A stretch of 64,000 nt of DNA from NCBI RefSeq assembly GCF_001597725.1, contig NZ_LUTR01000002.1, positions 248,001 through 312,000 on the forward strand, given 5' to 3'. The stretch is from Neptuniibacter marinus (lineage in GTDB: Bacteria > Pseudomonadota > Gammaproteobacteria > Pseudomonadales > Balneatricaceae). The stretch's first letter is position 1; every line of letters begins with the position of its first letter. Positions 1 to 64,000 of this stretch are shown here, piece after piece. The notes below the pieces were generated by a model. It worked only from the letters and a program-made list of their open reading frames with translations. It was not told the DNA's origin and searched no databases. The position numbers and the translations under genes were made by a program.

Positions 1-1092
1 CTTGCCGTTTCGAACAAATGATGGTCTTAACACACGAACAGGTACCCGTTTTCCACGAATTTCCACATCCGCCTGTTCTCCTGTTGCGGCTGGCACTCGC
101 GCCATAGCAACAGAAAAACCTAAGGTCGGAGAGAAAGAACCACTTGTAATCTCACCTTCCCCTACACCATCAACAATAACTTTTTGATGGGCTCTCAATA
201 CACCTCTAGACTCCATAACTAAGCCAACAAGCTTATCAGTTACGCCGCTCTCTTTTTGTGCTTCGAGGGCTTCTCGACCGATAAATTTGCGATTTTCAGG
301 TTCCCACGCGATCGTCCAACCCATATTAGCCGCTAATGGAGAAATCGTCTCATCCATATCTGAGCCATATAGATTCATGCCAGCTTCTAGACGCAGTGTA
401 TCACGTGCACCTAAACCACAAGGCTTTACACCATTATCCGACAACGCCTGCCAAAATTTGGCTGCTTCATCTTCTGGCAACATGATTTCCAATCCATCTT
501 CGCCCGTGTATCCGGTTCTTGCGATAAACCAGCCTTCAGATTCGAGTCCCTGAAACACACTCAATTGGTCAATCAATTTAGCGCGCGATTCTCCTACGGT
601 CTGTTTACTAAGCTCTATCGCTTTAGGGCCTTGAATGGCAATCATAGCAAGATCTGGTTGCTCAGTTAACGCAACATCATCGAATCCCACTGTATGATCA
701 GCCATCCAACGCAGATCTTTCTCTCGAGTTGCACAGTTAACAACAATGCGGAACCATTCTCCTGAAACACCCGGCTCAGTCATAAGGTAAACAATAAGGT
801 CATCAATAACACCACCATTATCATTTAACATACCGCTATATAGCGCTTTGCCTTTTTCCTGTAGTTTCACAACATCGTTAGCAAGTAGGTAACGCAAATA
901 TTCTTTAGCATCAGTTCCGGTAACGTCTACAACCGTCATATGGGAAACGTCAAACATACCTGATGCTGTTCTCACCTGATGGTGTTCATCAACCTGAGAA
1001 CCATAATGGATGGGCATATCCCAACCACCAAAATCAACAATTTTAGCACCCATCTCTTGATGCTTCGCATATAGCGCTGTTTTACTACCCAT
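1..1092 (-). CDS. gcvT: Aminomethyltransferase (glycine cleavage T protein), 3' end cut by window
   Basis: This is the T protein of the glycine cleavage system. It takes the aminomethyl group from the H-protein lipoyl arm and makes 5,10-methylene-tetrahydrofolate and ammonia in the cytoplasm. Translation of the minus strand gives 364 codons from ATG at 1092, beginning [20 protein letters not shown] and containing [17 protein letters not shown] and RTGYTGEDG, all typical of GcvT. It runs off the left edge after FVRNGK, so only about three to five C-terminal residues should be missing. AAGAG lies about 10 bases before the start. It follows ubiI on the same strand, the order seen in E. coli. No glycine riboswitch core was found in the 250-base leader. 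Confidence 0.95.
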
Positions 1093-1284
1093 TCTATATA
1101 ACTCTTATTAAGGGTCTGTATTAAGGGCTTGGTACATCAATCGAATCGCCTAATAACCTAAGGATGACCAATACCGCTCTTGATATTTATTGCATTCTAA
1201 GCATAGATAGATATCAACAGAGCTTAAAAAGCAAAAAAGGGATGACAATTTATAGGGATTTACGCTTTAGTTCAATCTTTGGGC

Positions 1285-1313
1285 GAAAAACATCTCTGCA
1301 ACTATAGTAGAGA
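1285..1313 (-). terminator. Weak hairpin plus T-run after ubiI
   Basis: On the minus strand downstream of ubiI, TCTCT (1309-1313) pairs with AGAGA (1293-1297) across an 11-base loop, and TGTTTTTCG follows. The stem is short, so this may be a leaky terminator between ubiI and gcvT or chance. I see nothing else assignable between 1093 and 1344. Confidence 0.3.
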
Positions 1314-1344
1314 CCTCCTCACAACCATCTCACAGTCTATACAT

Positions 1345-2613
1345 TTACTCTTTAATTGGCCGTTTTGCCAGTGTAGGTAAATTCCCAGATAAGCCCATAG
1401 CATCCTGAACAATATGGTTTTTTATAGGAGCCAACTGATCTAGAAGATTCATCCCCATATTTCGTGCCAATCGCAATAAAGGCTGCTTGTTATCAAACAA
1501 ACGTTTAAAGCCCTCCATTGCAGCTGACATTTGAAGATTTTCTGTACGTCTCGCACGCTGAAAACGCTTTAGAACGTTTTCACTTCCAATACTCTCGTCT
1601 CGATTTTTCGCCTCAAGCAACGTATCCACCAGCTGAGCAGCATCCATTAAACCTAAATTCACGCCCTGCCCAGCTAACGGATGTATAGTATGTGCAGCGT
1701 CACCAATAGCCGCAAAATTTTGTTCCACATAGCGCTTAGCATGGCGCTGCTTTAACGGAAAAGAAAAACGTTTATCCACAGATAGAATCTGACCTAAACG
1801 CTGCTCAAAGGCCAGTTCAAGCTCAACACAAAAATCTTTATCATCTAATGCCATCAGCGTTTTTGCATGAAGAGGCGATGTTGACCAAACAATAGAGCAG
1901 TAATTTTCACGATCATCACTACTTAAAGGCAAGAAGGCTAAAGGCCCATCCTCAGTAAAACGTTGCCAAGCCGTTTCGCCATGCTGCTTTTCTGTTTTGA
2001 CTGTAGTCACAATTGCATCATGGCCATAATCCCACTCCCACATAGGAATTCCAGCCATTTGACGTGTTTTGGATAGCGCTCCATCAGCAGCAACCACCAG
2101 CGAAGCCTTAATAACGCGCCCATCATCCAAACTAATACTTCGACAACCATCTTCACTATTGGAAAGTTCAACAACACTGACACCCAGTTCAAGCTCTATA
2201 TTATTAGCTTGCTTTATAACCTTATGGAGCGCAGCAAGTGTTACACGGTTCTCGACAATGTGTCCAAGTACAGGCTCATGCAGGTCTTGAGCGGAAAAAT
2301 GTATATGCCCAGTACCTTCTCCATCCCATACATCCATAAATTCATAGGGGCTGATACGACAATCTTGCATATATTGCCAGGCACCTACAGCGGTCAAAAT
2401 CTGCTGAGATGCGCAAGTCAAGGCACTCACTCTTGGGTCGAAACCTTGTGTCTGCGCATGCAGTACTGCATCGATATCTAACAAGCTATCTATGCGTTGC
2501 TCAAGGATGAGAATATTCAGATCATTCGATGCAAGCCCCGCCGCCAAGGTCAAACCGACCATGCCCGCTCCAACAATCACTACATCCACTTGAATCTGTT
2601 CTGACATCGACAT
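1345..2613 (-). CDS. ubiI: FAD-dependent 2-octaprenylphenol hydroxylase (UbiH/UbiF/VisC family)
   Basis: This is a 422-residue flavoprotein monooxygenase, likely the ubiquinone C5-hydroxylase UbiI (VisC). An N-terminal FAD-binding Rossmann motif GAGMVGLTLA is at about residues 16-25, and the second FAD motif GDAAHTIHPLAGQGVNLG is at about 300. The paralogue ubiH lies 4 bases upstream, and the pair follows pepP as in E. coli, which is the main reason for choosing UbiI over UbiF. The first of two nearby ATGs is used because AGGA is correctly spaced before it. The gene ends in a ubiquinone-type C-terminal helix region. Confidence 0.9.
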   Translation of the reverse strand: MSMSEQIQVDVVIVGAGMVGLTLAAGLASNDLNILILEQRIDSLLDIDAVLHAQTQGFDPRVSALTCASQQILTAVGAWQYMQDCRISPYEFMDVWDGEGTGHIHFSAQDLHEPVLGHIVENRVTLAALHKVIKQANNIELELGVSVVELSNSEDGCRSISLDDGRVIKASLVVAADGALSKTRQMAGIPMWEWDYGHDAIVTTVKTEKQHGETAWQRFTEDGPLAFLPLSSDDRENYCSIVWSTSPLHAKTLMALDDKDFCVELELAFEQRLGQILSVDKRFSFPLKQRHAKRYVEQNFAAIGDAAHTIHPLAGQGVNLGLMDAAQLVDTLLEAKNRDESIGSENVLKRFQRARRTENLQMSAAMEGFKRLFDNKQPLLRLARNMGMNLLDQLAPIKNHIVQDAMGLSGNLPTLAKRPIKE

Positions 2614-2617
2614 ATTC

Positions 2618-3865
2618 CTATTTCAGCTTTGGAGCCGGTCTATCAAGCCCCATCGCACTGCGGGCAAATAAGGTTTTTGCTGCGGGGCATATATCTAACA
2701 GCTGGAGCGCTACACTCCTACCGGTCGCTAACAACGGGTTATGATTAGAGAACAGCTTCATCGTTTGGTCACTAAAAACTACCGTACGTGTCTGATCTAA
2801 TCGTTGTTGCTCATAAAACGTTTGCAAAAGCGCTAAATCACCCAAGTTCTGTTTGCCTTTTCGAGCTTGAATTAATTTATCCGCCAAAGCAGCAACACCC
2901 CGTAATGCGAGATTATAACCTTGCCCTGCTATAGGATGCAGTGCATGGGCAGCATTACCTAATACTACGAGGCCTCGCCTTACCTGTTCATCCGCTAAGG
3001 TCAACTTCAAAGGATAGGAAGATCGCTGACCGACTTTAATAAAATTACCAGCTCGGTAACCAAATCGCTCATGTAACCGCTCAATGAAGCTCTGGTCATC
3101 TAACCCAAGCAACTCTTCAAGCATATCATCCGGTACAGTCCACACTAATGCGCTGCGGTTATCCCCGTCATCATTATTCAAGGGCAACAATGCCATCGGC
3201 CCACTATCAGTGAAACGCTCATAAGCAACACCTCCGTGGGGCTGATCGGCGCTAATATTGGTGACGATCGCATGCTGATCATAAGCCTTTTGAGTATAAC
3301 TAACCCCCATAGACTCGCGTAAGGAAGAACGCCCACCATCGGCCATTACAACCAATTCACAACTCAGCTCTATACTCTGCTCTTGATAAAGTACAGTGAC
3401 CCCCATTATTTCTGCGCCACTGCGAACATTAGTCACTTCAGCGGGGCAAATGAAATCAATGTTAGGCTGATCCGCTTGCTGCAAATGCTCAAGCAGCACA
3501 TGGCCTAGCCACTGGTTTTCAACAACATAACCTAATGCAGGCACACCCTCTTGCTGGGCATTCAAGCGAGTAATACCCAAATGGCCTTTATCTGAAACAT
3601 GGATATCACTTATCGGCGACACATGCTTTTTTAAGCGATCCCAGACACCCATTGCCTCATAAATTGAACGGCTGCCATAAGCCAAAGCTGTAGACCTTGC
3701 ATCATAACTAGGCTGATAAGTGAGAGAACCTTTTGCAGGCAAAGGTGTACTCTCAACAACAGCTATATTGAGATCCAGTTCCTCTGAAACAGACAGTAGA
3801 GAGCAAGCTAAGCTAGCACCCACCATCCCGCCGCCAATTATCACTATGTCGTAATGCTGCTTCAT
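2618..3865 (-). CDS. ubiH: 2-octaprenyl-6-methoxyphenol hydroxylase
   Basis: This 415-residue FAD monooxygenase of ubiquinone synthesis probably hydroxylates ring carbon 1. The FAD motif GGGMVGASLA is near residue 11, the middle motif is VMADGGRSSLRE, and GNAAHALHPIAGQGYNLALRG near residue 300 matches UbiH more closely than UbiI. Its ATG overlaps the pepP stop as ATGA (3862-3865), so translation is probably coupled. It belongs to the ygfB-pepP-ubiH-ubiI operon. The assignment between paralogues rests on gene order and that motif. Confidence 0.92.
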   Translation of the reverse strand: MKQHYDIVIIGGGMVGASLACSLLSVSEELDLNIAVVESTPLPAKGSLTYQPSYDARSTALAYGSRSIYEAMGVWDRLKKHVSPISDIHVSDKGHLGITRLNAQQEGVPALGYVVENQWLGHVLLEHLQQADQPNIDFICPAEVTNVRSGAEIMGVTVLYQEQSIELSCELVVMADGGRSSLRESMGVSYTQKAYDQHAIVTNISADQPHGGVAYERFTDSGPMALLPLNNDDGDNRSALVWTVPDDMLEELLGLDDQSFIERLHERFGYRAGNFIKVGQRSSYPLKLTLADEQVRRGLVVLGNAAHALHPIAGQGYNLALRGVAALADKLIQARKGKQNLGDLALLQTFYEQQRLDQTRTVVFSDQTMKLFSNHNPLLATGRSVALQLLDICPAAKTLFARSAMGLDRPAPKLK

Positions 3866-5178
3866 GCAGAGGCCATCAACGCTTCAATTTCATCAATTTC
3901 TTTAGGTACTGACGCCGTTAAAATTTCGCAACCTTGTTCGGTAATCAGCACATCATCCTCAATACGTATCCCAATACCGCGCCAACGGGGTTCAACCTTC
4001 TCATTATCAGCCGCCACATAGATACCTGGCTCAACGGTCATCACCATACCCGGCTGCAGAAGTCGCCACTGGTCATCGACTTTGTAATCCCCTACATCAT
4101 GGACATCCATACCTAACCAATGCCCTACACGATGCATGTAAAAATCTCGGTAGCCGCCCCCGTCTATCTCATCCTCTAAAGAACCTTTTAATAGCCCGAG
4201 ATCAATCAATCCCTGCGTTAAAATCTGAACCGATTTCTCATGTACCTCATCCCAAAGAGTGCCCGGCTTCGCAAGATCTATACACGCTTTTTGTGTATCT
4301 AAAACCAACTGATAAAGCGCCTTTTGCTCTGCGTTAAAACAGCCATTTACAGGAAAAGTACGCGTAATATCACCGGCATAACAATCTAGTTCGCAGCCTG
4401 CATCAATAAGAACAAGGTCGCCATCATTAAGAACTTGATCATTCTCTATGTAATGCAGCACACACGCATTGATACCGCCACCCACAATAGTTGAGTAAGC
4501 AGGCTGACGACAACCTTGCATAGCGAAGCTATGTAAAATTTCAGCCTCTAGCTGATACTCCATCATCCCAGGTTTACAGATCTGCATCGCCTTAATATGC
4601 CCTTGAGCCGAGATCTCTCCCGCTTCACGCATTACAGCTTGCTCTGCATCAGTTTTTATCAACCGCATCTCATTTAACAGCTGGTCAATCATCACTAATT
4701 CAGACGGCGCTACAGCGCCTTTACGTACATTTCGACGAATAAGGTTTAACCAGTGTCTAACCTGCTGATCTAAATCCTCATCTCGACCAATGGAGTAATA
4801 GATACGTGAGATGCCATCAAGAAGCGCAGGCAACAGCATGTCGATCTCGTCAATGGTATGTGCTTCAGCAATATTATAATCCGCCACAACCCCTTCAGGG
4901 CCAGCACGATAACCATTCCAAATTTCCATCAACTTGTCGCGCCCACGACAAAACATGACCGATTCACCAGCGGCACGCCCTGGAATTAACAGCAAAACGG
5001 CATCAGGCTCATTAAAACCGGTTAGGTAATAAAAATGGCTATCCTGCCGAAAAGGATATTCAACATCACTATTTCGCTGCTTCATCTGCGCTGCAGGAAT
5101 AATGGCGATGCTACCTGGTAGCATCTTATCCATCAGCTGCTCTCGTCGCTTAGCAAACTGTTCCAAACTAATTTTCAT
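3862..5178 (-). CDS. pepP: Xaa-Pro aminopeptidase (aminopeptidase P)
   Basis: This 438-residue cytoplasmic metallopeptidase releases N-terminal residues that precede proline. The N-terminal domain (residues 1-170) precedes a pita-bread catalytic domain. Dinuclear metal ligands are visible as D in IDAGCELDCYAGDITRTF, H in HRVGHWLGMDVHD, E in TVEPGIY and E in GIRIEDDVL. The length is close to the E. coli enzyme (441). The gene starts directly after the ygfB stop codon (TAA then ATG) and overlaps ubiH by four bases, so all lie in one transcription unit. No residue looks abnormal. Confidence 0.95.
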   Translation of the reverse strand: MKISLEQFAKRREQLMDKMLPGSIAIIPAAQMKQRNSDVEYPFRQDSHFYYLTGFNEPDAVLLLIPGRAAGESVMFCRGRDKLMEIWNGYRAGPEGVVADYNIAEAHTIDEIDMLLPALLDGISRIYYSIGRDEDLDQQVRHWLNLIRRNVRKGAVAPSELVMIDQLLNEMRLIKTDAEQAVMREAGEISAQGHIKAMQICKPGMMEYQLEAEILHSFAMQGCRQPAYSTIVGGGINACVLHYIENDQVLNDGDLVLIDAGCELDCYAGDITRTFPVNGCFNAEQKALYQLVLDTQKACIDLAKPGTLWDEVHEKSVQILTQGLIDLGLLKGSLEDEIDGGGYRDFYMHRVGHWLGMDVHDVGDYKVDDQWRLLQPGMVMTVEPGIYVAADNEKVEPRWRGIGIRIEDDVLITEQGCEILTASVPKEIDEIEALMASA

Positions 5179-5790
5179 TTAATGCAACCTGTTATTTTCC
5201 GGCTGAACTTGCGCGAACGCTTTTTCTTTATTTTCAACCGCTTGATTACATTCAGTGAAAAGCATAAGCACAGCCATTCGGACGTACTCCTGCACTTCCA
5301 TCAGATCAGACTCATTCTCGTCCAACTCTTCAACATCAATCGAGACTTGAGCAATCTGCCCTAAATCATTCAACGTTTCTTTAGCCTCAGTGGATAATGA
5401 AGCATCTGTGTGCTTACCGTACAAACCAAATCCACCTAGAAAACTCTGACACCAACGACCTAAAGCATCAGCACGTTGGGATATTTCATTTTCATCGTCT
5501 GGAAGTAACATTTCAAAATCTAAATCCAAACTTGCTAAGGCATCTGCCGTAGCTTCATATAAATTCACTATCATTAGTTTACTGCTTTCTTGAGATAACG
5601 ACTCAATATCCAGTAACTCACATGCTGTCTGCAACAATGCTTCAGGCTTTAATCTAGCACCTGCTGCCAAATGCCCCGATATTAAACCATGCAACTCCGA
5701 AGGCGATACGACCCGCACCCCTTCCTCAACAAACATATTAGCAACCAGCTCAAAATCCGGCAGATCTACAGGAATATTTTCTAAAGGCAT
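5179..5790 (-). CDS. ygfB: UPF0149 family protein (YgfB-like)
   Basis: This 203-residue acidic, helical protein belongs to the UPF0149/YgfB family, recognised from the SELHGLISGHLAAGARL segment near residue 35, the WCQSFLGGFGLYG segment near residue 115 and the first place in the pepP-ubiH-ubiI operon. The molecular role is not visible from sequence; in Pseudomonas aeruginosa YgfB has been described as a regulator affecting AmpC expression. It is divergent from the zapA operon. ATG at 5790 is the natural start. Confidence 0.85.
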   Translation of the reverse strand: MPLENIPVDLPDFELVANMFVEEGVRVVSPSELHGLISGHLAAGARLKPEALLQTACELLDIESLSQESSKLMIVNLYEATADALASLDLDFEMLLPDDENEISQRADALGRWCQSFLGGFGLYGKHTDASLSTEAKETLNDLGQIAQVSIDVEELDENESDLMEVQEYVRMAVLMLFTECNQAVENKEKAFAQVQPENNRLH

Positions 5791-5856
5791 GAATAAAGTC
5801 CATCAATTTTAATATGACGCTAATCCTAGCATTTAAGCGAATCCTGTGCAGCGTCA

Positions 5857-5885
5857 TTGACCCATTGGCAAGGGCTGATTATAGT
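5857..5885 (+). promoter_or_regulatory. Sigma-70 promoter for the TIGR02449-zapA operon
   Basis: TTGACC at 5857-5862, a 17-base spacer and TATAGT at 5880-5885 match 5 of 6 consensus bases in each box. Transcription would start near 5892, leaving an 87-base leader before the first gene. Confidence 0.65.
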
Positions 5886-5900
5886 CCTGCAGAGAAGAAT

Positions 5901-5952
5901 AAACCTGCGCTTCTTAATAAGTTAGTATTTAACAACTCAAAAGCAGGTTTTA
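5901..5952 (+). promoter_or_regulatory. Leader stem in the zapA operon mRNA
   Basis: AAACCTGC (5901-5908) can pair with GCAGGTTT (5943-5950) around a 34-base loop, in the untranslated leader downstream of the promoter. AGAAG (5893-5897) with CTTCT (5911-5915) would form a competing small stem. The sequence shows only pairing potential; a regulatory role is inference. Confidence 0.3.
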
Positions 5953-5978
5953 AAAAAGGTTAGGAGTCTCGATTCTGC

Positions 5979-6188
5979 ATGGCCGAGCATTATTTTGACG
6001 CGCTAGAACAAAAAATTGACCAGATTCTTAAGCGCTATACAGCACTAGAGGAAGAAAACTCTCAACTTCGTGAACGCGAAAAAGCGCTTAAAGAGGAGCG
6101 CGCGCAACTTATTCAAATCAACGAACAAACACAGAGCAAGATAAAAGCCATGATTGTTCGACTTAAAGCGCTGGAGCAAAACAGATGA
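5979..6188 (+). CDS. Short coiled-coil protein, TIGR02449 family
   Basis: This is a 69-residue, highly charged protein, nearly all predicted coiled coil, with heptad-like spacing of L and I from residue 9 (DALEQKIDQILKRY) to the end. It resembles the TIGR02449 family found beside zapA in Pseudomonas and relatives. Its stop overlaps the zapA start as ATGA, so the two are translationally coupled. The context suggests a role at the division ring, similar in general form to ZapB; this is inference. TAGGAG lies 13 bases before the ATG, a rather long spacing. Confidence 0.8.
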   Translation: MAEHYFDALEQKIDQILKRYTALEEENSQLREREKALKEERAQLIQINEQTQSKIKAMIVRLKALEQNR

Positions 6189-6508
6189 GTCATGCAGATT
6201 CTCAAACCGTATCCATAAGCTTATTAGACAAAGAGTTTAGCTTTAACTGTCCACCCGATGCAGAGGCTGAGCTTTTAGCCTCCGCCGACCTGCTCAATGA
6301 AAAGATGCGAGACATTCGCAAATCAGGAAAAGTACTCGGTTTAGAACGTATCGCCGTTATGGCAGCCTTAAACCTTGCTCACGAACTGCTACAAGCTCGT
6401 CAAGAAACCAATAGTAACGTTGAGCGGCGACTTCGTCATTTAGGAAACAAACTTGATACAGCGCTACAAAAAAGTAGTGCATCCATAAACATAGATGAAA
6501 CTCTTTAA
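6185..6508 (+). CDS. zapA: Cell division protein ZapA
   Basis: This 107-residue protein binds FtsZ and cross-links its filaments at the division site. The N-terminal globular part has VSISLLDKEFSFNCPPDAEAE, followed by the conserved segment LNEKMRDIRKSGKVLGLERI and a C-terminal coiled coil (about residues 60-100). Length and layout match the family. It is followed by 6S RNA and fthC, the widely conserved zapA-ssrS-fthC order. ATG overlaps the preceding stop. Confidence 0.93.
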   Translation: MSHADSQTVSISLLDKEFSFNCPPDAEAELLASADLLNEKMRDIRKSGKVLGLERIAVMAALNLAHELLQARQETNSNVERRLRHLGNKLDTALQKSSASINIDETL

Positions 6509-6607
6509 AAAGCACAACCACGCTTGAATTTTTTTCATATTTCGCAAATTTTCTTAAAATACATACCGTTACAAAGCATGTAGCACAAATTAATTTTATT
6601 ACAAGAC

Positions 6608-6635
6608 CTGACAGTCAAACTAGAAGGCGTATAAT
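6608..6635 (+). promoter_or_regulatory. Promoter of 6S RNA
   Basis: CTGACA (6608-6613) and TATAAT (6630-6635) are separated by 16 bases and stand 7 bases before the predicted 5' end of the 6S RNA. The -10 box is perfect. Confidence 0.7.
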
Positions 6636-6641
6636 AGACAT

Positions 6642-6820
6642 ATGCCCTGGGGTGTTCGGTTGTTAGTTACGTCCCTCGAGCCGATAACCACACTTTTGGA
6701 GGTTGCTCGTAGTTTCTGGTGTGCATGTCCGATTATCGGAAAGCCTAATGTTGCTCAGCGACCCCCTCCTTGAACCTTCGGGTTCAGGGCCATAACCGAC
6801 GTCGGCACCTTGGGGATCTT
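6642..6820 (+). ncRNA. ssrS: 6S RNA
   Basis: 6S RNA binds the sigma-70 RNA polymerase holoenzyme and down-regulates promoters in stationary phase. CCCTGGGGTG (6645-6654) pairs along its whole length, with wobbles, with CACCTTGGGG (6806-6815), forming the closing stem. Interior landmarks match known 6S RNAs: GTCCCTCGAGCCGATA near the 5' side, GTGCATGTCCGATTATCGGA AAGCC in the centre, and TTGAACCTTCGGGTTCAGGG on the 3' side. The position between zapA and fthC is the conserved locus. Ends are estimated from the stem and promoter and may be off by a few bases. Confidence 0.92.
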
Positions 6821-6832
6821 CTTTATTTAGTG

Positions 6833-7417
6833 ATGAATAACCGCAAACAACTTCGCCAGCATATTCGCACCTTAAGGCGATCACTCACCCCCCGCCAACA
6901 GCAACAAGCCTCACAGCTATTGCTAACAAATATTCGCCATAGAACTGATTTCCGTCGCGCCAAAAATATTGCCATGTATTTACCTAATGATGGCGAAATC
7001 AATCCTGAGTCTCTCATTCGCTTATGCTGGAAATTAGGTAAACGCGTATATCTGCCTGTATTACATCCGGTCTTACATAACAGATTATGGTTTGTGCCTT
7101 ACACGGCAAAGACAGACATGATCAAAAACATTTATGGCATAAAAGAACCAAAACTTATCCCTCACCATAGACGGGCTGCCTGGGCGTTAGATTTAGTTCT
7201 ACTACCACTGGTAGCGTTCGATGAAAAAGGTAATCGGATGGGGATGGGCGGCGGCTATTATGACCGTACTTTTAGCTTTAAGGCATTAAGAAAAGGACTG
7301 GCAGGTCCCAAACTAATAGGACTGGCTCATGAAATTCAGAAAGTGAAAGAGCTACCCACGGAAAACTGGGATATCCCTTTGTCCTCAATTATCACAGATA
7401 CTAACAGCTACCCATAA
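6833..7417 (+). CDS. fthC: 5-formyltetrahydrofolate cyclo-ligase
   Basis: This cytoplasmic enzyme uses ATP to convert 5-formyl-THF to 5,10-methenyl-THF. The protein is 194 residues. The basic N-terminus MNNRKQLRQHIRTLRRSLTP and the C-terminal signature AFDEKGNRMGMGGGYYDRTF are characteristic. An upstream in-frame ATG exists at 6770, but it lies inside 6S RNA and would add 21 residues foreign to the family, so ATG at 6833 is used. Only about 12 bases separate it from the 6S RNA 3' end, so it is probably made from 6S read-through transcript. No clear ribosome site is seen. Confidence 0.93.
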   Translation: MNNRKQLRQHIRTLRRSLTPRQQQQASQLLLTNIRHRTDFRRAKNIAMYLPNDGEINPESLIRLCWKLGKRVYLPVLHPVLHNRLWFVPYTAKTDMIKNIYGIKEPKLIPHHRRAAWALDLVLLPLVAFDEKGNRMGMGGGYYDRTFSFKALRKGLAGPKLIGLAHEIQKVKELPTENWDIPLSSIITDTNSYP

Positions 7418-7424
7418 TAGGTTA

Positions 7425-7550
7425 TTAGCTATTAAATACTTGCTCAAATAATGACGCGAGCTCGAAATCAGCATGTGATACACCGGTCATAACTGACCCT
7501 AGCACAAACACAACAACTAATATTAATACGAGATCTGGACCTTTTTTCAT
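7425..7550 (-). CDS. Small single-span membrane protein, unknown function
   Basis: This is a 41-codon gene too short for usual length cut-offs. The product starts MKKGPDLVLILVVVFVLGSV, has one hydrophobic helix (about residues 7-24) after a lysine-containing N-terminus, and ends with an acidic amphipathic tail DFELASLFEQVF. AGGCAGAG precedes the ATG at a suitable distance. The hydrophobic-then-amphipathic design and the ribosome site support a real gene. It lies alone, convergent with fthC, between fthC and the AEC transporter. I do not recognise a named family. Nothing else was seen in the 308-base gap 7418-7725. Confidence 0.6.
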   Translation of the reverse strand: MKKGPDLVLILVVVFVLGSVMTGVSHADFELASLFEQVFNS

Positions 7551-7725
7551 TACTCTGCCTATCAATGTTTAGCGTGCATAAAATAAACGCCCGTTTATAT
7601 TATGACTGGCGCGTAGTCTTTCACATTTCAAATATTTTGCAACTATTCGCGAAATATCACTTAAATTAGCGTTTCGGCAAGTTACATCTTAACTTTAATC
7701 CAAAAAGACAGAAAGTTCCAATTAC

Positions 7726-8664
7726 TCACTGATTTATAATGATTTTTTGCAAAAAAGACAAGGAAATCAACATAAATGGTATAGAAATCATCGAAATTAA
7801 CGTCTGCCCAGTAATAATAGCGGCCATCATCGGTGCATCACCGCCTAACTGGCGCGCCAAAATATAAGACGAAGTCGCTGTTGGTAGCGCAGCGTACAAC
7901 CAAATAATTTCCGCACTCTCCAGCTCTAAAGCCACAACAAAACACAACGCGAATGCAATTAAGGGCATGAAGCCTAACTTGATAATAGACGCCCAAGCGA
8001 TCTCTTTACCGCTTTTAACCAGTACTCTAAAACTCAATCCAGCACCAACGGATAACAAACCTAAAGGCAAGGCCATCCGGCTCAACAATTCAGCTACAGG
8101 TTCTAAAATAAGAGGGAAACCTAACCCTGTCTGGTTAAGCAACAATCCTAACAAGCTACTGATGATTAGGGGGTTCTTAATTATAGCAAGAAGAATAGAG
8201 CTGATATTGCCACTCTTATGTGTAAAAGCGGAGAAAACCAACACACAACAAAGGTTCAATAACGGAATCATAATCGCCATCACTACCGCACCTACAGCAA
8301 GACCTAAGCTCCCATAAAGTGTTGCAGAGGCGGCTAAACCTACATAAACATTGAACCGGACAGAGCCTTGATAAAGAGAAGTGAAACCAGCCGCATCAAA
8401 CTGAGTAAAAAGCCTGACTAAAAATGCCAACGCACTCGCGATCAACACCATCAATAATATAGTTAGACCAACAGCACCTAAGTCCACCACCGACATATCC
8501 GTTGTTGATAACCGCGTTACTAACAATGTAGGGAAAAGAATAAAATAGGTCGCTTTTTCGGCCTGTCGCCAAAAGCCCTCCCCTGGAAATTGCGCCTTTT
8601 TGGCAGCATACCCCAATAAAATCAACGCAAATACAGGCCATAAAGCACTTATTATTTCAAGCAT
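7726..8664 (-). CDS. AEC family transporter (auxin efflux carrier superfamily)
   Basis: This 312-residue inner-membrane protein has about ten hydrophobic segments in two halves, starting MLEIISALWPVFALILLGYA. Family features include NLCCVLVFSAFTH in the middle, IIKNPLIISSLLGLLLNQTG near residue 160, and the C-terminal PTATSSYILARQLGGDAPMM, typical of AEC carriers. Members export or import small organic anions such as malate; the substrate here cannot be read. It is divergent from the gcvR-like gene with about 54 bases between. The start ATG lacks a strong ribosome site. Confidence 0.85.
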   Translation of the reverse strand: MLEIISALWPVFALILLGYAAKKAQFPGEGFWRQAEKATYFILFPTLLVTRLSTTDMSVVDLGAVGLTILLMVLIASALAFLVRLFTQFDAAGFTSLYQGSVRFNVYVGLAASATLYGSLGLAVGAVVMAIMIPLLNLCCVLVFSAFTHKSGNISSILLAIIKNPLIISSLLGLLLNQTGLGFPLILEPVAELLSRMALPLGLLSVGAGLSFRVLVKSGKEIAWASIIKLGFMPLIAFALCFVVALELESAEIIWLYAALPTATSSYILARQLGGDAPMMAAIITGQTLISMISIPFMLISLSFLQKIIINQ

Positions 8665-8718
8665 AGTGGTATAGTACTTTTCAAAATAAATAATGGTGTA
8701 ATAGAGTGGAGCAGAATT

Positions 8719-9237
8719 ATGATGACATCTCTTGTATTAACAGTCATCGGCCCAGATAAGCCCGGGCTGGTCGAAATGCTAGCACAAACCATCGCGAATA
8801 ATAGCGGAAACTGGCTAGAATCTGGTATGTCTCGTTTGGCGGGTAAATTTGCGGGCATTTTAATTACTGAAGTCCCAGAAAAGCACGCAGAGCAATTAAT
8901 CAACGCATTATCAGCATTAGAGTCTCAAGGCCTTAAAGTCACCGTTGAGCGCTCTGACAGCCCAGAGAATAACTCTCTCACCCAACACTTCACCTTAGAA
9001 TTAGTCGGCCACGATAAACCCGGTATCGTACGTGATATATCCAGCGTGTTAGCAAAACACCATGTCAACGTTGAACGCCTCACTACCGAACTCGTATCCG
9101 GCTCAATGTCTGCTGAACTACTCTTTAAAGCAGAAGCAGAACTATTAGCAAGCACAGACTTAGATCTTGATGAGCTTCAAACATCTATTGAAAACATTGC
9201 TAACGACTTAATGGTCGATATTGTCTTTAACAAATAA
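8719..9237 (+). CDS. gcvR: Tandem ACT-domain protein, GcvR-like glycine cleavage regulator
   Basis: This 172-residue protein is made of two ACT domains: residues 4-75, beginning SLVLTVIGPDKPGLVEMLAQ, and residues 90-170, beginning HFTLELVGHDKPGIVRDISS. This layout is that of GcvR, which in E. coli acts with GcvA to repress the glycine cleavage operon. gcvT lies 7.6 kb away but no gcvA is seen here, so the regulatory partner is unproven. GGAG stands 7 bases before the first of two adjacent ATGs. A shared terminator follows at 9302. Confidence 0.75.
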   Translation: MMTSLVLTVIGPDKPGLVEMLAQTIANNSGNWLESGMSRLAGKFAGILITEVPEKHAEQLINALSALESQGLKVTVERSDSPENNSLTQHFTLELVGHDKPGIVRDISSVLAKHHVNVERLTTELVSGSMSAELLFKAEAELLASTDLDLDELQTSIENIANDLMVDIVFNK

Positions 9238-9301
9238 AGCATTAACTAGAAACAGAATGCCTCCAGCGCAGATAAGATCTTAAGCACTAAAAGCTAAACC
9301 A

Positions 9302-9332
9302 AAAACGCACCTAGTAATTAAGGTGCGTTTTT
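9302..9332. terminator. Bidirectional terminator between gcvR-like gene and argH
   Basis: AAAACGCACCT (9302-9312) and AGGTGCGTTTT (9321-9331) form an 11-bp perfect stem with an 8-base loop, flanked by A and T runs, so it can serve both convergent genes. Confidence 0.85.
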
Positions 9333-9356
9333 AGTCACGAACTATATTACAAAAGC

Positions 9357-10751
9357 TTAACTGCGCTGATCCAACTTAGCCTGGCCACGCTTAACCGCCG
9401 CACGAACTTGGTCAGGAGCCGTGCCACCAATATGGTCACGAGCTGCAACAGAACCTTCTAGACTCAACACATCAAAAACATCTTGCTCGATGGTGTCAGA
9501 GAACTGTACTAACTCTTCTAAGCTCATTTCACCTAGATCTTTGTTCTGCTCAATACCATAAGCAACAGATTTACCCACAACCTCATGGGCATCACGGAAC
9601 GGCATACCTTTACGAACAAGGTAGTCAGCTAAATCAGTGGCTGTAGAAAAACCACGGAGTGCGGCTTCCCTCATACTTTCTTTCTTCGATTCTAATGCTG
9701 GCACCATATCAGCAAACGAACGCAAACAACCTTTAACTGTATCTATAGTATCAAACAGAGGTTCTTTATCTTCTTGATTATCTTTATTGTACGCCAGCGG
9801 CTGAGACTTCATTAAAGTTAACAAACTCATTAAATGGCCATAAACTCGACCACTTTTACCACGTACTAACTCAGGTACATCAGGATTTTTCTTCTGCGGC
9901 ATAATAGAAGAACCCGTGCAGAAACGATCCGGCAAGTTAATGAAGTTAAACTGCGCCGATGTCCATAAAACTAACTCTTCAGACATACGTGTCATATGCA
10001 TCAACAGCACACTAGAAGCGGCACAAAATTCAATCGCAAAGTCACGATCGGATACAGCATCTAAAGAGTTTTCAGCCGGTGCACTAAAGCCAAGTAGCTC
10101 ACAAGTTAAATCACGCTGAATAGGGTAAGTAGTGCCCGCTAACGCAGCAGCGCCTAAAGGCATAATATTGACACGCTCACGGCAATCAACAAAACGACTG
10201 TAATCACGGCTTAGCATTTCAAACCATGCCAACAGGTGATGACCAAAGGTGACCGGCTGAGCCGTCTGCAAGTGCGTAAAACCAGGCATAATGGTGTCAG
10301 CTTCGCCTTCAGCCAAGGTCAACAAGCCTTGCTGTAAACGCGTAATCTCCAGCAAGATAAGATCGATCTCATCACGTAGATAAAGACGAATATCTGTAGC
10401 CACCTGATCATTACGCGAACGGCCCGTATGTAGCTTTTTACCTGTAATACCGATTTTAGCAGTCAGAGCAGCTTCTATGTTCATATGCACATCTTCCAGC
10501 GCAATAGACCACTCAAACTCACCCCGCTCAATCTCAACGCGAATTTCACCTAAACCGCGAATAATGTCATCACGCTCTTGCTCTGTTAACACGCCCGCTT
10601 GGGTCAGCATTTTTGCATGGGCGATAGAACCGCGAATATCCTGCAGATACATGCGCTGATCAAACTCTACCGATGCTGTAAAACGTGCTACAAACGCATC
10701 AGTTGGCTCATTAAAACGACCACCCCACTGCTGGTTGGTTTTATCACTCAT
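9357..10751 (-). CDS. argH: Argininosuccinate lyase
   Basis: This enzyme splits argininosuccinate into arginine and fumarate, the last step of arginine synthesis. The protein is 464 residues, the standard length. It begins with the N-terminal [18 protein letters not shown], has [13 protein letters not shown] near residue 110 and the fumarase/lyase signature [16 protein letters not shown] near residue 280, which carries the mobile catalytic serine loop. AGAGG precedes the ATG. It is divergent from hemC, with 167 bases between the two. Confidence 0.96.
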
Positions 10752-10918
10752 GGGAAAACCTCTACTAACTCAGTTTATGCTGCAACCTAATTCAGGCCAA
10801 CTCTGTAAATTTGCGCAACATTATATCACGCCCTTTGACTTCACGCGGCTATATCAAGCACGGCAATCTGATACAATTGGCCATAAATATTCCAAATGTC
10901 GTACTAGAGACAACTTTT

Positions 10919-11860
10919 ATGAGCAGAACAATCCGTATCGCGACCCGAAAAAGCCCTCTTGCCCTTTGGCAGGCGGAGTATGTTAAAGCTGAACTTGAAC
11001 GCCACCATGCTAGCATCAATGTTGAAATTCTCGGCATCGTCTCTAAAGGCGATAAAATACTTGATGCCCCATTAGCAAAGGTAGGCGGCAAAGGCCTTTT
11101 TGTTAAAGAGTTAGAAGAGTCTATGCTTGCAGGCGAGGCGGATATCGCTGTTCACTCCATGAAAGATGTGCCTATGGAGTTCCCTCAGGGCTTAGGTTTG
11201 GCCGTTATATGCCCACGCGAACGCCCTACCGATGCCTTTGTATCTAATAACTACAACAGCATTGACGAACTTCCTGAAGGCGCTATCGTTGGCACCTCCT
11301 CTCTTAGACGCGAAGCACAGATCCGGGAAAGACGTCCCGACCTTAAGGTCAACTGGCTACGCGGCAATGTGAATACCCGCTTACGTAAGTTAGATGACGG
11401 AGAGTATGATGCAATCATTCTGGCGACCGCAGGACTTCTGCGCTTAAAAATGCCAGAACGTATCCGCTCGGAAATTTCTGTCGACGTAAGCCTCCCCGCT
11501 GGCGGACAAGGCGCTGTAGGTATTGAATGCCGCACAGATGATGCCGAGCTAATACAGCTACTTCAAGCTCTACACGATCAAGAAACCACATGGAGAGTAA
11601 CCGCTGAGCGCGCTATGAATCGTCGTTTAGAGGGTGGTTGCCAAGTGCCCATCGCCTGCTATGCCACGCTTAATGATGATAACAGCGAGCTTTATTTACG
11701 TGGTTTAGTGGCAAAGCCTGACGGCACTCTGATTCTCAGAGAGGAAGAAACAGGTAAACCGGAAGACGCTGAAGCGATGGGTATCGCAGTCGCCGAGCGC
11801 TTATTAACCGCAGGCGCTAAAGAAATTCTAGACGCCGTTTATAACGCTTCCAATACTTAA
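10919..11860 (+). CDS. hemC: Hydroxymethylbilane synthase (porphobilinogen deaminase)
   Basis: This enzyme joins four porphobilinogen units into hydroxymethylbilane for haem and sirohaem. ATG at 10919 gives 313 residues, exactly the E. coli length, starting [20 protein letters not shown]. An in-frame ATG at 10811 would add 36 residues unlike the family and is rejected. [25 protein letters not shown] and [10 protein letters not shown] are conserved. The cysteine in [12 protein letters not shown] near residue 242 should hold the dipyrromethane cofactor. It heads the hemC-hemD-hemX-hemY operon. Confidence 0.95.
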
Positions 11861-11863
11861 GCT

Positions 11864-12649
11864 ATGCAAAAAGAGCATCTAACTGGCTTGAGAGTACTCG
11901 TTACTCGACCACAACATCAGGCCCAACATTTAATTCAAACGCTCCGCAGCCATGGCGCGGAGCCTATTGCCTTTCCTCTGCTCAAGATTAGCCCGATCAC
12001 TGAATCTGACACTAACTACCATACATTAAAACAACAAATATTGGATTTAGATCACTTCCAGCATTTAATATTTATCAGCTCAAATGCAGTACATAAAGGC
12101 TATGATTGGATTGATCAGTATTGGCCACAGCTCCCGATCGGCATAAAATGGTTAGCGATAGGCAAGCAAAGCGCTAACGCCCTAAGCAACTATGGTATAG
12201 ATGCCTATTACAGCCCATTAGGCTACGATTCAGAGACACTGCTAGCCTCTACAGCACTCAACAACATTCGCGGAGAGAAGGTGCTTATCATGCGTGGAGA
12301 AGGCGGTCGCGAAAAATTGGCCGAAGAACTACGTGCACGAGGCGCCGAGGTTAGCTATGCTGAACTCTACCGCCGTGAACAACCAACATACAATGATGGC
12401 GAGGTTGCTGAAGCCTTATATAACAATGAGCTTGATGCCATTCTTATCAGTAGTGGAGAAGGTCTACACAACTTAATGAGCATAGGTAAAGGAAGCCAAC
12501 AACAATTCAGCACTGATTCACTATTAAAATGCCATCTTATAGTGCCAAGTGAACGTATTAAGCACGACGCTGAATCAGCAGGATTCACAAGAATAACCAC
12601 AGCAGCAGGCCCTGATGATCAATCAATGATCACCACCTTGCTGCAGTAA
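11864..12649 (+). CDS. hemD: Uroporphyrinogen-III synthase
   Basis: This enzyme cyclises hydroxymethylbilane with inversion of ring D. The 261-residue protein has the loose two-lobe HemD pattern: LRVLVTRPQHQAQHLIQTL at the N-terminus, FISSNAVHKGYDWI near residue 70, LIMRGEGGREKLAEELRARGA near residue 145 and ISSGEGLHNL near residue 197. Sequence conservation in this family is low, so the operon place directly after hemC (3 bases between) and before hemX is important support. Confidence 0.92.
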   Translation: MQKEHLTGLRVLVTRPQHQAQHLIQTLRSHGAEPIAFPLLKISPITESDTNYHTLKQQILDLDHFQHLIFISSNAVHKGYDWIDQYWPQLPIGIKWLAIGKQSANALSNYGIDAYYSPLGYDSETLLASTALNNIRGEKVLIMRGEGGREKLAEELRARGAEVSYAELYRREQPTYNDGEVAEALYNNELDAILISSGEGLHNLMSIGKGSQQQFSTDSLLKCHLIVPSERIKHDAESAGFTRITTAAGPDDQSMITTLLQ

Positions 12650-12672
12650 TTGACTTTTGCGGAAATCGACAG

Positions 12673-13986
12673 ATGAGCGACAAGAAGAAAACGCCACAGG
12701 AAGAGAGCACTGAAGCGCCAGAAACTAGCACACCTGAAATGTTAGACGAGGCGGCTAAAGAGACAACAAAGGATACAACCGAAGAGGTTGTAGCAGCAAA
12801 ATCAAAGGACCCAGTCAAAACGACTCCTTCTGCTGAAGACGCTGAAATCAAAGAGGCGATCGATGAAGCCGTCAAAAGTGCCGAAGCAAACAAAACAGCT
12901 GCAGCTAATGAAGCCGCCGAAAAGCACACAAAAAAAGAGAAACAGCGAGCGACATGGCCGGGTAAATTAGCTCTTCCTCTATCGATTATTGCTCTCGGGG
13001 CCGCAGGCTATCTTTACTGGTTATCCCTTCAACAAACGAACAACGTTGAACAAAATAACGCTGCTATTCAAGCCCAAGTAAGCGCTTCACTCAGTGCTGC
13101 ACAAGGTTCAATCGATCAATCTCTTGCCAGCATGAATCAAAAACTTGGCCAGTTACAAGCACAGAGCCAAGCAGACAAGAATAATATTGATGAGCTTCAA
13201 GCCCGCTTAACGAAAAGCATCCAGCAAGTTACTGCAACACAAAGCACCTCCCGTAAAGATTGGTTACTTGCCGAAGTGGAATACCTTTTACGCTTAGCGA
13301 ACCAGCGCGTCTTGATGGAACAAACGGCTGATGGCGCTATCAAACTTTTAAAATCTGCGGATAAAATACTCAAGGAGACGGATGACGTTTCGATCTATGA
13401 AGTTCGCAAAGCCCTCGCCTCTGATATCGCCGCTTTAGAAGCCGTACCCGCACTGGATACTGAAGGGGTATTTTTAAAATTAGATGCCCTTAACCAGCAA
13501 GTGCCCAACCTACGCTTAATTCCCATTTCCGAGCAGCGCAAGCTACCGGACCTACTGGAAGAAGTAACACCCGATTCAGTCTCTGAATCTTGGACGGCTG
13601 GCCTAGAAGCATCATGGGGTAAAGCTGTCGATAAACTTGATAAGTTGGTTGTGATTCAACATAGGGACGAGCCAATTGAGCCACTACTCTCACCTGAGCA
13701 ATCCTACTATCTGCAACAAAACCTGCATCTAATGCTGGAACAGGCACAACTCGCATTACTGCAACGTAAACAAGCCTCTTATGACGCGAGCTTAACAAAA
13801 GCACAAGATTGGATCTCTACCTATTTTGAAGCGAAAGACAGCACAACCCAAAGCCTTCTGAATAACATTACTGAGCTACAAAGCGTCAAAGTTACCGCAG
13901 AGATGCCTGACATCTCAGGCTCGCTACGCACACTTAAAGGCTACTTAACCCAGATGGCTAAACTGAAGGAACAGGGAGCATCCTAA
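12673..13986 (+). CDS. hemX: HemX-like membrane protein of the haem operon
   Basis: This 437-residue bitopic inner-membrane protein has a very acidic, low-complexity cytoplasmic N-terminus (residues 1-95, rich in E, K, T and A) and one membrane helix LALPLSIIALGAAGYLYWLS near residue 100. A coiled-coil periplasmic region follows, including LLAEVEYLLRLANQRVLMEQ near residue 200. Although often labelled uroporphyrinogen-III C-methyltransferase, HemX proteins lack a methyltransferase fold and the biochemical role is not settled. Its stop shares one base with the hemY start (TAATG). Confidence 0.88.
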   Translation: MSDKKKTPQEESTEAPETSTPEMLDEAAKETTKDTTEEVVAAKSKDPVKTTPSAEDAEIKEAIDEAVKSAEANKTAAANEAAEKHTKKEKQRATWPGKLALPLSIIALGAAGYLYWLSLQQTNNVEQNNAAIQAQVSASLSAAQGSIDQSLASMNQKLGQLQAQSQADKNNIDELQARLTKSIQQVTATQSTSRKDWLLAEVEYLLRLANQRVLMEQTADGAIKLLKSADKILKETDDVSIYEVRKALASDIAALEAVPALDTEGVFLKLDALNQQVPNLRLIPISEQRKLPDLLEEVTPDSVSESWTAGLEASWGKAVDKLDKLVVIQHRDEPIEPLLSPEQSYYLQQNLHLMLEQAQLALLQRKQASYDASLTKAQDWISTYFEAKDSTTQSLLNNITELQSVKVTAEMPDISGSLRTLKGYLTQMAKLKEQGAS

Positions 13987-15233
13987 TGAAGATTTTGTTC
14001 CTTATTCTATTAGTTATTTTAGGGGCCGGCGCCTTTGTCGGAGAACTGATGATTCAGGACTCCGGTTACGTCTTGATCGCCTATAATCAGACCACCATAG
14101 AAACCAGCTTATGGGTGCTGCTGGTAGCCCTACTAATCACCTTTATCCTCTTGCATTGGATAATCAATGTATTAACCCATACAAAATTACCTACAACTAA
14201 ACTAAAAGCGTGGAAAGATCATCGCAACCACCTAATTAGCCGCCGAAAAACCCTGAAGGGACTAACTTCTTTATCTGAAGGGAATTGGGCTCAAGCCCAG
14301 AAACAGTTGGCACAAGCCGCAGAACGGTCAGACCTTCCGCTGGTTAACTACTTAGCTGCTGCACGTGCGGCCCATGAGCAAAATAATGAACAGGCAACGG
14401 ACGAGCTGCTACAAAAAGCACGCAACTCAACGCCCGAAGCCGAAGTGACTGTTGCTATATCCCAAGCAGAGATACAGCTATCACGCGGCCAGCTAGAGCC
14501 CTGCTTAGCCACTCTGCTACGCTTGCGTACTTTAGCGCCGAAGAATACTTATATAATGAAGCTTCTAAAAGATATCTATCTGCGCCTAAATGATTGGCAG
14601 GCACTATCTAAGTTCATTCCTGTATTACGCAAGCACCAAGCATTAAAAGATGAAGAGCTCACTCAGCTTAGCCGTGAGTGCTATAGCCAGTTACTAAATG
14701 AGAGCATCAGCAAGCTCCCTATTGAAACGAGCAATGAAGATCGTCTTAGAGCATTAGGGAAAGCATGGAGCGACCTTCCCAGTGAGCTTTCACGGGATGA
14801 GGATTTAGTCCAACGCTACACAGAACTACTTGTCTCTCTTGGCGCAGAAGGACGTGCTGAGCAGAACCTTAGAGATCTTATTAAGCGTAACTGGAATGAA
14901 CAATTAGTAAACCTTTATGGACGCCTCAGCGGTGAAAACGCGAAGAAACAATTAGATACCGCACGTGGCTGGCTAAAATCCCATGATGATAGTCCAAGCT
15001 TACAACTAACCTTAGGGCGACTGTCTATGCGGAATCAACATTGGGGGCAAGCAGTTAAGTATTTTGAACACAGTCTAGAACTTAACCCTAGCTCAGAAAC
15101 TTTAGCTGAATTAGCTCGTCTACTACGTCATTTAGGTGATGGAGAACGTGCCCAAGCCCTATTACAACAGAACCTTAATCTAGTTGCATCGGGACTGCCT
15201 GAACTGCCTATGCCGGAACAGGAAAAAGCTTAG
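13986..15233 (+). CDS. hemY: HemY protein, membrane TPR protein of haem synthesis
   Basis: This 415-residue inner-membrane protein has two N-terminal helices (about residues 1-20 and 40-64) followed by a cytoplasmic helical region with TPR-like repeats, for example QLTLGRLSMRNQHWGQAVKY near residue 345. It is the proteobacterial HemY of the hemCDXY operon and is unrelated to the protoporphyrinogen oxidase called HemY in Bacillus. Its role is probably structural or regulatory in late tetrapyrrole synthesis. It is translationally coupled to hemX and ends before a strong terminator. Confidence 0.9.
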   Translation: MKILFLILLVILGAGAFVGELMIQDSGYVLIAYNQTTIETSLWVLLVALLITFILLHWIINVLTHTKLPTTKLKAWKDHRNHLISRRKTLKGLTSLSEGNWAQAQKQLAQAAERSDLPLVNYLAAARAAHEQNNEQATDELLQKARNSTPEAEVTVAISQAEIQLSRGQLEPCLATLLRLRTLAPKNTYIMKLLKDIYLRLNDWQALSKFIPVLRKHQALKDEELTQLSRECYSQLLNESISKLPIETSNEDRLRALGKAWSDLPSELSRDEDLVQRYTELLVSLGAEGRAEQNLRDLIKRNWNEQLVNLYGRLSGENAKKQLDTARGWLKSHDDSPSLQLTLGRLSMRNQHWGQAVKYFEHSLELNPSSETLAELARLLRHLGDGERAQALLQQNLNLVASGLPELPMPEQEKA

Positions 15234-15251
15234 CTATTAAATAGCACACAT

Positions 15252-15281
15252 AAAAAAGGGATGCTTTGCATCCCTTTTTTT
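15252..15281. terminator. Bidirectional terminator between hemY and the flavin reductase gene
   Basis: AAAAAAGGGATGC (15252-15264) pairs with GCATCCCTTTTTT (15268-15280) with a 3-base loop. A and T runs on both sides allow use in both directions. Confidence 0.9.
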
Positions 15282-15308
15282 ATGGCTGATAATAAGCCCC
15301 TTGAACTC

Positions 15309-16349
15309 TTACTTACTTCTTGGCGCGTACGCAAAAACATCCGAGTGCATATGCTCTTCCTTAAAACCTTTCTCTTCACAAGCTTCAAGTAAGGCATAGA
15401 CCATAGCCGGCGAACCACTAGCAAAGATCTCTACATTATCAAAATTTTCAAAGTCATCCAAAATTGCTTCAGGTAGCAGGCCAATCCGTCCGGTCCAATT
15501 TGGACTATTTTCAGATTCACTCACAACCCGCTCAAAATGCACATTGGTATGCTCTGCCGCCCACTGCAAAGGAAGGTTACCTAAATAGATATCATCTTCC
15601 ACTCTAGCACCCCAATAAATATAGATAGGGTTACTAAACTGATTAGCTAAAAGGTGTTCAACCACACTTTTCACTTGCGCAAAACCAGTACTTGCTGCCG
15701 CAAAAATTAATCGTGTATCAGAACTGATCTTATGCGCCTGTAAATAACAATCACCCTTAGGGATTTCAACTTCAACCGTACTAGCACTTTGTAGATACTG
15801 AATAATATTATTAGACATCTCACCACTAGGTACGTGACGAATATGAAGCTCTAAGTTACGACCCTGATCAGGTGCAGACCCTATTGAGAACGATGCTTGT
15901 TTCCCATTAGGTAAGATTAAATCTAAATATTGACCTGCATAAAACTCAGCAGACATAGATGCTGTAACAGGTAACTGAAGGCGGACCCGATAGACGTCTG
16001 AATTCAGTTTTTCAATCGCTGTAATATCACATTGCAGTTTTTTCACTAGTAGCTCTCCAGGGCATTTCAGCCCCTCTATTTTCACCCTAACGTCGCTTAA
16101 AGGCCGACATGTACAAGCAAGCACTACCTCTGTCATCTGATTTATTTTTTTATTTAATTTCAGATGCTTTTCAGGGTAATGCTGAATAATCTCGCCATTT
16201 ATCAGCCTAACTTCACATATTTCACAAACGCCATTTCTACAACCCACTCGAAGTTGATAGCCATGCCGCCAGAGGCTCTCCAATAAAGTTTCGCCGGATT
16301 GACCCATAAGTATACGGCCAATATTTTCGATCTCTATCTTATGAGCCAT
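15309..16349 (-). CDS. Ferredoxin-NAD(P)H flavin reductase fusion (CDP-6-deoxy-glucoseen reductase-like)
   Basis: This is a 346-residue two-part electron carrier. Residues 1-90 form a plant-type 2Fe-2S ferredoxin domain with CRNGVCEIC (C-x4-C-x2-C) and a fourth cysteine in LACTCRP. Residues about 100-346 form an FAD/NAD(P)H reductase domain with YAGQYLDLILPNGKQASFSI and the C-terminal FASGSPAMVYALLEACEEKG. It sits 3 bases after ubiD on the same strand, the place taken by fre in E. coli, so it could supply reduced flavin related to the UbiD prenyl-FMN cofactor. The electron acceptor is unproven. ATG at 16349 is preferred to a TTG one codon earlier. Confidence 0.82.
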   Translation of the reverse strand: MAHKIEIENIGRILMGQSGETLLESLWRHGYQLRVGCRNGVCEICEVRLINGEIIQHYPEKHLKLNKKINQMTEVVLACTCRPLSDVRVKIEGLKCPGELLVKKLQCDITAIEKLNSDVYRVRLQLPVTASMSAEFYAGQYLDLILPNGKQASFSIGSAPDQGRNLELHIRHVPSGEMSNNIIQYLQSASTVEVEIPKGDCYLQAHKISSDTRLIFAAASTGFAQVKSVVEHLLANQFSNPIYIYWGARVEDDIYLGNLPLQWAAEHTNVHFERVVSESENSPNWTGRIGLLPEAILDDFENFDNVEIFASGSPAMVYALLEACEEKGFKEEHMHSDVFAYAPRSK

Positions 16350-16352
16350 CAA

Positions 16353-17831
16353 TCAATCCAGAATGCCTAGATCATCCCACAAGTCATCGACTTTTTTCTG
16401 TACTTCAGAATCCATTTCAATCGGCAAGCCCCACTCACGGGTGGTTTCACCTTCCCATTTATTGGTGGCATCCATACCCATTTTCGAACCTAAACCCGAT
16501 ACAGGCGATGCAAAATCAAGATAATCTATAGGTGTATTATCAATCATCACTGTATCGCGCTGGGGATCCATACGTGTAGTAATTGCCCAGATCACATCAT
16601 TCCAATCTCGTGCATTCACATCATCATCACAAACAATGACAAATTTTGTATACATAAATTGGCGTAAGAAAGACCAAACCCCTAACATAATACGCTTGGC
16701 GTGCCCTGGGTATTGCTTCTTGATAGTCACAACCGCCATACGATACGAACAGCCTTCTGGTGGCAGATAGAAATCGACAATCTCAGGAAACTGTTTTTGC
16801 AAAATAGGCACAAAAACTTCATTCAACGCCACCCCCAAGATGGCGGGTTCATCTGGCGGCCGCCCTGTATAGGTACTGTGATAGATAGGATTACTACGAT
16901 GAGTAATGCGCTCAACAGTAAAAACAGGGAAGCTATCTACCTCATTATAATACCCCGTATGGTCACCAAACGGGCCCTCATCAGCCATCTCATCTGGATG
17001 AATATAACCCTCTAAAATAAACTCTGCACTTGCGGGTACCTGCAGGTCACTGCCTAAGCACTTAACCACTTCAGTTTTACCACCCCGCAATAAACCGGCA
17101 AAGCCGTATTCGGATAAGGTATCAGGCACAGGCGTTACTGCACCAAGAATAGTGGCTGGATCAGCACCTAAAGCCACAGCTATAGGAAAAGGCTCACCGG
17201 GATGCTCCAACTTCCACTCACGAAAATCTAAAGCGCCGCCCCTATGAGCTAACCAACGCATAATCAGTTTGTTTTTGGCAATTAGTTGCTGCCGATAGAT
17301 ACCTAAGTTCTGTCGTTCCTTATTGGGCCCGCGAGTAATAACCAGCGGCCATGTAACTAAAGGTGCTGCATCGCCAGGCCAACAGGTTTGAATAGGTAAT
17401 TTATTCAGATCTACATCATCACCTTCGATAATATGTTTCTGACAAGCCGCTGTTTTCACAACTTTAGGGCCCATATTCAAAACCTGTTTAAATATAGGTA
17501 GCTTATCCCACGCGTCCTTCATTCCTTTTGGAGGTTCGGGCTCTTTCAATTGCGCTAAAAGTTTTCCAACCTCTCGCAAAGCTACAACACTATCTTCACC
17601 CATTCCCATAGCAACACGCTCAGGTGTGCCAAAAAGGTTGGTAAGTACGGGATAGTCATAGCCTTTGGGGTTTTCAAACAGGAGCGCTGGGCCACCAGCC
17701 TTTAGAGTCCTATCACTAATCTCTGTCATTTCAAGATTAGGATCAATCTCCTGTTTAATCCGCTTAAGTTCGCCACGTTCTTCCAACATATGAATGAAAT
17801 CACGTAGATCTTTGTATTTTGGAGTCGCCAT
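16353..17831 (-). CDS. ubiD: 4-hydroxy-3-polyprenylbenzoate decarboxylase
   Basis: This enzyme removes the carboxyl group from the ubiquinone precursor using prenylated FMN. The 492-residue protein (E. coli 497) starts [20 protein letters not shown]. It has conserved segments [20 protein letters not shown]-like near residue 145, [20 protein letters not shown] near 180 and [12 protein letters not shown] near 285, where the acidic residues help catalysis. AGG precedes the ATG. It shares a transcription unit with the downstream ferredoxin reductase gene and adds a third ubiquinone gene to this window besides ubiH and ubiI. Confidence 0.95.
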
Positions 17832-17851
17832 ATATAGAACCTAGTAAAAAC

Positions 17852-17882
17852 AAAAAAGGGCAAGCATAAGCTCACCCTTTTA
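17852..17882 (-). terminator. Terminator of rho
   Basis: Read on the minus strand after the rho stop, AAAAGGGTGAGC, a TTAT loop and GCTTGCCCTTTTTTG form a stem with only G-T wobbles and a U-tract. Confidence 0.8.
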
Positions 17883-17895
17883 TACGTAAACTGGT

Positions 17896-19155
17896 TTATT
17901 TCCGTTTCATCGACAGGAAGAATTCATCATTTGTTTTAAAGTCTTTCAACTTATCAATAACAAACTCTGTTGCTGCAGTATCTTCCATTGGGTCAAGAAG
18001 CTTACGTAGGATCCACATACGCTGCAGCTCTTCTTCAGACGTCAGCAAGTCTTCACGACGGGTACCTGAACGACGGATATTAATGGCAGGGAACACTCGC
18101 TTCTCAGCAATCTTACGATCGAGGTGAACCTCAGAGTTACCTGTACCCTTAAACTCTTCGAAAATAACTTCGTCCATTTTGGAGCCTGTATCAACCAACG
18201 CCGTAGCGATAATCGTCAAACTTCCACCCTCTTCGATGTTACGCGCAGCACCGAAAAAACGCTTAGGACGTTCAAGTGCATGAGCATCAACACCACCTGT
18301 TAACACTTTACCCGATGAAGGAATAACTGTGTTGTAAGCACGCGCTAAACGTGTGATCGAATCCAGCAAGATCACAACATCTTTTTTATGCTCCGTCAGG
18401 CGTTTCGCTTTCTCGATAACCATCTCAGCGACTTGAACGTGACGTGATGGAGGCTCATCAAACGTTGACGCAACAACTTCACCACGAACGGTGCGCTGCA
18501 TCTCAGTTACTTCCTCTGGACGTTCATCAATTAGCAAAACAATCAAATGGGTTTCCGGGTTGTTACGCGTAATGCTGTTAGCAATATTCTGCAACATTAA
18601 GGTCTTACCCGCTTTTGGTGGAGATACCACCAATGCACGCTGGCCTTTACCCATAGGGCAAACAAGATCGATAACACGGGCAGTCAGATCTTCTGTACTA
18701 CCATTCCCGATCTCCATTCTCAGACGATCCTGAGCAAATAGTGGCGTCAGGTTTTCGAACAGTATTTTGTTCTTGGCGTTGTCTGGTTTGTCGTAGTTAA
18801 TCTCATTAACTTTCAACAGAGCAAAATAACGCTCACCATCCTTAGGAGGACGAATCTTACCTTCGATCGTATCACCTGTACGCAGGTTAAAACGACGGAT
18901 CTGGCTTGGTGATACATAAATATCATCAGGACCAGCTAGGTATGAGGAGTCAGCTGAACGTAGGAAGCCGAAGCCATCCTGCAAAATTTCAAGGACACCG
19001 TTGCCATAAATATCTTCGCCACCTTTAGCATGGCGTTTCAGGATAGCAAAAATAACATCCTGTTTACGGGACCGTGCCAAGTTATCCATTCCCATGCCTT
19101 TGGCAATATCAAGTAGCTCGGGAACGCTTTTAGTTTTTAATTCGGTAAGATTCAT
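17896..19155 (-). CDS. rho: Transcription termination factor Rho
   Basis: This hexameric RNA helicase ends transcription at Rho-dependent sites. At 419 residues it equals E. coli Rho. The N-terminal domain starts [20 protein letters not shown]. The cold-shock RNA-binding fold contains [20 protein letters not shown] near residue 56. Walker [14 protein letters not shown] is near 178, Walker [12 protein letters not shown] near 260, and the Q-loop/R-loop region [19 protein letters not shown] near 280. It lies between ubiD and trxA on the same strand. No clear ribosome site is seen, and rho is commonly self-regulated in its leader. Confidence 0.98.
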
Positions 19156-19337
19156 AGTTTGAAGGAAACAAGCACTAAGCTGATTTTTTTATTTGGATGG
19201 AATTTAGGAAGAAATACGAAAATGGCCTTAAGACACAACACTAAAAAAAGATTAAAGAAAGATGAAATTCTAGCGGGCTGGCCAAACTTTAGACACTATA
19301 GAAGGAAGAAAACCGCCTGTCTATAGTAAACGCTAAG

Positions 19338-19369
19338 AAAGTGTAATGTTTTATAAAACATCACACTTT
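19338..19369 (-). terminator. Hairpin after trxA, poor U-tract
   Basis: AAAGTGT (19338-19344) pairs with ACACTTT (19363-19369), one mismatch follows, then ATGTTTTA pairs with TAAAACAT, giving a nearly continuous palindrome of 32 bases 15 bases after the trxA stop. On the minus strand only TTTCTT follows, so termination strength is uncertain. The 229-base gap to rho otherwise shows no gene. Confidence 0.55.
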
Positions 19370-19384
19370 ACTAAGCTTACTAGC

Positions 19385-19711
19385 TTACAAATTAGCTTCG
19401 ATGAAAGCTGCTAATTGTGACTTTGACAAAGCACCAACTTTAGTTGCTTCGACATTACCACCTTTAAACAACATTAGAGTTGGAATACCACGAATACCAA
19501 ATTTTGGCGGTGTTTCGCTGTTTTCATCAATATTCAGCTTACAAATTTTAAGCTGATCACCATACTCTTTTGCAATCTCTTCAAGAACTGGCGCAATCAT
19601 TTTACAAGGACCACACCACTCAGCCCAATAATCCACTAAGACTGCACATTCAGCCTTGAGAACATCTTCGTCGAAGGAAGCATCTGTAACATTTACAATG
19701 TTTTCACTCAT
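19385..19711 (-). CDS. trxA: Thioredoxin 1
   Basis: This cytoplasmic disulfide reductase of 108 residues has the active site WCGPC (Cys33 and Cys36), the cis-proline segment [15 protein letters not shown] near residue 73 and a normal fold length. An additional cysteine stands at position 22 and another in ICKLN near residue 58. GGAG precedes the ATG. It is divergent from ppx and upstream of rho on the same strand, as in Pseudomonas and E. coli. Confidence 0.97.
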
Positions 19712-19969
19712 GGGAACTATTCTCCGCTGCGCCCAACACTTTAATCAGACAGCCGATAATAACACCCAACAGGCCATTGTGTAACGGGGTTGTAGCCAAT
19801 TAGCGACCATTTTCTCACTTAAAAACGCGTTTGATGTGAATAAACTGTTTCAAAACAAGCATCTATTACGCCGTCACATTATGTTAACGAAAAGCAACTG
19901 CAGCCAAAGCCTTCTTTTGGTACTCTACTCTCCAATTCCTCTCTACTATCATCTATGAGGCTTTTTGTA

Positions 19970-21484
19970 ATGACCGAGCAGAATACTGCTAGCGATAACA
20001 TTGAAGAGCAATTTCTCGCCGCTATAGACCTTGGCTCCAACAGTTTTCATATTGTTGTAGCCCAACTCGACCAAGGCGAACTACGAACGGTAGACGTCAT
20101 GTCCGATAAAGTTCAACTCGCAGCCGGCATTAACAATAAGCGCTACTTAACCGATGGAGCCAAACAGCGAGGTCTTGAATGCTTAAGTCGTTTTGCTCAA
20201 CGCATCAAAGATTTACCAAGAGATGCTGTACGGGTTGTCGGTACAAACGCGTTACGCGAAGCCAAAAATAGCCGAGAGTTTATAGAAGAAGCCGAAAATA
20301 TCCTTGGCACTCCACTTGAGATCATTGCAGGACGAGAGGAAGCTCGCCTCATATATTTAGGCGTATCCCATACATTAGCCGATGACAAAGGCGCTCGCTT
20401 AGTCATTGATATAGGTGGTGGCAGCACCGAATTTATCATTGGGGAACGCTTTGAACCCAACATGATGGAAAGCCTACATATGGGCTGCGTTAGCTTCACT
20501 CAACGCTACTTCCCCGACGACATCATTAGTGCAAAAAACTTCAAACGCGCCCAAACCGCCGCACTTCAAGAGCTACAATCAATCAAGTTTTCCTATAAAG
20601 ACCATGGTTGGAATAGCACAGTAGGTTCATCCGGTACAATAAAAGCGGTTCGTAACGCTTGCATCAGCAACGGATGGAGTGATGACCGCATTACCAAAGA
20701 TGCGCTACATACACTTAAAGATACAATCTTAAGTTTTGACAACAGCAACGATATCGATATTGAAGATCTAAAGCCTGAGCGAAGAAAAGTCTTTCCAGCC
20801 GGAGTTGCGATCCTTTGTGCCGCATTTGAAGCGCTTGATATTGAAGAGATGCACTTTTCAGAAGGCGCACTCCGCGAAGGGGTACTTTATGATATGGCTG
20901 GGCGCTTGCGTCATGAAGACGTTCGAGACCGAACCATCAATGCCATTATGCAGCGCTACCACGTAGATCAAGAACAAGCAGAAAGGATCGAACAGACCGC
21001 ATTAATCGCCTGGGCTCAAGTAAAAGAAGAGTGGCAGCTATCACGTAAACACTACGACATGCTTAGCTGGGCCGCAAAGACCCATGAAATAGGCCTGACT
21101 ATTGCGCATAGCCAGTTCCACAAGCACAGTGCCTATTTACTTACCCATGCCGATCTACCTGGCTTTACTACACAGGAACAACTCCAACTAGCGACCTTAG
21201 TCCGAGGCCACCGTCGAAAATTCCCAAAAGATGACTTTAAAGCCTTACCAAAACGCTTACAGGAGCCCTACACCCGCCTTTGCGTACTACTACGTATTGC
21301 GGTCGTACTCCATCGGAGTCGCTCAAAAGACAGGCTTCCTGCTATCTCTTTTTCTATCGATAACAAAAAACTGATTATAGAATTCCCTGAAGGCTGGCTA
21401 GAACACCATCCCCTAACACTTGCTGATTTAGAGCAAGAGACTGAATATCTGAACAGTGCAGATATAAAGCTCCGCGTACAATAA
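19970..21484 (+). CDS. ppx: Exopolyphosphatase (Ppx/GppA family)
   Basis: This enzyme cuts orthophosphate from polyphosphate chain ends. Its two actin-like ATPase lobes show FLAAIDLGSNSFHIVVAQ near residue 15 and VIDIGGGSTEFIIGE near residue 145; an HD-type helical domain and C-terminal part follow, for 504 residues. ATG at 19970 is preferred because GAGG lies 9 bases before it; an ATG five codons earlier has no ribosome site. It is divergent from trxA, as in pseudomonads. GppA activity on pppGpp cannot be excluded. Confidence 0.9.
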   Translation: MTEQNTASDNIEEQFLAAIDLGSNSFHIVVAQLDQGELRTVDVMSDKVQLAAGINNKRYLTDGAKQRGLECLSRFAQRIKDLPRDAVRVVGTNALREAKNSREFIEEAENILGTPLEIIAGREEARLIYLGVSHTLADDKGARLVIDIGGGSTEFIIGERFEPNMMESLHMGCVSFTQRYFPDDIISAKNFKRAQTAALQELQSIKFSYKDHGWNSTVGSSGTIKAVRNACISNGWSDDRITKDALHTLKDTILSFDNSNDIDIEDLKPERRKVFPAGVAILCAAFEALDIEEMHFSEGALREGVLYDMAGRLRHEDVRDRTINAIMQRYHVDQEQAERIEQTALIAWAQVKEEWQLSRKHYDMLSWAAKTHEIGLTIAHSQFHKHSAYLLTHADLPGFTTQEQLQLATLVRGHRRKFPKDDFKALPKRLQEPYTRLCVLLRIAVVLHRSRSKDRLPAISFSIDNKKLIIEFPEGWLEHHPLTLADLEQETEYLNSADIKLRVQ

Positions 21485-21514
21485 ACCAGCTCCAAATAAG
21501 CAACGCAGATACAA

Positions 21515-21544
21515 AAAAGCCCCTGCATTTCTACAGGGGCTTTT
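21515..21544. terminator. Bidirectional terminator between ppx and pckA
   Basis: AAAAGCCCCTG (21515-21525) and CAGGGGCTTTT (21534-21544) form an 11-bp stem with an 8-base loop and flanking A and T runs. Confidence 0.9.
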
Positions 21545-21564
21545 CTTTTACCGACGAAAACTAA

Positions 21565-23112
21565 TTAAAGCTTAGGACCCGCGGCAATAATATCTTCAGA
21601 TACACCATCGAACTTTTTAAAGTTCTCAACAAACTGGCCTATCAGGTCTTTTGCAGCAGCATCATAAGATGATTGATCAGACCAAGTTTCACGCGGATTC
21701 AATAACCCAGAATCTACACCTGGAACAGAGACAGGAACGTTAAGGTTCAAACCATCCAAATTAACAGTCTCAGCATCCGTAAGAGCACCATTCTGTATAG
21801 CGCTAATAATACCGCGCGTAGTTGGAATACTGAAACGTTCGCCAGTACCGTAAGAACCACCAGTCCAACCGGTATTAACAAGATACACTTTAGAGCCGAA
21901 TTCTTCGATGCGCTTCATTAACAACTCAGCGTAAACATGCGCTGGACGCGGGAAGAAAGGCGCACCGAAGCAAGTTGAGAAGGTAGATTTAATACCACCA
22001 CCAGAACCCATCTCAGTAGAACCTACAAGTGCTGTATAACCAGAAAGGAAGTGGTACGCAGCTGCTTCTTTAGTCAATACTGAAACAGGTGGTAATACAC
22101 CGGTTAAATCACATGTAAGGAATACGATAGAATCAGGCTCATCACCCATATTCAGCTCAGTACGTTTCTCAACATGCTCTAATGGATATGCGCAGCGACC
22201 ATTTTCAGTCAGTGACGTATCATCATAATCAGCTGTACGCTTCTCATTCAATGTTACGTTTTCAACGATAGCGCCAAAACGAATCGCATCCCAAATGATT
22301 GGCTCATTTTTCTGGCTTAGATTGATCGTCTTCGCGTAGCAACCACCTTCAAGGTTAAATACAACACCTTTACCCCAACCATGCTCGTCATCACCGATAA
22401 GGTAGCGATCTGGGTCGGCAGAAAGGGTTGTTTTACCTGTACCCGAAAGACCAAAGAATAAGGTAGTACTATTATCTTCACCTACGTTTGCAGAACAGTG
22501 CATAGGAAGCACATCTTTTTCTGGTAGTAGGAAGTTCTGAACAGAAAACATCGCTTTCTTCATCTCGCCGGCATAACGCATGCCTACAAGTAACACTTTA
22601 CGCTTAGCGAAGTTAAGAATGACACAACCGTCACTGTTTGTACCATCGCGCTCTGGCTCGCATTCAAATCCAGCCACGTTTAGCACTTGCCACTCTTCTT
22701 TCGATTTTGGATTGTATTCCGCAGGACGAATGAACAGGTTTTGACCAAACAGATTCTGCCACGCAGTCTGAGTTGTCATTTTAACAGCAAGATAGTGACT
22801 TGGATCAGAACCGACATGTACGTTAGATACAAAGTGTTCTTTATCCGCTACAAACTCTTCTACACGAGTCCATAGGGCATCAAACTTATCAGAATCGAAA
22901 GGACGATTAATATTGCCCCAATCGATTGAATCTGAAGTACTTGGCTCATCAACGATGTAACGATCCATCGGAGAACGGCCTGTACGTTTACCTGTTGTTA
23001 CTACTAAGGCGCCTGAATCAGCTAATATCCCTTCACCATTTAAAATGGCTTTTTCTACTAGCTCAGCTGGGCTTAAATTTTGATATGCAATGTTCAATGA
23101 ATCTTTGGTCAT
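21565..23112 (-). CDS. pckA: Phosphoenolpyruvate carboxykinase (ATP)
   Basis: This gluconeogenic enzyme turns oxaloacetate and ATP into PEP and CO2. The 515-residue protein has [12 protein letters not shown] near residue 43, the P-loop [13 protein letters not shown] near 220, the metal-site GDDEHGW near 240 and the C-terminal [20 protein letters not shown] lies before the ATG. It is separated from hslO upstream by 164 bases, so it probably has its own promoter. A dicarboxylate transporter elsewhere in the window would feed this step. Confidence 0.96.
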
Positions 23113-23276
23113 TACTGGGTTCCCTTGGCATAGGCGCCAATAACGTTTCCTAAATAAGGCGTAAGGTATATATCGTATTTATAAGGACGCGTATTATGCA
23201 CAAAAATCGCACGAAGCGCCATTACAGAAAGCTATTAAGAGTTGACTTAATGCAATTTTAAGCTAAAGAAGATCAA

Positions 23277-24149
23277 TTAATGTATATTTTGTGTGTGGTC
23301 AGCTACACCTGATGTGGAAAATAACGCCTCAACATCAGTCTGATCAAATCGATAATGACGGTTGCAAAATTGGCAGCTCACATCAATCATCCCTTCCTCT
23401 TTGAGCAGTTCAAAGAGATCATCCTTCCCCACCAATTTCAAAGAAGCTAAGCTCCGCTCCCGAGAACAAGTACACGTAAACTGCACGCTGTCTGGTTCAT
23501 AAAGCCTGCACGTCTCTTCATGAAATAAACGATATAATAGCGTTTCATTATCCAATTCAAGCAGCTCATCGCTTTTGAGTGTAGATGCGAGCAGACTAAT
23601 GCGTTCCCAATCATCTTGACCTGAACCTTCCGCCGGTAAGACTTGCAACATTAAACCTGCCGCTGTCTCTCCATCGGAAGCCAACTGCACATAAGTCGGT
23701 AACTGCTCAGAACTGACGAAATAGCTCTCAAGGCATTTTGCTAAATTTTCACCACCTAAAGGCACTACACCCTGATAACGCTGTCCATTTTCTGGCTCAA
23801 TCGTCAACACTACCTGACCTTTAGGTAACAATTCAGTCAAGGTCGCATTATCCGGCACCTCCCCTTCCAAGCGAGCAATCGCTCTAACATCACGATGCTG
23901 GTTCGTTTCAGCCATCAAAAGACGCACATTCCCTTGCCCTTGGGCTTGAAGGATTAAACGGCCTTCAAACTTCAGGTTGGAACTAAGCAAGCTAACGGCA
24001 GCTAACATCTCACCTAGCACCTGCTTAATTACTGAAGGGTAATCGTGGTTTTCAAAACAGTCACTACAGGTTTTCTTTAAACCTGAAACGACACCTCTTA
24101 TATCCAGCTCATCAAACATAATGCGTTGGATCTGATCAGGATTGCTCAT
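23277..24149 (-). CDS. hslO: Redox-regulated chaperone Hsp33
   Basis: This 290-residue cytoplasmic holdase is switched on by oxidation and heat. The N-terminal substrate-binding domain contains GEMLAAVSLLSSNLKFEGRL. The C-terminal zinc switch has four cysteines: CTC in QFTCTCSRERSLASL and CQFC in VSCQFCNRHYRFDQ; an extra cysteine in TCRLY precedes them. The neighbours pckA, the PAP2 gene, hslR and yrfG match the Pseudomonas order. It is divergent from the PAP2 gene. Confidence 0.95.
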   Translation of the reverse strand: MSNPDQIQRIMFDELDIRGVVSGLKKTCSDCFENHDYPSVIKQVLGEMLAAVSLLSSNLKFEGRLILQAQGQGNVRLLMAETNQHRDVRAIARLEGEVPDNATLTELLPKGQVVLTIEPENGQRYQGVVPLGGENLAKCLESYFVSSEQLPTYVQLASDGETAAGLMLQVLPAEGSGQDDWERISLLASTLKSDELLELDNETLLYRLFHEETCRLYEPDSVQFTCTCSRERSLASLKLVGKDDLFELLKEEGMIDVSCQFCNRHYRFDQTDVEALFSTSGVADHTQNIH

Positions 24150-24272
24150 ATTAATAAAATCTATTCGCTTGTTCGGAATAAACTTGAATATCTAAATTGA
24201 TATTCAAGACAAGGAACTTATTTTATCATACCCTTCCTACTATTCGAGCCAACGACAGACACAAATATAACA

Positions 24273-25061
24273 ATGACAACTATTAGCGTTTTTAATACTC
24301 AATGGAATTTCAAAGCCCTAATCATCAGCCACCTGCTAGCCGCGTTTTGGCTAGGTTTTTTCCTAACGGATACTGGTTTTGCTGTCTGGCGGAGTATTGA
24401 TCAAAACATATTCTTTCTATTGAACGGTACGTTATCGGAAGATAACAGTTGGACACGCTTCTGGGCTTGGGCCAATGTCCGTATTTTCGATCTTATTCCG
24501 CTCCTCATTATTTTAGTCAGTGTTACTTTCCCAGGTATGGGGCTAAAGCGCGATCGGCTACAACAAGGCTTTATTGGTTTTGTTCTCTTACTTGTATTGA
24601 TGTTTCTTATTCGCGAATCAGTTTACGCCTATGCGCGCGCTATTGATTTGAGCGGAGCCAGCCCATCATTAATATTAGAGCCCGCTTTCAGGCTCAGTCA
24701 GATCGTGCCAGACATTCCCGCCAAAGATTCCGCCGGCCATAGTTTCCCAGGCGATCACGCAACGGTCGTCTTAACCTGGGCTGGGTATATTATATTGAAT
24801 GCGAGAAGTACACTCTCAATAGGCGCGTTTCTTTTAGCCCTATTATTTATGCTACCCCGCATAGTAGGCGGTGCTCACTGGGCCAGCGATAATTTAGTCG
24901 GGGGGGCATTCGCAGCGGCCATTACATTGAGCTGGGCCTTTTGCACGCCGCTTATGCACTACTTAACCTCAGGTGCACATAAACTACTAAGCCCTTTGAT
25001 TCGTTTATTTGGAAAAATCCCACTGGTGAATCAACTACCTATTCTAAAACAATCCAATTAA
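24273..25061 (+). CDS. PAP2 superfamily membrane phosphatase
   Basis: This 262-residue inner-membrane protein has about six helices and a PAP2 active site facing the periplasm. Motif 2 is SFPGDHATV, where the usual SGH is GDH but the histidine is kept. Motif 3 is RIVGGAHWASDNLVGG, a full R-x5-H-x3-D match. Motif 1 is degenerate: an arginine-rich stretch near residue 110 stands where K-x6-RP is expected. Relatives act on lipid phosphates such as undecaprenyl pyrophosphate or lipid A; the substrate here is unknown. The start ATG has no visible ribosome site. Confidence 0.85.
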   Translation: MTTISVFNTQWNFKALIISHLLAAFWLGFFLTDTGFAVWRSIDQNIFFLLNGTLSEDNSWTRFWAWANVRIFDLIPLLIILVSVTFPGMGLKRDRLQQGFIGFVLLLVLMFLIRESVYAYARAIDLSGASPSLILEPAFRLSQIVPDIPAKDSAGHSFPGDHATVVLTWAGYIILNARSTLSIGAFLLALLFMLPRIVGGAHWASDNLVGGAFAAAITLSWAFCTPLMHYLTSGAHKLLSPLIRLFGKIPLVNQLPILKQSN

Positions 25062-25075
25062 AACGCATGTTGAGC

Positions 25076-25113
25076 ACGTTAGTCGTTACATAGGGAAACG
25101 TCACGACTAACGT
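25076..25113. repeat. Perfect 11-bp inverted repeat between PAP2 gene and hslR
   Basis: ACGTTAGTCGT (25076-25086) and ACGACTAACGT (25103-25113) pair perfectly across a 16-base loop between convergent genes. No T-run follows on either strand, so it is not a standard intrinsic terminator. Confidence 0.6.
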
Positions 25114-25127
25114 AGAAATTCCTAGTA

Positions 25128-25535
25128 TTACTTATCAAAAATACCGCGCCCTTCGTCTTTAAAAGATATGATCTGGCGACGCTCTTTCTTATTAGGACGA
25201 TTACGTGGATTCAAACCACTTCCCATAGCTTTACGTTGGGCCGCATGTTCTTCACGCTTTTTAATACTCGCTTCGGTTTCTTTATAAAGCTTTTGCGCAT
25301 CAGGTGCGCCTCCCCGACGATCAGACAGCTCCACAACAACGATCTCTTTTTCATCGAACCCTTGGCGAATCGTCAAGGTGGCACCCACCTCAACATGACG
25401 ACTACATTTAGTTCGCTGTCCGTTATAGTGGACTTTACCACCATCAATCATCTGCTTAGCAACTGCCCTGGTTTTATAAAACCTAGCAGCCCATAGCCAT
25501 TTATCTAAACGAACCTTATCTTCAGGCTGTGTCAT
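25128..25535 (-). CDS. hslR: Ribosome-associated heat shock protein Hsp15
   Basis: This 135-residue S4-domain RNA-binding protein binds stalled 50S subunits that carry nascent-chain tRNA and helps recycle them. The S4 domain covers residues 7-60 (VRLDKWLWAARFYKTRAVAK), followed by a highly basic tail with HAAQRKAMGSGLNPRNRPNK. It is 11 bases downstream of yrfG on the same strand, the standard yrfG-hslR pair. Length agrees with E. coli (133). Confidence 0.93.
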   Translation of the reverse strand: MTQPEDKVRLDKWLWAARFYKTRAVAKQMIDGGKVHYNGQRTKCSRHVEVGATLTIRQGFDEKEIVVVELSDRRGGAPDAQKLYKETEASIKKREEHAAQRKAMGSGLNPRNRPNKKERRQIISFKDEGRGIFDK

Positions 25536-25546
25536 TCTGTTCCGTT

Positions 25547-26200
25547 CTATTTCGGTGTGATTTCATTGAAATGGTCGATGGCAGAAAAACCATCGATCTC
25601 TCTTTTTGGCTGCTGACTATCCGGCTGAAAGATGGAGAGTAGATAGCGGATTCCATATTCACGAGCACTTTCAAGTACCGCAAAACTATCATCCACCAGC
25701 AAAGTTCGGTCTTTATTAAACGACTCTACCTCTTGTAGTCTATCCCAAAAACCAAATGTTTCCTTAGCAAGTCCAAAATCATGTGAGCAGATAACATGAT
25801 CAACCAATTGGTCTAAATTAGTCGTTTCAGCCTTAAGAGATAAACTATCCTGATGCGCATTAGTCACAATAACAGTGCGGATACCCTGCTGTTTTAAAGA
25901 CAAAAGAAAGTCCTGCACATGAGGTCTAAAGGCAATTTTTTCTGCCACTTCTTTTTTTAATTCGGCAACAGGTACATTAAGCTCTCGCGTCCAAAAATCT
26001 AAGCAATACCAATTGAGCGAGCCCTGCTCCTCTATGATACGCTCATGGAGCCACTGACGAGCTTCCTCTATTTCCATGGAATGAATCTGCGCATAGCGTA
26101 AAGGAAGATGCTCAAGCCAGAAAAACGTGTCAAAGTGTAGGTCAAGAAGCGTGCCGTCCATATCTAACAACACTGTATCGATATTTTGCCAATCAAACAT
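25547..26200 (-). CDS. yrfG: HAD-family GMP/IMP nucleotidase
   Basis: This 217-residue haloacid dehalogenase-type phosphatase removes phosphate from purine monophosphates. HAD motif I is DMDGTLLDLHFD (Asp nucleophile near residue 12), motif II is VIVTNAH near 110 and motif III/IV is LLVDDSFAVLESA near 165. The WLEHLPLRYA cap segment is typical of YrfG. It is divergent from nudE by 32 bases and is followed by hslR. Confidence 0.92.
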   Translation of the reverse strand: MFDWQNIDTVLLDMDGTLLDLHFDTFFWLEHLPLRYAQIHSMEIEEARQWLHERIIEEQGSLNWYCLDFWTRELNVPVAELKKEVAEKIAFRPHVQDFLLSLKQQGIRTVIVTNAHQDSLSLKAETTNLDQLVDHVICSHDFGLAKETFGFWDRLQEVESFNKDRTLLVDDSFAVLESAREYGIRYLLSIFQPDSQQPKREIDGFSAIDHFNEITPK

Positions 26201-26232
26201 TACTCAGGCCATTTGTAGAAGGAGACTTCAGT

Positions 26233-26793
26233 ATGCCGATTAAACCTGAGATTTTAAAGATTACGAACACGGCTAACAGCCGATTATTTAAAATAGAAGA
26301 GATTGAGCTCCGTTTTTCCAATGGAGCAGAACGCATTTATGAGCGTCTAGCCAATCGTGGCCATGGTGCGGTTATGATCATCCCCATCACAAAAAATAAC
26401 GAAGTATTACTAATTCGAGAGTATGCGGTTGGCATAGAGGATTACACCTTAACCCTACCTAAAGGCTTAATTGACCCCGGTGAAGACGAGCACACAGCCG
26501 CTGACCGAGAATTAAAGGAAGAAGCTGGATTTGGTAGTAACCGCTTACATACGTTAAAAGTAATGTCATCCGCGCCTAACTATATGGGCCATACAGTCAC
26601 CGCTGTCGTAGCACAGGACCTCTACCCATGTAGATTAGAAGGTGATGAACCTGAGGAGATGGAAGTTGTCTGCTGGCCACTAGATAAACTAGAGCAATTA
26701 ATTGAAGATCCCGACTTTACCGAAGCTCGCGCAATAGCTGCTTTATATATGGTTAGAGATTTTTTGACTAAACAATCGACAAAAGGCGACTAA
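26233..26793 (+). CDS. nudE: ADP compounds hydrolase NudE (Nudix)
   Basis: This 186-residue Nudix enzyme acts on ADP-ribose, NADH and diadenosine polyphosphates. The Nudix box runs from GLIDPGEDEHTAADRELKEE to AGFG (about residues 80-103) and contains all required glutamates. GGAG precedes the ATG. It is followed after 54 bases by cysQ, as commonly seen, which links removal of nucleotide by-products. Confidence 0.93.
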   Translation: MPIKPEILKITNTANSRLFKIEEIELRFSNGAERIYERLANRGHGAVMIIPITKNNEVLLIREYAVGIEDYTLTLPKGLIDPGEDEHTAADRELKEEAGFGSNRLHTLKVMSSAPNYMGHTVTAVVAQDLYPCRLEGDEPEEMEVVCWPLDKLEQLIEDPDFTEARAIAALYMVRDFLTKQSTKGD

Positions 26794-26847
26794 TATAAAT
26801 ACAGAGATAGGTCTATGCTGATTTTATAATTAGAAGAAAGGGCCATA

Positions 26848-27681
26848 ATGATGAATCATCAACAACTCATCAAATCGCTTATCCCTCTATGTCAGCAAGC
26901 GGGCGCAGCGATCATGCAAGTCTATGAACATAAAGACTTTGCAATTGATACTAAGCAGGATCAATCCCCCGTTACCTCCGCAGACCTTGCTGCGCATGAA
27001 ATCATTCAGCAAGGACTACTTGCTCTTACACCCAATATCCCACAGTTGAGCGAGGAAGGTAAGGCCGTTTCCTTTAAACAACGTCAGCAATGGAATAGGT
27101 TCTGGTGTATAGATCCATTGGACGGCACTAAAGAATTTATCCAAGGTAACGATGAGTTCACTGTCAATATTGCACTCATCGAAAACAATAAACCTGTGCT
27201 TGGCATCATCTATGTTCCTGTATCAAAAACCTGTTACTGGGGCAGCACACAGCTTCAAGCTAAAAAGCAAATAAATGGTCAACATTCTATTCACATTCGT
27301 AGCAGACCACTTGGGCAAGAATTAGTGATCGCAGCCAGCCGCAGGCATGGTGAGGATAATAATGACGGTCTGCTTAAACAGCTATACAAGCACTTTAGGC
27401 ATGTACACAATCATGCGATGGGAAGCTCTTTAAAGATGTGCCTTATTGCTGAAGGTGTCGCAGACTTTTACCCCCGGTTATATCCAACGTCCGAATGGGA
27501 TACCGCCGCTGCCCAAGCAATTGTTGAAGCCGCTGGCGGGCGTTTAGTTAATGCAACTAACTTGCAGCCTCTTGCCTACAATGAGCAGGAATCATTAGAG
27601 AATCCTTTCTTCTACGTGTGTGGCGACCCACAGTTCCCACTCGAAGAGATAACTCTACGTGATAAAACAATGTCGATCTAA
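26848..27681 (+). CDS. cysQ: 3'(2'),5'-bisphosphate nucleotidase
   Basis: This inositol-monophosphatase-fold enzyme removes the 3' phosphate from PAP, a product of sulfate assimilation. The 277-residue protein has the metal-binding EEGKAVSF region near residue 67, CIDPLDGTKEFIQGNDEFTV near 88 and EWDTAAAQAIVEAAGGRL near 215. AAGGG stands before two adjacent ATGs. It follows nudE on the same strand. Confidence 0.94.
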   Translation: MMNHQQLIKSLIPLCQQAGAAIMQVYEHKDFAIDTKQDQSPVTSADLAAHEIIQQGLLALTPNIPQLSEEGKAVSFKQRQQWNRFWCIDPLDGTKEFIQGNDEFTVNIALIENNKPVLGIIYVPVSKTCYWGSTQLQAKKQINGQHSIHIRSRPLGQELVIAASRRHGEDNNDGLLKQLYKHFRHVHNHAMGSSLKMCLIAEGVADFYPRLYPTSEWDTAAAQAIVEAAGGRLVNATNLQPLAYNEQESLENPFFYVCGDPQFPLEEITLRDKTMSI

Positions 27682-27717
27682 ATCTTAGAGATAAACTAAA
27701 TCGTGCTTGGAGATGGG

Positions 27718-27747
27718 CAGGGATATGCACTTATCCGCATATCCCTG
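27718..27747. repeat. Perfect 11-bp inverted repeat after cysQ
   Basis: CAGGGATATGC (27718-27728) and GCATATCCCTG (27737-27747) pair perfectly with an 8-base loop between the convergent cysQ and the small exported-protein gene. There is no T-run, so it may be an unusual terminator or an mRNA 3'-end stabiliser. Confidence 0.6.
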
Positions 27748-27817
27748 TCAATGGGAGTTTACTCGTAGCAGGGCAGTTACTTAACCTCGCTAAATAAAGA
27801 AAGTTTTTAATTAGAAA

Positions 27818-28099
27818 TCATTCTACAGAACAAGCCTTTGAGCCACTGCTAACCACTTCTTCAACCTTCAGTTTGAAGTCTGGATCGCTAAGCTGATTCG
27901 ACATGATCAATTTCACTTCGTTATCACTAAAATGCTTATGAACATATTTTGCCAAACAATCACAACGCTCCTCTGTTGCTCCCTCCCCTTGCATGCAGCC
28001 CTCTTTAAAAGGCTCAAAAGTGTCAGAGGTTAAAAACTGTGTTTTAACAGCCAAAATACCCAATGCAACAAACGCAATCCAAATAAGAACTTTATACAT
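27818..28099 (-). CDS. Small exported or anchored protein with four cysteines, unknown function
   Basis: This 93-residue protein has an N-terminal hydrophobic segment (residues 4-20, VLIWIAFVALGILAVKT) and a soluble part that should face the periplasm. Cysteines are at 35, 46, 48 and 90; the spacing C-x10-C-x-C in GCMQGEGATEERCDCLAKY resembles a pattern common in small exported proteobacterial proteins with disulfide-held helices. I cannot name a family. It is divergent from sodB (about 290 bases between) and convergent with cysQ. The ribosome site is weak. Confidence 0.7.
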   Translation of the reverse strand: MYKVLIWIAFVALGILAVKTQFLTSDTFEPFKEGCMQGEGATEERCDCLAKYVHKHFSDNEVKLIMSNQLSDPDFKLKVEEVVSSGSKACSVE

Positions 28100-28301
28100 T
28101 GTTAAATAATCACTTTTTTATCGTTATATAAAATAAAACAGCCGTCATTCTAGGGCTAATAAGCAACAGTTTCAGCAAACTTTAGTCGCAGGACAACCTT
28201 AAACATAGATATTTGATAACAAATGAACGAGTAAACACACTTTTTGTACCATGAAATATAGAGTATTGAGTGCTATCATTCACCCGAATTAGTTTTTACT
28301 G

Positions 28302-28341
28302 GCTGCCATACCATAGTGAGAGTACTAAAATGGTGAGCAGC
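28302..28341 (+). promoter_or_regulatory. Hairpin in the sodB leader
   Basis: GCTGC (28302-28306) pairs with GCAGC (28337-28341), and ACCAT (28310-28314) pairs with ATGGT (28330-28334) inside it, 48 bases before sodB. It may be a leader structure of sodB mRNA. No clear Fur box was found by eye. The rest of 28100-28389 is AT-rich with no gene seen. Confidence 0.3.
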
Positions 28342-28389
28342 TGCCTGATAATCTGTCTAAAAATAGACTGACAAAATAAGGTGACACTT

Positions 28390-28971
28390 ATGAGCTTTGA
28401 ACTTCCGCCGCTACCTTATGCTAAGGATGCTCTGGAACCACACATTTCTGCAGAAACTCTGGACTTCCACCACGGCAAGCACCACAACACATACGTTGTT
28501 AAGCTAAACGGCCTTGTTCCAGGTACTGAATTTGAAGGCAAAACGCTAGAAGAGATCATCACTTCTGCGCCTGCTGGCGGCGTATTCAACAACGCAGCAC
28601 AGATCTGGAACCACACATTCTACTGGAACTGCCTAGCACCAAATGCAGGTGGCGAACCAACAGGCGCTATTGCAGATGCAATTAACGCTAAATGGGGTTC
28701 TTTCGCTGCGTTCCAAGAAGCACTTAACGACAAAGCAGTTAACAACTTCGGCTCTAGCTGGACTTGGTTAGTTAAAAACGCTGATGGTTCTCTAGAAATC
28801 GTTAACACTAGCAATGCTGGCTGCCCACTTACAACAGGTCAGACACCTTTGCTGACTGTTGACCTTTGGGAACATGCTTACTACATCGATTACCGTAACG
28901 TTCGTCCTGATTACCTAAAAGGTTTCTGGGCGCTGGTTAATTGGGATTTCGTAAACGCAAACTTCGCATAA
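28390..28971 (+). CDS. sodB: Superoxide dismutase (Fe)
   Basis: This 193-residue cytoplasmic iron superoxide dismutase is the same length as E. coli SodB. The metal ligands are His27 (in LDFHHGKHH), His75 (in [10 protein letters not shown]), and Asp158 and His162 (in [13 protein letters not shown]). [11 protein letters not shown] and the glutamine-69-type arrangement favour iron over manganese. The start is ATG at 28390 with AAGGTG before it; a GTG three codons earlier is rejected. A strong terminator follows. Confidence 0.97.
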
Positions 28972-28987
28972 GTTTTCGTTTTACTAT

Positions 28988-29019
28988 AAAAAGGCACCTA
29001 AGTTAGGTGCCTTTTTTTT
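28988..29019. terminator. Terminator between sodB and tesA
   Basis: AAAAAGGCACCTA (28988-29000) and TAGGTGCCTTTTT (29004-29016) form a 13-bp stem with a 3-base loop, followed by a run of eight T. It may also serve tesA on the other strand. Confidence 0.92.
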
Positions 29020-29061
29020 GCCGTAGCTCATCGCTCTATGAATAACTAAACACTGAAAGCC

Positions 29062-29682
29062 CTAATCTATATTTTCCAATAAAGCTTCAAGGTGAGGCCA
29101 AACAGTCTCTAACAAGTAAGGCTGCCCTTTAGCATTAGGGTGAATGCCATCAGCCTGCATACGTTCTGGCACAAGCGCAACCTGCTCCATAAAAAAGGGA
29201 ACGAACACAGCGCCTGTCTCGTCTGCAATATCAGGATAGATCTCTCTAAACGCTTCCGTATATGCAGCACCATAATTAGCGGGTAGTTGAATACCCAACA
29301 GGACAACATCCGCTTCAGCATCTTCAACCATATCGATCAGCCGCAGTAGATTGTTACGAATAGCAAAAGGTGGTGTGCCCCTTAAGCCGTCATTACCGCC
29401 CAATTCAATAATAACAATATCTGCATCAATCTTTTGCAATAGCAATTTGAGACGCGCTATTCCATTTTGCGTAGTATCTCCACTAACACTGGCATTAATA
29501 ACATCTAATGCATAGCCTTCACGCTGTATACGTTGCTCTAAAAGATGCACCCAACCTTGTTCTGGTTTCATGTTGTGTGCAGAGGATAAACTATCCCCTA
29601 AAACAACAAGGGAACCTGCACTAGCCGGTAACGTCAAAGCAAAATGACCTAGAATGAAAAGTAGTGAAAGTAGAATTCGCAC
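29062..29682 (-). CDS. tesA: Periplasmic arylesterase / acyl-CoA thioesterase I (SGNH hydrolase)
   Basis: This 206-residue GDSL hydrolase is exported by the signal peptide MRILLSLLFILGHFALTLPA. SGNH blocks are all present: VVLGDSLSSAHN (Ser), INASVSGDTT (Gly), ELGGNDGLRG (Asn) and DGIHPNAKGQ (Asp and His). The start is GTG at 29682, supported by AGGTG five bases before it. The ybbA start is only 12 bases away on the other strand, the tesA/ybbA arrangement also known in E. coli but tighter here. Substrates of the family include lysophospholipids and acyl thioesters. Confidence 0.92.
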   Translation of the reverse strand: MRILLSLLFILGHFALTLPASAGSLVVLGDSLSSAHNMKPEQGWVHLLEQRIQREGYALDVINASVSGDTTQNGIARLKLLLQKIDADIVIIELGGNDGLRGTPPFAIRNNLLRLIDMVEDAEADVVLLGIQLPANYGAAYTEAFREIYPDIADETGAVFVPFFMEQVALVPERMQADGIHPNAKGQPYLLETVWPHLEALLENID

Positions 29683-29693
29683 AGGGACACCTA

Positions 29694-30383
29694 ATGAATC
29701 ACAAAAAAGACACAGTTATCAGTGCTCAGCATCTCGCAAAACAGTTTAAGACTCAAGCAGGGAATTTAGAGTTATTTAAAGATCTTAATCTCGACATTCA
29801 GCGAGGAGAAACGGTAGCTATTATTGGTCCATCAGGTACAGGAAAATCATCTTTGCTGGCTATCTTAGCGGGATTAGATCAGCCCAGCGCAGGCTCGATA
29901 CTGCTCAATGATACAAATCTAGAACATTTAAGCGACAAAGAGCGCGCCGAATTTCGTAACCAACATATTAGTTTTGTTTTCCAAGCCTTCCATCTACTAC
30001 CCGATTTAACTGCATTACAAAATGTCATGCTCCCATTACAGATACGCAACAGTAGAAATGCAGAACAGGAAGCTGCCCGTTGGTTAGAAAAAGTGGAATT
30101 AGGGGCTCGTCTACATCACAAACCCGCTGAGCTGTCCGGGGGTGAACAACAGCGCGTTGCTATTGCCCGTAGCTTTGCTACACAACCGACTCTATTATTT
30201 GCAGATGAGCCCACAGGCAACTTAGATGAGCAAACTGGAGAGCAAATTATCCAACAGCTATTCTCATTAAATACAGAACAAAATACGACGCTGATTTTAA
30301 TCACCCATGACCCCTCCCTCGCTAAACGTTGCCAACGGGCTTTACGATTACACAATGGCGAGCTAACTGAGATAAGTCTATGA
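29694..30383 (+). CDS. ybbA: ABC transporter ATP-binding protein (LolD/YbbA type)
   Basis: This 229-residue ABC ATPase has Walker A IIGPSGTGKSSLL near residue 44, the Q-loop VFQAFHLLPDLTA, the signature LSGGEQQRVAIAR near 140 and Walker B LLFADEPTGNLDE. ATG at 29694 with AGGG before it replaces an earlier in-frame ATG at 29664, which lies inside tesA. It overlaps ybbP by ATGA, so they form one transporter. The transported substrate of YbbA-YbbP is not known. Confidence 0.92.
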   Translation: MNHKKDTVISAQHLAKQFKTQAGNLELFKDLNLDIQRGETVAIIGPSGTGKSSLLAILAGLDQPSAGSILLNDTNLEHLSDKERAEFRNQHISFVFQAFHLLPDLTALQNVMLPLQIRNSRNAEQEAARWLEKVELGARLHHKPAELSGGEQQRVAIARSFATQPTLLFADEPTGNLDEQTGEQIIQQLFSLNTEQNTTLILITHDPSLAKRCQRALRLHNGELTEISL

Positions 30384-32872
30384 GTGCAACAACACCTATT
30401 AAATTAGCCGCCCAACAAAGTATAAGCTGTCTTAAACTCAGCGAATGGCGCTCCCTAATTATCGCATTAGTCTTAGCCATTACTATCGCAAGCCTAATGG
30501 CTGTTTTAGGCGAACGAATTGAACGGACATTACTACGCCAAGGTAGCGACATATTAGGCGCAGATCTCATTCTTAGTAGTAGTCGCGGGCTTACGGATAA
30601 CTCAGCGCTTGTCGCCGAAGAAATGGGAATAACGTCAAGTGAAGTCGTTCAACTCGGTACTATGGCCAGTAGCGGGGGAAACTTTTTATTAGTCACTATA
30701 CGCGCACTTCAAAGCACTTACCCCCGTGGCACAATCGTTCTAGACCCTCCCCTAGATAGCGAAATACCCAATCTAGGAGAGGCTTGGGCTGAGCAAAGTG
30801 CATTAGATCGGCTAAACCTTAAACTAGGCGATCAAGTCACTTTAGGGAGCACTGCTTTTACTATCAGCGCCGTTATTAAATCAGCGCCCGACCGCGGGCG
30901 AGGTTTTATTAGCTTTAACCCGCAATTAATCATTAACCGGCAACAATTAGAGCAAACAGGCTTACTTGGCCCCGGCGCTAGATTAAGATATAGCCAACTT
31001 TTCGCGGGTACACCTGAGCAGATTAGCGCGCTAGAACAAAGTTTAAAACAACATCTAAAAACCGGCGAGAAGCTCACCTCCATTGCATCGGAAGAGGGCC
31101 AGCAGAATAGCGCACTAAGCAAAGCATCCTCCTACCTACGACTCGGGGCTCTCTTTGCACTGCTGATCTCGGCAATGACCATTTTTCTCAGCCTTCGGCG
31201 CTTTACTCAGAGTCAATACAAACGTGCCGCATTACTAAAAACCTTAGGCGTAAGCGACCATCAAATACTGCTGCTGTATATCACACAGTTTATCTTCGCT
31301 TGGGCCTTATGCTCTATAGCGGGAGTCTCCCTTGCACTCCTATTAGAAAATCTAGGTCTGACCCTTTTACAAGGTGTTCTTCCTCAACCAGTTCCAGCAG
31401 CGTCCTCTTTTACCTATTTATCGGGCCCCTTGCTGGGGATAAGCATCTTGCTATGCTTAGGTCTGCCCTCCCTCTTTAAACTACAAAAAAGTAATCCACT
31501 GCAACTTATTCAAGATCAAACGGCCTCGCTTAGCTGGGGGAGCAAGCTGCCTTACCTGATCGCTATTGGCCTACTGATCATTTCGACCACTTGGTATCTC
31601 AACAATATTCTATTAACGATCAGCTTAATTCTTTGCTTGCTCCTAATTGGAGGGCTCCTTGGTAGCTTTGGTGCTTATGTCAGCAAACAGATTACCAAGA
31701 AATTGGCTCCTCACCATCCTATGGGGAATTTGCTTCTTAGCCGTGTGCAACAGCAGCAGCGCTGGTATAGGGTACAGATCCCCGTGATCTGTCTATTATT
31801 CTCCCTGCTGAGTATTAACCTTATCGCTTTAAACGATTTACTCAGTCGTTGGCAGGATCAACTGCCAGAAGACACCCCCAATCATTTTTTAATTAACATT
31901 CAGGAGTGGGAGAAGGACGACCTACAAGTATTGTTACAGCAAAATAAGATTGATAATCCGCTGTGGCCTATCTATCGCGGCCGTTTAAACAGTATTAATG
32001 ATCTGCCGCTGTCAGAAGCCCTAACAAAAAAACAGCAAGATCACCCCTCACTTAATCGCGAGCTCAATTTAACCTCTACCGCTACGATGCCCGCCCACAA
32101 CACCTTAATAAAAGGGCAATGGGACACCCAGACTAAAGCAGCTGAGACACAGGATACTCAACCAGCCTCTGTTTCCATAGAGGAGAAAATCGCCTCGGAG
32201 TTAGGACTAAAATTAGGTGATATTGTCGGTTTTAATATTGGGGGAATCGAACGTAAGGCTGAAGTCCAAAGCATACGTAGAGTTCAATGGGATTCATTCC
32301 AGCCCAACTTCTATTTTATCTTCTCTCCAGGGCTGCTAGAGGATCTATCCGCCAGCTATTTAACCAGTTTTCATTTAGACAAAGATAACGCTTCAGTTAG
32401 CCGACAGTTAATGGAAACCTTTCCAACCTTAACGCTAATTGATGTACGGCAAATACTGGAACAACTGCAACACCTGCTGACTCGGTTATCAATGCTATCA
32501 AGTTTATTAATGCTACTGACGACAAGTGCAGGACTCATACTACTGTATGTCACGCTTACCCAAGAGCTTGAACAACGCCGCTATGAAAATGCACTTTTAC
32601 AAACACTCGGTGCAAGCCAGCAGCAATGTAGGCAACTTGATCGTATGGAGATGGGATTAATTGGTTTAATTAGTGGATTTTTAGCGGTGGTTATTACCGA
32701 AGTCAGCTTATGGCCAATTCATCAACAACTCTTAAAACTTGATCCAGTCCTGCATCCTTACCTGTGGATAAGTTTACCTCTATTGAGCTGTGCACTATTT
32801 ATGCTGATTAGCAAACTGAGTCATCGTCAACAAAGCTTAGCCAAAAGTTACAACACTCTGATCAGCCGCTAA
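30380..32872 (+). CDS. ybbP: FtsX-like ABC transporter permease
   Basis: This 830-residue inner-membrane permease has one N-terminal helix, a large periplasmic domain (about 50-245) and then two FtsX-type blocks of helices (about 250-440 and 690-810) with a second periplasmic domain between. LKTLGVSDHQILLLYITQF near residue 285 and LLQTLGASQQQCRQLDRMEM near 735 are the paired FtsX/MacB cytoplasmic couplings. It is fused to ybbA by a 4-base overlap. Its length matches E. coli YbbP (804). A role in lipid or envelope export is suggested only by family. Confidence 0.9.
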   Translation: MSATTPIKLAAQQSISCLKLSEWRSLIIALVLAITIASLMAVLGERIERTLLRQGSDILGADLILSSSRGLTDNSALVAEEMGITSSEVVQLGTMASSGGNFLLVTIRALQSTYPRGTIVLDPPLDSEIPNLGEAWAEQSALDRLNLKLGDQVTLGSTAFTISAVIKSAPDRGRGFISFNPQLIINRQQLEQTGLLGPGARLRYSQLFAGTPEQISALEQSLKQHLKTGEKLTSIASEEGQQNSALSKASSYLRLGALFALLISAMTIFLSLRRFTQSQYKRAALLKTLGVSDHQILLLYITQFIFAWALCSIAGVSLALLLENLGLTLLQGVLPQPVPAASSFTYLSGPLLGISILLCLGLPSLFKLQKSNPLQLIQDQTASLSWGSKLPYLIAIGLLIISTTWYLNNILLTISLILCLLLIGGLLGSFGAYVSKQITKKLAPHHPMGNLLLSRVQQQQRWYRVQIPVICLLFSLLSINLIALNDLLSRWQDQLPEDTPNHFLINIQEWEKDDLQVLLQQNKIDNPLWPIYRGRLNSINDLPLSEALTKKQQDHPSLNRELNLTSTATMPAHNTLIKGQWDTQTKAAETQDTQPASVSIEEKIASELGLKLGDIVGFNIGGIERKAEVQSIRRVQWDSFQPNFYFIFSPGLLEDLSASYLTSFHLDKDNASVSRQLMETFPTLTLIDVRQILEQLQHLLTRLSMLSSLLMLLTTSAGLILLYVTLTQELEQRRYENALLQTLGASQQQCRQLDRMEMGLIGLISGFLAVVITEVSLWPIHQQLLKLDPVLHPYLWISLPLLSCALFMLISKLSHRQQSLAKSYNTLISR

Positions 32873-32881
32873 GTCAGTAAC

Positions 32882-32939
32882 CTGTTAGTTTTTATAACAG
32901 CCCCACAGTTCAAATACCTAACTATTTGAACTGTGGGGC
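32882..32939. repeat. Two adjacent hairpins, one with a perfect 17-bp stem
   Basis: CTGTTA (32882-32887) pairs with TAACAG (32895-32900), and a 17-base stem from 32900-32916 (GCCCCACAGTTCAAATA) pairs perfectly with 32923-32939 around the 6-base loop CCTAAC. The structure lies between the convergent ybbP and DUF748 genes. The stem is exceptionally long and no T-run follows on either strand. Confidence 0.7.
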
Positions 32940-32953
32940 GCTTACTCTAAGCT

Positions 32954-35803
32954 TTATAATCCTAAAGTTACTTGTGGCTTCTCTTTAGTTTGCAGATCAA
33001 CTTTAGGGTAACAGCTAAATAATCGCTCTATATCAACCCCCTGTTTATCTGAAAGCTCGCTCTTAACCGCATCGCTACGCTCCTGCGCTAAAGCTTGCAA
33101 AGCGGGTTCTAACTCAAGTAACAAGATCTCCTCATCTACAGGCTTATCCCGTTCTTTATTCTCAGCCTGTAACTGCTCCCATATTGCAGGCTTATCCGCA
33201 ATAACAGCTAAACCGCAAATATTCATACGCATCCCTTTACGCTCATTCATCATCTCAGCCAATTTAGCCATATAAAGTTTTGATTCGGATGATAGCGTCG
33301 TTTGCGCAGGGGAGAAAAAGACAGGCTGCAGCTTAATAAATGAACCTTTATCTTGAGCATCCATCACCATCTGGCTAATAGAAATCAACGCGCCAAAAGG
33401 TTGAAGTGCTTTAGTTAGATAACCCATAGCTGCATTTTTAAGCCCTTTTCCTGCCAGCTTATTAATAACCGTCTGATAACCAAATTTAGGATCATCCAAC
33501 GAGCCATCTAAAGGTATTTGTAGATCAATATTATTATCATTATCTTGAAGAATCATGATGGCGGTGCCTAAAGGCATAGATACTTTTTTATCGAACTCTC
33601 CGCTACGTTTATTGTTACGTGCTTCCACCTCAAGCTTGTTTAGACGAATATCTGAATCTCCATCTAACTTCCGATCTTTAATTGAGCCTTTAGTGGTCAA
33701 TGTTAGTTGACCACTTTGTAAATAATAACCGGTATATTCTAACGAATAAGGGCTAACTTCTGGTAACTCAAGCCCTTTAATCACCGCATCCCAATGACCA
33801 CCGTAATTGCCACTAAAGAGCTCCATCGCCCCTTTTGCAGTAATCGTAGAAAACTTGCTTTTGGCTGCTAACTCAAAGCTTGTTTCACCTTTAGACCCTG
33901 TATCTAAAGACCGCAGATTAATTTTGCTAATATCAAGTTTTGTTTTAAAAGCGGGTTTTACACCCTGATCGACAACACTGACCTGATTATTGCCGGAGAG
34001 TAATACTTGATTAAGTTTAACGCGGAAAGGTTTTCCACCCGCTGCTGTACTTTTAGACTCGGAATCCCCTTTGCTTGATGGGACATGAGCCAACAACCAA
34101 TCTAGATCCGACAAGCTACGCGTAGACGTTAAATGTAAGCGGGTTTGACTATCATTTAAAAGGAGCTGATTAATACTAAGGGTCTGTAATTGGTTTAGCT
34201 GGATTTTTTTCGCACGAATACCCTTCCACTGAGTGAACCCCCCTCCATCCCCAGCCACTTTTAACTGTTCAGTGTTCAGTTCAGCTAATGTCATCTGATC
34301 TAAACCCTGTAAAGAAGCTGACGCCAGAGTTAACCCTTTTACTGAAACAAGCGAGTCACCGGATACTGATAGGTCAACATCTGTTACATCCAGTTTAGGT
34401 ACAGATAGTTGCAACTCAGGTAAGTTTGCAGCTTCAGATCCAAGTTTATGCTGCAATGATGCCGATGCTAGCGCAAAACCTTTAATAGAGATCAAAGCAT
34501 CTGCCGCAGATAAACCAACATCCGTTAAATTTAAGCTGGGTAAAGACACTTTCCAAACATCCATATCTGCTGTTTCAGCACTGGCAGCAAGATCTAGAGC
34601 ATCGATATTGACAGCCAGATCCGCTTGCGAAAGCTTTAATTTGCTCAGGTTAAGGACTAAATCAGAGACTCTAAGTTGTTTTAAATTTTGTGCTTCAGCA
34701 CTGGCATTTAGGGTCAGTGCATCGATATCGACGGCCTGATCCGCTTGTGAAAGCTTTAATTTACTCAGATTAAGGGCTAAATCAGAGACGTTAAGTTGCT
34801 TTAAACCTTGTAGGTTAATCGCTGAATTTAACTGCAGGTCATCTAATGACAACTGACTTCCAGCCTGAGTTAAATTTACCCCTTTAAGTGCTAGTTTTCC
34901 CTTAGTATTTAAGGACTTTAATTCGCTTTTGAGTAACGCCAGATTAACACTACCGCTCCACGCTAAACTTTGTTCATTGATCTTTAAATCGTCTTGCTCA
35001 AAGGCGAGATTACGTACACGTATAGAACCATTCTGTACAACATTAGTTAAATGGCTGCCTATATTACTCTGCGCTTTAATATTTAAATCAAGGTCTATAT
35101 GGGCACGAAGTGTCGGTAAAAAGCCCCCTGTAACACTGTGCAATGGGAAGTTTTCTAATTTAACTTTAAGCTCTGAGCTCTTCTCTTCAGGTAAAGGTAA
35201 AGAACTAGAAGAGAGGGTTATTGGTGCATTGTTTAACTTACCATCTAGATCAATAGAAACGAGCTGATTCTGATCCCATAGATAAAAGTCAGCAACACGG
35301 CCCGTCTTTAATTGCAACTGATGTTTCTGACCTGCTATATCAGCAGACCATTTAATATCAGTTAAGCGTAATTCAGCTAAACCAAAGCTCCAATTAGATG
35401 GTTCATCATCGGTTTCCTCTTCAGGCTCTGCAGGACTATCGCTCTTCGTTAATCCATTCAGATCAATAGGGCCCAACCACAGACTTTCACCCTGCTCACG
35501 AAGACCTAGATTAATACCCATTAGCTCAACAGCAGTTAATACTATCTTTTCATCTTTTAATTGCGAGTAATCTAAATCAACGCTGAGCTGATCAACCACT
35601 AACGCCGGTTTATCTGGCGTTGACGCTTTAAGTCCATCAATAAGGATATGACCGGTAAACCAGTTAACTTTAATTGCCTTTAATTCCGCTTGCTCTGCGC
35701 CATTATTTAACAACCAAACAACAACCTGATCTCTAACAAGATAAGGCACACTGTGAAACAGTAAAGCAAGAGTAACAATGGAGATAAGAAAGAAACGCAA
35801 CAT
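32954..35803 (-). CDS. AsmA/DUF748-like envelope protein with internal repeats
   Basis: This 949-residue protein is anchored by an N-terminal helix (residues 3-20) with the rest in the periplasm. The first part resembles AsmA-like proteins (NWFTGHILIDGLKAS), with many short beta-type repeats of the pattern LxLxxLxLS. Residues about 330-410 carry a 40-residue near-exact duplication. The C-terminal third has the DUF748 pattern, including LDGSLDDPKFGYQTVINKLA and a final OmpA-like region. AsmA-like proteins are now linked to phospholipid transport between membranes; a similar role is inferred. It is transcribed alone. Confidence 0.8.
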   Translation of the reverse strand: MLRFFLISIVTLALLFHSVPYLVRDQVVVWLLNNGAEQAELKAIKVNWFTGHILIDGLKASTPDKPALVVDQLSVDLDYSQLKDEKIVLTAVELMGINLGLREQGESLWLGPIDLNGLTKSDSPAEPEEETDDEPSNWSFGLAELRLTDIKWSADIAGQKHQLQLKTGRVADFYLWDQNQLVSIDLDGKLNNAPITLSSSSLPLPEEKSSELKVKLENFPLHSVTGGFLPTLRAHIDLDLNIKAQSNIGSHLTNVVQNGSIRVRNLAFEQDDLKINEQSLAWSGSVNLALLKSELKSLNTKGKLALKGVNLTQAGSQLSLDDLQLNSAINLQGLKQLNVSDLALNLSKLKLSQADQAVDIDALTLNASAEAQNLKQLRVSDLVLNLSKLKLSQADLAVNIDALDLAASAETADMDVWKVSLPSLNLTDVGLSAADALISIKGFALASASLQHKLGSEAANLPELQLSVPKLDVTDVDLSVSGDSLVSVKGLTLASASLQGLDQMTLAELNTEQLKVAGDGGGFTQWKGIRAKKIQLNQLQTLSINQLLLNDSQTRLHLTSTRSLSDLDWLLAHVPSSKGDSESKSTAAGGKPFRVKLNQVLLSGNNQVSVVDQGVKPAFKTKLDISKINLRSLDTGSKGETSFELAAKSKFSTITAKGAMELFSGNYGGHWDAVIKGLELPEVSPYSLEYTGYYLQSGQLTLTTKGSIKDRKLDGDSDIRLNKLEVEARNNKRSGEFDKKVSMPLGTAIMILQDNDNNIDLQIPLDGSLDDPKFGYQTVINKLAGKGLKNAAMGYLTKALQPFGALISISQMVMDAQDKGSFIKLQPVFFSPAQTTLSSESKLYMAKLAEMMNERKGMRMNICGLAVIADKPAIWEQLQAENKERDKPVDEEILLLELEPALQALAQERSDAVKSELSDKQGVDIERLFSCYPKVDLQTKEKPQVTLGL
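34574..34813. repeat. 120-bp tandem duplication inside the DUF748-like gene
   Basis: Positions 34574-34693 and 34694-34813 are two near-identical units with an exact 120-base period, each starting TTCAGCACTGGCA. In the protein this repeats the 40-residue pattern VSDLxLNLSKLKLSQADxAV. More diverged copies follow on both sides. Confidence 0.85.
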
Positions 35804-36084
35804 AATTATTTTTCACTCATTAATCTAACGCTAGTCTATTCATCATAATAGAATTTTATGAATAGGAGCCTAACGTTCTATAAAAAAATCAATATATTAA
35901 TCACTAAAAGATCAGATCTTGTCGGCTAACGCAAAAAACCACATAAAAAGCAATGATATAGCACCACTATTAAGTGCTAATACACCAATATAAATAACCT
36001 ATTAAATTTTAAACAATCCTGTTAAAATCCCGCGCAATTGGCGAATCTACTATAGACCACCAAGACAGTTCTATGCACATTAAC

Positions 36085-36177
36085 ACGGTTTTAGCCGTTC
36101 TCTACACCCTGCCAAAAAGAAGCTCTTAAGGGCTCAGGCTTAACATGGGTTGAAGTCATCTCTATTGATTTACTTCA
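36085..36177 (+). promoter_or_regulatory. Structured leader of the 40-residue membrane protein gene
   Basis: Three small hairpins follow each other upstream of 36223: ACGG (36085-36088) with CCGT (36095-36098); AGCTC (36121-36125) with GGGCT (36130-36134), loop TTAA; and TGAAGT (36151-36156) with ACTTCA (36172-36177). A -10-like TACTAT is at 36048. A TAGCAC/GTGCTA stem lies further up near 35962. I cannot match it to a known riboswitch. This is the only structured part of the 419-base gap 35804-36222; the rest is AT-rich without a gene. Confidence 0.4.
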
Positions 36178-36222
36178 CAGAACAGGCTGGCATCGTTATA
36201 TCTTTAATTAGGGGTGACTATC

Positions 36223-36345
36223 ATGGCAGAACATAACGAAGATTTCCGCGACTCCTCTGGCTTCTCTTGGATCATTATTAACTTAATAGCTATGGCTTGG
36301 ATTACTATGCCAGCAAGTATAGCTATTAGCCGAATGACGTTCTAA
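36223..36345 (+). CDS. Small membrane protein of 40 residues, unknown function
   Basis: This 41-codon ORF begins MAEHNEDFRDSSGFSWIIIN, has a charged, hydrophilic N-terminus of about 14 residues, one membrane helix (about 15-36, with prolines near the end) and finishes SRMTF. AGGGGTGA stands 6 bases before the ATG. It is below usual length limits. A perfect 13-bp hairpin closes it. I know no family with certainty. A second membrane gene lies 267 bases downstream on the same strand; whether they work together is not known. Confidence 0.6.
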   Translation: MAEHNEDFRDSSGFSWIIINLIAMAWITMPASIAISRMTF

Positions 36346-36371
36346 GTATTATAAGCAACTGATAAAAAAGC

Positions 36372-36409
36372 ATTAGGCTGTTTTTAACTCACTAAGAAAA
36401 CAGCCTAAT
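36372..36409 (+). terminator. Perfect 13-bp hairpin after the 40-residue gene
   Basis: ATTAGGCTGTTTT (36372-36384) pairs with AAAACAGCCTAAT (36397-36409) across a 12-base loop, 26 bases after the stop codon. No T-run follows, so its termination role is unproven. The remaining gap to 36612 shows no gene. Confidence 0.5.
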
Positions 36410-36612
36410 ATTCCCGCCCCCGCTTATACATCTCTCTATGCGCCACAGCTATCTGCATATCCTTAGTATCTCAACACGAAAAGAGACGGATAGTTTGCTT
36501 AAAAGCAGCTAACAGTAAGTCCTATTTAACCTCACCGTAATAAAACCTTAATATCATCTGTAACTGGTTTTTCGACCTTAACTATAGATTGACCCGAATA
36601 CTTTGGAGTCCC

Positions 36613-36903
36613 ATGGAAAATATAACCCCTATTGCCATTTTACTGAGTTACTGGCTGACCATTGGCCTATTGGCAAAATGGTGCGTAAAAAAAGAACAAC
36701 CAATTTACGTTGCTTTTGCTATAGGAGCGATTACCTGCGTTATTAGTGCGGGTCTAGTCTTGGGCATATCAAGCATCTATCACGAAAAACTGATGCTGAT
36801 AAATAACAGCCTAGCAATGACCCTATTTCTTTTTGCAGGACTTGCGATTATGGGTGGTTGGCGCTGTACCGATAGAGTAAAAAAGGCAAGCCGATCAGAA
36901 TAA
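36613..36903 (+). CDS. Small three-helix membrane protein, unknown function
   Basis: This 96-residue protein has three hydrophobic segments, roughly residues 4-22 (PIAILLSYWLTIGLLAKW), 30-52 (YVAFAIGAITCVISAGLVLG) and 66-84 (LAMTLFLFAGLAIMGGWR), and a basic C-terminus CTDRVKKASRSE. ATG at 36613 is chosen because TTGGAG lies before it; a TTG/ATG further up gives a less natural start. Nothing in it points to a function. It is convergent with rpiA and shares the terminator region. Confidence 0.65.
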   Translation: MENITPIAILLSYWLTIGLLAKWCVKKEQPIYVAFAIGAITCVISAGLVLGISSIYHEKLMLINNSLAMTLFLFAGLAIMGGWRCTDRVKKASRSE

Positions 36904-36914
36904 GTTATCCATAA

Positions 36915-36941
36915 CAAAAAGCCCCGCAGATGCGAGGCTTT
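36915..36941 (-). terminator. Terminator of rpiA
   Basis: On the minus strand AAAGCCTCGCA (36931-36941) pairs with TGCGGGGCTTT (36918-36928) with one wobble and a 2-base loop, followed by TTTTTG. It may also serve the + strand gene ending at 36903. Confidence 0.85.
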
Positions 36942-36965
36942 GAGCGATATAAGAGTGCCAGCGAG

Positions 36966-37637
36966 TTATAGAGTAATTGTCTCTACACCCGTCTCTGTGC
37001 CCATCAAGACGACATCAGCACCACGATTCGCAAACAACCCGTTGGTCACTACGCCAACAATGTTATTTAGCTGCGTCTCGAGTTCTTTGGCATGCATAAT
37101 TTCCATATCATGGACATCCAAAATCAAGTTGCCATTATCAGTAACAAAACCTTCCCGCCACTCAGGCATACCATCTAATTTCACGATTTCACGTGCCACA
37201 TAAGAACGCGCCATAGGGATCACTTCTACCGGCAACGGAAAAGCACCGAGCACTCCCACCTTCTTAGTACCATCCACAATACAAACAAACTCTTTCGCCA
37301 CAGCAGCAACAATCTTCTCGCGAGTTAATGCGCCACCACCACCTTTAACAAGGTTTAAACCGGAGTCAAATTCATCCGCCCCATCAACATAAACGTCCAT
37401 TTCAGAAACAGAATTAAGATCAAACACCTCAATACCATGTCCTTTTAGGCGTTCAGCAGTCGCTTCTGAGCTTGCAACAGCGCCATCAAACATATGCTTT
37501 ATCTCTGCCAACGCATCAATAAAGAAATTTGCAGTAGAGCCTGTACCTACACCAACAATACTCTCTTTGCTTAGTTTAGGTTTGATGTATTCTACAGCAG
37601 CATCGGCAACTGCTTTTTTCATCTCATCCTGCGTCAT
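36966..37637 (-). CDS. rpiA: Ribose-5-phosphate isomerase A
   Basis: This pentose-phosphate enzyme interconverts ribose 5-phosphate and ribulose 5-phosphate. The 223-residue protein begins [18 protein letters not shown] and has [16 protein letters not shown] near residue 28, [20 protein letters not shown] near 85 and [17 protein letters not shown] near 115. ATG at 37637 has AGGTG in front and matches the known family start; a GTG three codons earlier is rejected. It is divergent from ilvA, the same pairing as in pseudomonads. Confidence 0.96.
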
Positions 37638-37799
37638 GATTGGCACCTGTGCTTAACGGGCAGTTAAAACACCCGTATTTGCTAATAAATGTTAATTTCT
37701 GCGTAAATTATACGCTGCATCGCCTCCATCGTGTAGACGCAATACCGCTTTGCCTTTACCATTTCTACCCTATTTGGTTTTTCAGATGAAGTTATCCCT

Positions 37800-39317
37800 A
37801 TGCCAGACCGTTATATAAAGAAAATTTTAGAAGCCCGCGTTTATGATGTAGCAATAGAAACGCCATTGGATGAAGCCAAAGGCCTGTCTGAACGTCTGGA
37901 AAATCGAATTTTACTTAAGCGTGAAGATAAGCAGCCCGTTTTCTCATTTAAGATTCGCGGGGCTTATAACAAAATGGCTCAGCTCACGGAAAAACAAAAA
38001 GCATGCGGTGTTGTTGCCGCCTCCGCAGGCAACCATGCGCAAGGCTTGGCAATGTCAGCTAAATACCTCGGTGTTAAAGCAACCATCGTCATGCCAAAAA
38101 CTACACCCGACGTAAAAGTAAATAATGTACGTCGCTTAGGTGGCAAAGTAGTTCTACACGGAGATGCATATGACGATGCGTCCAGCTATGCTCAGAAACT
38201 CGTCAAAGAGAAGGGAATGACCTACGTCCATCCTTTTGATGACCCTGATGTTATCGCGGGCCAAGGCACTGTTGCCATGGAGATATTACGTCAAGAATCA
38301 GGCCCTATAGATGCGATTTTTGTTCCTGTAGGCGGGGGCGGTTTAATCGCAGGTATCGCTGCCTACGTTAAGTACCTTCGCCCAGAGACAAAAATCATTG
38401 GCGTCGAATCTGAAGACTCCGCTTGTCTAAAAGCTGCATTAGATGCCGGTAAGCGCGTTACACTGGATCAGGTGGGCATTTTTGCTGACGGCGTTGCTGT
38501 TGCCATCATTGGTGAAAATACCTTTGAGGTTGCCAAAAAGTATGTCGATGAAGTAATCACTGTATCGACCGATGAAATTTGCGCAGCGATTAAAGATATC
38601 TATGATGATACCCGCTCTATCTGCGAGCCGGCAGGTGCCTTAGGTGTCGCGGGTATGAAAAAATATGTTAACCGAGAGCAATGTTCAGATAAAACACTGA
38701 TCGCTATAGATTCTGGCGCGAATGTTAACTTTGATCGTTTACGTCATATTGCAGAACGTTCTGAACTAGGTGAAAAACGTGAGGCAATTATCGCCGCACG
38801 CATCCCTGAGCAAGCAGGAAGTTTTAAAAAGTTCTGTTCAGCCTTAGGTAAACGTAATATCACCGAATTCAACTACCGCTATAGCGATGATAGCAATGCG
38901 ATTGTTTTCGCTGGAGTGCAGCTAACGCCCAACAGCAATGACCGTACTGAACTCCTTACTGAACTCCGTGAGCAAGCTTATGAAGTTGAAGACCTAACAG
39001 ATAATGAGATCGCCAAACTCCACGTTCGTTATATGGTGGGAGGGCACTCACCTAACAGCCTTAATGACGAGGTTATTTATCGATTTGAGTTCCCGGAACG
39101 TCCTGGGGCACTGATGAATTTCCTTAGCAAACTAGGTGGTAAATGGAATATTTCCATGTTCCATTACCGTAACCATGGCGCAGCTTATGGACGCGTATTA
39201 GTTGGCATGCAAGTACCCAACGCTGAACGCGACCAAGTGGGTAAATTCCTATCTAAAATCGGTTACAACTACTGGGAAGAAACGGACAACACTGCTTACA
39301 AACTATTCCTTGGCTAA
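37800..39317 (+). CDS. ilvA: Threonine ammonia-lyase, biosynthetic
   Basis: This PLP enzyme deaminates threonine to 2-oxobutanoate, the first step to isoleucine. The 505-residue protein has the catalytic domain with SFKIRGAYNKM (PLP lysine near residue 58), AASAGNHAQGLA near 79 and the glycine loop VPVGGGGLIAGIAA near 180. Two C-terminal ACT-like regulatory domains start near residues 325 and 420 (RFEFPERPGALMNFLSKLGG). This long form is feedback-inhibited by isoleucine. The gene ends 14 bases from the convergent pseudouridine synthase gene. Confidence 0.95.
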   Translation: MPDRYIKKILEARVYDVAIETPLDEAKGLSERLENRILLKREDKQPVFSFKIRGAYNKMAQLTEKQKACGVVAASAGNHAQGLAMSAKYLGVKATIVMPKTTPDVKVNNVRRLGGKVVLHGDAYDDASSYAQKLVKEKGMTYVHPFDDPDVIAGQGTVAMEILRQESGPIDAIFVPVGGGGLIAGIAAYVKYLRPETKIIGVESEDSACLKAALDAGKRVTLDQVGIFADGVAVAIIGENTFEVAKKYVDEVITVSTDEICAAIKDIYDDTRSICEPAGALGVAGMKKYVNREQCSDKTLIAIDSGANVNFDRLRHIAERSELGEKREAIIAARIPEQAGSFKKFCSALGKRNITEFNYRYSDDSNAIVFAGVQLTPNSNDRTELLTELREQAYEVEDLTDNEIAKLHVRYMVGGHSPNSLNDEVIYRFEFPERPGALMNFLSKLGGKWNISMFHYRNHGAAYGRVLVGMQVPNAERDQVGKFLSKIGYNYWEETDNTAYKLFLG

Positions 39318-39331
39318 ATCAGGAGAATTAA

Positions 39332-40267
39332 CTACAGGTGCGAATAGGCATCTGTAGTAATTTCCACCTTTTCGTCTGGTAGTGACAGAACAACCTTAAC
39401 CGCTTCTAATCGCTGATAGGGACTGCTTAGACATTGATAATCCAATGCTGAAAGCCCCTCTGTTAATCGCTGAAGATAATACCGCCCTTGATGAGCATAT
39501 ATTTTATCACCCAGAATGGGATGACCTAAGTAGGCTAATTGAGCTCTAATTTGATGTTTACGCCCAGTACATAATTCACACTCAATCAGCGTATAGCCTG
39601 CTTTACGCTGCAGCACTGTAAATATTGTCTTACTGTATTTAGGCTTTTTAAAAAGATCGGCACTATCTGGTTCAACAACGTATACCTGACTGCGAATTAA
39701 GCTACCCTCTTTTTCTGATAACTCACACTCAAACCGATGAACATCCCAGCTTGGCTCACCACTTACCCACGCATGATAGACTTTTTTTAGCATCAACTGA
39801 TTAAGTTTAGGCTTCCACTTTCGATCAGCAGCCCGATCTTTAGCAAGCAGAATCACCCCCGCTGTTTCCGTATCCAAGCGATGTAGTAATTGGCACTGAT
39901 CGTAGACTGTTTCACGCCGAACCAAAGAGATAAGTGTGTGGTAAAGATTGCGCGTGGTACGACTTACAGGTAAAAGATGAGGCTTATAAAGAGCAAGTAG
40001 CTCTGTATTTTCCCATAGTAGTTTCCAGCGAGTATCGACAACTTCCTCCTGATGCTCTGGCAGGAAAACTGTCACCTTTTGCCCAGCATCTAAAGCTTGA
40101 TTTAAAGAAGCCGGTTGATTATCAATAAGAATACGATAAGAACTAGACAGATCGGCTAACTGTGCGCCGTGAGCATCAACTAAGCGGTGACGCAAAAACT
40201 GGAAAACTGAACGCTGCGCAGAAAACACCCTGAAGGTTAAGGAAAACTCATCAGATTCAGGAATCAT
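39332..40267 (-). CDS. RluA family pseudouridine synthase
   Basis: This 311-residue protein makes pseudouridine in RNA. The catalytic signature LLHRLDTETAGVILLAKD near residue 130 contains the essential Asp. LAYLGHPILGDKIYA near residue 240 and ECELCTGRKHQIRAQ are further family motifs. The N-terminus (SVFQFLRHRLVDAHGAQLAD) resembles an S4-type RNA-binding segment. The RNA target (23S rRNA or tRNA) cannot be told from this view. It is followed downstream only by ilvA, convergent, and is 8 bases after the membrane gene on the same strand. Confidence 0.88.
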   Translation of the reverse strand: MIPESDEFSLTFRVFSAQRSVFQFLRHRLVDAHGAQLADLSSSYRILIDNQPASLNQALDAGQKVTVFLPEHQEEVVDTRWKLLWENTELLALYKPHLLPVSRTTRNLYHTLISLVRRETVYDQCQLLHRLDTETAGVILLAKDRAADRKWKPKLNQLMLKKVYHAWVSGEPSWDVHRFECELSEKEGSLIRSQVYVVEPDSADLFKKPKYSKTIFTVLQRKAGYTLIECELCTGRKHQIRAQLAYLGHPILGDKIYAHQGRYYLQRLTEGLSALDYQCLSSPYQRLEAVKVVLSLPDEKVEITTDAYSHL

Positions 40268-40275
40268 ATTTGCCG

Positions 40276-40776
40276 TTAAGGCATCTCAGGCGAGTGCTCA
40301 AAACTCTGTCCAAAAAAAGCTTGTAAGGTAAACAGGAATAACGATGTCACGCCCCAAACTAAACCGGTAACGACGCCTAAATCGATAATCCCTCGCCAAG
40401 GCTGTTCAAGCTGATGAACAAGAAGAACCATCCCGACAATCCCTAACGTCAAGCAATAGGTCACTATCATCCTTTTACGCACAATGGAGAAAAAGCCCAT
40501 ACAAAACAACGGTGCTAAGAACACTCTTAAAGGGGAGGCGTTCTGAGAAAGATATAAAATACGTGCAGCTACCCGCGGAGCCCAAGCTTTTTGGAATCCA
40601 CGATAACCTTCAGCAAACCCCATAAAAGCAATACAAACGGCCATCGCCAACCAATGATACCACTCCAGCTCATATGTGAAGGTTTGCCAACCTATCGAAC
40701 TTAACCGATAAATCGCACTGCCTAACAATAAACTGATGCCGGTAATACCCCACAGCGCTGCTAAATAACCTAACAC
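40276..40776 (-). CDS. Integral membrane protein, unknown function
   Basis: This 166-residue protein has four hydrophobic segments (about residues 3-22, 42-56, 103-121 and 131-153) and a basic loop RKRMIVTYC. The start is GTG at 40776 (MLGYLAALWGITGISLLLGS), with AGAG some bases before. I do not recognise a family. It is probably cotranscribed with the RluA-family gene, from which it is separated by 8 bases, but a shared job is not evident. Confidence 0.65.
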   Translation of the reverse strand: MLGYLAALWGITGISLLLGSAIYRLSSIGWQTFTYELEWYHWLAMAVCIAFMGFAEGYRGFQKAWAPRVAARILYLSQNASPLRVFLAPLFCMGFFSIVRKRMIVTYCLTLGIVGMVLLVHQLEQPWRGIIDLGVVTGLVWGVTSLFLFTLQAFFGQSFEHSPEMP

Positions 40777-40874
40777 CCTAGTATCTCTTTTCTGCCGTAA
40801 ATAGTTTGAACGGCGGATTATACCTGTTGCAACACGAACTGCCCAATAGTGCTAAATAACAAAGTAGCACTAAA

Positions 40875-40902
40875 CAAAAAAAACCACCGCAAGCGGTGGT
40901 TA
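40875..40902 (-). terminator. Terminator of the dctPQM operon
   Basis: On the minus strand AACCACCGC (40893-40901) pairs with GCGGTGGTT (40882-40890), and a run of eight T follows. It lies 65 bases after the dctM stop. Confidence 0.9.
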
Positions 40903-40966
40903 AATGCACTAATCAACAGATTAGAAATGGGAAGTTTTAAGGGAAACCTCCCAGGGACGAGATTAA

Positions 40967-42364
40967 TTAATAACCATTTAATTGGTCGATATATTCTGGC
41001 AGGAATAATGATATCTGAGGAACATAAGTAATCAGCATCAAGAAACCTAAGAGCAAACACAACCAAGGTAGACACGCCTTGATAACCCATATCATGTTTT
41101 CCCCGGTTATCCCGGCTGTGACAAAGAGATTGAGCCCCACCGGCGGGGTCAGCATCCCTATCTCCATATTCACCACCATAATGATGCCTAAATGGATAGG
41201 ATCGATACCCAGCTTCATAGCAATCGGGAACAAGATAGGCGCCATAATCAACAATATTGCTGAAGGCTCCATAAAGTTACCGGCAATCAATAACAAGATA
41301 TTGACTACGATGAGGAAGCCCCAAGCAGGTAAGCCCCAAGCAATAATTTGCTCAGCAATGGTATGAGGGATACGCTCTGTCGTCAGTACATGGGCAAACA
41401 GCATTGCGTTGGCAATGATAAATAGCAGCATCATTGAGACTTTAGATGCATCCAGCAACACTTTACGTACTTCCGGATCACTGATGGACTTAGGAATAGC
41501 AATAATCATCTGCACAGAGTTACGTACTGCTGCAGCAATGATATTCTCCCCCGATTTCTGCCAAGGAATGCCTTTCATAGGACCTATATCTCGGTACCCC
41601 ATCACAGCAATAAAATAGCCATAAACAGCCGCAACCGCCGCAGCTTCAGTTGGCGATGCCACACCACCGTATATAGAACCTAATACGATGATAATCAGCA
41701 TTAAGCCGCCTAAAGCAATCAAACCCGATTTAGCCAGCGCTTTAAAACCTGGGAAAGGCTGAGAAGGCAATCCTTTAACTCTCGCTACAATATAGATAGC
41801 GATCATCAAAATAAGACCCATCATCAAACCTGGAAGAAAGCCCGCCATAAACATGCGCGATGCAGATACTTCTGTAGCTGCAGCATAAACAAGCATCACA
41901 ATCGAAGGCGGTATCAAAATACCTAAAGTACCCGCATTGGCAATAACGCCCGCAGCAAATGCTTTTGGATAGCCGGAACGCACCATGCCTGCGATACAAA
42001 TAGTACCTATAGCCGCAACAGTGGCAGGCGATGAACCTGATACGGCTGCAAACAGCATACACGCCATAACCGATGCCATCGCTAAGCCGCCTCGAATATG
42101 ACCAACAGTATCAACTGCAAAGTTAATCAATCGTTTAGCAACACCGCCTGTTGATAGGAAGGATGAGGACAAAATAAAGAAAGGTATAGCGAGTAATGTA
42201 TAGTGTTCTGATGTCGCTTCAAATAGCTTCAACGAGATTGAAGCAAGGGAATCATTTGAAAACAACAGAATCGTTGTTACAGAAGATAAACCTAGAGCAA
42301 TAGCGATCGGCATACCGATCAACATGCAACCAAAAAGCATGATAAATAGCACGGCAATAGTCAT
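40967..42364 (-). CDS. dctM: TRAP dicarboxylate transporter, large permease subunit
   Basis: This 465-residue inner-membrane subunit with about 12-13 helices is the ion-coupled carrier of a tripartite transporter. Family motifs include MLFGCMLIGMPIAIALGLSS at the N-terminus, GSSPATVAAIGTI near residue 112, NAGTLGILIPPSIVMLVYA near 143 and VGLNLFVTAGIT near 425. It shares one base with dctQ (TAATG), so translation is coupled. Together with DctP and DctQ it takes up C4-dicarboxylates such as succinate, fumarate and malate, inferred from the neighbouring DctBD pair. Confidence 0.94.
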   Translation of the reverse strand: MTIAVLFIMLFGCMLIGMPIAIALGLSSVTTILLFSNDSLASISLKLFEATSEHYTLLAIPFFILSSSFLSTGGVAKRLINFAVDTVGHIRGGLAMASVMACMLFAAVSGSSPATVAAIGTICIAGMVRSGYPKAFAAGVIANAGTLGILIPPSIVMLVYAAATEVSASRMFMAGFLPGLMMGLILMIAIYIVARVKGLPSQPFPGFKALAKSGLIALGGLMLIIIVLGSIYGGVASPTEAAAVAAVYGYFIAVMGYRDIGPMKGIPWQKSGENIIAAAVRNSVQMIIAIPKSISDPEVRKVLLDASKVSMMLLFIIANAMLFAHVLTTERIPHTIAEQIIAWGLPAWGFLIVVNILLLIAGNFMEPSAILLIMAPILFPIAMKLGIDPIHLGIIMVVNMEIGMLTPPVGLNLFVTAGITGENMIWVIKACLPWLCLLLGFLMLITYVPQISLFLPEYIDQLNGY

Positions 42365-42954
42365 TATTTATCCCCTTCTTTAGATACTTTAGATACTTTC
42401 TGGGGCTGCTCATCACCAAGTGCTGTTTCTTTTAGCTCTTTAGCGATCTCCATAGATTCTTCCGCTTCATCAGCAAAATGAAAACCATCTGCTTGATTAG
42501 TCACAACCTTCCAGCCTAGTTGCAAGAAACGAATAATTAGTAAAACAAAACCGATGACAAGAATACTCATAGGAATCCACTTAGGTATAGGTAGATCCTC
42601 CAACTCAATTCCGATCATTTTCATCTTGCTTAGGTAGATCCAAGAACCGTAAAGAAACAGCCCGCAATAAACCAAGCATAATGCTACGGCCACTAACGTA
42701 ATAAAACGGTGTGTATTTTGAGGTAATAGTTTTACGAACACATCAACGCCGATGTGTGCACCTACTTTAACGCCGTAAGAGGCACCAAAAAGGACAAACC
42801 AAGCCGCAAGAAGAAGCGTTACTTCCTGCGCCCAGTGGATGCCTGCATTAAAACCAAAGCGAGCAATTACTTCAGCAAAAACAAGCAAGGTCATTGAAAC
42901 TAGAAGCGCAGATAAAAAGCCCTCTTCCAGCTTAGTTACGAGATTACGTACCAT
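42364..42954 (-). CDS. dctQ: TRAP dicarboxylate transporter, small permease subunit
   Basis: This 196-residue subunit has four membrane helices (about residues 15-34, 45-62, 85-108 and 130-150), with the family segment HWAQEVTLLLAAWFVLFGAS near residue 40. The C-terminal tail is long, charged and cytoplasmic (EESMEIAKELKETALGDEQP). Its stop overlaps the dctM ATG. It is 174 bases after dctP, with a hairpin between the two. Confidence 0.92.
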   Translation of the reverse strand: MVRNLVTKLEEGFLSALLVSMTLLVFAEVIARFGFNAGIHWAQEVTLLLAAWFVLFGASYGVKVGAHIGVDVFVKLLPQNTHRFITLVAVALCLVYCGLFLYGSWIYLSKMKMIGIELEDLPIPKWIPMSILVIGFVLLIIRFLQLGWKVVTNQADGFHFADEAEESMEIAKELKETALGDEQPQKVSKVSKEGDK

Positions 42955-43079
42955 AATGGCCCCCGTAGCGACTCACGTCGTTCGATTAGAATAGTTAGGT
43001 GAAACAACATTCACAGGACAACTCCAATAAATAATATTGGTTTGTCTGAAGCTCTCCTCTGAATGTGGGAGAGATAGAT

Positions 43080-43111
43080 ACCGGGTAGAAGGAGCGAGAT
43101 TCCTACCCGGT
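43080..43111 (-). terminator. Intercistronic hairpin between dctP and dctQ
   Basis: ACCGGGTAG (43103-43111 on the minus strand) pairs with CTACCCGGT (43080-43088) across a 14-base loop, 17 bases after the dctP stop. No U-tract follows. Such stems in binding-protein operons often give partial termination or protect the upstream message, so more DctP than permease is made. Confidence 0.6.
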
Positions 43112-43128
43112 GAGAGTCCCAACTTATA

Positions 43129-44112
43129 TTAGTTGTTAGACGCTTCGGCAGCTTTGATTAGATCGGCACCGATCTGATCTTCAAACTTTTTCCAAACTGG
43201 CTTCATCGCTTCAACCCACTGAGCGCGTTCAGCGTCAGAAAGTGTTAGCACTTCAGAGCGTTTAGAATCAATAATCTTCTGCTTATCAGAATCCGCTTTC
43301 TGAGCAGCAATAGAATTACCATGTTTAATTGCTTCATCTAGCGCTTTCTTAACTTCAACTTTCAGATTGCTATCCAAGCCCATCCAAAATTCAGCAGAAG
43401 TTACCACTAAGTAATCAAGAACACCGTGGTTCGATTCTGTGATGTACGGCTGCACTTCGAAGAATTTTTTCGAGTAGATGTTAGACCATGTATTTTCTTG
43501 ACCATCAATTGCTTTAGTCTGAAGTAATGTGAATACTTCGGAGAATGGTTTTTTCAATGGTACAGCATCAACCGCTTCAAACTGCGCCTGAAGTACATCA
43601 GATGTCATGATGCGGAACTTTTTACCTGACGCATCACCTGGTACTTGTAACGGGTTGCTAGCAGAAAGCTGTTTCATACCATTATGCAGATAACCAAGAC
43701 CGACAAGGCCTTTCTTCTGCAGAGCATTCAATAATTTCTGGCCTTCTGGACCGTTCTGAAATTTCTCTACCGCTGCCATATCTTTAAATAGGAACGGAAG
43801 GTCAAAAATCTGAAGCGTTTTAGTGTACTTCTGGAATTTAGACAGTGAAGGCGCAGCCATCTGCACATCACCTAACAGCATAGCTTCAAGTACTTTGTTA
43901 TCACCAAAAAGCTGAGAGTTAGGAAATACTTTTACTTCAACCTTACCAGCAAGACGCTCATCAACAAGCTCTTTAAACTTAATTGCCATCTGGCCTTTAG
44001 GTGTGTTTTCAGCAACTACGTGTGAGAATTTAATCTCTACTGGAGCAGCGGAAACAGCTTGCGCTCCAAAAGTTAAAGCTAGGGTAGTGACTGCAGCAGT
44101 CAGTAAACGCAT
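43129..44112 (-). CDS. dctP: TRAP dicarboxylate transporter, periplasmic binding protein
   Basis: This 327-residue solute-binding protein has a signal peptide ending AQAVSAA (cleavage about residue 22) and begins mature EIKFSHVVAENTPKGQMAIK. The conserved arginine that binds the carboxylate is expected in KKFRIMTSDVLQAQFEAVDA near residue 150, and the DctP segment AIDGQENTWSNIYSKKFFEV near residue 213 is typical. AGGAG precedes the ATG. Transcription should start at the sigma-54 promoter 44216-44232, about 90 bases upstream. Confidence 0.94.
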   Translation of the reverse strand: MRLLTAAVTTLALTFGAQAVSAAPVEIKFSHVVAENTPKGQMAIKFKELVDERLAGKVEVKVFPNSQLFGDNKVLEAMLLGDVQMAAPSLSKFQKYTKTLQIFDLPFLFKDMAAVEKFQNGPEGQKLLNALQKKGLVGLGYLHNGMKQLSASNPLQVPGDASGKKFRIMTSDVLQAQFEAVDAVPLKKPFSEVFTLLQTKAIDGQENTWSNIYSKKFFEVQPYITESNHGVLDYLVVTSAEFWMGLDSNLKVEVKKALDEAIKHGNSIAAQKADSDKQKIIDSKRSEVLTLSDAERAQWVEAMKPVWKKFEDQIGADLIKAAEASNN

Positions 44113-44215
44113 GTGAAATCTCCTGTTATGGGACTTTTATTTATCGTTCTTGTTTTTAAACTCAGCGCTATTCCACTTTTTTACGCAGACTTGCCTGAAT
44201 CTATATACCCAATAC

Positions 44216-44232
44216 AGCAAAAAGAAGGCCAA
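44216..44232 (-). promoter_or_regulatory. Sigma-54 (-24/-12) promoter of dctPQM
   Basis: The minus strand reads TTGGCCTTCTTTTTGCT. It has the invariant GG and GC with exactly ten bases between them, the -24/-12 spacing, and close to the TGGCAC-N5-TTGC consensus. Position and direction fit dctP, and a sigma-54 activator (DctD) is encoded close by. Confidence 0.7.
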
Positions 44233-44540
44233 CTCAGATAAAAACGTATATCGCTAAGCTGGAGAACCCATAGTTACTGATATAAATAGATAAACTACGG
44301 TTTAAAGAAAGCTCTATTCTTGAGCCGAAAACGGCGGATAACCACACATCCAAAAAAAATTTAAGGCGGATACTGACCCCTTTTTTGTAGAACAATAGTG
44401 GACGCAAAACCTTTTCCTATAGTTGTTTGATCTGCATCTATCTTATTGAGCTATAAGCGGTATACGAAAATATCACTTCACCTTAGTATAAATATACAGC
44501 TAATATGATCCCTAAACCTATGAAAAACAGGAGCTAGAGT
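44233..44540. other. Intergenic region before the chemoreceptor gene
   Basis: The AT-rich space contains no gene I can support. GCTCTATTCTTGAGC near 44310-44325 and two GGCGGATA repeats (44333, 44373) are possible activator sites for the upstream sigma-54 promoter, but I cannot assign them. A TATAAG box near 44452 could serve the chemoreceptor gene. Confidence 0.35.
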
Positions 44541-46151
44541 GTGAAACTAGATGGCCTTTCAATTCAAACAAAAGTAAACCTCTCATTAGCGGCTGTTTTT
44601 CTTATTATCTTAGTCAGCTCCCTAACCGCCATCTATAGAAGTGAATCGGGACTAGTTTCAGAAGTAGTAAAAAAGAACACCAGCGATACAGCAGATTCCT
44701 ATTTTGACAGTATAAATATACTGATGCTCAGTGGCGCAATGTCGAATCGTGGAGCGCTACAAAAAAAGATTTTAGCGAACCCCGATGTGTTGGAAGCAAG
44801 GATTATTCGTGGGGATATAGTCTCCAACATATACGGCCCAGGCACCGCGGATTCAAAAATTGAAGATGAGCTTGATCTTAGAGCAATGGGTGGCGAACAT
44901 ATAGTTGAGGAGGTTAATGATACGCAAGGACACCGCCTCACGATTATTACTCCTATGAAAGCCCTATCTGATTACAAAGGGACCAACTGCTTACTCTGCC
45001 ACCAAACGGAAGAGGGTAATGTTTTAGGTGCAGTACGCGTAACCTATTCTTTTGAAAATTTAGATAACACCATTCGTAGCAATCTAATTAGCGTTGCCGT
45101 CACAGAGCTAGTGCTCTTCATTGGCGGACTCATCCTTATCAGTTTACTTTTGGGTCACCTGGTTATCCGCCCTGTACGCAAAATGGGTAACACTATTAAT
45201 ACCATCCATAAAGATTCTAACCTTAAGCTCAGAATCGAGGTCAACTCCAAAGATGAGATAGGCATGATGTCTAACTCTCTAAATGTCATGTTGGAAGATT
45301 TCCACGGCAGTTTAAGCAAAGTAAGTTCCACCGTTCACCAACTAAGTACATCAAGCACCTCGATTAATGATATTGCCGACTTAGCGAATAGCGCAGTTCA
45401 TAGCCAACAGGTACAAACCGATGCGGTTGCGGTTGCAATGGAACAGATGGAAATATCCACCCAAAATGTAGATACGAATGCCAGCAACACAGTTTCAGCT
45501 TCTGATATGGCATTAAAACAAAGCCAAGAAGGTACCCTCATCACCGAGCAGGCACTGAATGCCATCGAGCAGCTAAAAAATAACATTGATCGTGCTCTCG
45601 AAGTTATCAACAAACTTGACCAACAAAGTCAGAGTGTCGGCACTGTTCTAGAGGTAATTCAAAAAATAGCAGAGCAAACCAACCTCCTCGCACTTAACGC
45701 CGCAATCGAAGCAGCACGCGCTGGTGAGCAAGGCCGTGGCTTCTCCGTAGTTGCAGATGAGGTGCGTACTTTAGCCAGTAAAACGCGCTCCTCCACGGAA
45801 GAGATCAATACCATTATCGAAGAACTGCAAGAAAATGCTAAAGACGCAGTAACGGTCATGGATCAAGCACATATTAGCGCTGAGGCGGGTGTCACAAAAG
45901 TACAAGAGACCTCTGTGGCTCTTACAAAGATCTCTGACGAGGTACGTAGGATCAACGATATGAACCATATGGTTTCATCTTCAGCAAAAGAGCAAACAGT
46001 GATGACGTCTAGCGTAGATACAAGCGTCCAAGAGATTGCTCGAACAGCTGCACAAACCTCATCCCGTGCTGGAAAACTAAATCAAGTGGCCCATGAACTG
46101 AATACTTTAGCTGGGCAGCTGGAATCTATGGTGCAGAAGTTCAAACTTTAA
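44541..46151 (+). CDS. Methyl-accepting chemotaxis protein with c-type haem motif in sensor domain
   Basis: This 536-residue chemoreceptor has helix TM1 at about 13-32, a periplasmic domain to about 180, TM2 at 182-207 ([20 protein letters not shown]), HAMP to about 260 and a signalling domain with the hairpin tip [20 protein letters not shown] near 375. NCLLCHQ at 149-155 is a CxxCH haem-c site in the periplasmic part, 26 residues before TM2, as in haem-containing receptors of Geobacter. It could sense redox state, oxygen, NO or a ligand. The start is GTG with AGGAG in front. It lies between dctP and dctD. Confidence 0.9.
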
Positions 46152-46165
46152 AAATACTGCAAACC

Positions 46166-46204
46166 CAAAAGCCCCTAAACCTGAATTTTATAGGGGCTTT
46201 TTAG
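46166..46204. terminator. Terminator between the chemoreceptor gene and dctD
   Basis: AAAAGCCCCTA (46167-46177) pairs with TAGGGGCTTTT (46191-46201) with a 13-base loop and a T-run on the + side. It can act in both directions, more weakly for dctD. Confidence 0.8.
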
Positions 46205-46266
46205 TATATGGGATCTCATAACAGCGATCTAACTCAGTACAAACAACTTAGTTTCACTTATTCGAG

Positions 46267-47631
46267 CTATTTAAAATCTTTCTTATCTAGGCCATATTTC
46301 TTCATTTTGTCGTACAGTGTTTTCCTTGGTAGACCTAAGCTGATTAATGTTTCTTTGATAGACCCTCCACAACGAGATAACTCAGCTTGGATCAACATAC
46401 GTTCAAATTGGTCTACTTTATCAGGCAAGGTCATATGGTTGCTTGCGTTAACATCAGTAATCGGCCTATTTTCAAAATCGAATGAACAGCTCTCCCCGAG
46501 TAATACATAGCGTTCAGCCAAATTACGCAACTCACGCACATTGCCAGGCCAATCATGCATCATTAAACTATGCATCCGTTCAGGGGATAATAAAGGTACC
46601 TCTCGGCCATATTGAGAAGATGCTATTAAGGCAAAATGTTGAAATAACATGCCAACATCATCTCTACGCTCACGTAAGGCTGGAATATCAACCCGCACTA
46701 CATTTAAGCGATAATACAGATCCTCTCTAAATTCACCTCGCTCCGCCGCTTCCTTTAAATCCACTTTAGTGGCGGCGATTACACGCAGATCCAGAGGTAT
46801 AATTTCATTCGCGCCTAAGCGCTCTATTGACCTATCTTCCAATACCCTCAATAACTTAATCTGCAAAGTCATCGGCATGCTCTCTATCTCATCGAGAAAT
46901 AGAGTACCTTCATTGGCATATTCAAATTTTCCGATCCGTCGAGCCTTAGCATCAGTAAACGCACCTTTCTCATGCCCAAACAGCTCTGACTCAATTAAAT
47001 TTTCAGGCACCGCACCACAATTAATCGCTACAAAATTTTTATCGCTACGATAACTATGTTCATGAATATAACGCGCGAGTAGGTCTTTCCCTGTACCGGT
47101 TTCACCTAAAATCAAAATATCAGCGGGGGTATCCGCTATGGTATGCACTAAGTTTCGTACTTGGGCAATAGGTCCTGTTTTACCAATAATTCGAGGGCCC
47201 GGCACACTTTGCGCTTCAAGCTCCTGCTTTAGACGACGGTTTTCAATAATAAGATGACGCTTTTCTATAGCTCGACGTACCACATCAAGCAACAGCTCAG
47301 AGGAAAAGGGTTTTTCTATAAAGTCATAAGCACCGTCACGCATTGCGCTTACAGCCATAGATATATCACCATGTCCAGTAATCAAAATAACGGGCAGCGT
47401 GGCATCTAAAGCCACCACTTGCTTCATCAAATCTAAACCATCTATACCGGGTAGATTGATATCGGTAATTAAAATCCCTGGCCAATCAGATGTAATAATA
47501 TTCAACGCTTGTTCGGCTGTTTCTAGCGCCGTAACGTCATACCCTCCAAGCTCTAAAGCCTGCCCCGCTGCCAAACGGATATGCTTCTCATCATCAACAA
47601 GAATAATGGGCAGGGGACTCTGATCACTCAT
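46267..47631 (-). CDS. dctD: C4-dicarboxylate response regulator, sigma-54 activator
   Basis: This 454-residue NtrC-class activator has a receiver domain at 8-120 with phosphorylated Asp57 (ITDINLPGIDG). Its AAA+ domain (145-380) carries Walker A GETGTGKDLLARYIH near 176 and Walker B GTLFLDEIESMP. A Fis-type helix-turn-helix forms the last 45 residues (KETLISLGLPRKTLYDKMKK). The sigma-54 contact loop reads GAFTDA (223-228) instead of GAFTGA. ATG at 47631 with GGAA before it is used, not the TTG at 47643. DctB lies 21 bases upstream. Confidence 0.93.
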   Translation of the reverse strand: MSDQSPLPIILVDDEKHIRLAAGQALELGGYDVTALETAEQALNIITSDWPGILITDINLPGIDGLDLMKQVVALDATLPVILITGHGDISMAVSAMRDGAYDFIEKPFSSELLLDVVRRAIEKRHLIIENRRLKQELEAQSVPGPRIIGKTGPIAQVRNLVHTIADTPADILILGETGTGKDLLARYIHEHSYRSDKNFVAINCGAVPENLIESELFGHEKGAFTDAKARRIGKFEYANEGTLFLDEIESMPMTLQIKLLRVLEDRSIERLGANEIIPLDLRVIAATKVDLKEAAERGEFREDLYYRLNVVRVDIPALRERRDDVGMLFQHFALIASSQYGREVPLLSPERMHSLMMHDWPGNVRELRNLAERYVLLGESCSFDFENRPITDVNASNHMTLPDKVDQFERMLIQAELSRCGGSIKETLISLGLPRKTLYDKMKKYGLDKKDFK

Positions 47632-47652
47632 ATAAGATTCCAACTATCTATT

Positions 47653-49908
47653 TTAAGAAATAACATTATCAGGTGCTTGAGCTATAGGTAAACAAATCTT
47701 AAAGACAGCACCACCTTGGGGATGATTCTCTACTGATAATTGCCCTCCCATACTTTCAATAATTCGGAATGAGATTGATAGCCCTAAACCTAAACCTTGC
47801 CCTGCTTTTTTTGTTGTATAAAACGGTTCAAAAACTCGATTTAAATCATCTTCAGGAACCCCTAGCCCATGGTCTCTCACCAGTAGAACCGTCCACTTTG
47901 GTTCGTTATATAGTTCGATATCAACCACGGGGGCCTGTTCGCTTTCCATCGCCTGAAGCGCATTACTGATCAGATTCACTAGCACTTGCTCTAAACGCAC
48001 AGTATCACCCATTACATAACTACGATCTAAGTCATGTGGCCAGTTAACCTGGGCTTTTACCTTATTAAGGCGGCCATACATTATCGACATAGCCCCATCA
48101 TGTACGTTTTTAAGACAGACAGGTTCAGCATTTCCTGACGTTTTTCGTGAGAACTCTTTCAATGGATGGATAATTTTAGCCATCCTTTCCGTTAATTTAC
48201 TTATCTCATTCAAATTCTTTTCAGCCGTATCCGTACGCCCTAGCTTAAGAAAAGCCTGTGCATTATCAGCATAAGTACGAATAGCCGTTAGCGGTTGATT
48301 AAGCTCATGGTTAATACCAGCTGACATCTGCCCTAATACCGCCAGTTTTGCCGTCTGAATCAACTCATCTTGTGTATTCTGATGTTTTTCAACCTCTTCC
48401 AACAGCTTTCTATTCGCATCTGTTAGATCAGCCGTTCGCTCTTCAACACGGTGTTCAAGAAGCTCTCGAGCATGCTTCAGCTCCTCTTCATACTGCTTAC
48501 GTTGCGTAATATCGTGGATCGTGACAATAAACCGTTTAATCGCACCATAATCCATATGCCCAATAATTAATTCAATTGGAAAAACCGAACCGTTTTTACG
48601 TAAGCCCCGCGCCTCGGTGAATAACTCACTTTGACGATCCTCATCTGATGCGGTCAGATGCTGCCAACAGATTGCTCTATCTTCTTGGGCTAAGAGTTTA
48701 CTGATATATTCAGATCTAACATTGACCTCATCATACCCAAATAGCTTCTCACCCATAGAGTTCATGCTTTCAATCCGCCCTTGAGCATCTAAGGTAATCA
48801 AGCCCGCTTGGGTATTATCAATTATCGCCCTAACTCTCGTTTCATTCTCTTCTAGTGCTTTTGTTTCCAGTAATTTAAAACGTGCCCGCTCCCGAGTAAT
48901 ACGCTGTCGAGTCAGTAATACCATGATCAACAAAACTAAGGCGATAAAGATAAACCCTATAGTCAAAGCGGTATAAAACATTTTAACTTTGACAGACTTA
49001 GTACTCGCTAAGACAACAACCGTAAGACCGCTATCTTCTAAGTCTCTACTTTGTAGAAGAAATTCTTTCGCTTGAACCCCGTCTAAGGCTTCGTTATTGA
49101 TCCTATCCCCATCCACCAGTGTGACGAGTGTACCGCCCTCTTCACGCTCTTTTTTCTCAATAATATCTAGGGCTGTTAATTGGTGATCCCCGTACCTTAA
49201 ACTTTCTGCTATTCGCTGAACCGCTTGTTGAGATAAAGGTTTAAGGGTTCGAAACTTCCAGTCGGTCTGAGTTGATATAAAAATCACCCCATCTTCATCT
49301 GTTACTAAGATGTCTAAATCAGGGTCTGTCCAATCCGATTCAATCTCATTTAAATCAATTTTAACAACCACGACACCAACAATTTGATGATGCTCGTAAA
49401 CTGGGTAGGAAAAGTAATAGCCTCTTTTTTTCGACACAGAGCCTAACGCAAAATAACGCCCTACTTTTCCTTCCATGGCATCTTTAAAGTAGGGCCTAAA
49501 CGCATAGTTCTTACCTACAAAAGAGCGCTCATTCGCCCAATTGCTTGCAGCAATAGTTAGCCCGAGGTTATTCATCAAATACACATCTGCAGCATTGATC
49601 GATTGATTAACCTGTTCCAGATAGATATTAGCCCGCTGTGTCGATAAATTATCCGGCCATTGAAGCGCATCGGTCAAAGTAGAATGAGATGATAAAAGTT
49701 TAGGTAGGTCTTTATAGCGATCCAACTTTTGCTGAAGGCTCAAAATATAACGGTTTAAATCAGCACTAGAACGATGCTGTAGCTCATCCAGCCCTTGAGT
49801 ACGACTGATTAAGGTTGTTTGCACAACAACAACGACAAAAGTAGAAACCAGAAAGGTCACGAATAGCAATCGGTAACGACGCCAAGTTGTCGATAAAATA
49901 TGAGACAT
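47653..49908 (-). CDS. dctB: C4-dicarboxylate sensor histidine kinase with PAS domain
   Basis: This 751-residue membrane kinase has TM1 (about 14-34), a double-Cache periplasmic domain (to about 315), TM2 (316-340), a PAS domain (about 365-480, TQAGLITLDAQGRIESMNSM), a coiled coil, HisKA with the phospho-histidine in AGINHELNQPLTAIRTYADN, and HATPase (NLISNALQAME, DHGLGVP, GQGLGLGLSI). An added PAS before the kinase core is an extension relative to simple DctB proteins. It likely senses succinate, fumarate or malate and phosphorylates DctD. Confidence 0.92.
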   Translation of the reverse strand: MSHILSTTWRRYRLLFVTFLVSTFVVVVVQTTLISRTQGLDELQHRSSADLNRYILSLQQKLDRYKDLPKLLSSHSTLTDALQWPDNLSTQRANIYLEQVNQSINAADVYLMNNLGLTIAASNWANERSFVGKNYAFRPYFKDAMEGKVGRYFALGSVSKKRGYYFSYPVYEHHQIVGVVVVKIDLNEIESDWTDPDLDILVTDEDGVIFISTQTDWKFRTLKPLSQQAVQRIAESLRYGDHQLTALDIIEKKEREEGGTLVTLVDGDRINNEALDGVQAKEFLLQSRDLEDSGLTVVVLASTKSVKVKMFYTALTIGFIFIALVLLIMVLLTRQRITRERARFKLLETKALEENETRVRAIIDNTQAGLITLDAQGRIESMNSMGEKLFGYDEVNVRSEYISKLLAQEDRAICWQHLTASDEDRQSELFTEARGLRKNGSVFPIELIIGHMDYGAIKRFIVTIHDITQRKQYEEELKHARELLEHRVEERTADLTDANRKLLEEVEKHQNTQDELIQTAKLAVLGQMSAGINHELNQPLTAIRTYADNAQAFLKLGRTDTAEKNLNEISKLTERMAKIIHPLKEFSRKTSGNAEPVCLKNVHDGAMSIMYGRLNKVKAQVNWPHDLDRSYVMGDTVRLEQVLVNLISNALQAMESEQAPVVDIELYNEPKWTVLLVRDHGLGVPEDDLNRVFEPFYTTKKAGQGLGLGLSISFRIIESMGGQLSVENHPQGGAVFKICLPIAQAPDNVIS

Positions 49909-50045
49909 AAATTTATGGCCAGTGAGGTTATCTGCTCGTTTATTAAAGCTCTTTTTATACTTAGTATCTAGAAATACTTAATTCGTACACTTAGTAGCAC
50001 TATACTAGAGTCTAATGTTTCTCAAATACGGAGCAAATTTTTCTC

Positions 50046-51482
50046 ATGTTGAAACGTACAAAAATTGTTGCCACTTTAGGCCCATCCACTGACCAGCCTG
50101 GTGTATTGGAAGAGATTCTTCGTAATGGGGTAAACACAGTCCGCCTAAATTTCTCCCATGGCAGCGCAGCAGATCACCGAAAAAGAGCCAGTGACATTAG
50201 AAAAACAGCACGTAAACTGGGATTATCCATCGCAATACTTGGTGATTTGCAAGGTCCAAAAATTCGTATTGCTCGTTTCAAAGATGATCGCATTACTCTT
50301 AAGAAAGGTGATCAATTCACATTAGATGCACAACTCGGCAACCAAGATGGCAACCAACAGCAAGTTGGAATTGATTATAAAGCGCTTCCAGAAGACAGTT
50401 CGGCTGGAGATATTTTGCTGTTAGATGATGGCCGCGTGCAGCTCAAAGTTTTGAGCATTGATGGAAGCCGAATTCTGACAGAAGTTGTGATTGGCGGCCC
50501 ACTTTCAAATAATAAAGGCATCAACCGTCAAGGCGGTGGCCTTTCTGCTGCCGCCCTAACAGAAAAAGACAGAAGAGATATTAAAGTTGCTGGCGAAATC
50601 GATATGGACTACATCGCCGTATCGTTCCCTCGTAATGCAGAAGACCTGCACGAAGCCCGTAGATTATTGGATGAAGCGGGAAGCCGTGCGGAGATAATTG
50701 CTAAAATTGAACGTGCAGAAACCGTTGCCAGCAATGAAGCGCTAGATCAAATAATCCTTGCCTGTGACGGTATTATGGTTGCCCGTGGTGATCTAGGAGT
50801 AGAAATTGGGGATGCGGAACTTATCGGTGTACAAAAACATCTGATTCAACGCTCCAGAGAACTAAACCGCTTTGTCATTACCGCAACACAGATGATGGAG
50901 TCTATGATCGAAAACCCAATGCCTACCCGTGCAGAAGTTTTCGATGTTGCTAACGCTATCCTTGATGGAACCGATGCCGTCATGCTGTCAGCAGAGACCG
51001 CAGCAGGTCAACACCCTATAGAAGTCGTTAAATCAATGACCTCTATATGCCAAGGCGCGGAGAAACATCAAATAGCACGCCCAATGGAGACAAATATCTC
51101 CATAAAAATGGAACGTTTTGACGAAACTATCGCACGGTCTGCAATGTATACGGCTAACCATCTCATCGGTGTAAAAGCGATAATCTGCCTAACAGAATCA
51201 GGGTCTACTCCATTATGGATGTCACGTATCCGCTCGGGCTTACCTATATTTGCGCTAACTCGCAATGAAAGAACTATGCGCCGCACCGCACTTTATCGAG
51301 GTGTTGAACCGATCTTCTTTGATGCAACCCAGATCAGCGAGGATAAACTTAATACCGAAGTCCTTGCAGGTCTCAAAGCACGTAATCTACTCCAAACCGA
51401 CGATCTTGTTATCCTTACCCGTGGCGCAACTTTAGGAAAAGATGGCGGCACCAACTCAATGCAGGTATTAAGCGTACCCTGA
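50046..51482 (+). CDS. pyk: Pyruvate kinase
   Basis: This glycolytic enzyme turns PEP and ADP into pyruvate and ATP. The 478-residue protein has [20 protein letters not shown] at the N-terminus, [10 protein letters not shown], the active site IIAKIERAE and [14 protein letters not shown] near residue 240, and [20 protein letters not shown] near 280. It follows the GAPDH-free type, with the usual C-terminal allosteric domain. GGAG precedes the ATG and TATACT at 50001 is a likely -10 box. It neighbours gshA on the same strand but a hairpin separates them. Confidence 0.95.
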
Positions 51483-51488
51483 GCCATT

Positions 51489-51527
51489 TTCATTAGAGCA
51501 GGTATTTTCTTTACCTGCTCTAATGAA
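51489..51527 (+). terminator. Terminator after pyk, 16-bp perfect hairpin
   Basis: The stem TTCATTAGAGCAGGTA (51489-51504 approx.) pairs with TACCTGCTCTAATGAA (51512-51527) around a 7-base loop, followed only by a weak T-rich stretch (TTATTTCATTT). Confidence 0.75.
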
Positions 51528-51597
51528 TTATTTCATTTAAATCCGGTCAATATTGCGAACAATTCGTTTCATTGCAGCAATTTAGCGTTTGCTCAAT

Positions 51598-51603
51598 TAT
51601 AAT
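51598..51603 (+). promoter_or_regulatory. -10 box of gshA
   Basis: A perfect TATAAT lies 36 bases before the TTG start of gshA. A -35 box is not clear; TTGCAG at 51572 is 20 bases upstream, longer than ideal. Transcription would begin near 51610, which argues against the ATG at 51615 as start. Confidence 0.45.
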
Positions 51604-51638
51604 GCCCCCCTTCAATGAGTGACTTAAAGGATCAGCGT

Positions 51639-53219
51639 TTGTCTTCCACAACATCCTATTCCCAACTACAGCAGAAGCTCAGCTGGTTAAAAGAAAGTGG
51701 CCACGTTAATTTATTAACTCAGCTTCAGCATGGTTTAGAGAAAGAAGGTTTACGTGTAGATCTTGATAAAGAACTCGCACAAACTTCTCATCCTGTAGCC
51801 CTTGGGGCTGCTCTTACTCACGAATATATAACTACGGATTATTCTGAGTCGTTACTGGAGTTTATTACCCCAGTCTTTGAGCAGTCATCTGATGCATTAC
51901 AATTTTTGGCGGATCTACATCGCTACACCTACCAAAATTTGGACGAAGAGCTGATCTGGCCAGCCAGTATGCCATGCCACCTTTTAGATGAATCAATAAT
52001 TCCAATTGCCCGTTACGGCGATTCCAATGTTGGGAAGATGAAATACATCTATCGCGTAGGTTTAGAAAACCGCTACGGTAAGATGATGCAAACCATTGCC
52101 GGTATTCACTATAACTTTTCAATGCCTACCGACTTTTGGCCGATACTCCAAACCTACATGGGCGATAGCGGCTCCCTGCAAGAGTTCAGATCAGCCTCCT
52201 ATTTTAGCCTTATAAGAAACTTTCGCCGCTACTCTTGGTTATTAATCTATTTATTTGGTGCATCACCTGCGCTTTGTAGCTCTTTCCTAAAAGGGAAGAA
52301 ACACGCACTAGAGAGCTTATCAGGAGATACCCTCTATCTGCCTTATGCAACCTCTTTACGCATGAGTGATTTGGGTTATTCCAACAAAGCACAAGCGGGC
52401 CTTAATATCTGCTTTAACCACTTACATACTTATGCTAGCTCACTGAACCGAGCGATCCGCACACCCTACGAACCTTATGAAAGCTTAGGTGTTAAGGTCG
52501 ATGGGCAGTACAAACAGTTAAACGCTAACGTACTGCAAATTGAGAATGAATATTACAGCGATATCCGTCCTAAGCGTGTGACACAATCTGGCGAAAAGCC
52601 TGTACACGCATTGATTGCTCGCGGCGTGGAATATATCGAAGTACGTAATACCGATATAAATCCATTTTTACCTCTAGGTATAGATCAATGCCAAGCTGAT
52701 TTCTTAGACACCTTCTTGCTAACTTGCCTTCTAATGGAAGAAAGAGAGATTAGCACCGAAGAGTGCGATCAGATTAGTGAAAACCACCAGCGCGTTGTTA
52801 GCCGAGGCCGAGAACCAGGGTTAACGCTTCTCAAAAATGATCAGGAGATCGCTCTAGACCAATGGGGTAGTGAACTATTGCTAAAGATGCAACAAACAGC
52901 CGCTCTATTGGATGAAGCTTACGGAAGTACGAACTACGTACAATCGGTACAAGAACAACAAAAGAAATTAGACAATCCAGAACTCACTCCTTCAGCACAA
53001 GTACTAAAAGTAATGCGTGAGCAAAACCTAAGTCATAGCGAATTTGTTATGCAACAAGCCAAACTGCATAAACAAGCGCTCTTGTCTGACCCTATTGATC
53101 AGAACATGGAAGTTAAACTGAGAGATATGCAAGGTGACTCTCTGCAAGAACAGCGTGAGATTGAAGCGACTGACAGCCAAGATTTCGATAGTTATCTAGC
53201 TGAATACATGTCAAATTAA
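51639..53219 (+). CDS. gshA: Glutamate-cysteine ligase
   Basis: This enzyme joins glutamate and cysteine, the rate-limiting step of glutathione synthesis. It has the proteobacterial GshA type: LQHGLEKEGLRVDLDKELAQ near residue 28, the ESLLEFITPVFE region and the C-terminal RNTDINPFLPLGIDQCQADF. TTG at 51639 (526 residues) is preferred because AAAGGA lies 7 bases before it and E. coli gshA also uses TTG. An ATG at 51615 would add eight residues but has no ribosome site and lies close to the predicted transcript start. A hairpin terminator follows. Confidence 0.92.
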   Translation: MSSTTSYSQLQQKLSWLKESGHVNLLTQLQHGLEKEGLRVDLDKELAQTSHPVALGAALTHEYITTDYSESLLEFITPVFEQSSDALQFLADLHRYTYQNLDEELIWPASMPCHLLDESIIPIARYGDSNVGKMKYIYRVGLENRYGKMMQTIAGIHYNFSMPTDFWPILQTYMGDSGSLQEFRSASYFSLIRNFRRYSWLLIYLFGASPALCSSFLKGKKHALESLSGDTLYLPYATSLRMSDLGYSNKAQAGLNICFNHLHTYASSLNRAIRTPYEPYESLGVKVDGQYKQLNANVLQIENEYYSDIRPKRVTQSGEKPVHALIARGVEYIEVRNTDINPFLPLGIDQCQADFLDTFLLTCLLMEEREISTEECDQISENHQRVVSRGREPGLTLLKNDQEIALDQWGSELLLKMQQTAALLDEAYGSTNYVQSVQEQQKKLDNPELTPSAQVLKVMREQNLSHSEFVMQQAKLHKQALLSDPIDQNMEVKLRDMQGDSLQEQREIEATDSQDFDSYLAEYMSN

Positions 53220-53230
53220 AGAGTTATATC

Positions 53231-53273
53231 TTGGAATAAAAAATGCGGGCTTAGCCAGCATTTTTTATTCCAA
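53231..53273. terminator. Terminator between gshA and the FliL-like gene
   Basis: TTGGAATAAAAAATGC (53231-53246) pairs with GCATTTTTTATTCCAA (53258-53273) as a 16-bp perfect stem with an 11-base loop. Internal T and A runs allow use in both directions. Confidence 0.85.
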
Positions 53274-53289
53274 CGAACAATATATAAGC

Positions 53290-53694
53290 TTACTGAACAA
53301 CAAAGCTGGTAAAAAACAGGTCAGACACAAAGCTCTCGCTTTCTTCTGCAATGAGAACATCCTGTACGACTTTCAACGCTTTTTTAGCCAATATATTTTG
53401 TGCTTCAATCGTCCCAACCGTTTCATCATTTTGAGAACTTAACAAAAAGACCAAATCATTTCTGATTTGCGGCATGTGAGCATTAACCGCATGATGTGCC
53501 GATTCACTCGAAACTTGAATTGTTACTTCGCATTTAAGAAAACGAGGTTTACCTACACCATCCAAGTTCGTTGTGAATGACTTCAATTCGATATAGTTCA
53601 CATAATCTTCAACTGTTTTCTCTGTATCACCTTCAGCCCAAGCCAACTGCACAGAAAAAACCAATACCATTAATAAAGCCAGTCGTTTAAACAT
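53290..53694 (-). CDS. FliL-like exported protein (orphan)
   Basis: This 134-residue protein is likely of the flagellar basal-body FliL family. It has an N-terminal signal segment (MFKRLALLMVLVFSVQLAWA, with AWA as a possible cleavage site) and the FliL core YVNYIELKSFTTNLDG, CEVTIQV and HMPQIRNDLVFLLSSQ. FliL at the motor usually has an uncleaved membrane anchor; here the anchor looks cleavable. No flagellar gene is nearby, so a role outside the motor is possible. Such FliL-like genes beside gshA also occur in Pseudomonas. A weak upstream ORF (53695-53895) is rejected. Confidence 0.75.
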   Translation of the reverse strand: MFKRLALLMVLVFSVQLAWAEGDTEKTVEDYVNYIELKSFTTNLDGVGKPRFLKCEVTIQVSSESAHHAVNAHMPQIRNDLVFLLSSQNDETVGTIEAQNILAKKALKVVQDVLIAEESESFVSDLFFTSFVVQ

Positions 53695-53958
53695 TTATCG
53701 CCCCGTAAAATCCAACAATATTCCGAGTATAACCCGCTCAGGTAATGCCCAACAGCCGCTCTGGAGAATATTTTCACTCAAGTACAGAAAAATAGCACTG
53801 GAACCATGAAGCAACTCAATAAAAATGCGTTTTTCAGACAATGGCTGTTGCGCCTTGAAACAGCTTAGGAATATGATGGTTAAACCAAAGAGCAAAAGTA
53901 TTGTTACAAACTTATTCTTATATGACTGCCTAAATTAAAGGCAGCAAAGGAGCGCATA

Positions 53959-54432
53959 ATGTTAGAAAAATGTAAGAGCGCTAAGGAACGTTGGGGCGGT
54001 GTCAGCGAAATTATTGATAATTGGTTAGAGGGACGGCAGCGATTGATCAGCCTATTTGTCCATCTACCTGAACAACCAATCGATGATGAACTCAATCTAC
54101 GTGTTCAAACCTTCTGCCAAGTAATGATGGATTACCTCTCTTCTGGGCACTTTGAAGTTTATGAACAGCTACTACTTGAAGGCAGTGACTTCGCTGACGG
54201 TAGTTTAGAAGAGGGTCAAGAACTCTTACCTAAAATTCAGGTAAGTACGGACATTGCTCTAGACTTCAATGATGATTTTTCGACTTTATCTGAGCCGACC
54301 GTACAGACAATCAGAGAGTTCTCTGAGAATTTATCTAAACTCGGTGAAGCATTAGAGGAACGTTTTGAGTTAGAAGATAAAATGATCGCTGTACTGCATA
54401 CTTCTCATCAAGATGCTGTAGTGGCTGAGTAA
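53959..54432 (+). CDS. rsd: Regulator of sigma D (Rsd/AlgQ family)
   Basis: This 157-residue helical protein binds sigma-70 region 4 and sets it aside so that other sigma factors can act. The characteristic first helix MLEKCKSAKERWGGVSEIID and LISLFVHLPEQ, FCQVMMDYLSSGHFEVYEQL are the Rsd/AlgQ family motifs. AAGGAG precedes the ATG. It is followed after 10 bases by the WD40 lipoprotein gene on the same strand. Together with 6S RNA, Rsd gives two sigma-70 regulators in the window. Confidence 0.9.
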   Translation: MLEKCKSAKERWGGVSEIIDNWLEGRQRLISLFVHLPEQPIDDELNLRVQTFCQVMMDYLSSGHFEVYEQLLLEGSDFADGSLEEGQELLPKIQVSTDIALDFNDDFSTLSEPTVQTIREFSENLSKLGEALEERFELEDKMIAVLHTSHQDAVVAE

Positions 54433-54442
54433 GGATTAAATC

Positions 54443-55420
54443 ATGCCGCGTGTCGTAAAATCTATTCTAGCCGCTAGTGGTTTACTCGTCCTTGCAGGGT
54501 GTGACAGCGGCGATGCACCCTCAGCATGGAAAGAGTACGCCCTCCGAGGGGCGTACACGGCAAGCATATCCACAGAAGGAACCTACAGCGTGATCGGCTC
54601 ATTCGATCACGGTGGAAGTTTATGGGAACTCGACAACCACGAGCGTCTCTACAATTGGAATCATCGAGCAAATACACCTTCTATTATTGCCGCGACCGCC
54701 TTCTCTCCTGAAGAGAGTTATGCCGCCACAGCGGACCAACAGAATCTTGTTCTTTGGAGCCTAAGCACAGGTCAGGCAGAAGGGTTCTGGAGCTCTCCAG
54801 CCGAAATAATGCAAATGGATCTATCACCCAATGGCAATTATGCTCTTTTAGGATTAGCTAACCATACCGCCGTTTATTTTGATGTGAAAAGAGGTGGGGT
54901 TAAACGGACATTTCGCCATGATGCAAGAGTAAGGAGCGTCGATCTAAGCGATGATGGTTCTTTAGCTTTAACGGGATCAGACGCTTACAAAGTCAAACTC
55001 TGGAGTGTTGAAACCGGCGAACTACTACAAGAGCTAACCTTAGGAAATGTAGTCGATACCGTTGCTCTTTCACCTAATAAAAAAACGGCCTTTAGTTCAG
55101 GTAGTTTGGATAAAGCGATTATCTGGGATATTGATTCAGGTAATGAAATTCATACACTGAGCAACATCGCTAGTTTTTCTCAAAAGAGAATCAGCTATCT
55201 CAGTGCCCGTTTTTCCCCTGACAGCCAGCAACTACTCACAGGTACCGCCTCAGGTTTAGTGCAATTATGGGATGTAACCACTGGGGAAGAGTTAAAAAGC
55301 TGGAGAGTTCACCGCAGAGACGCCTACGGCCCAGTGCAAGCTGGAGTCTATGCCGTTGGCTTTGGCCAAGGGAAATATTATGCCCTTGCCTCTAATGGCA
55401 TAATGAACGAACTGAAATAA
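54443..55420 (+). CDS. WD40-repeat lipoprotein
   Basis: This 325-residue lipoprotein has a lipobox LVLAGC with modified Cys20 followed by Asp, which would favour inner-membrane retention by the E. coli rule. The rest forms a beta-propeller of about six or seven WD40-type blades, for example VKLWSVETGELLQELTL near residue 190, KAIIWDIDSGNEIHTL near 228 and GLVQLWDVTTGEELKSW near 272. AAGGA precedes the ATG. WD40 propellers are scaffolds, so it probably binds partner proteins in the periplasm. The partner is unknown. It is only 10 bases after rsd and probably cotranscribed with it. Confidence 0.85.
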   Translation: MPRVVKSILAASGLLVLAGCDSGDAPSAWKEYALRGAYTASISTEGTYSVIGSFDHGGSLWELDNHERLYNWNHRANTPSIIAATAFSPEESYAATADQQNLVLWSLSTGQAEGFWSSPAEIMQMDLSPNGNYALLGLANHTAVYFDVKRGGVKRTFRHDARVRSVDLSDDGSLALTGSDAYKVKLWSVETGELLQELTLGNVVDTVALSPNKKTAFSSGSLDKAIIWDIDSGNEIHTLSNIASFSQKRISYLSARFSPDSQQLLTGTASGLVQLWDVTTGEELKSWRVHRRDAYGPVQAGVYAVGFGQGKYYALASNGIMNELK

Positions 55421-55452
55421 CAGTTCGATAAAAGCCCCCCGCACTACATAAC

Positions 55453-55494
55453 AAAAAAGGCCGCAACATTGTTAATAATGTTGCGGCCTTTTTT
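55453..55494. terminator. Bidirectional terminator between WD40 gene and the FKBP gene
   Basis: AAAAAAGGCCGCAACATT (55453-55470) pairs with AATGTTGCGGCCTTTTTT (55477-55494), an 18-bp perfect stem with a 6-base loop and runs on both sides. Confidence 0.93.
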
Positions 55495-55514
55495 ATTAAT
55501 CCAAAGAGAAGAGG

Positions 55515-56228
55515 TTATTTAGCTTCTTCTTTTGCTTCTTCAGCTTTTGGATTAATTTCAAGTAACTCCACTTCAAAGATCAGTGTTTCGTTCGGTCCAA
55601 TAGCACCGCCCATACCACCGGGTCCATAAGCTAGCTCAGATGGAATAACTAAGCGTGCTTTACCACCCTCTTTAATAAGCTGTAGACCTTCAGTCCAGCC
55701 TGGAATAACACCATTCAGAGGGAAAGAAACAGGCTCTTTACGCGCATAAGAACTATCAAACTCAGTCCCATCAATCAACGTACCACGGTAATGAACTTTT
55801 ACTATATCTTCAGCCGTTGGCTTTTTACCTTTACCCGCCGTTAGCTCTTCATACTGAAGACCTGATTTAGTTGTTTTGACAGCTTTCTTTTTGCCATTTT
55901 CTGCAAGGTACTTTTTACCTTTTTCCAGATTATTTTGGCTTAACTCATCAAATTTCTTTTTCTGTTCGGCAACTTGACGCTCTTGGAAAGCTTTCATAAC
56001 CTCTCCAACTTGATCAGGTGTCAGCTGTGGCTCTTCACCAGCATAAGTCGTCTTGGCTGCTGTGATGAAAGTATCAAAATCAAGATTAGAAATCGTTTTA
56101 AGTTGCTCGCCTACCATTAATCCAACGCTGTAGCTAACTTTCTGTTCTTCAGTTTTTAGTTCTACCGCTGTGACAGCTGGAGAGATTAACGCGGCACTAA
56201 GAGCAACCGCTAATAAAGTTTGTTTCAT
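55515..56228 (-). CDS. fkpA: FKBP-type peptidyl-prolyl isomerase, periplasmic
   Basis: This 237-residue foldase is exported by the signal peptide MKQTLLAVALSAALISPAVT. It has an N-terminal dimerising helical domain (about 25-110) and a C-terminal FKBP domain starting KSGLQYEELTAGKGKKPTAE. FKBP residues are seen in VHYRGTLIDGTEFDSS, GVIPGWTEGLQLIKEGGKAR and LAYGPGGMGGAIGPNETLIF. The C-terminus is alanine- and glutamate-rich. AAGGAT precedes the ATG. FkpA or the related Mip/FklB class is possible; the layout favours FkpA. Confidence 0.9.
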   Translation of the reverse strand: MKQTLLAVALSAALISPAVTAVELKTEEQKVSYSVGLMVGEQLKTISNLDFDTFITAAKTTYAGEEPQLTPDQVGEVMKAFQERQVAEQKKKFDELSQNNLEKGKKYLAENGKKKAVKTTKSGLQYEELTAGKGKKPTAEDIVKVHYRGTLIDGTEFDSSYARKEPVSFPLNGVIPGWTEGLQLIKEGGKARLVIPSELAYGPGGMGGAIGPNETLIFEVELLEINPKAEEAKEEAK

Positions 56229-56388
56229 CTGTTCTTATCCTTATTTATTATTCATTGGAAGTCCGTATTCATAGATAACTTCCTAATAACCAAAACCATT
56301 TAAGGGCCAATGCAAACGTCTTTCCAGTCCACTTCAGTGTTGCTTAGTCCACGATTAAACCGCAAAGTTCACTCGTAAACCACCCCAT

Positions 56389-56874
56389 TTATTCATAATA
56401 GTGATTTAGTGCTGAAAAAATAGGTCCAATGGCTAATTCAAGCTCGGGACTCAATTCAACATTTACTGCTGCTATATAATGCTCAAGATTACTTTGTACT
56501 AAATAGCGTGAGCCTTTCGGCTGCACATAAACTCTCTTTTGCTGATATAACAGAGCCAATTCAACCTGCTCACAGGCAAGTTCAGCTTGTTTCAATTTAT
56601 CATAACATTCAGCGAATTCTCCACAATCAACCTTCTGCTCTCGCACACGAAAGCGTATATTCCTCAATGCACCTGTAACCTCAAGCTGCCATTGATCAGC
56701 AGCATCACTTGCTCCAACCTCAGCTTTTTCACCTTGGCAGCCACACCAAACGGCATAGATAACCCGATTGATACTCAAGCCAAATTGATCTTGTAGTAAC
56801 AAACAAGCCGATTCAATACCGGGTTGTTGATAAAAATTGAGCGCAAAGTCCCATAGATCGTTTTTCAATTGCAT
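56389..56874 (-). CDS. TIGR02444 family protein, unknown function
   Basis: This 161-residue protein resembles the TIGR02444 (DUF2390) family, recognised by NDLWDFALNFYQQPGIESAC near the N-terminus and LSINRVIYAVWCGCQG, and ends with LEHYIAAVNVELSPELELAI. The function of the family is unknown. ATG at 56874 agrees better with the usual family start; ATG at 56898 would add eight residues and overlap the start of the divergent ABC-F gene. Neither has a good ribosome site. Confidence 0.8.
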   Translation of the reverse strand: MQLKNDLWDFALNFYQQPGIESACLLLQDQFGLSINRVIYAVWCGCQGEKAEVGASDAADQWQLEVTGALRNIRFRVREQKVDCGEFAECYDKLKQAELACEQVELALLYQQKRVYVQPKGSRYLVQSNLEHYIAAVNVELSPELELAIGPIFSALNHYYE

Positions 56875-56896
56875 CTGTATGTTAAAATCCGCCGCC

Positions 56897-58837
56897 ATGA
56901 TTCAATTACAAAAAGTAAGCTTACAACGCGGCCATAACATTTTGCTAGAGCAGGCCGATTTAACACTACATCCTGGCTGGAAAGTAGGGCTTGTGGGTGC
57001 CAATGGTGCAGGTAAAACCTCGCTATTCAAACTGATTCTAGGAGAACTCCACTGTGATAGTGGCGATTTAGAGCTACCAGGGGGGTTACGTATGTCCCAT
57101 ATGGCTCAAGAAGTCCCTACATCGAATAGATCAGCGCTTGAGTATGTGCTAGACGGTGACATTGAACTGCGTAAAGTCCAAAACCAATTAGCCCTCGCGG
57201 AAAAAGAGCATCAACATACCCGCATTGGCGAGTTACATGCAGAGCTAGATAATCTCGATGGCTATACCGCTGAATCTCGCGCAGCACAGCTACTGGCTGG
57301 ACTAGGCTTTAGCCATACCGATATTACCCGCGGCGTGAAAGAGTTTTCAGGGGGTTGGAGAATCCGTTTAAATCTAGCTCAAGCATTGATGTGCCCTTCT
57401 GACCTTTTGTTACTCGATGAACCCACCAACCATTTAGACCTAGATGCCACAATCTGGCTAGAGCAGTGGCTTCGACAGTACCCTGGGATGCTTATTCTTA
57501 TCTCCCATGACCGCGACTTTTTGGATAATGTTGTCACTCATATTACCCATGTAGAACAGAAGAAGTTGCTGCTATATAAAGGTGGATACTCAGCGTTTGA
57601 ACGCCAACGAGCAGAGCGCTTAGCTCAACAACAAGCGGCCTTCGTTAAACAGCAGCAGCGAATTAGCGAAGTAGAAGATTTTGTCCGCCGTTTTCGTGCA
57701 AAAGCGACAAAAGCAAAACAAGCACAAAGCCGTATAAAAGAGCTAGAGCGCATGGAGAAGATTGCACCTGCGCACATTGATAGCCCTTTCAGTTTTCAGT
57801 TTTGCTCTTCTGATAAGATGTCCTCACCCTTGCTCACATTATCCGATGCTGAATGTGGATATGATGGAAAAACGGTACTCAACAAAAGTTCGCTTTCTCT
57901 AACACCGGGAACACGTATTGGCCTGCTTGGCCCTAATGGCGCAGGCAAATCCACCTTAGTTAAAACCTTGGTTGGTGACTTAGCGCTCTGCAATGGGGAG
58001 CGTCAGGAGAGTGATAATTTACAAATAGGTTATTTTGCCCAACATCAGCTTGAAGCTTTAGATATGGCGGCATCCCCTCTACTCCATATCAAACGGATAA
58101 CGCCCAATGCTTCAGAGCAAGAAATCCGCAATTTTTTGGGTTCCTTTGGTTTTATAGGCGATCGAGCATTAGAGCCTGTACAGAATTTCTCCGGCGGTGA
58201 AAAAGCACGTGTTGCCCTCTCTATGATCGCTTGGCAAAAGCCGAATCTATTATTAATGGATGAGCCGACCAACCATCTCGATCTTGAAGTTCGTCACGCG
58301 CTCACACTCGCCCTGCAATCATTTGAGGGGGTACTCATTTTAGTCTCCCATGACCGCCACCTGCTTAGGAATACTGTTGATGAGTTCTTATTGGTCGCTA
58401 ATGGCCAAGTATCAGAATTTAAAGGTGATTTAGATGATTATCAAAACTGGCTTTTAGAACAGAAACGCCAAGACCAAAAGGCTGAAGCCGACGCCTTCTC
58501 TAGGGAAAAAACGGACGAGAAAAAATCTCTCTCGGCAACTGAACGAAAAGAGCAAAAACGCTTAGCCGCGGAACGTAGAAATCAACTACGACCTATCAAG
58601 AAGCAAATTGAAAAACTCGACGCTGATATGGAGAAACAACACGAGCAGTTAACAGCAATAGAAGCGGCGCTCAGTGAAAGCTCAATCTACGAAGCGGTAA
58701 ATAAAAACAAACTGAAAGAGCTCCTGCAGCAACAAGCTAGTTTAAAGCAACAAGCAGAAATAACAGAACTTGAGTGGATAGAACAACAAGAAGCTCTGGA
58801 ACGTTTAGAAGAAGAACTCAGCGAATTGGAAAAATAA
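56897..58837 (+). CDS. yheS: ABC-F family ATPase (YheS-like)
   Basis: This 646-residue ribosome-associated ABC-F protein has two ATPase domains and no membrane helix. The first shows Walker A LVGANGAGKTSLF near residue 33, signature FSGGWRIRLNLAQA near 150 and LLLLDEPTNHLDLDATIWLE. The second shows LGPNGAGKSTLV near 345, signature FSGGEKARVALSM and LLMDEPTNHLDLEV. The linker between them is charged and a C-terminal coiled coil (about 530-646) follows. ATG at 56897 matches the family start MIQLQKVSLQRG; an earlier ATG at 56837 is rejected. YheS is favoured over Uup by length and context. Confidence 0.9.
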   Translation: MIQLQKVSLQRGHNILLEQADLTLHPGWKVGLVGANGAGKTSLFKLILGELHCDSGDLELPGGLRMSHMAQEVPTSNRSALEYVLDGDIELRKVQNQLALAEKEHQHTRIGELHAELDNLDGYTAESRAAQLLAGLGFSHTDITRGVKEFSGGWRIRLNLAQALMCPSDLLLLDEPTNHLDLDATIWLEQWLRQYPGMLILISHDRDFLDNVVTHITHVEQKKLLLYKGGYSAFERQRAERLAQQQAAFVKQQQRISEVEDFVRRFRAKATKAKQAQSRIKELERMEKIAPAHIDSPFSFQFCSSDKMSSPLLTLSDAECGYDGKTVLNKSSLSLTPGTRIGLLGPNGAGKSTLVKTLVGDLALCNGERQESDNLQIGYFAQHQLEALDMAASPLLHIKRITPNASEQEIRNFLGSFGFIGDRALEPVQNFSGGEKARVALSMIAWQKPNLLLMDEPTNHLDLEVRHALTLALQSFEGVLILVSHDRHLLRNTVDEFLLVANGQVSEFKGDLDDYQNWLLEQKRQDQKAEADAFSREKTDEKKSLSATERKEQKRLAAERRNQLRPIKKQIEKLDADMEKQHEQLTAIEAALSESSIYEAVNKNKLKELLQQQASLKQQAEITELEWIEQQEALERLEEELSELEK

Positions 58838-58842
58838 CACCC

Positions 58843-58878
58843 ACAGCCACGGGGATCATTATGCGACACCGTGGCTGT
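58843..58878. repeat. 10-bp inverted repeat after the ABC-F gene
   Basis: ACAGCCACGG (58843-58852) pairs with CCGTGGCTGT (58869-58878) across a 16-base loop between convergent genes. No T-run follows, so a standard terminator is not shown. Confidence 0.55.
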
Positions 58879-58890
58879 AGTCCAGAGAGC

Positions 58891-60195
58891 CTAATCACCC
58901 AATATTTTAGTTAACTCTTTGATATTATTTTCATTACGCATTAGCTCCTGCAGCGTCTCAGCCACTTCATCTTCATTTAAGCCTAGCTCTTGGTACAACT
59001 CATCAGGTATCTTATTTACAGGCCCATCACTAAGTCCTTGCTGCCGAAGTAAGCGATTGGATAGATAGAGCAGTTTAGCGTATTGCTCATGCTCACCTTT
59101 GTACTCCAGATTATTTTGCTGCCTAATCGCGACAGTTACAGGCTCTGGAAGATCCCAGTTCGCCAACAACCAGCTCCCTATTTGCTCTCGAGTAACACTC
59201 AAAATTTGCTTCTCTATCGCATCTAAAGCGAAGTGTGGATTAGCCTCAATATAACGGGAAAGCAATGAAAAATGAGGAGGAAAAAGATGCGCTAACAACA
59301 AATAGCCGAAATTATGTAGTAAGGCAGACAGATACACTAAGCCCGGCAGTGGACGATCATCCGTCGCCATCATACGACAAAGCTTCTCTGCAAGGCTCGC
59401 ATTATAGACCGCTTGCATCCAATAGGGGGTCGCACCACGAGGTAAGTCATCGGGAATAGTCAACATCTGTCCCATTGCCGTACCTAACGCCATATTGATC
59501 ACAAGATCAAAACCAAGAACTCGAATCACGGCATCATCAATAGAATGCACATCCCCAGGTGCTGCATAGTAAGGCGAAGCCGCCCAACTCATAACCTGAG
59601 CAGACAAGCTAGGATCGAGTTTCACCACAGGAACTAATTCTTTAACACCCGCCTCGGGATCCGAGCGTAACATAATAATTTTCTTAACCGTTGGCGGCAA
59701 CGATGGTAAGCCCAACGTATCTTCAAGTCGCTGCTGTATACGCAAAACCGTAAAACGCTCCACGGCCTTAGAGATCACAGCAGTATCACTACCTTCCGGC
59801 TGAAGCTCTGTAATCTGATCCAAAGTCAGCCCCAACTCTAAACGCTGGCCCATTTCCAACTGCTCAACGATAGCAATAAAACTTAATCCCGAATGAGGTT
59901 CAATTAGCTCCAACTGCTCATGCTGCAAGCATTCTGAAGCGATAAACAACTTCAATGAAAGCAGTTTGGCTTGCCCATCAGGGAAATTCAATGCATCTTG
60001 GCTAAAATATCGGCTTGCATCTTCACCTTTAACCGGCTGAAGCTGACGCTCGGTTTTTTTCCAAATCGCAACAAGGTTAAGGAGCGAATTAGCTGGTAAT
60101 ATAGCTAACGCTTTTCCTTCAGCATCATGCAATAACACTAATCGGAACTGCGGCAGTTCACCGCGTTTTTCCTGAACGCATACACCTACTGACAA
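58891..60195 (-). CDS. HDOD-domain protein with degenerate YbaK-like N-terminus
   Basis: This 434-residue protein is likely of the YbaK-HDOD class known in Pseudomonas. Residues 10-150 look like a diverged YbaK/aminoacyl-tRNA deacylase domain (LVLLHDAEGKALAILPAN, MGQRLELGLTLDQI). Residues 160-400 form an HDOD domain with LPSLPPTVKKIIMLRSDPEA, VMSWAASPYYA and LLHNFGYLLLAHLFP; the usual HD metal pair reads HN here, as in HDOD proteins without catalytic metal. The start is TTG at 60195, with AAGGAA before it and no ATG nearby. HDOD proteins act as signalling scaffolds. Confidence 0.82.
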   Translation of the reverse strand: MSVGVCVQEKRGELPQFRLVLLHDAEGKALAILPANSLLNLVAIWKKTERQLQPVKGEDASRYFSQDALNFPDGQAKLLSLKLFIASECLQHEQLELIEPHSGLSFIAIVEQLEMGQRLELGLTLDQITELQPEGSDTAVISKAVERFTVLRIQQRLEDTLGLPSLPPTVKKIIMLRSDPEAGVKELVPVVKLDPSLSAQVMSWAASPYYAAPGDVHSIDDAVIRVLGFDLVINMALGTAMGQMLTIPDDLPRGATPYWMQAVYNASLAEKLCRMMATDDRPLPGLVYLSALLHNFGYLLLAHLFPPHFSLLSRYIEANPHFALDAIEKQILSVTREQIGSWLLANWDLPEPVTVAIRQQNNLEYKGEHEQYAKLLYLSNRLLRQQGLSDGPVNKIPDELYQELGLNEDEVAETLQELMRNENNIKELTKILGD

Positions 60196-60316
60196 TTTCC
60201 TTTCTCCAAATGCTAGTCTTAGCTTAATGTTAAGAGTAGATTATTAGTAACACTTTTAGAAAGCAAAACTCTTGATTAATTATTCACTTATAAGTGCAAT
60301 TTTTACCATTTTAACT

Positions 60317-62068
60317 ATGAACTTACCGCACATACATCGAATTGTACTACTTTTTCTTCTATTTTCGCCTTCAATAACTTATGCAGTTAAGGAAGACTTA
60401 GCACCTGAAAATAGTACAGGGCTTCAAAAAAACATTATTTCAAGTGAATATAACTCCCTTGTTGTCACAGCCAATCCCCACGCAACAAAAGCCGGTTTAC
60501 ATATACTCAAACAAGGCGGTACTGCTGCGGATGCAGCTGTTGCCATTCAGGCAATGCTCACCTTAGTTGAACCACAATCATCTGGTATTGGTGGCGGAGC
60601 CTTTCTCTTATATTGGGATCAAACAACCGAAAAGCTAGTTGCCTTTGATGGTAGAGAAACAGCCCCTCTCGCGGCTAATCCACAACTATTCTATCGTAAC
60701 AAAAAACCTATGCGCTGGGTTGATGCACTTGTGGGTGGACGTTCTGTGGGTACACCTGGTGTACTAAAAATGCTGGAGCTAACACAATCTAAGTACGGTA
60801 AACGGCCATGGAAAACCTTATTCAATGATGCAATTAACCGATCAAAAGAGGGCTTTAAAATAAGCCCTCGCCTGCACAAATTAATCGCTAGCGGCATTAA
60901 CCCAGGCTTAAATAGATATCCGGAAGCACGAGAGTATTTTTATCTAAAAGACGGCTCACCATTACCTACTGGTTTTCTTCGCAAAAACCCTGCTTTGGCC
61001 GATAGCCTTGAGCTGATTGCCCAACAAGGGAGTTCAGTCTTTTATCAAGGCACTATAAGCACTAAAATCGTCAGTCAGGTTCAAAACGGAACAGATAATC
61101 CCGGCTTACTCAGTACCGCTGACCTAAAGCAGTATAAAGCGATTGAGCGCGCCCCCATTTGCTTACCCTACCAAGCGTATAAAGTTTGTGGTTTTCCACC
61201 CCCCACATCCGGCGGCGTAACTGTCTTACAGATATTGAAGTTGCTAGAGCATACAAACTACTCAGCACTCGCACCTGACAGTTCAACCGCGAAGCACCTA
61301 TTTACACAAGCATCACGTCTCGCCTTTGCTGACCGTGGTCGTTATTTAGCTGATAGTGATTTTGTTGATGTGCCGGTTTCCGGCCTATTAAATGAAAACT
61401 ATATTCAGCAACGTGCCCAGTTAATCAATCCCAGCAAAGATATAGGCACCTTAGCACCGGGACGCCCTCAAGGGGTAAATACTGCATGGCAAGACGACCA
61501 ATCACCGGAGCTTCCCTCCACCAGCCACTTTGTCGTTGTAGATCAATGGGGTAATGCGGCCTCTATGACAAGCAGCATAGAGATGGCGTTTGGATCTACA
61601 CTCATGGCGGGGGGCTTCCTACTCAACAACCAGTTGACCGATTTCTCATTTACTCCTGAAAAACAAGGTCGTTTAATTGCCAATAGAGTTCAACCGGGCA
61701 AGCGCCCACGTAGCTCTATGTCTCCTTTTATGATATTTGATTCGGAGGGCAAGCTATATGCCGCTGTTGGCTCACCCGGCGGGAGCCGTATTATTAGTTA
61801 TGTTGCAGAAAGCTTATTAATGATGCTGAATACAGAGCTACCGTTGCAGCAAGCAATCAATACACCCCACGTCAGTAACCGTAATGGCATTACAGAATTA
61901 GAGGCAGAAACGGCAGCCACACAGCTGGTTGAGCCGCTGAGTCAAATGGGACATGAAATAAAAATTCGTGATCTCAACAGTGGATTACATGCATTTCGCC
62001 GTACAGATAATGGTAAATGGGAAAGTGGTGTTGATAATCGAAGAGAGGGCTTAGCCTTAGGCCAATAA
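60317..62068 (+). CDS. ggt: Gamma-glutamyltransferase (periplasmic)
   Basis: This enzyme hydrolyses glutathione or transfers its glutamyl group. The 583-residue precursor has a signal peptide MNLPHIHRIVLLFLLFSPSI ending TYA. The large subunit begins with VVTANPHATKAGLHILKQGG and has GIGGGAFLLYWD. Autoprocessing occurs before the Thr in PSTSHFVVVDQWGNAASMTS near residue 400, the catalytic threonine. GRRPRSSMSP-like KRPRSSMSPFMIFDSEGKLY and SPGGSRIISYVAESLL follow. ATG at 60317 makes a typical signal peptide; a TTG 15 codons earlier is less likely. gshA elsewhere in the window makes its substrate. Confidence 0.93.
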   Translation: MNLPHIHRIVLLFLLFSPSITYAVKEDLAPENSTGLQKNIISSEYNSLVVTANPHATKAGLHILKQGGTAADAAVAIQAMLTLVEPQSSGIGGGAFLLYWDQTTEKLVAFDGRETAPLAANPQLFYRNKKPMRWVDALVGGRSVGTPGVLKMLELTQSKYGKRPWKTLFNDAINRSKEGFKISPRLHKLIASGINPGLNRYPEAREYFYLKDGSPLPTGFLRKNPALADSLELIAQQGSSVFYQGTISTKIVSQVQNGTDNPGLLSTADLKQYKAIERAPICLPYQAYKVCGFPPPTSGGVTVLQILKLLEHTNYSALAPDSSTAKHLFTQASRLAFADRGRYLADSDFVDVPVSGLLNENYIQQRAQLINPSKDIGTLAPGRPQGVNTAWQDDQSPELPSTSHFVVVDQWGNAASMTSSIEMAFGSTLMAGGFLLNNQLTDFSFTPEKQGRLIANRVQPGKRPRSSMSPFMIFDSEGKLYAAVGSPGGSRIISYVAESLLMMLNTELPLQQAINTPHVSNRNGITELEAETAATQLVEPLSQMGHEIKIRDLNSGLHAFRRTDNGKWESGVDNRREGLALGQ

Positions 62069-62080
62069 GTATAATACGTG

Positions 62081-64000
62081 CTATTCCCGCGTGATCCGGT
62101 TAACACTCTTCAAGTTACGCAACTTTTTCATCACACGAGCCAGATGAATACGGTCAGTCACAGTTACCTCCATATGTACATTAGCTAGCGGCCCTTCATG
62201 ATCTCCTATATCAATCGCTACAACATCAACACCCGCACTTGCAGCGGTTGTTGCGAGCTCAGCAATAATACCTCGATGAGACTCAACCTCAGTCTTCAAG
62301 TTAACGCTAAACTCTTCCTCTAACTTATCGGACCATTCAAGGTAGATACATTTTTCTGGATCATCACGGAGGTAGCCAATATTCCGGCAATCGGTTTGAT
62401 GGATCACTAACCCTCGCCCCGTACTAATATGGCCGATGATTTTATCGCCAGGAATGGGCAAACAGCATTTCGCATATTGCAGCACCATACCCTCTGTCCC
62501 TTTAATGGACATTGGTTTTTGATTACGTAAGCGCTCACTTCCCACTTCATCGCCATTCACAGGCTGCTCGGGGCGCAGGCGTCGTGCTACCACATAGGCC
62601 ATCCGGTTACCCAATCCAATATCCTCGAGCAGATCATCTAGGCTTGTAAGCTCAGCTTCATGGAGCAGATCACGTAATTTAAACGGATCTATATCATTAA
62701 CCGAGGTGCCATAATTAGCGAGAAACTGGTTTAACAGGCGCTGGCCAAGCTCGACAGACTCATGCCGCTGTTGGTTTTTCAGATAGTGTCGAATCGCTGT
62801 GCGTGCTTTACCTGTTACAACAAAGTTTAACCATGCCATGTTCGGCTGTGCACTAGGCGTCGTGATCACCTCGACAGTTTGACCATTTTCCAAAGGTTGG
62901 GACAACGGCGCTAAGCGGCGATTAATACGACAGGACACACAGGAATTTCCTACATCAGTATGTACCGCATAAGCAAAATCAACTGCCGTCGCGCCACTCG
63001 GTAATTCCATTATTTTGCCTAAAGGCGTAAAGATATAAACTTCGTCGGGAAATAGGTCCGTCTTAACACTATCGATAAATTCCATGGAGTTGCCCGCACT
63101 TTGGTGCATCTCCAATAATCCTTTAACCCACTTGCGAGCGCGCTTATAGGAACCTAAAGCGCTTTCTGAAGCATCACTACCATCATCATTTTTATAATGG
63201 CTATGTTCAGCAATTCCTTGACTAGCGACAACATCCATTTCATGGGTACGAATTTGCACCTCAATAGTAATATCTCGTGCACCAAACAGGTCTGTATGCA
63301 AAGACTGGTAACCATTTGCTTTAGGAATCGCTATATAATCTTTAAAACGTCCGTGCACAGGCTTATATAAGTTATGTACTGCGCCTAAAGCACGATAACA
63401 ATCATCTACGTTATCAGTAACTATGCGAAACGCAAACACATCCATAATTTCTGAAAAAGATTTACGCTGCGCTTTCATCTTAGAATAGATGCTATAAAGA
63501 TGCTTTTCCCGTCCTGTGACAGTACCGCTTAGCCCCTCTTTTTCTAACCGTTTTTCAATTGTTTCCTGAATCGAGCTAATAACATCTTTACGCTGCCCCC
63601 GAGCTTGAACCACAGCTCGACGTATATATTTAGCACGCATCGGATAATGAGACTGAAATGCCAAGTCTTCTAGCTCAACTTGAACATCACGCATCCCTAA
63701 ACGAGCAGCGATGGGTGCATAAATATCGAGTGTTTCACGAGCAATACGGCGCTGTTTATGAGGAGGCATCGCACCTAAAGTGCGCATATTATGTAGACGA
63801 TCAGCCAACTTAACCAAAATAACGCGAATATCTTCCGCCATGGCCAAAACCATTTTTTGGAAGTTACTCGCTTGCGCTTCGGCTTTAGTTTCAAATTCAA
63901 GGTGAGTTAGTTTAGAAACACCATCAACAATATCCGCCACAGATGTACCAAACTGAGACTCGATACCGTCATAGCTGATATCTGTATCTTCAATAACATC
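62081..64000 (-). CDS. spoT: Bifunctional (p)ppGpp synthase/hydrolase, N-terminus cut by window
   Basis: This enzyme controls the stringent alarmones. Read from the right edge the frame starts DVIEDTDISYDGIESQFGTS, part of the HD hydrolase domain, so about 60-70 N-terminal residues are outside. The HD part continues with KLADRLHNMRTLGAMPPHKQ, then the synthetase with RFKDYIAIPKANGYQSLHTD (RXKD type, as in SpoT rather than RelA), TGS, helical and ACT domains to residue 640 of the visible part. The hydrolase HDVIED region shows it can act on ppGpp. It is convergent with ggt. Confidence 0.95.
   Translation of the reverse strand, partial: DVIEDTDISYDGIESQFGTSVADIVDGVSKLTHLEFETKAEAQASNFQKMVLAMAEDIRVILVKLADRLHNMRTLGAMPPHKQRRIARETLDIYAPIAARLGMRDVQVELEDLAFQSHYPMRAKYIRRAVVQARGQRKDVISSIQETIEKRLEKEGLSGTVTGREKHLYSIYSKMKAQRKSFSEIMDVFAFRIVTDNVDDCYRALGAVHNLYKPVHGRFKDYIAIPKANGYQSLHTDLFGARDITIEVQIRTHEMDVVASQGIAEHSHYKNDDGSDASESALGSYKRARKWVKGLLEMHQSAGNSMEFIDSVKTDLFPDEVYIFTPLGKIMELPSGATAVDFAYAVHTDVGNSCVSCRINRRLAPLSQPLENGQTVEVITTPSAQPNMAWLNFVVTGKARTAIRHYLKNQQRHESVELGQRLLNQFLANYGTSVNDIDPFKLRDLLHEAELTSLDDLLEDIGLGNRMAYVVARRLRPEQPVNGDEVGSERLRNQKPMSIKGTEGMVLQYAKCCLPIPGDKIIGHISTGRGLVIHQTDCRNIGYLRDDPEKCIYLEWSDKLEEEFSVNLKTEVESHRGIIAELATTAASAGVDVVAIDIGDHEGPLANVHMEVTVTDRIHLARVMKKLRNLKSVNRITRE

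Follow-up and report, generated by a model that had tools for sequence, protein, structure and literature searches.

The genome of Neptuniibacter marinus (3.45 Mb, 99.87% complete) encodes a chemoreceptor with a CxxCH motif, and the gene lies between those for a TRAP dicarboxylate transporter and those for its regulators. The locus raises the question of whether this receptor carries a haem c, which signal it would then sense and whether that signal has anything to do with the neighbouring transporter. The gene was studied within a window of 64,000 nucleotides, the whole stretch of contig NZ_LUTR01000002.1 that was analysed (positions 248,001 to 312,000 of the forward strand). Positions given below are those of the window unless a locus is named.

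The receptor gene and the position of the motif

The receptor is encoded on the forward strand by an open reading frame of 536 amino acids (44541–46151), which begins with GTG and is preceded by AGGAG at 44529–44533, 7 bases short of the start codon. The protein matched the Pfam models PF00015 (MCPsignal, residues 337–501, 147.7 bits against a cut-off of 34.6) and PF00672 (HAMP, residues 203–252, 39.6 bits against a cut-off of 25). With both domains above their curated cut-offs and two transmembrane (TM) helices, it is a methyl-accepting chemotaxis protein. NCLLCHQ occupies residues 149–155, codon 149 beginning at 44985, and the haem-c attachment motif within it, C150-L-L-C153-H154, is encoded by 44988–45002 on the forward strand. 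The receptor frame, its Pfam domains and the codon positions thus confirm what had been read from the sequence alone. C150 and C153 are the sole cysteines of the receptor, and CxxCH arose by chance in 3 of 20000 shuffles of the whole protein and in 6 of 20000 shuffles of residues 33–180.

Hydropathy peaks were found at about residues 14–32 and 182–209, with residues 33–180 between them as the periplasmic part. Taken together with the HAMP domain at 203–252, these peaks place the motif in the periplasm about 26 residues ahead of TM2. This is where the sequence-only reading had put it, and neither line of evidence gave a cytoplasmic position for the motif.

Conservation of the motif and of a methionine

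Close relatives were collected by a pattern-seeded search, in which one of the six seed patterns touches CxxCH, of a collection in which 84,980 species are represented by one genome each. The 36 relatives come from Neptuniibacter, Marinobacterium, Neptunomonas, Nitrincola and Pontibacterium, plus Oceanospirillaceae/Oceanospirillales, and the nearest are from Neptuniibacter (L009, 95% identity across the first 220 residues). Conservation of the motif had been proposed as a check on the earlier interpretation; CxxCH was kept in all 36 and no close relative had lost it. The receptor frame is 531–536 amino acids long in 34 of the relatives but 433 in L029 and 643 in L012, which may be due to assembly errors or altered C-termini. 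A search for viral relatives of the receptor found none.

When a sensor alignment of 18 rows (A2) was used as a profile, the domain was found in 40 of 274 gammaproteobacterial genomes including the source genome, at 52 places. All 49 distinct rows examined from the 51 other places kept CxxCH, the weakest having an E-value of 3e-10. One place in G232 and one weak partial match in G064 were left out of this set, and the rows that were dropped, at E 17–71, lacked the motif and were chance matches. A 31-row family alignment (A4), whose members are 18–64% identical to the window protein, matched 106 of the 398 genomes of a phylum sample. At 30 loci among the matches listed, CxxCH was present in 30 of the 30 rows that cover it, the remaining row being a 143-amino-acid fragment in L179, and M62 in 31 of 31. 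Some proteins are repeated among the rows (L046 within L106; L048 and L150; L056 and L152; the window protein, L045 and L154). No haem-less relative was seen in the searched sets, though the profiles used for searching contain CxxCH and so favour matches that bear it.

Only six columns are invariant over the 31 rows of A4, namely M62 (codon at 44724–44726, forward strand), P138, C150, C153, H154 and G163. M67 is invariant in the close relatives but drops to 81% in A4. Two neighbouring copies of the haem-c sensor were observed in one genome (L106, 1986–2471 and 3895–4356), in a 543-amino-acid receptor frame and a 229-amino-acid frame that ends soon past the sensor.

Relation to known haem-c sensors

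By itself, the window protein gave no match to a sensor family, whether in Pfam, in NCBIfam or among the PDB sequences, and the profile of the 18-row alignment did not match GSU0582 in the PDB. The NCBIfam matches of the full receptor (MCP models such as CtpM, and YfiN-like models) were rejected as sensor assignments, their matches being to the region from about residue 156 on and not to the sensor core.

Among all PDB sequences, the best match of the A4 profile was GSU0582 (3b47), with E 9.4e-5 over profile positions 14–148. Ranks 2–9 were chains of c-type cytochromes at E 0.015 or worse, matched around the motif. In the alignment with GSU0582, CxxCH falls on CxxCH and, with H109 of the chain taken as His143, M62 falls on Met60. 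The methionine at this distal-ligand position of the N-terminal helix is, at residue level only, the one found in all 31 rows.

The available text of PMC8396549 describes a GSU0935 crystal with His144-Met60 ligation in one subunit and a GSU0582 crystal in which the haem ligands are His143 and water. Met60 binds the reduced haem and leaves on oxidation, and CO and NO replace Met60 in both proteins (PMC8396549, same text). Given that M62 aligns with Met60 and that Met60 is a haem ligand in the Geobacter proteins, ligation by H154, the predicted proximal ligand, and M62, the predicted distal one, may be expected in the window protein.

Two Pfam families cover haem-c Cache sensors of this kind. 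PF21563 (Mcp40H-20_sensor), which gave 159.8 bits with GSU0582, did not match the window protein. Eight of the 31 A4 members matched it at E<=1 and, among the six that were scanned singly, only the divergent L117 passed the cut-off (29.7 bits against 27). PF11845 did not match the window protein at E<=1 either; it gave weak matches to 7 of the 31 members, the best at 16.1 bits, and none reached the cut-off of 24.1. From this second family a 2026 preprint (PMC12889525) defined sCache_heme, starting from DUF3365/Tll0287, as a Cache fold with CxxCH inserted between β3 and β4. The preprint, as available to us in part, gives the motif as 99% conserved and takes in GSU0582 and GSU0935. The GSU0582 stretch did not match PF11845 at E<=0.05, although the available text of that preprint counts GSU0582 in its family.

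When the sensor was aligned with PF11845 by hhalign, CxxCH fell on CxxCH at P 9e-6. Masking the motif on both sides left the register unchanged but gave only P 0.059, and no match came out when the masked alignments were compared globally. A receptor family member outside A4 (L049, 1483–1974) scored 22.1 bits with PF11845 over most of its length and 15.6 bits with PF21563, both below cut-off. The weak masked alignment and the sub-threshold scores of L049 make homology to Tll0287 beyond CxxCH suggestive only, as judged from sequence comparison. L049 may be a bridge between the two models. The source genome also encodes a separate, canonical Tll0287-like protein with PF11845 (L075, G000:C26:9517-9990) of about 199 amino acids with the motif CLGCH.

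The window protein shares with sCache_heme, so far as the available text of PMC12889525 describes it, the single Cache domain, the CxxCH in a β3-β4 insertion and the fused signalling module. It differs from the PF11845 set in its spacing, G163 lying 9 residues past H154 whereas the distance is mostly 27–31 in 31 PF11845 sequences. It also differs from Tll0287, which has axial Cys/His ligation, since it has an invariant methionine and no third cysteine. With GSU0582 and GSU0935 (PDB 3B47 and 3B42; PF21563) it has in common a periplasmic Cache/PAS-like chemoreceptor architecture, a CxxCH closely spaced to the next strand and the methionine on the N-terminal helix that aligns with Met60. Unlike them, it is too divergent for PF21563, and it comes from another phylum and another gene context. 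Within the haem-c Cache sensors, its place is best taken to be on the side of GSU0582 and GSU0935, as a divergent member. DcrA of Desulfovibrio vulgaris, by the title of its paper a c-type haem chemoreceptor for oxygen or redox potential, is similar by description only.

Predicted fold of the sensor domain

AlphaFold2 was run on the monomer with the 36 close relatives (37 rows), and the models lack haem. The model of residues 1–260 had a pLDDT of 82.3 with strands at 83–90, 121–127, 130–140 and 161–170, and the sensor-only model had a pLDDT of 76.4. In both models the motif sits between the last two strands (130–140 and 161–170) at moderate pLDDT. In the sensor-only model, residues 150–153 at the motif (119–122 in model numbering) form a short helix, which is absent from the longer model. 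The domain is predicted to span residues 32–181 (44634–45083, forward strand) and, on these models, its fold is that of a single Cache domain.

Foldseek with the sensor-only model ranked GSU0935 first (3b42_B, E 2.0e-5, 16% identity, rmsd 13.6), the high rmsd perhaps arising because the crystal is a swapped dimer. With the longer model GSU0935 was fourth, behind three integrative models of long receptors. VIA-align gave WalK with Z 13.3 (rmsd 3.1, 123 residues aligned), DcuS with Z 11.3 (4.1, 120) and Tll0287 with Z 10.1 (3.3, 120), and neither GSU0935 nor GSU0582 was among the 50 matches listed in either run. Given that WalK and DcuS are haem-free Cache domains and outscore Tll0287, the fold alone is no sign of haem. 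The kinship with GSU0582 and GSU0935 at which the sequence-only reading had hinted was borne out by the A4 profile match, which extends across the whole domain, and by the first rank of GSU0935 with the sensor-only model.

Probable haem attachment

The source genome has CcmE, which was found in 36 of the 40 domain-bearing genomes against 210 of 274 genomes overall. Of the four domain-bearing genomes without it, three match ResB, G081 only in part, and G033, which is 86% complete, matches neither.

The CxxCH could instead be a thiol-disulfide or metal site that holds no haem. The haem of the window protein is a prediction and G033, at 86% completeness, shows neither maturation protein, which leaves some room for such a site. 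Yet across the 31 members H154 and M62 vary no more than the cysteines do, and they fall on residues that bind the haem in a haem protein of solved structure; nearly all of the domain-bearing genomes have CcmE or at least a partial match to ResB. We regard a haem-free site as barely credible and infer that, very probably, the outer sensor holds a covalently bound haem, a conclusion that is drawn from sequence conservation and alignment.

The dct neighbourhood

The receptor gene was reported by the sequence-only reading to lie between dctP and dctD-dctB, and the reading frames and Pfam domains show this arrangement to be real. On one side, all on the reverse strand, are genes for the large TRAP permease subunit DctM (40967–42364, PF06808, 358.5 bits), the small subunit DctQ (42364–42954, PF04290, 102.9 bits) and the solute-binding protein DctP (43129–44112, PF03480, E 5.8e-97). 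On the other side, also on the reverse strand, are genes for a DctD-like sigma-54 response regulator (46267–47643; PF00072, PF00158 and PF02954) and a DctB-like sensor kinase with dCache_1 and PAS domains (47653–49908; PF02743 at 46.6 bits against a cut-off of 45, and PF02518), both named from their domains and the gene order. Transcription of the receptor gene diverges from that of dctP and converges with that of dctD, and the gene shares no operon with them. Elsewhere in the window, 54443–55420 encodes a 325-amino-acid protein with WD40 β-propeller repeats (PF00400 and several eukaryote-type WD40 models).

Synteny was examined by tblastn with the window neighbours in flanks of at most 6 kb, contig ends falling inside the flanks for several loci (e.g. 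L015, L018, L036, L037 and L042). Among the 36 close relatives, dctP, dctQ and dctM were near the receptor in 24 each, dctD in 31 and dctB in 30. Of the two genes dctP and dctD, 21 relatives had both, 3 only dctP, 10 only dctD and 2 neither, so that at least one was present in 34 and one or both were missing from the flanks in 15. In the two loci with neither gene, L017 and L043, ilvA and pyk flank the receptor directly, and these housekeeping genes are also within the flanks in 22 (ilvA) and 26 (pyk) of the 36. In a Nitrincola locus (L032, 1824–5631) dctPQM are replaced by genes for a binding protein of the NMT1_3 type, a long permease of the DctM type and a Usp protein, which we take to be a TAXI-type TRAP transporter. 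In L014, the locus of Neptuniibacter caesariensis MED92, three further genes separate the receptor from dctD. Around 20 distant relatives, with 13.7–18.3 kb searched for each at E 1e-6, dctPQM were found in none; L141 has a match to a DctB/DctD-like kinase and regulator about 5 kb off, and three more have a weak regulator match.

These results bear on the possibility that the receptor senses a dicarboxylate-like ligand, or DctP itself, in its Cache pocket and directs taxis to the transporter substrate, the haem being structural or modulatory. Single Cache domains such as those of DcuS and CitA bind carboxylates, and domains of this type score well structurally against the sensor. The presence of dctP, dctD or both near the receptor in nearly all close relatives also fits such a role. 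Against this, two close relatives have neither gene, ten have dctD without dctP, one of these having the other TRAP-type transporter, none of the 20 distant relatives searched has dctPQM nearby, and it is the haem set that is found among the invariant residues. Sensing of the transporter substrate is thus highly improbable, and the proposal made from the sequence alone that taxis is linked to dicarboxylate use did not stand up to the neighbour counts. Given that the receptor is kept with differing neighbours and that ilvA and pyk are kept too, a stable gene order fits better than a dedicated module, bearing in mind that the loci were chosen by the receptor, which makes it the constant element, while the transporter varies. 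The dct linkage is probably local gene order, with the dct genes just stable neighbours, and a functional tie between them and the receptor is no more than a possibility.

The upstream region

The intergenic region between dctP and the receptor in eight Neptuniibacter-type loci is poorly conserved (mean column identity 63%) but for short blocks. One of these is TTGAYCTnnRTC, and about 20 bases on there is a largely conserved TATAC block in which T.TAC is invariant. In the window the first block corresponds to a possible FNR/ANR-type regulator site, TTGATCTGCATCTA (44427–44440, forward strand), seen as a footprint centred 107 bp ahead of the start codon, with TATAC downstream at 44461–44465. 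The pattern TTGAY-N4-RTC starting 85–130 bp before the start codon was present in 14 of 37 loci and absent from 23, with chance expectations of 0.09 loci from base shuffles and 0.06 from first-order Markov sequences; the fixed position favours the site but, given that the 14 loci are related, this excess is not a probability.

The FNR consensus is TTGATNNNNATCAA. Mismatches to it lie mainly in the second half; the window and L009 have one, and each of the remaining twelve loci has two or three. Taken alone, such sites are at chance level in the window (7 with one mismatch against 3.85 expected), and a per-locus shuffle of the FNR-like match gave p 0.013 for the window and mostly worse values at other loci. 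Scans for sigma-28 and sigma-54 sites near the start codon found none above chance. The source genome encodes Fnr (NCBIfam NF008365, 327.5 bits against 228). On this sequence evidence, FNR-type control, by which the receptor would be made in low oxygen, fits.

Proposed signal and mechanism

The reading that we prefer, with moderate confidence, is that of a transmembrane chemoreceptor with a single haem c in a periplasmic single Cache domain, in which M62 acts as a switch for redox taxis. C150 and C153 would hold the haem c, with H154 as the proximal ligand of the iron; the distal one would be M62, which lies on the long N-terminal helix. Oxidation of the haem, or binding of NO, would free M62; its release would shift the N-terminal helix and TM1/TM2, and the shift would pass via HAMP to the kinase-control tip and alter CheA activity. 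The cell would in this way steer along the redox gradient of its surroundings. Redox as the signal and the direction of the response are both predictions.

The same haem-c receptor may have NO as its signal, NO displacing M62 from the ferrous haem to give taxis while redox state is only a precondition. According to the available text of PMC12889525, a signalling-type sCache_heme protein has the properties of an NO sensor, releasing NO slowly and forming no stable complex with O2, and the displacement of Met60 by CO and NO in the Geobacter sensors (PMC8396549, available text) points the same way. The stand-alone protein of P. putida, by comparison, loses NO fast. So do the NnrS encoded in the source genome and the FNR-like site before the gene in the 14 loci. 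The target studied in PMC12889525, on the other hand, is without an axial Cys, and the main text of the preprint, so far as it was available, uses neither the word methionine nor Met60, whereas the present branch has an invariant methionine like the Geobacter sensors for which a redox switch was proposed. We judge NO to be the signal with appreciable but clearly lower likelihood, and a redox switch at M62 is retained as the preferred reading.

The receptor is of a known kind that was described recently, and the literature found on haem-c chemoreceptors, as available in part, concerns mainly Geobacter plus DcrA of Desulfovibrio. The marine branch with its six invariant residues makes the Met switch of Geobacter and the NO-sensor model of PMC12889525, as their available texts present them, directly comparable. 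The family alignment is offered for the sensor domain, most of whose scanned members are missed by the Pfam and NCBIfam models. The sharp prediction is that M62 is the distal ligand, and the lead to follow is FNR-type control. More tentatively, the sensor may represent a widespread His/Met branch of haem-c Cache chemoreceptors that is for the most part not covered by models, present in 40 of the 274 sampled gammaproteobacterial genomes, with the invariant methionine as a redox or NO switch and, in the Neptuniibacter group, under control of FNR in low oxygen. If this were true, marine heterotrophs would use such receptors to steer at the oxic-anoxic edge.
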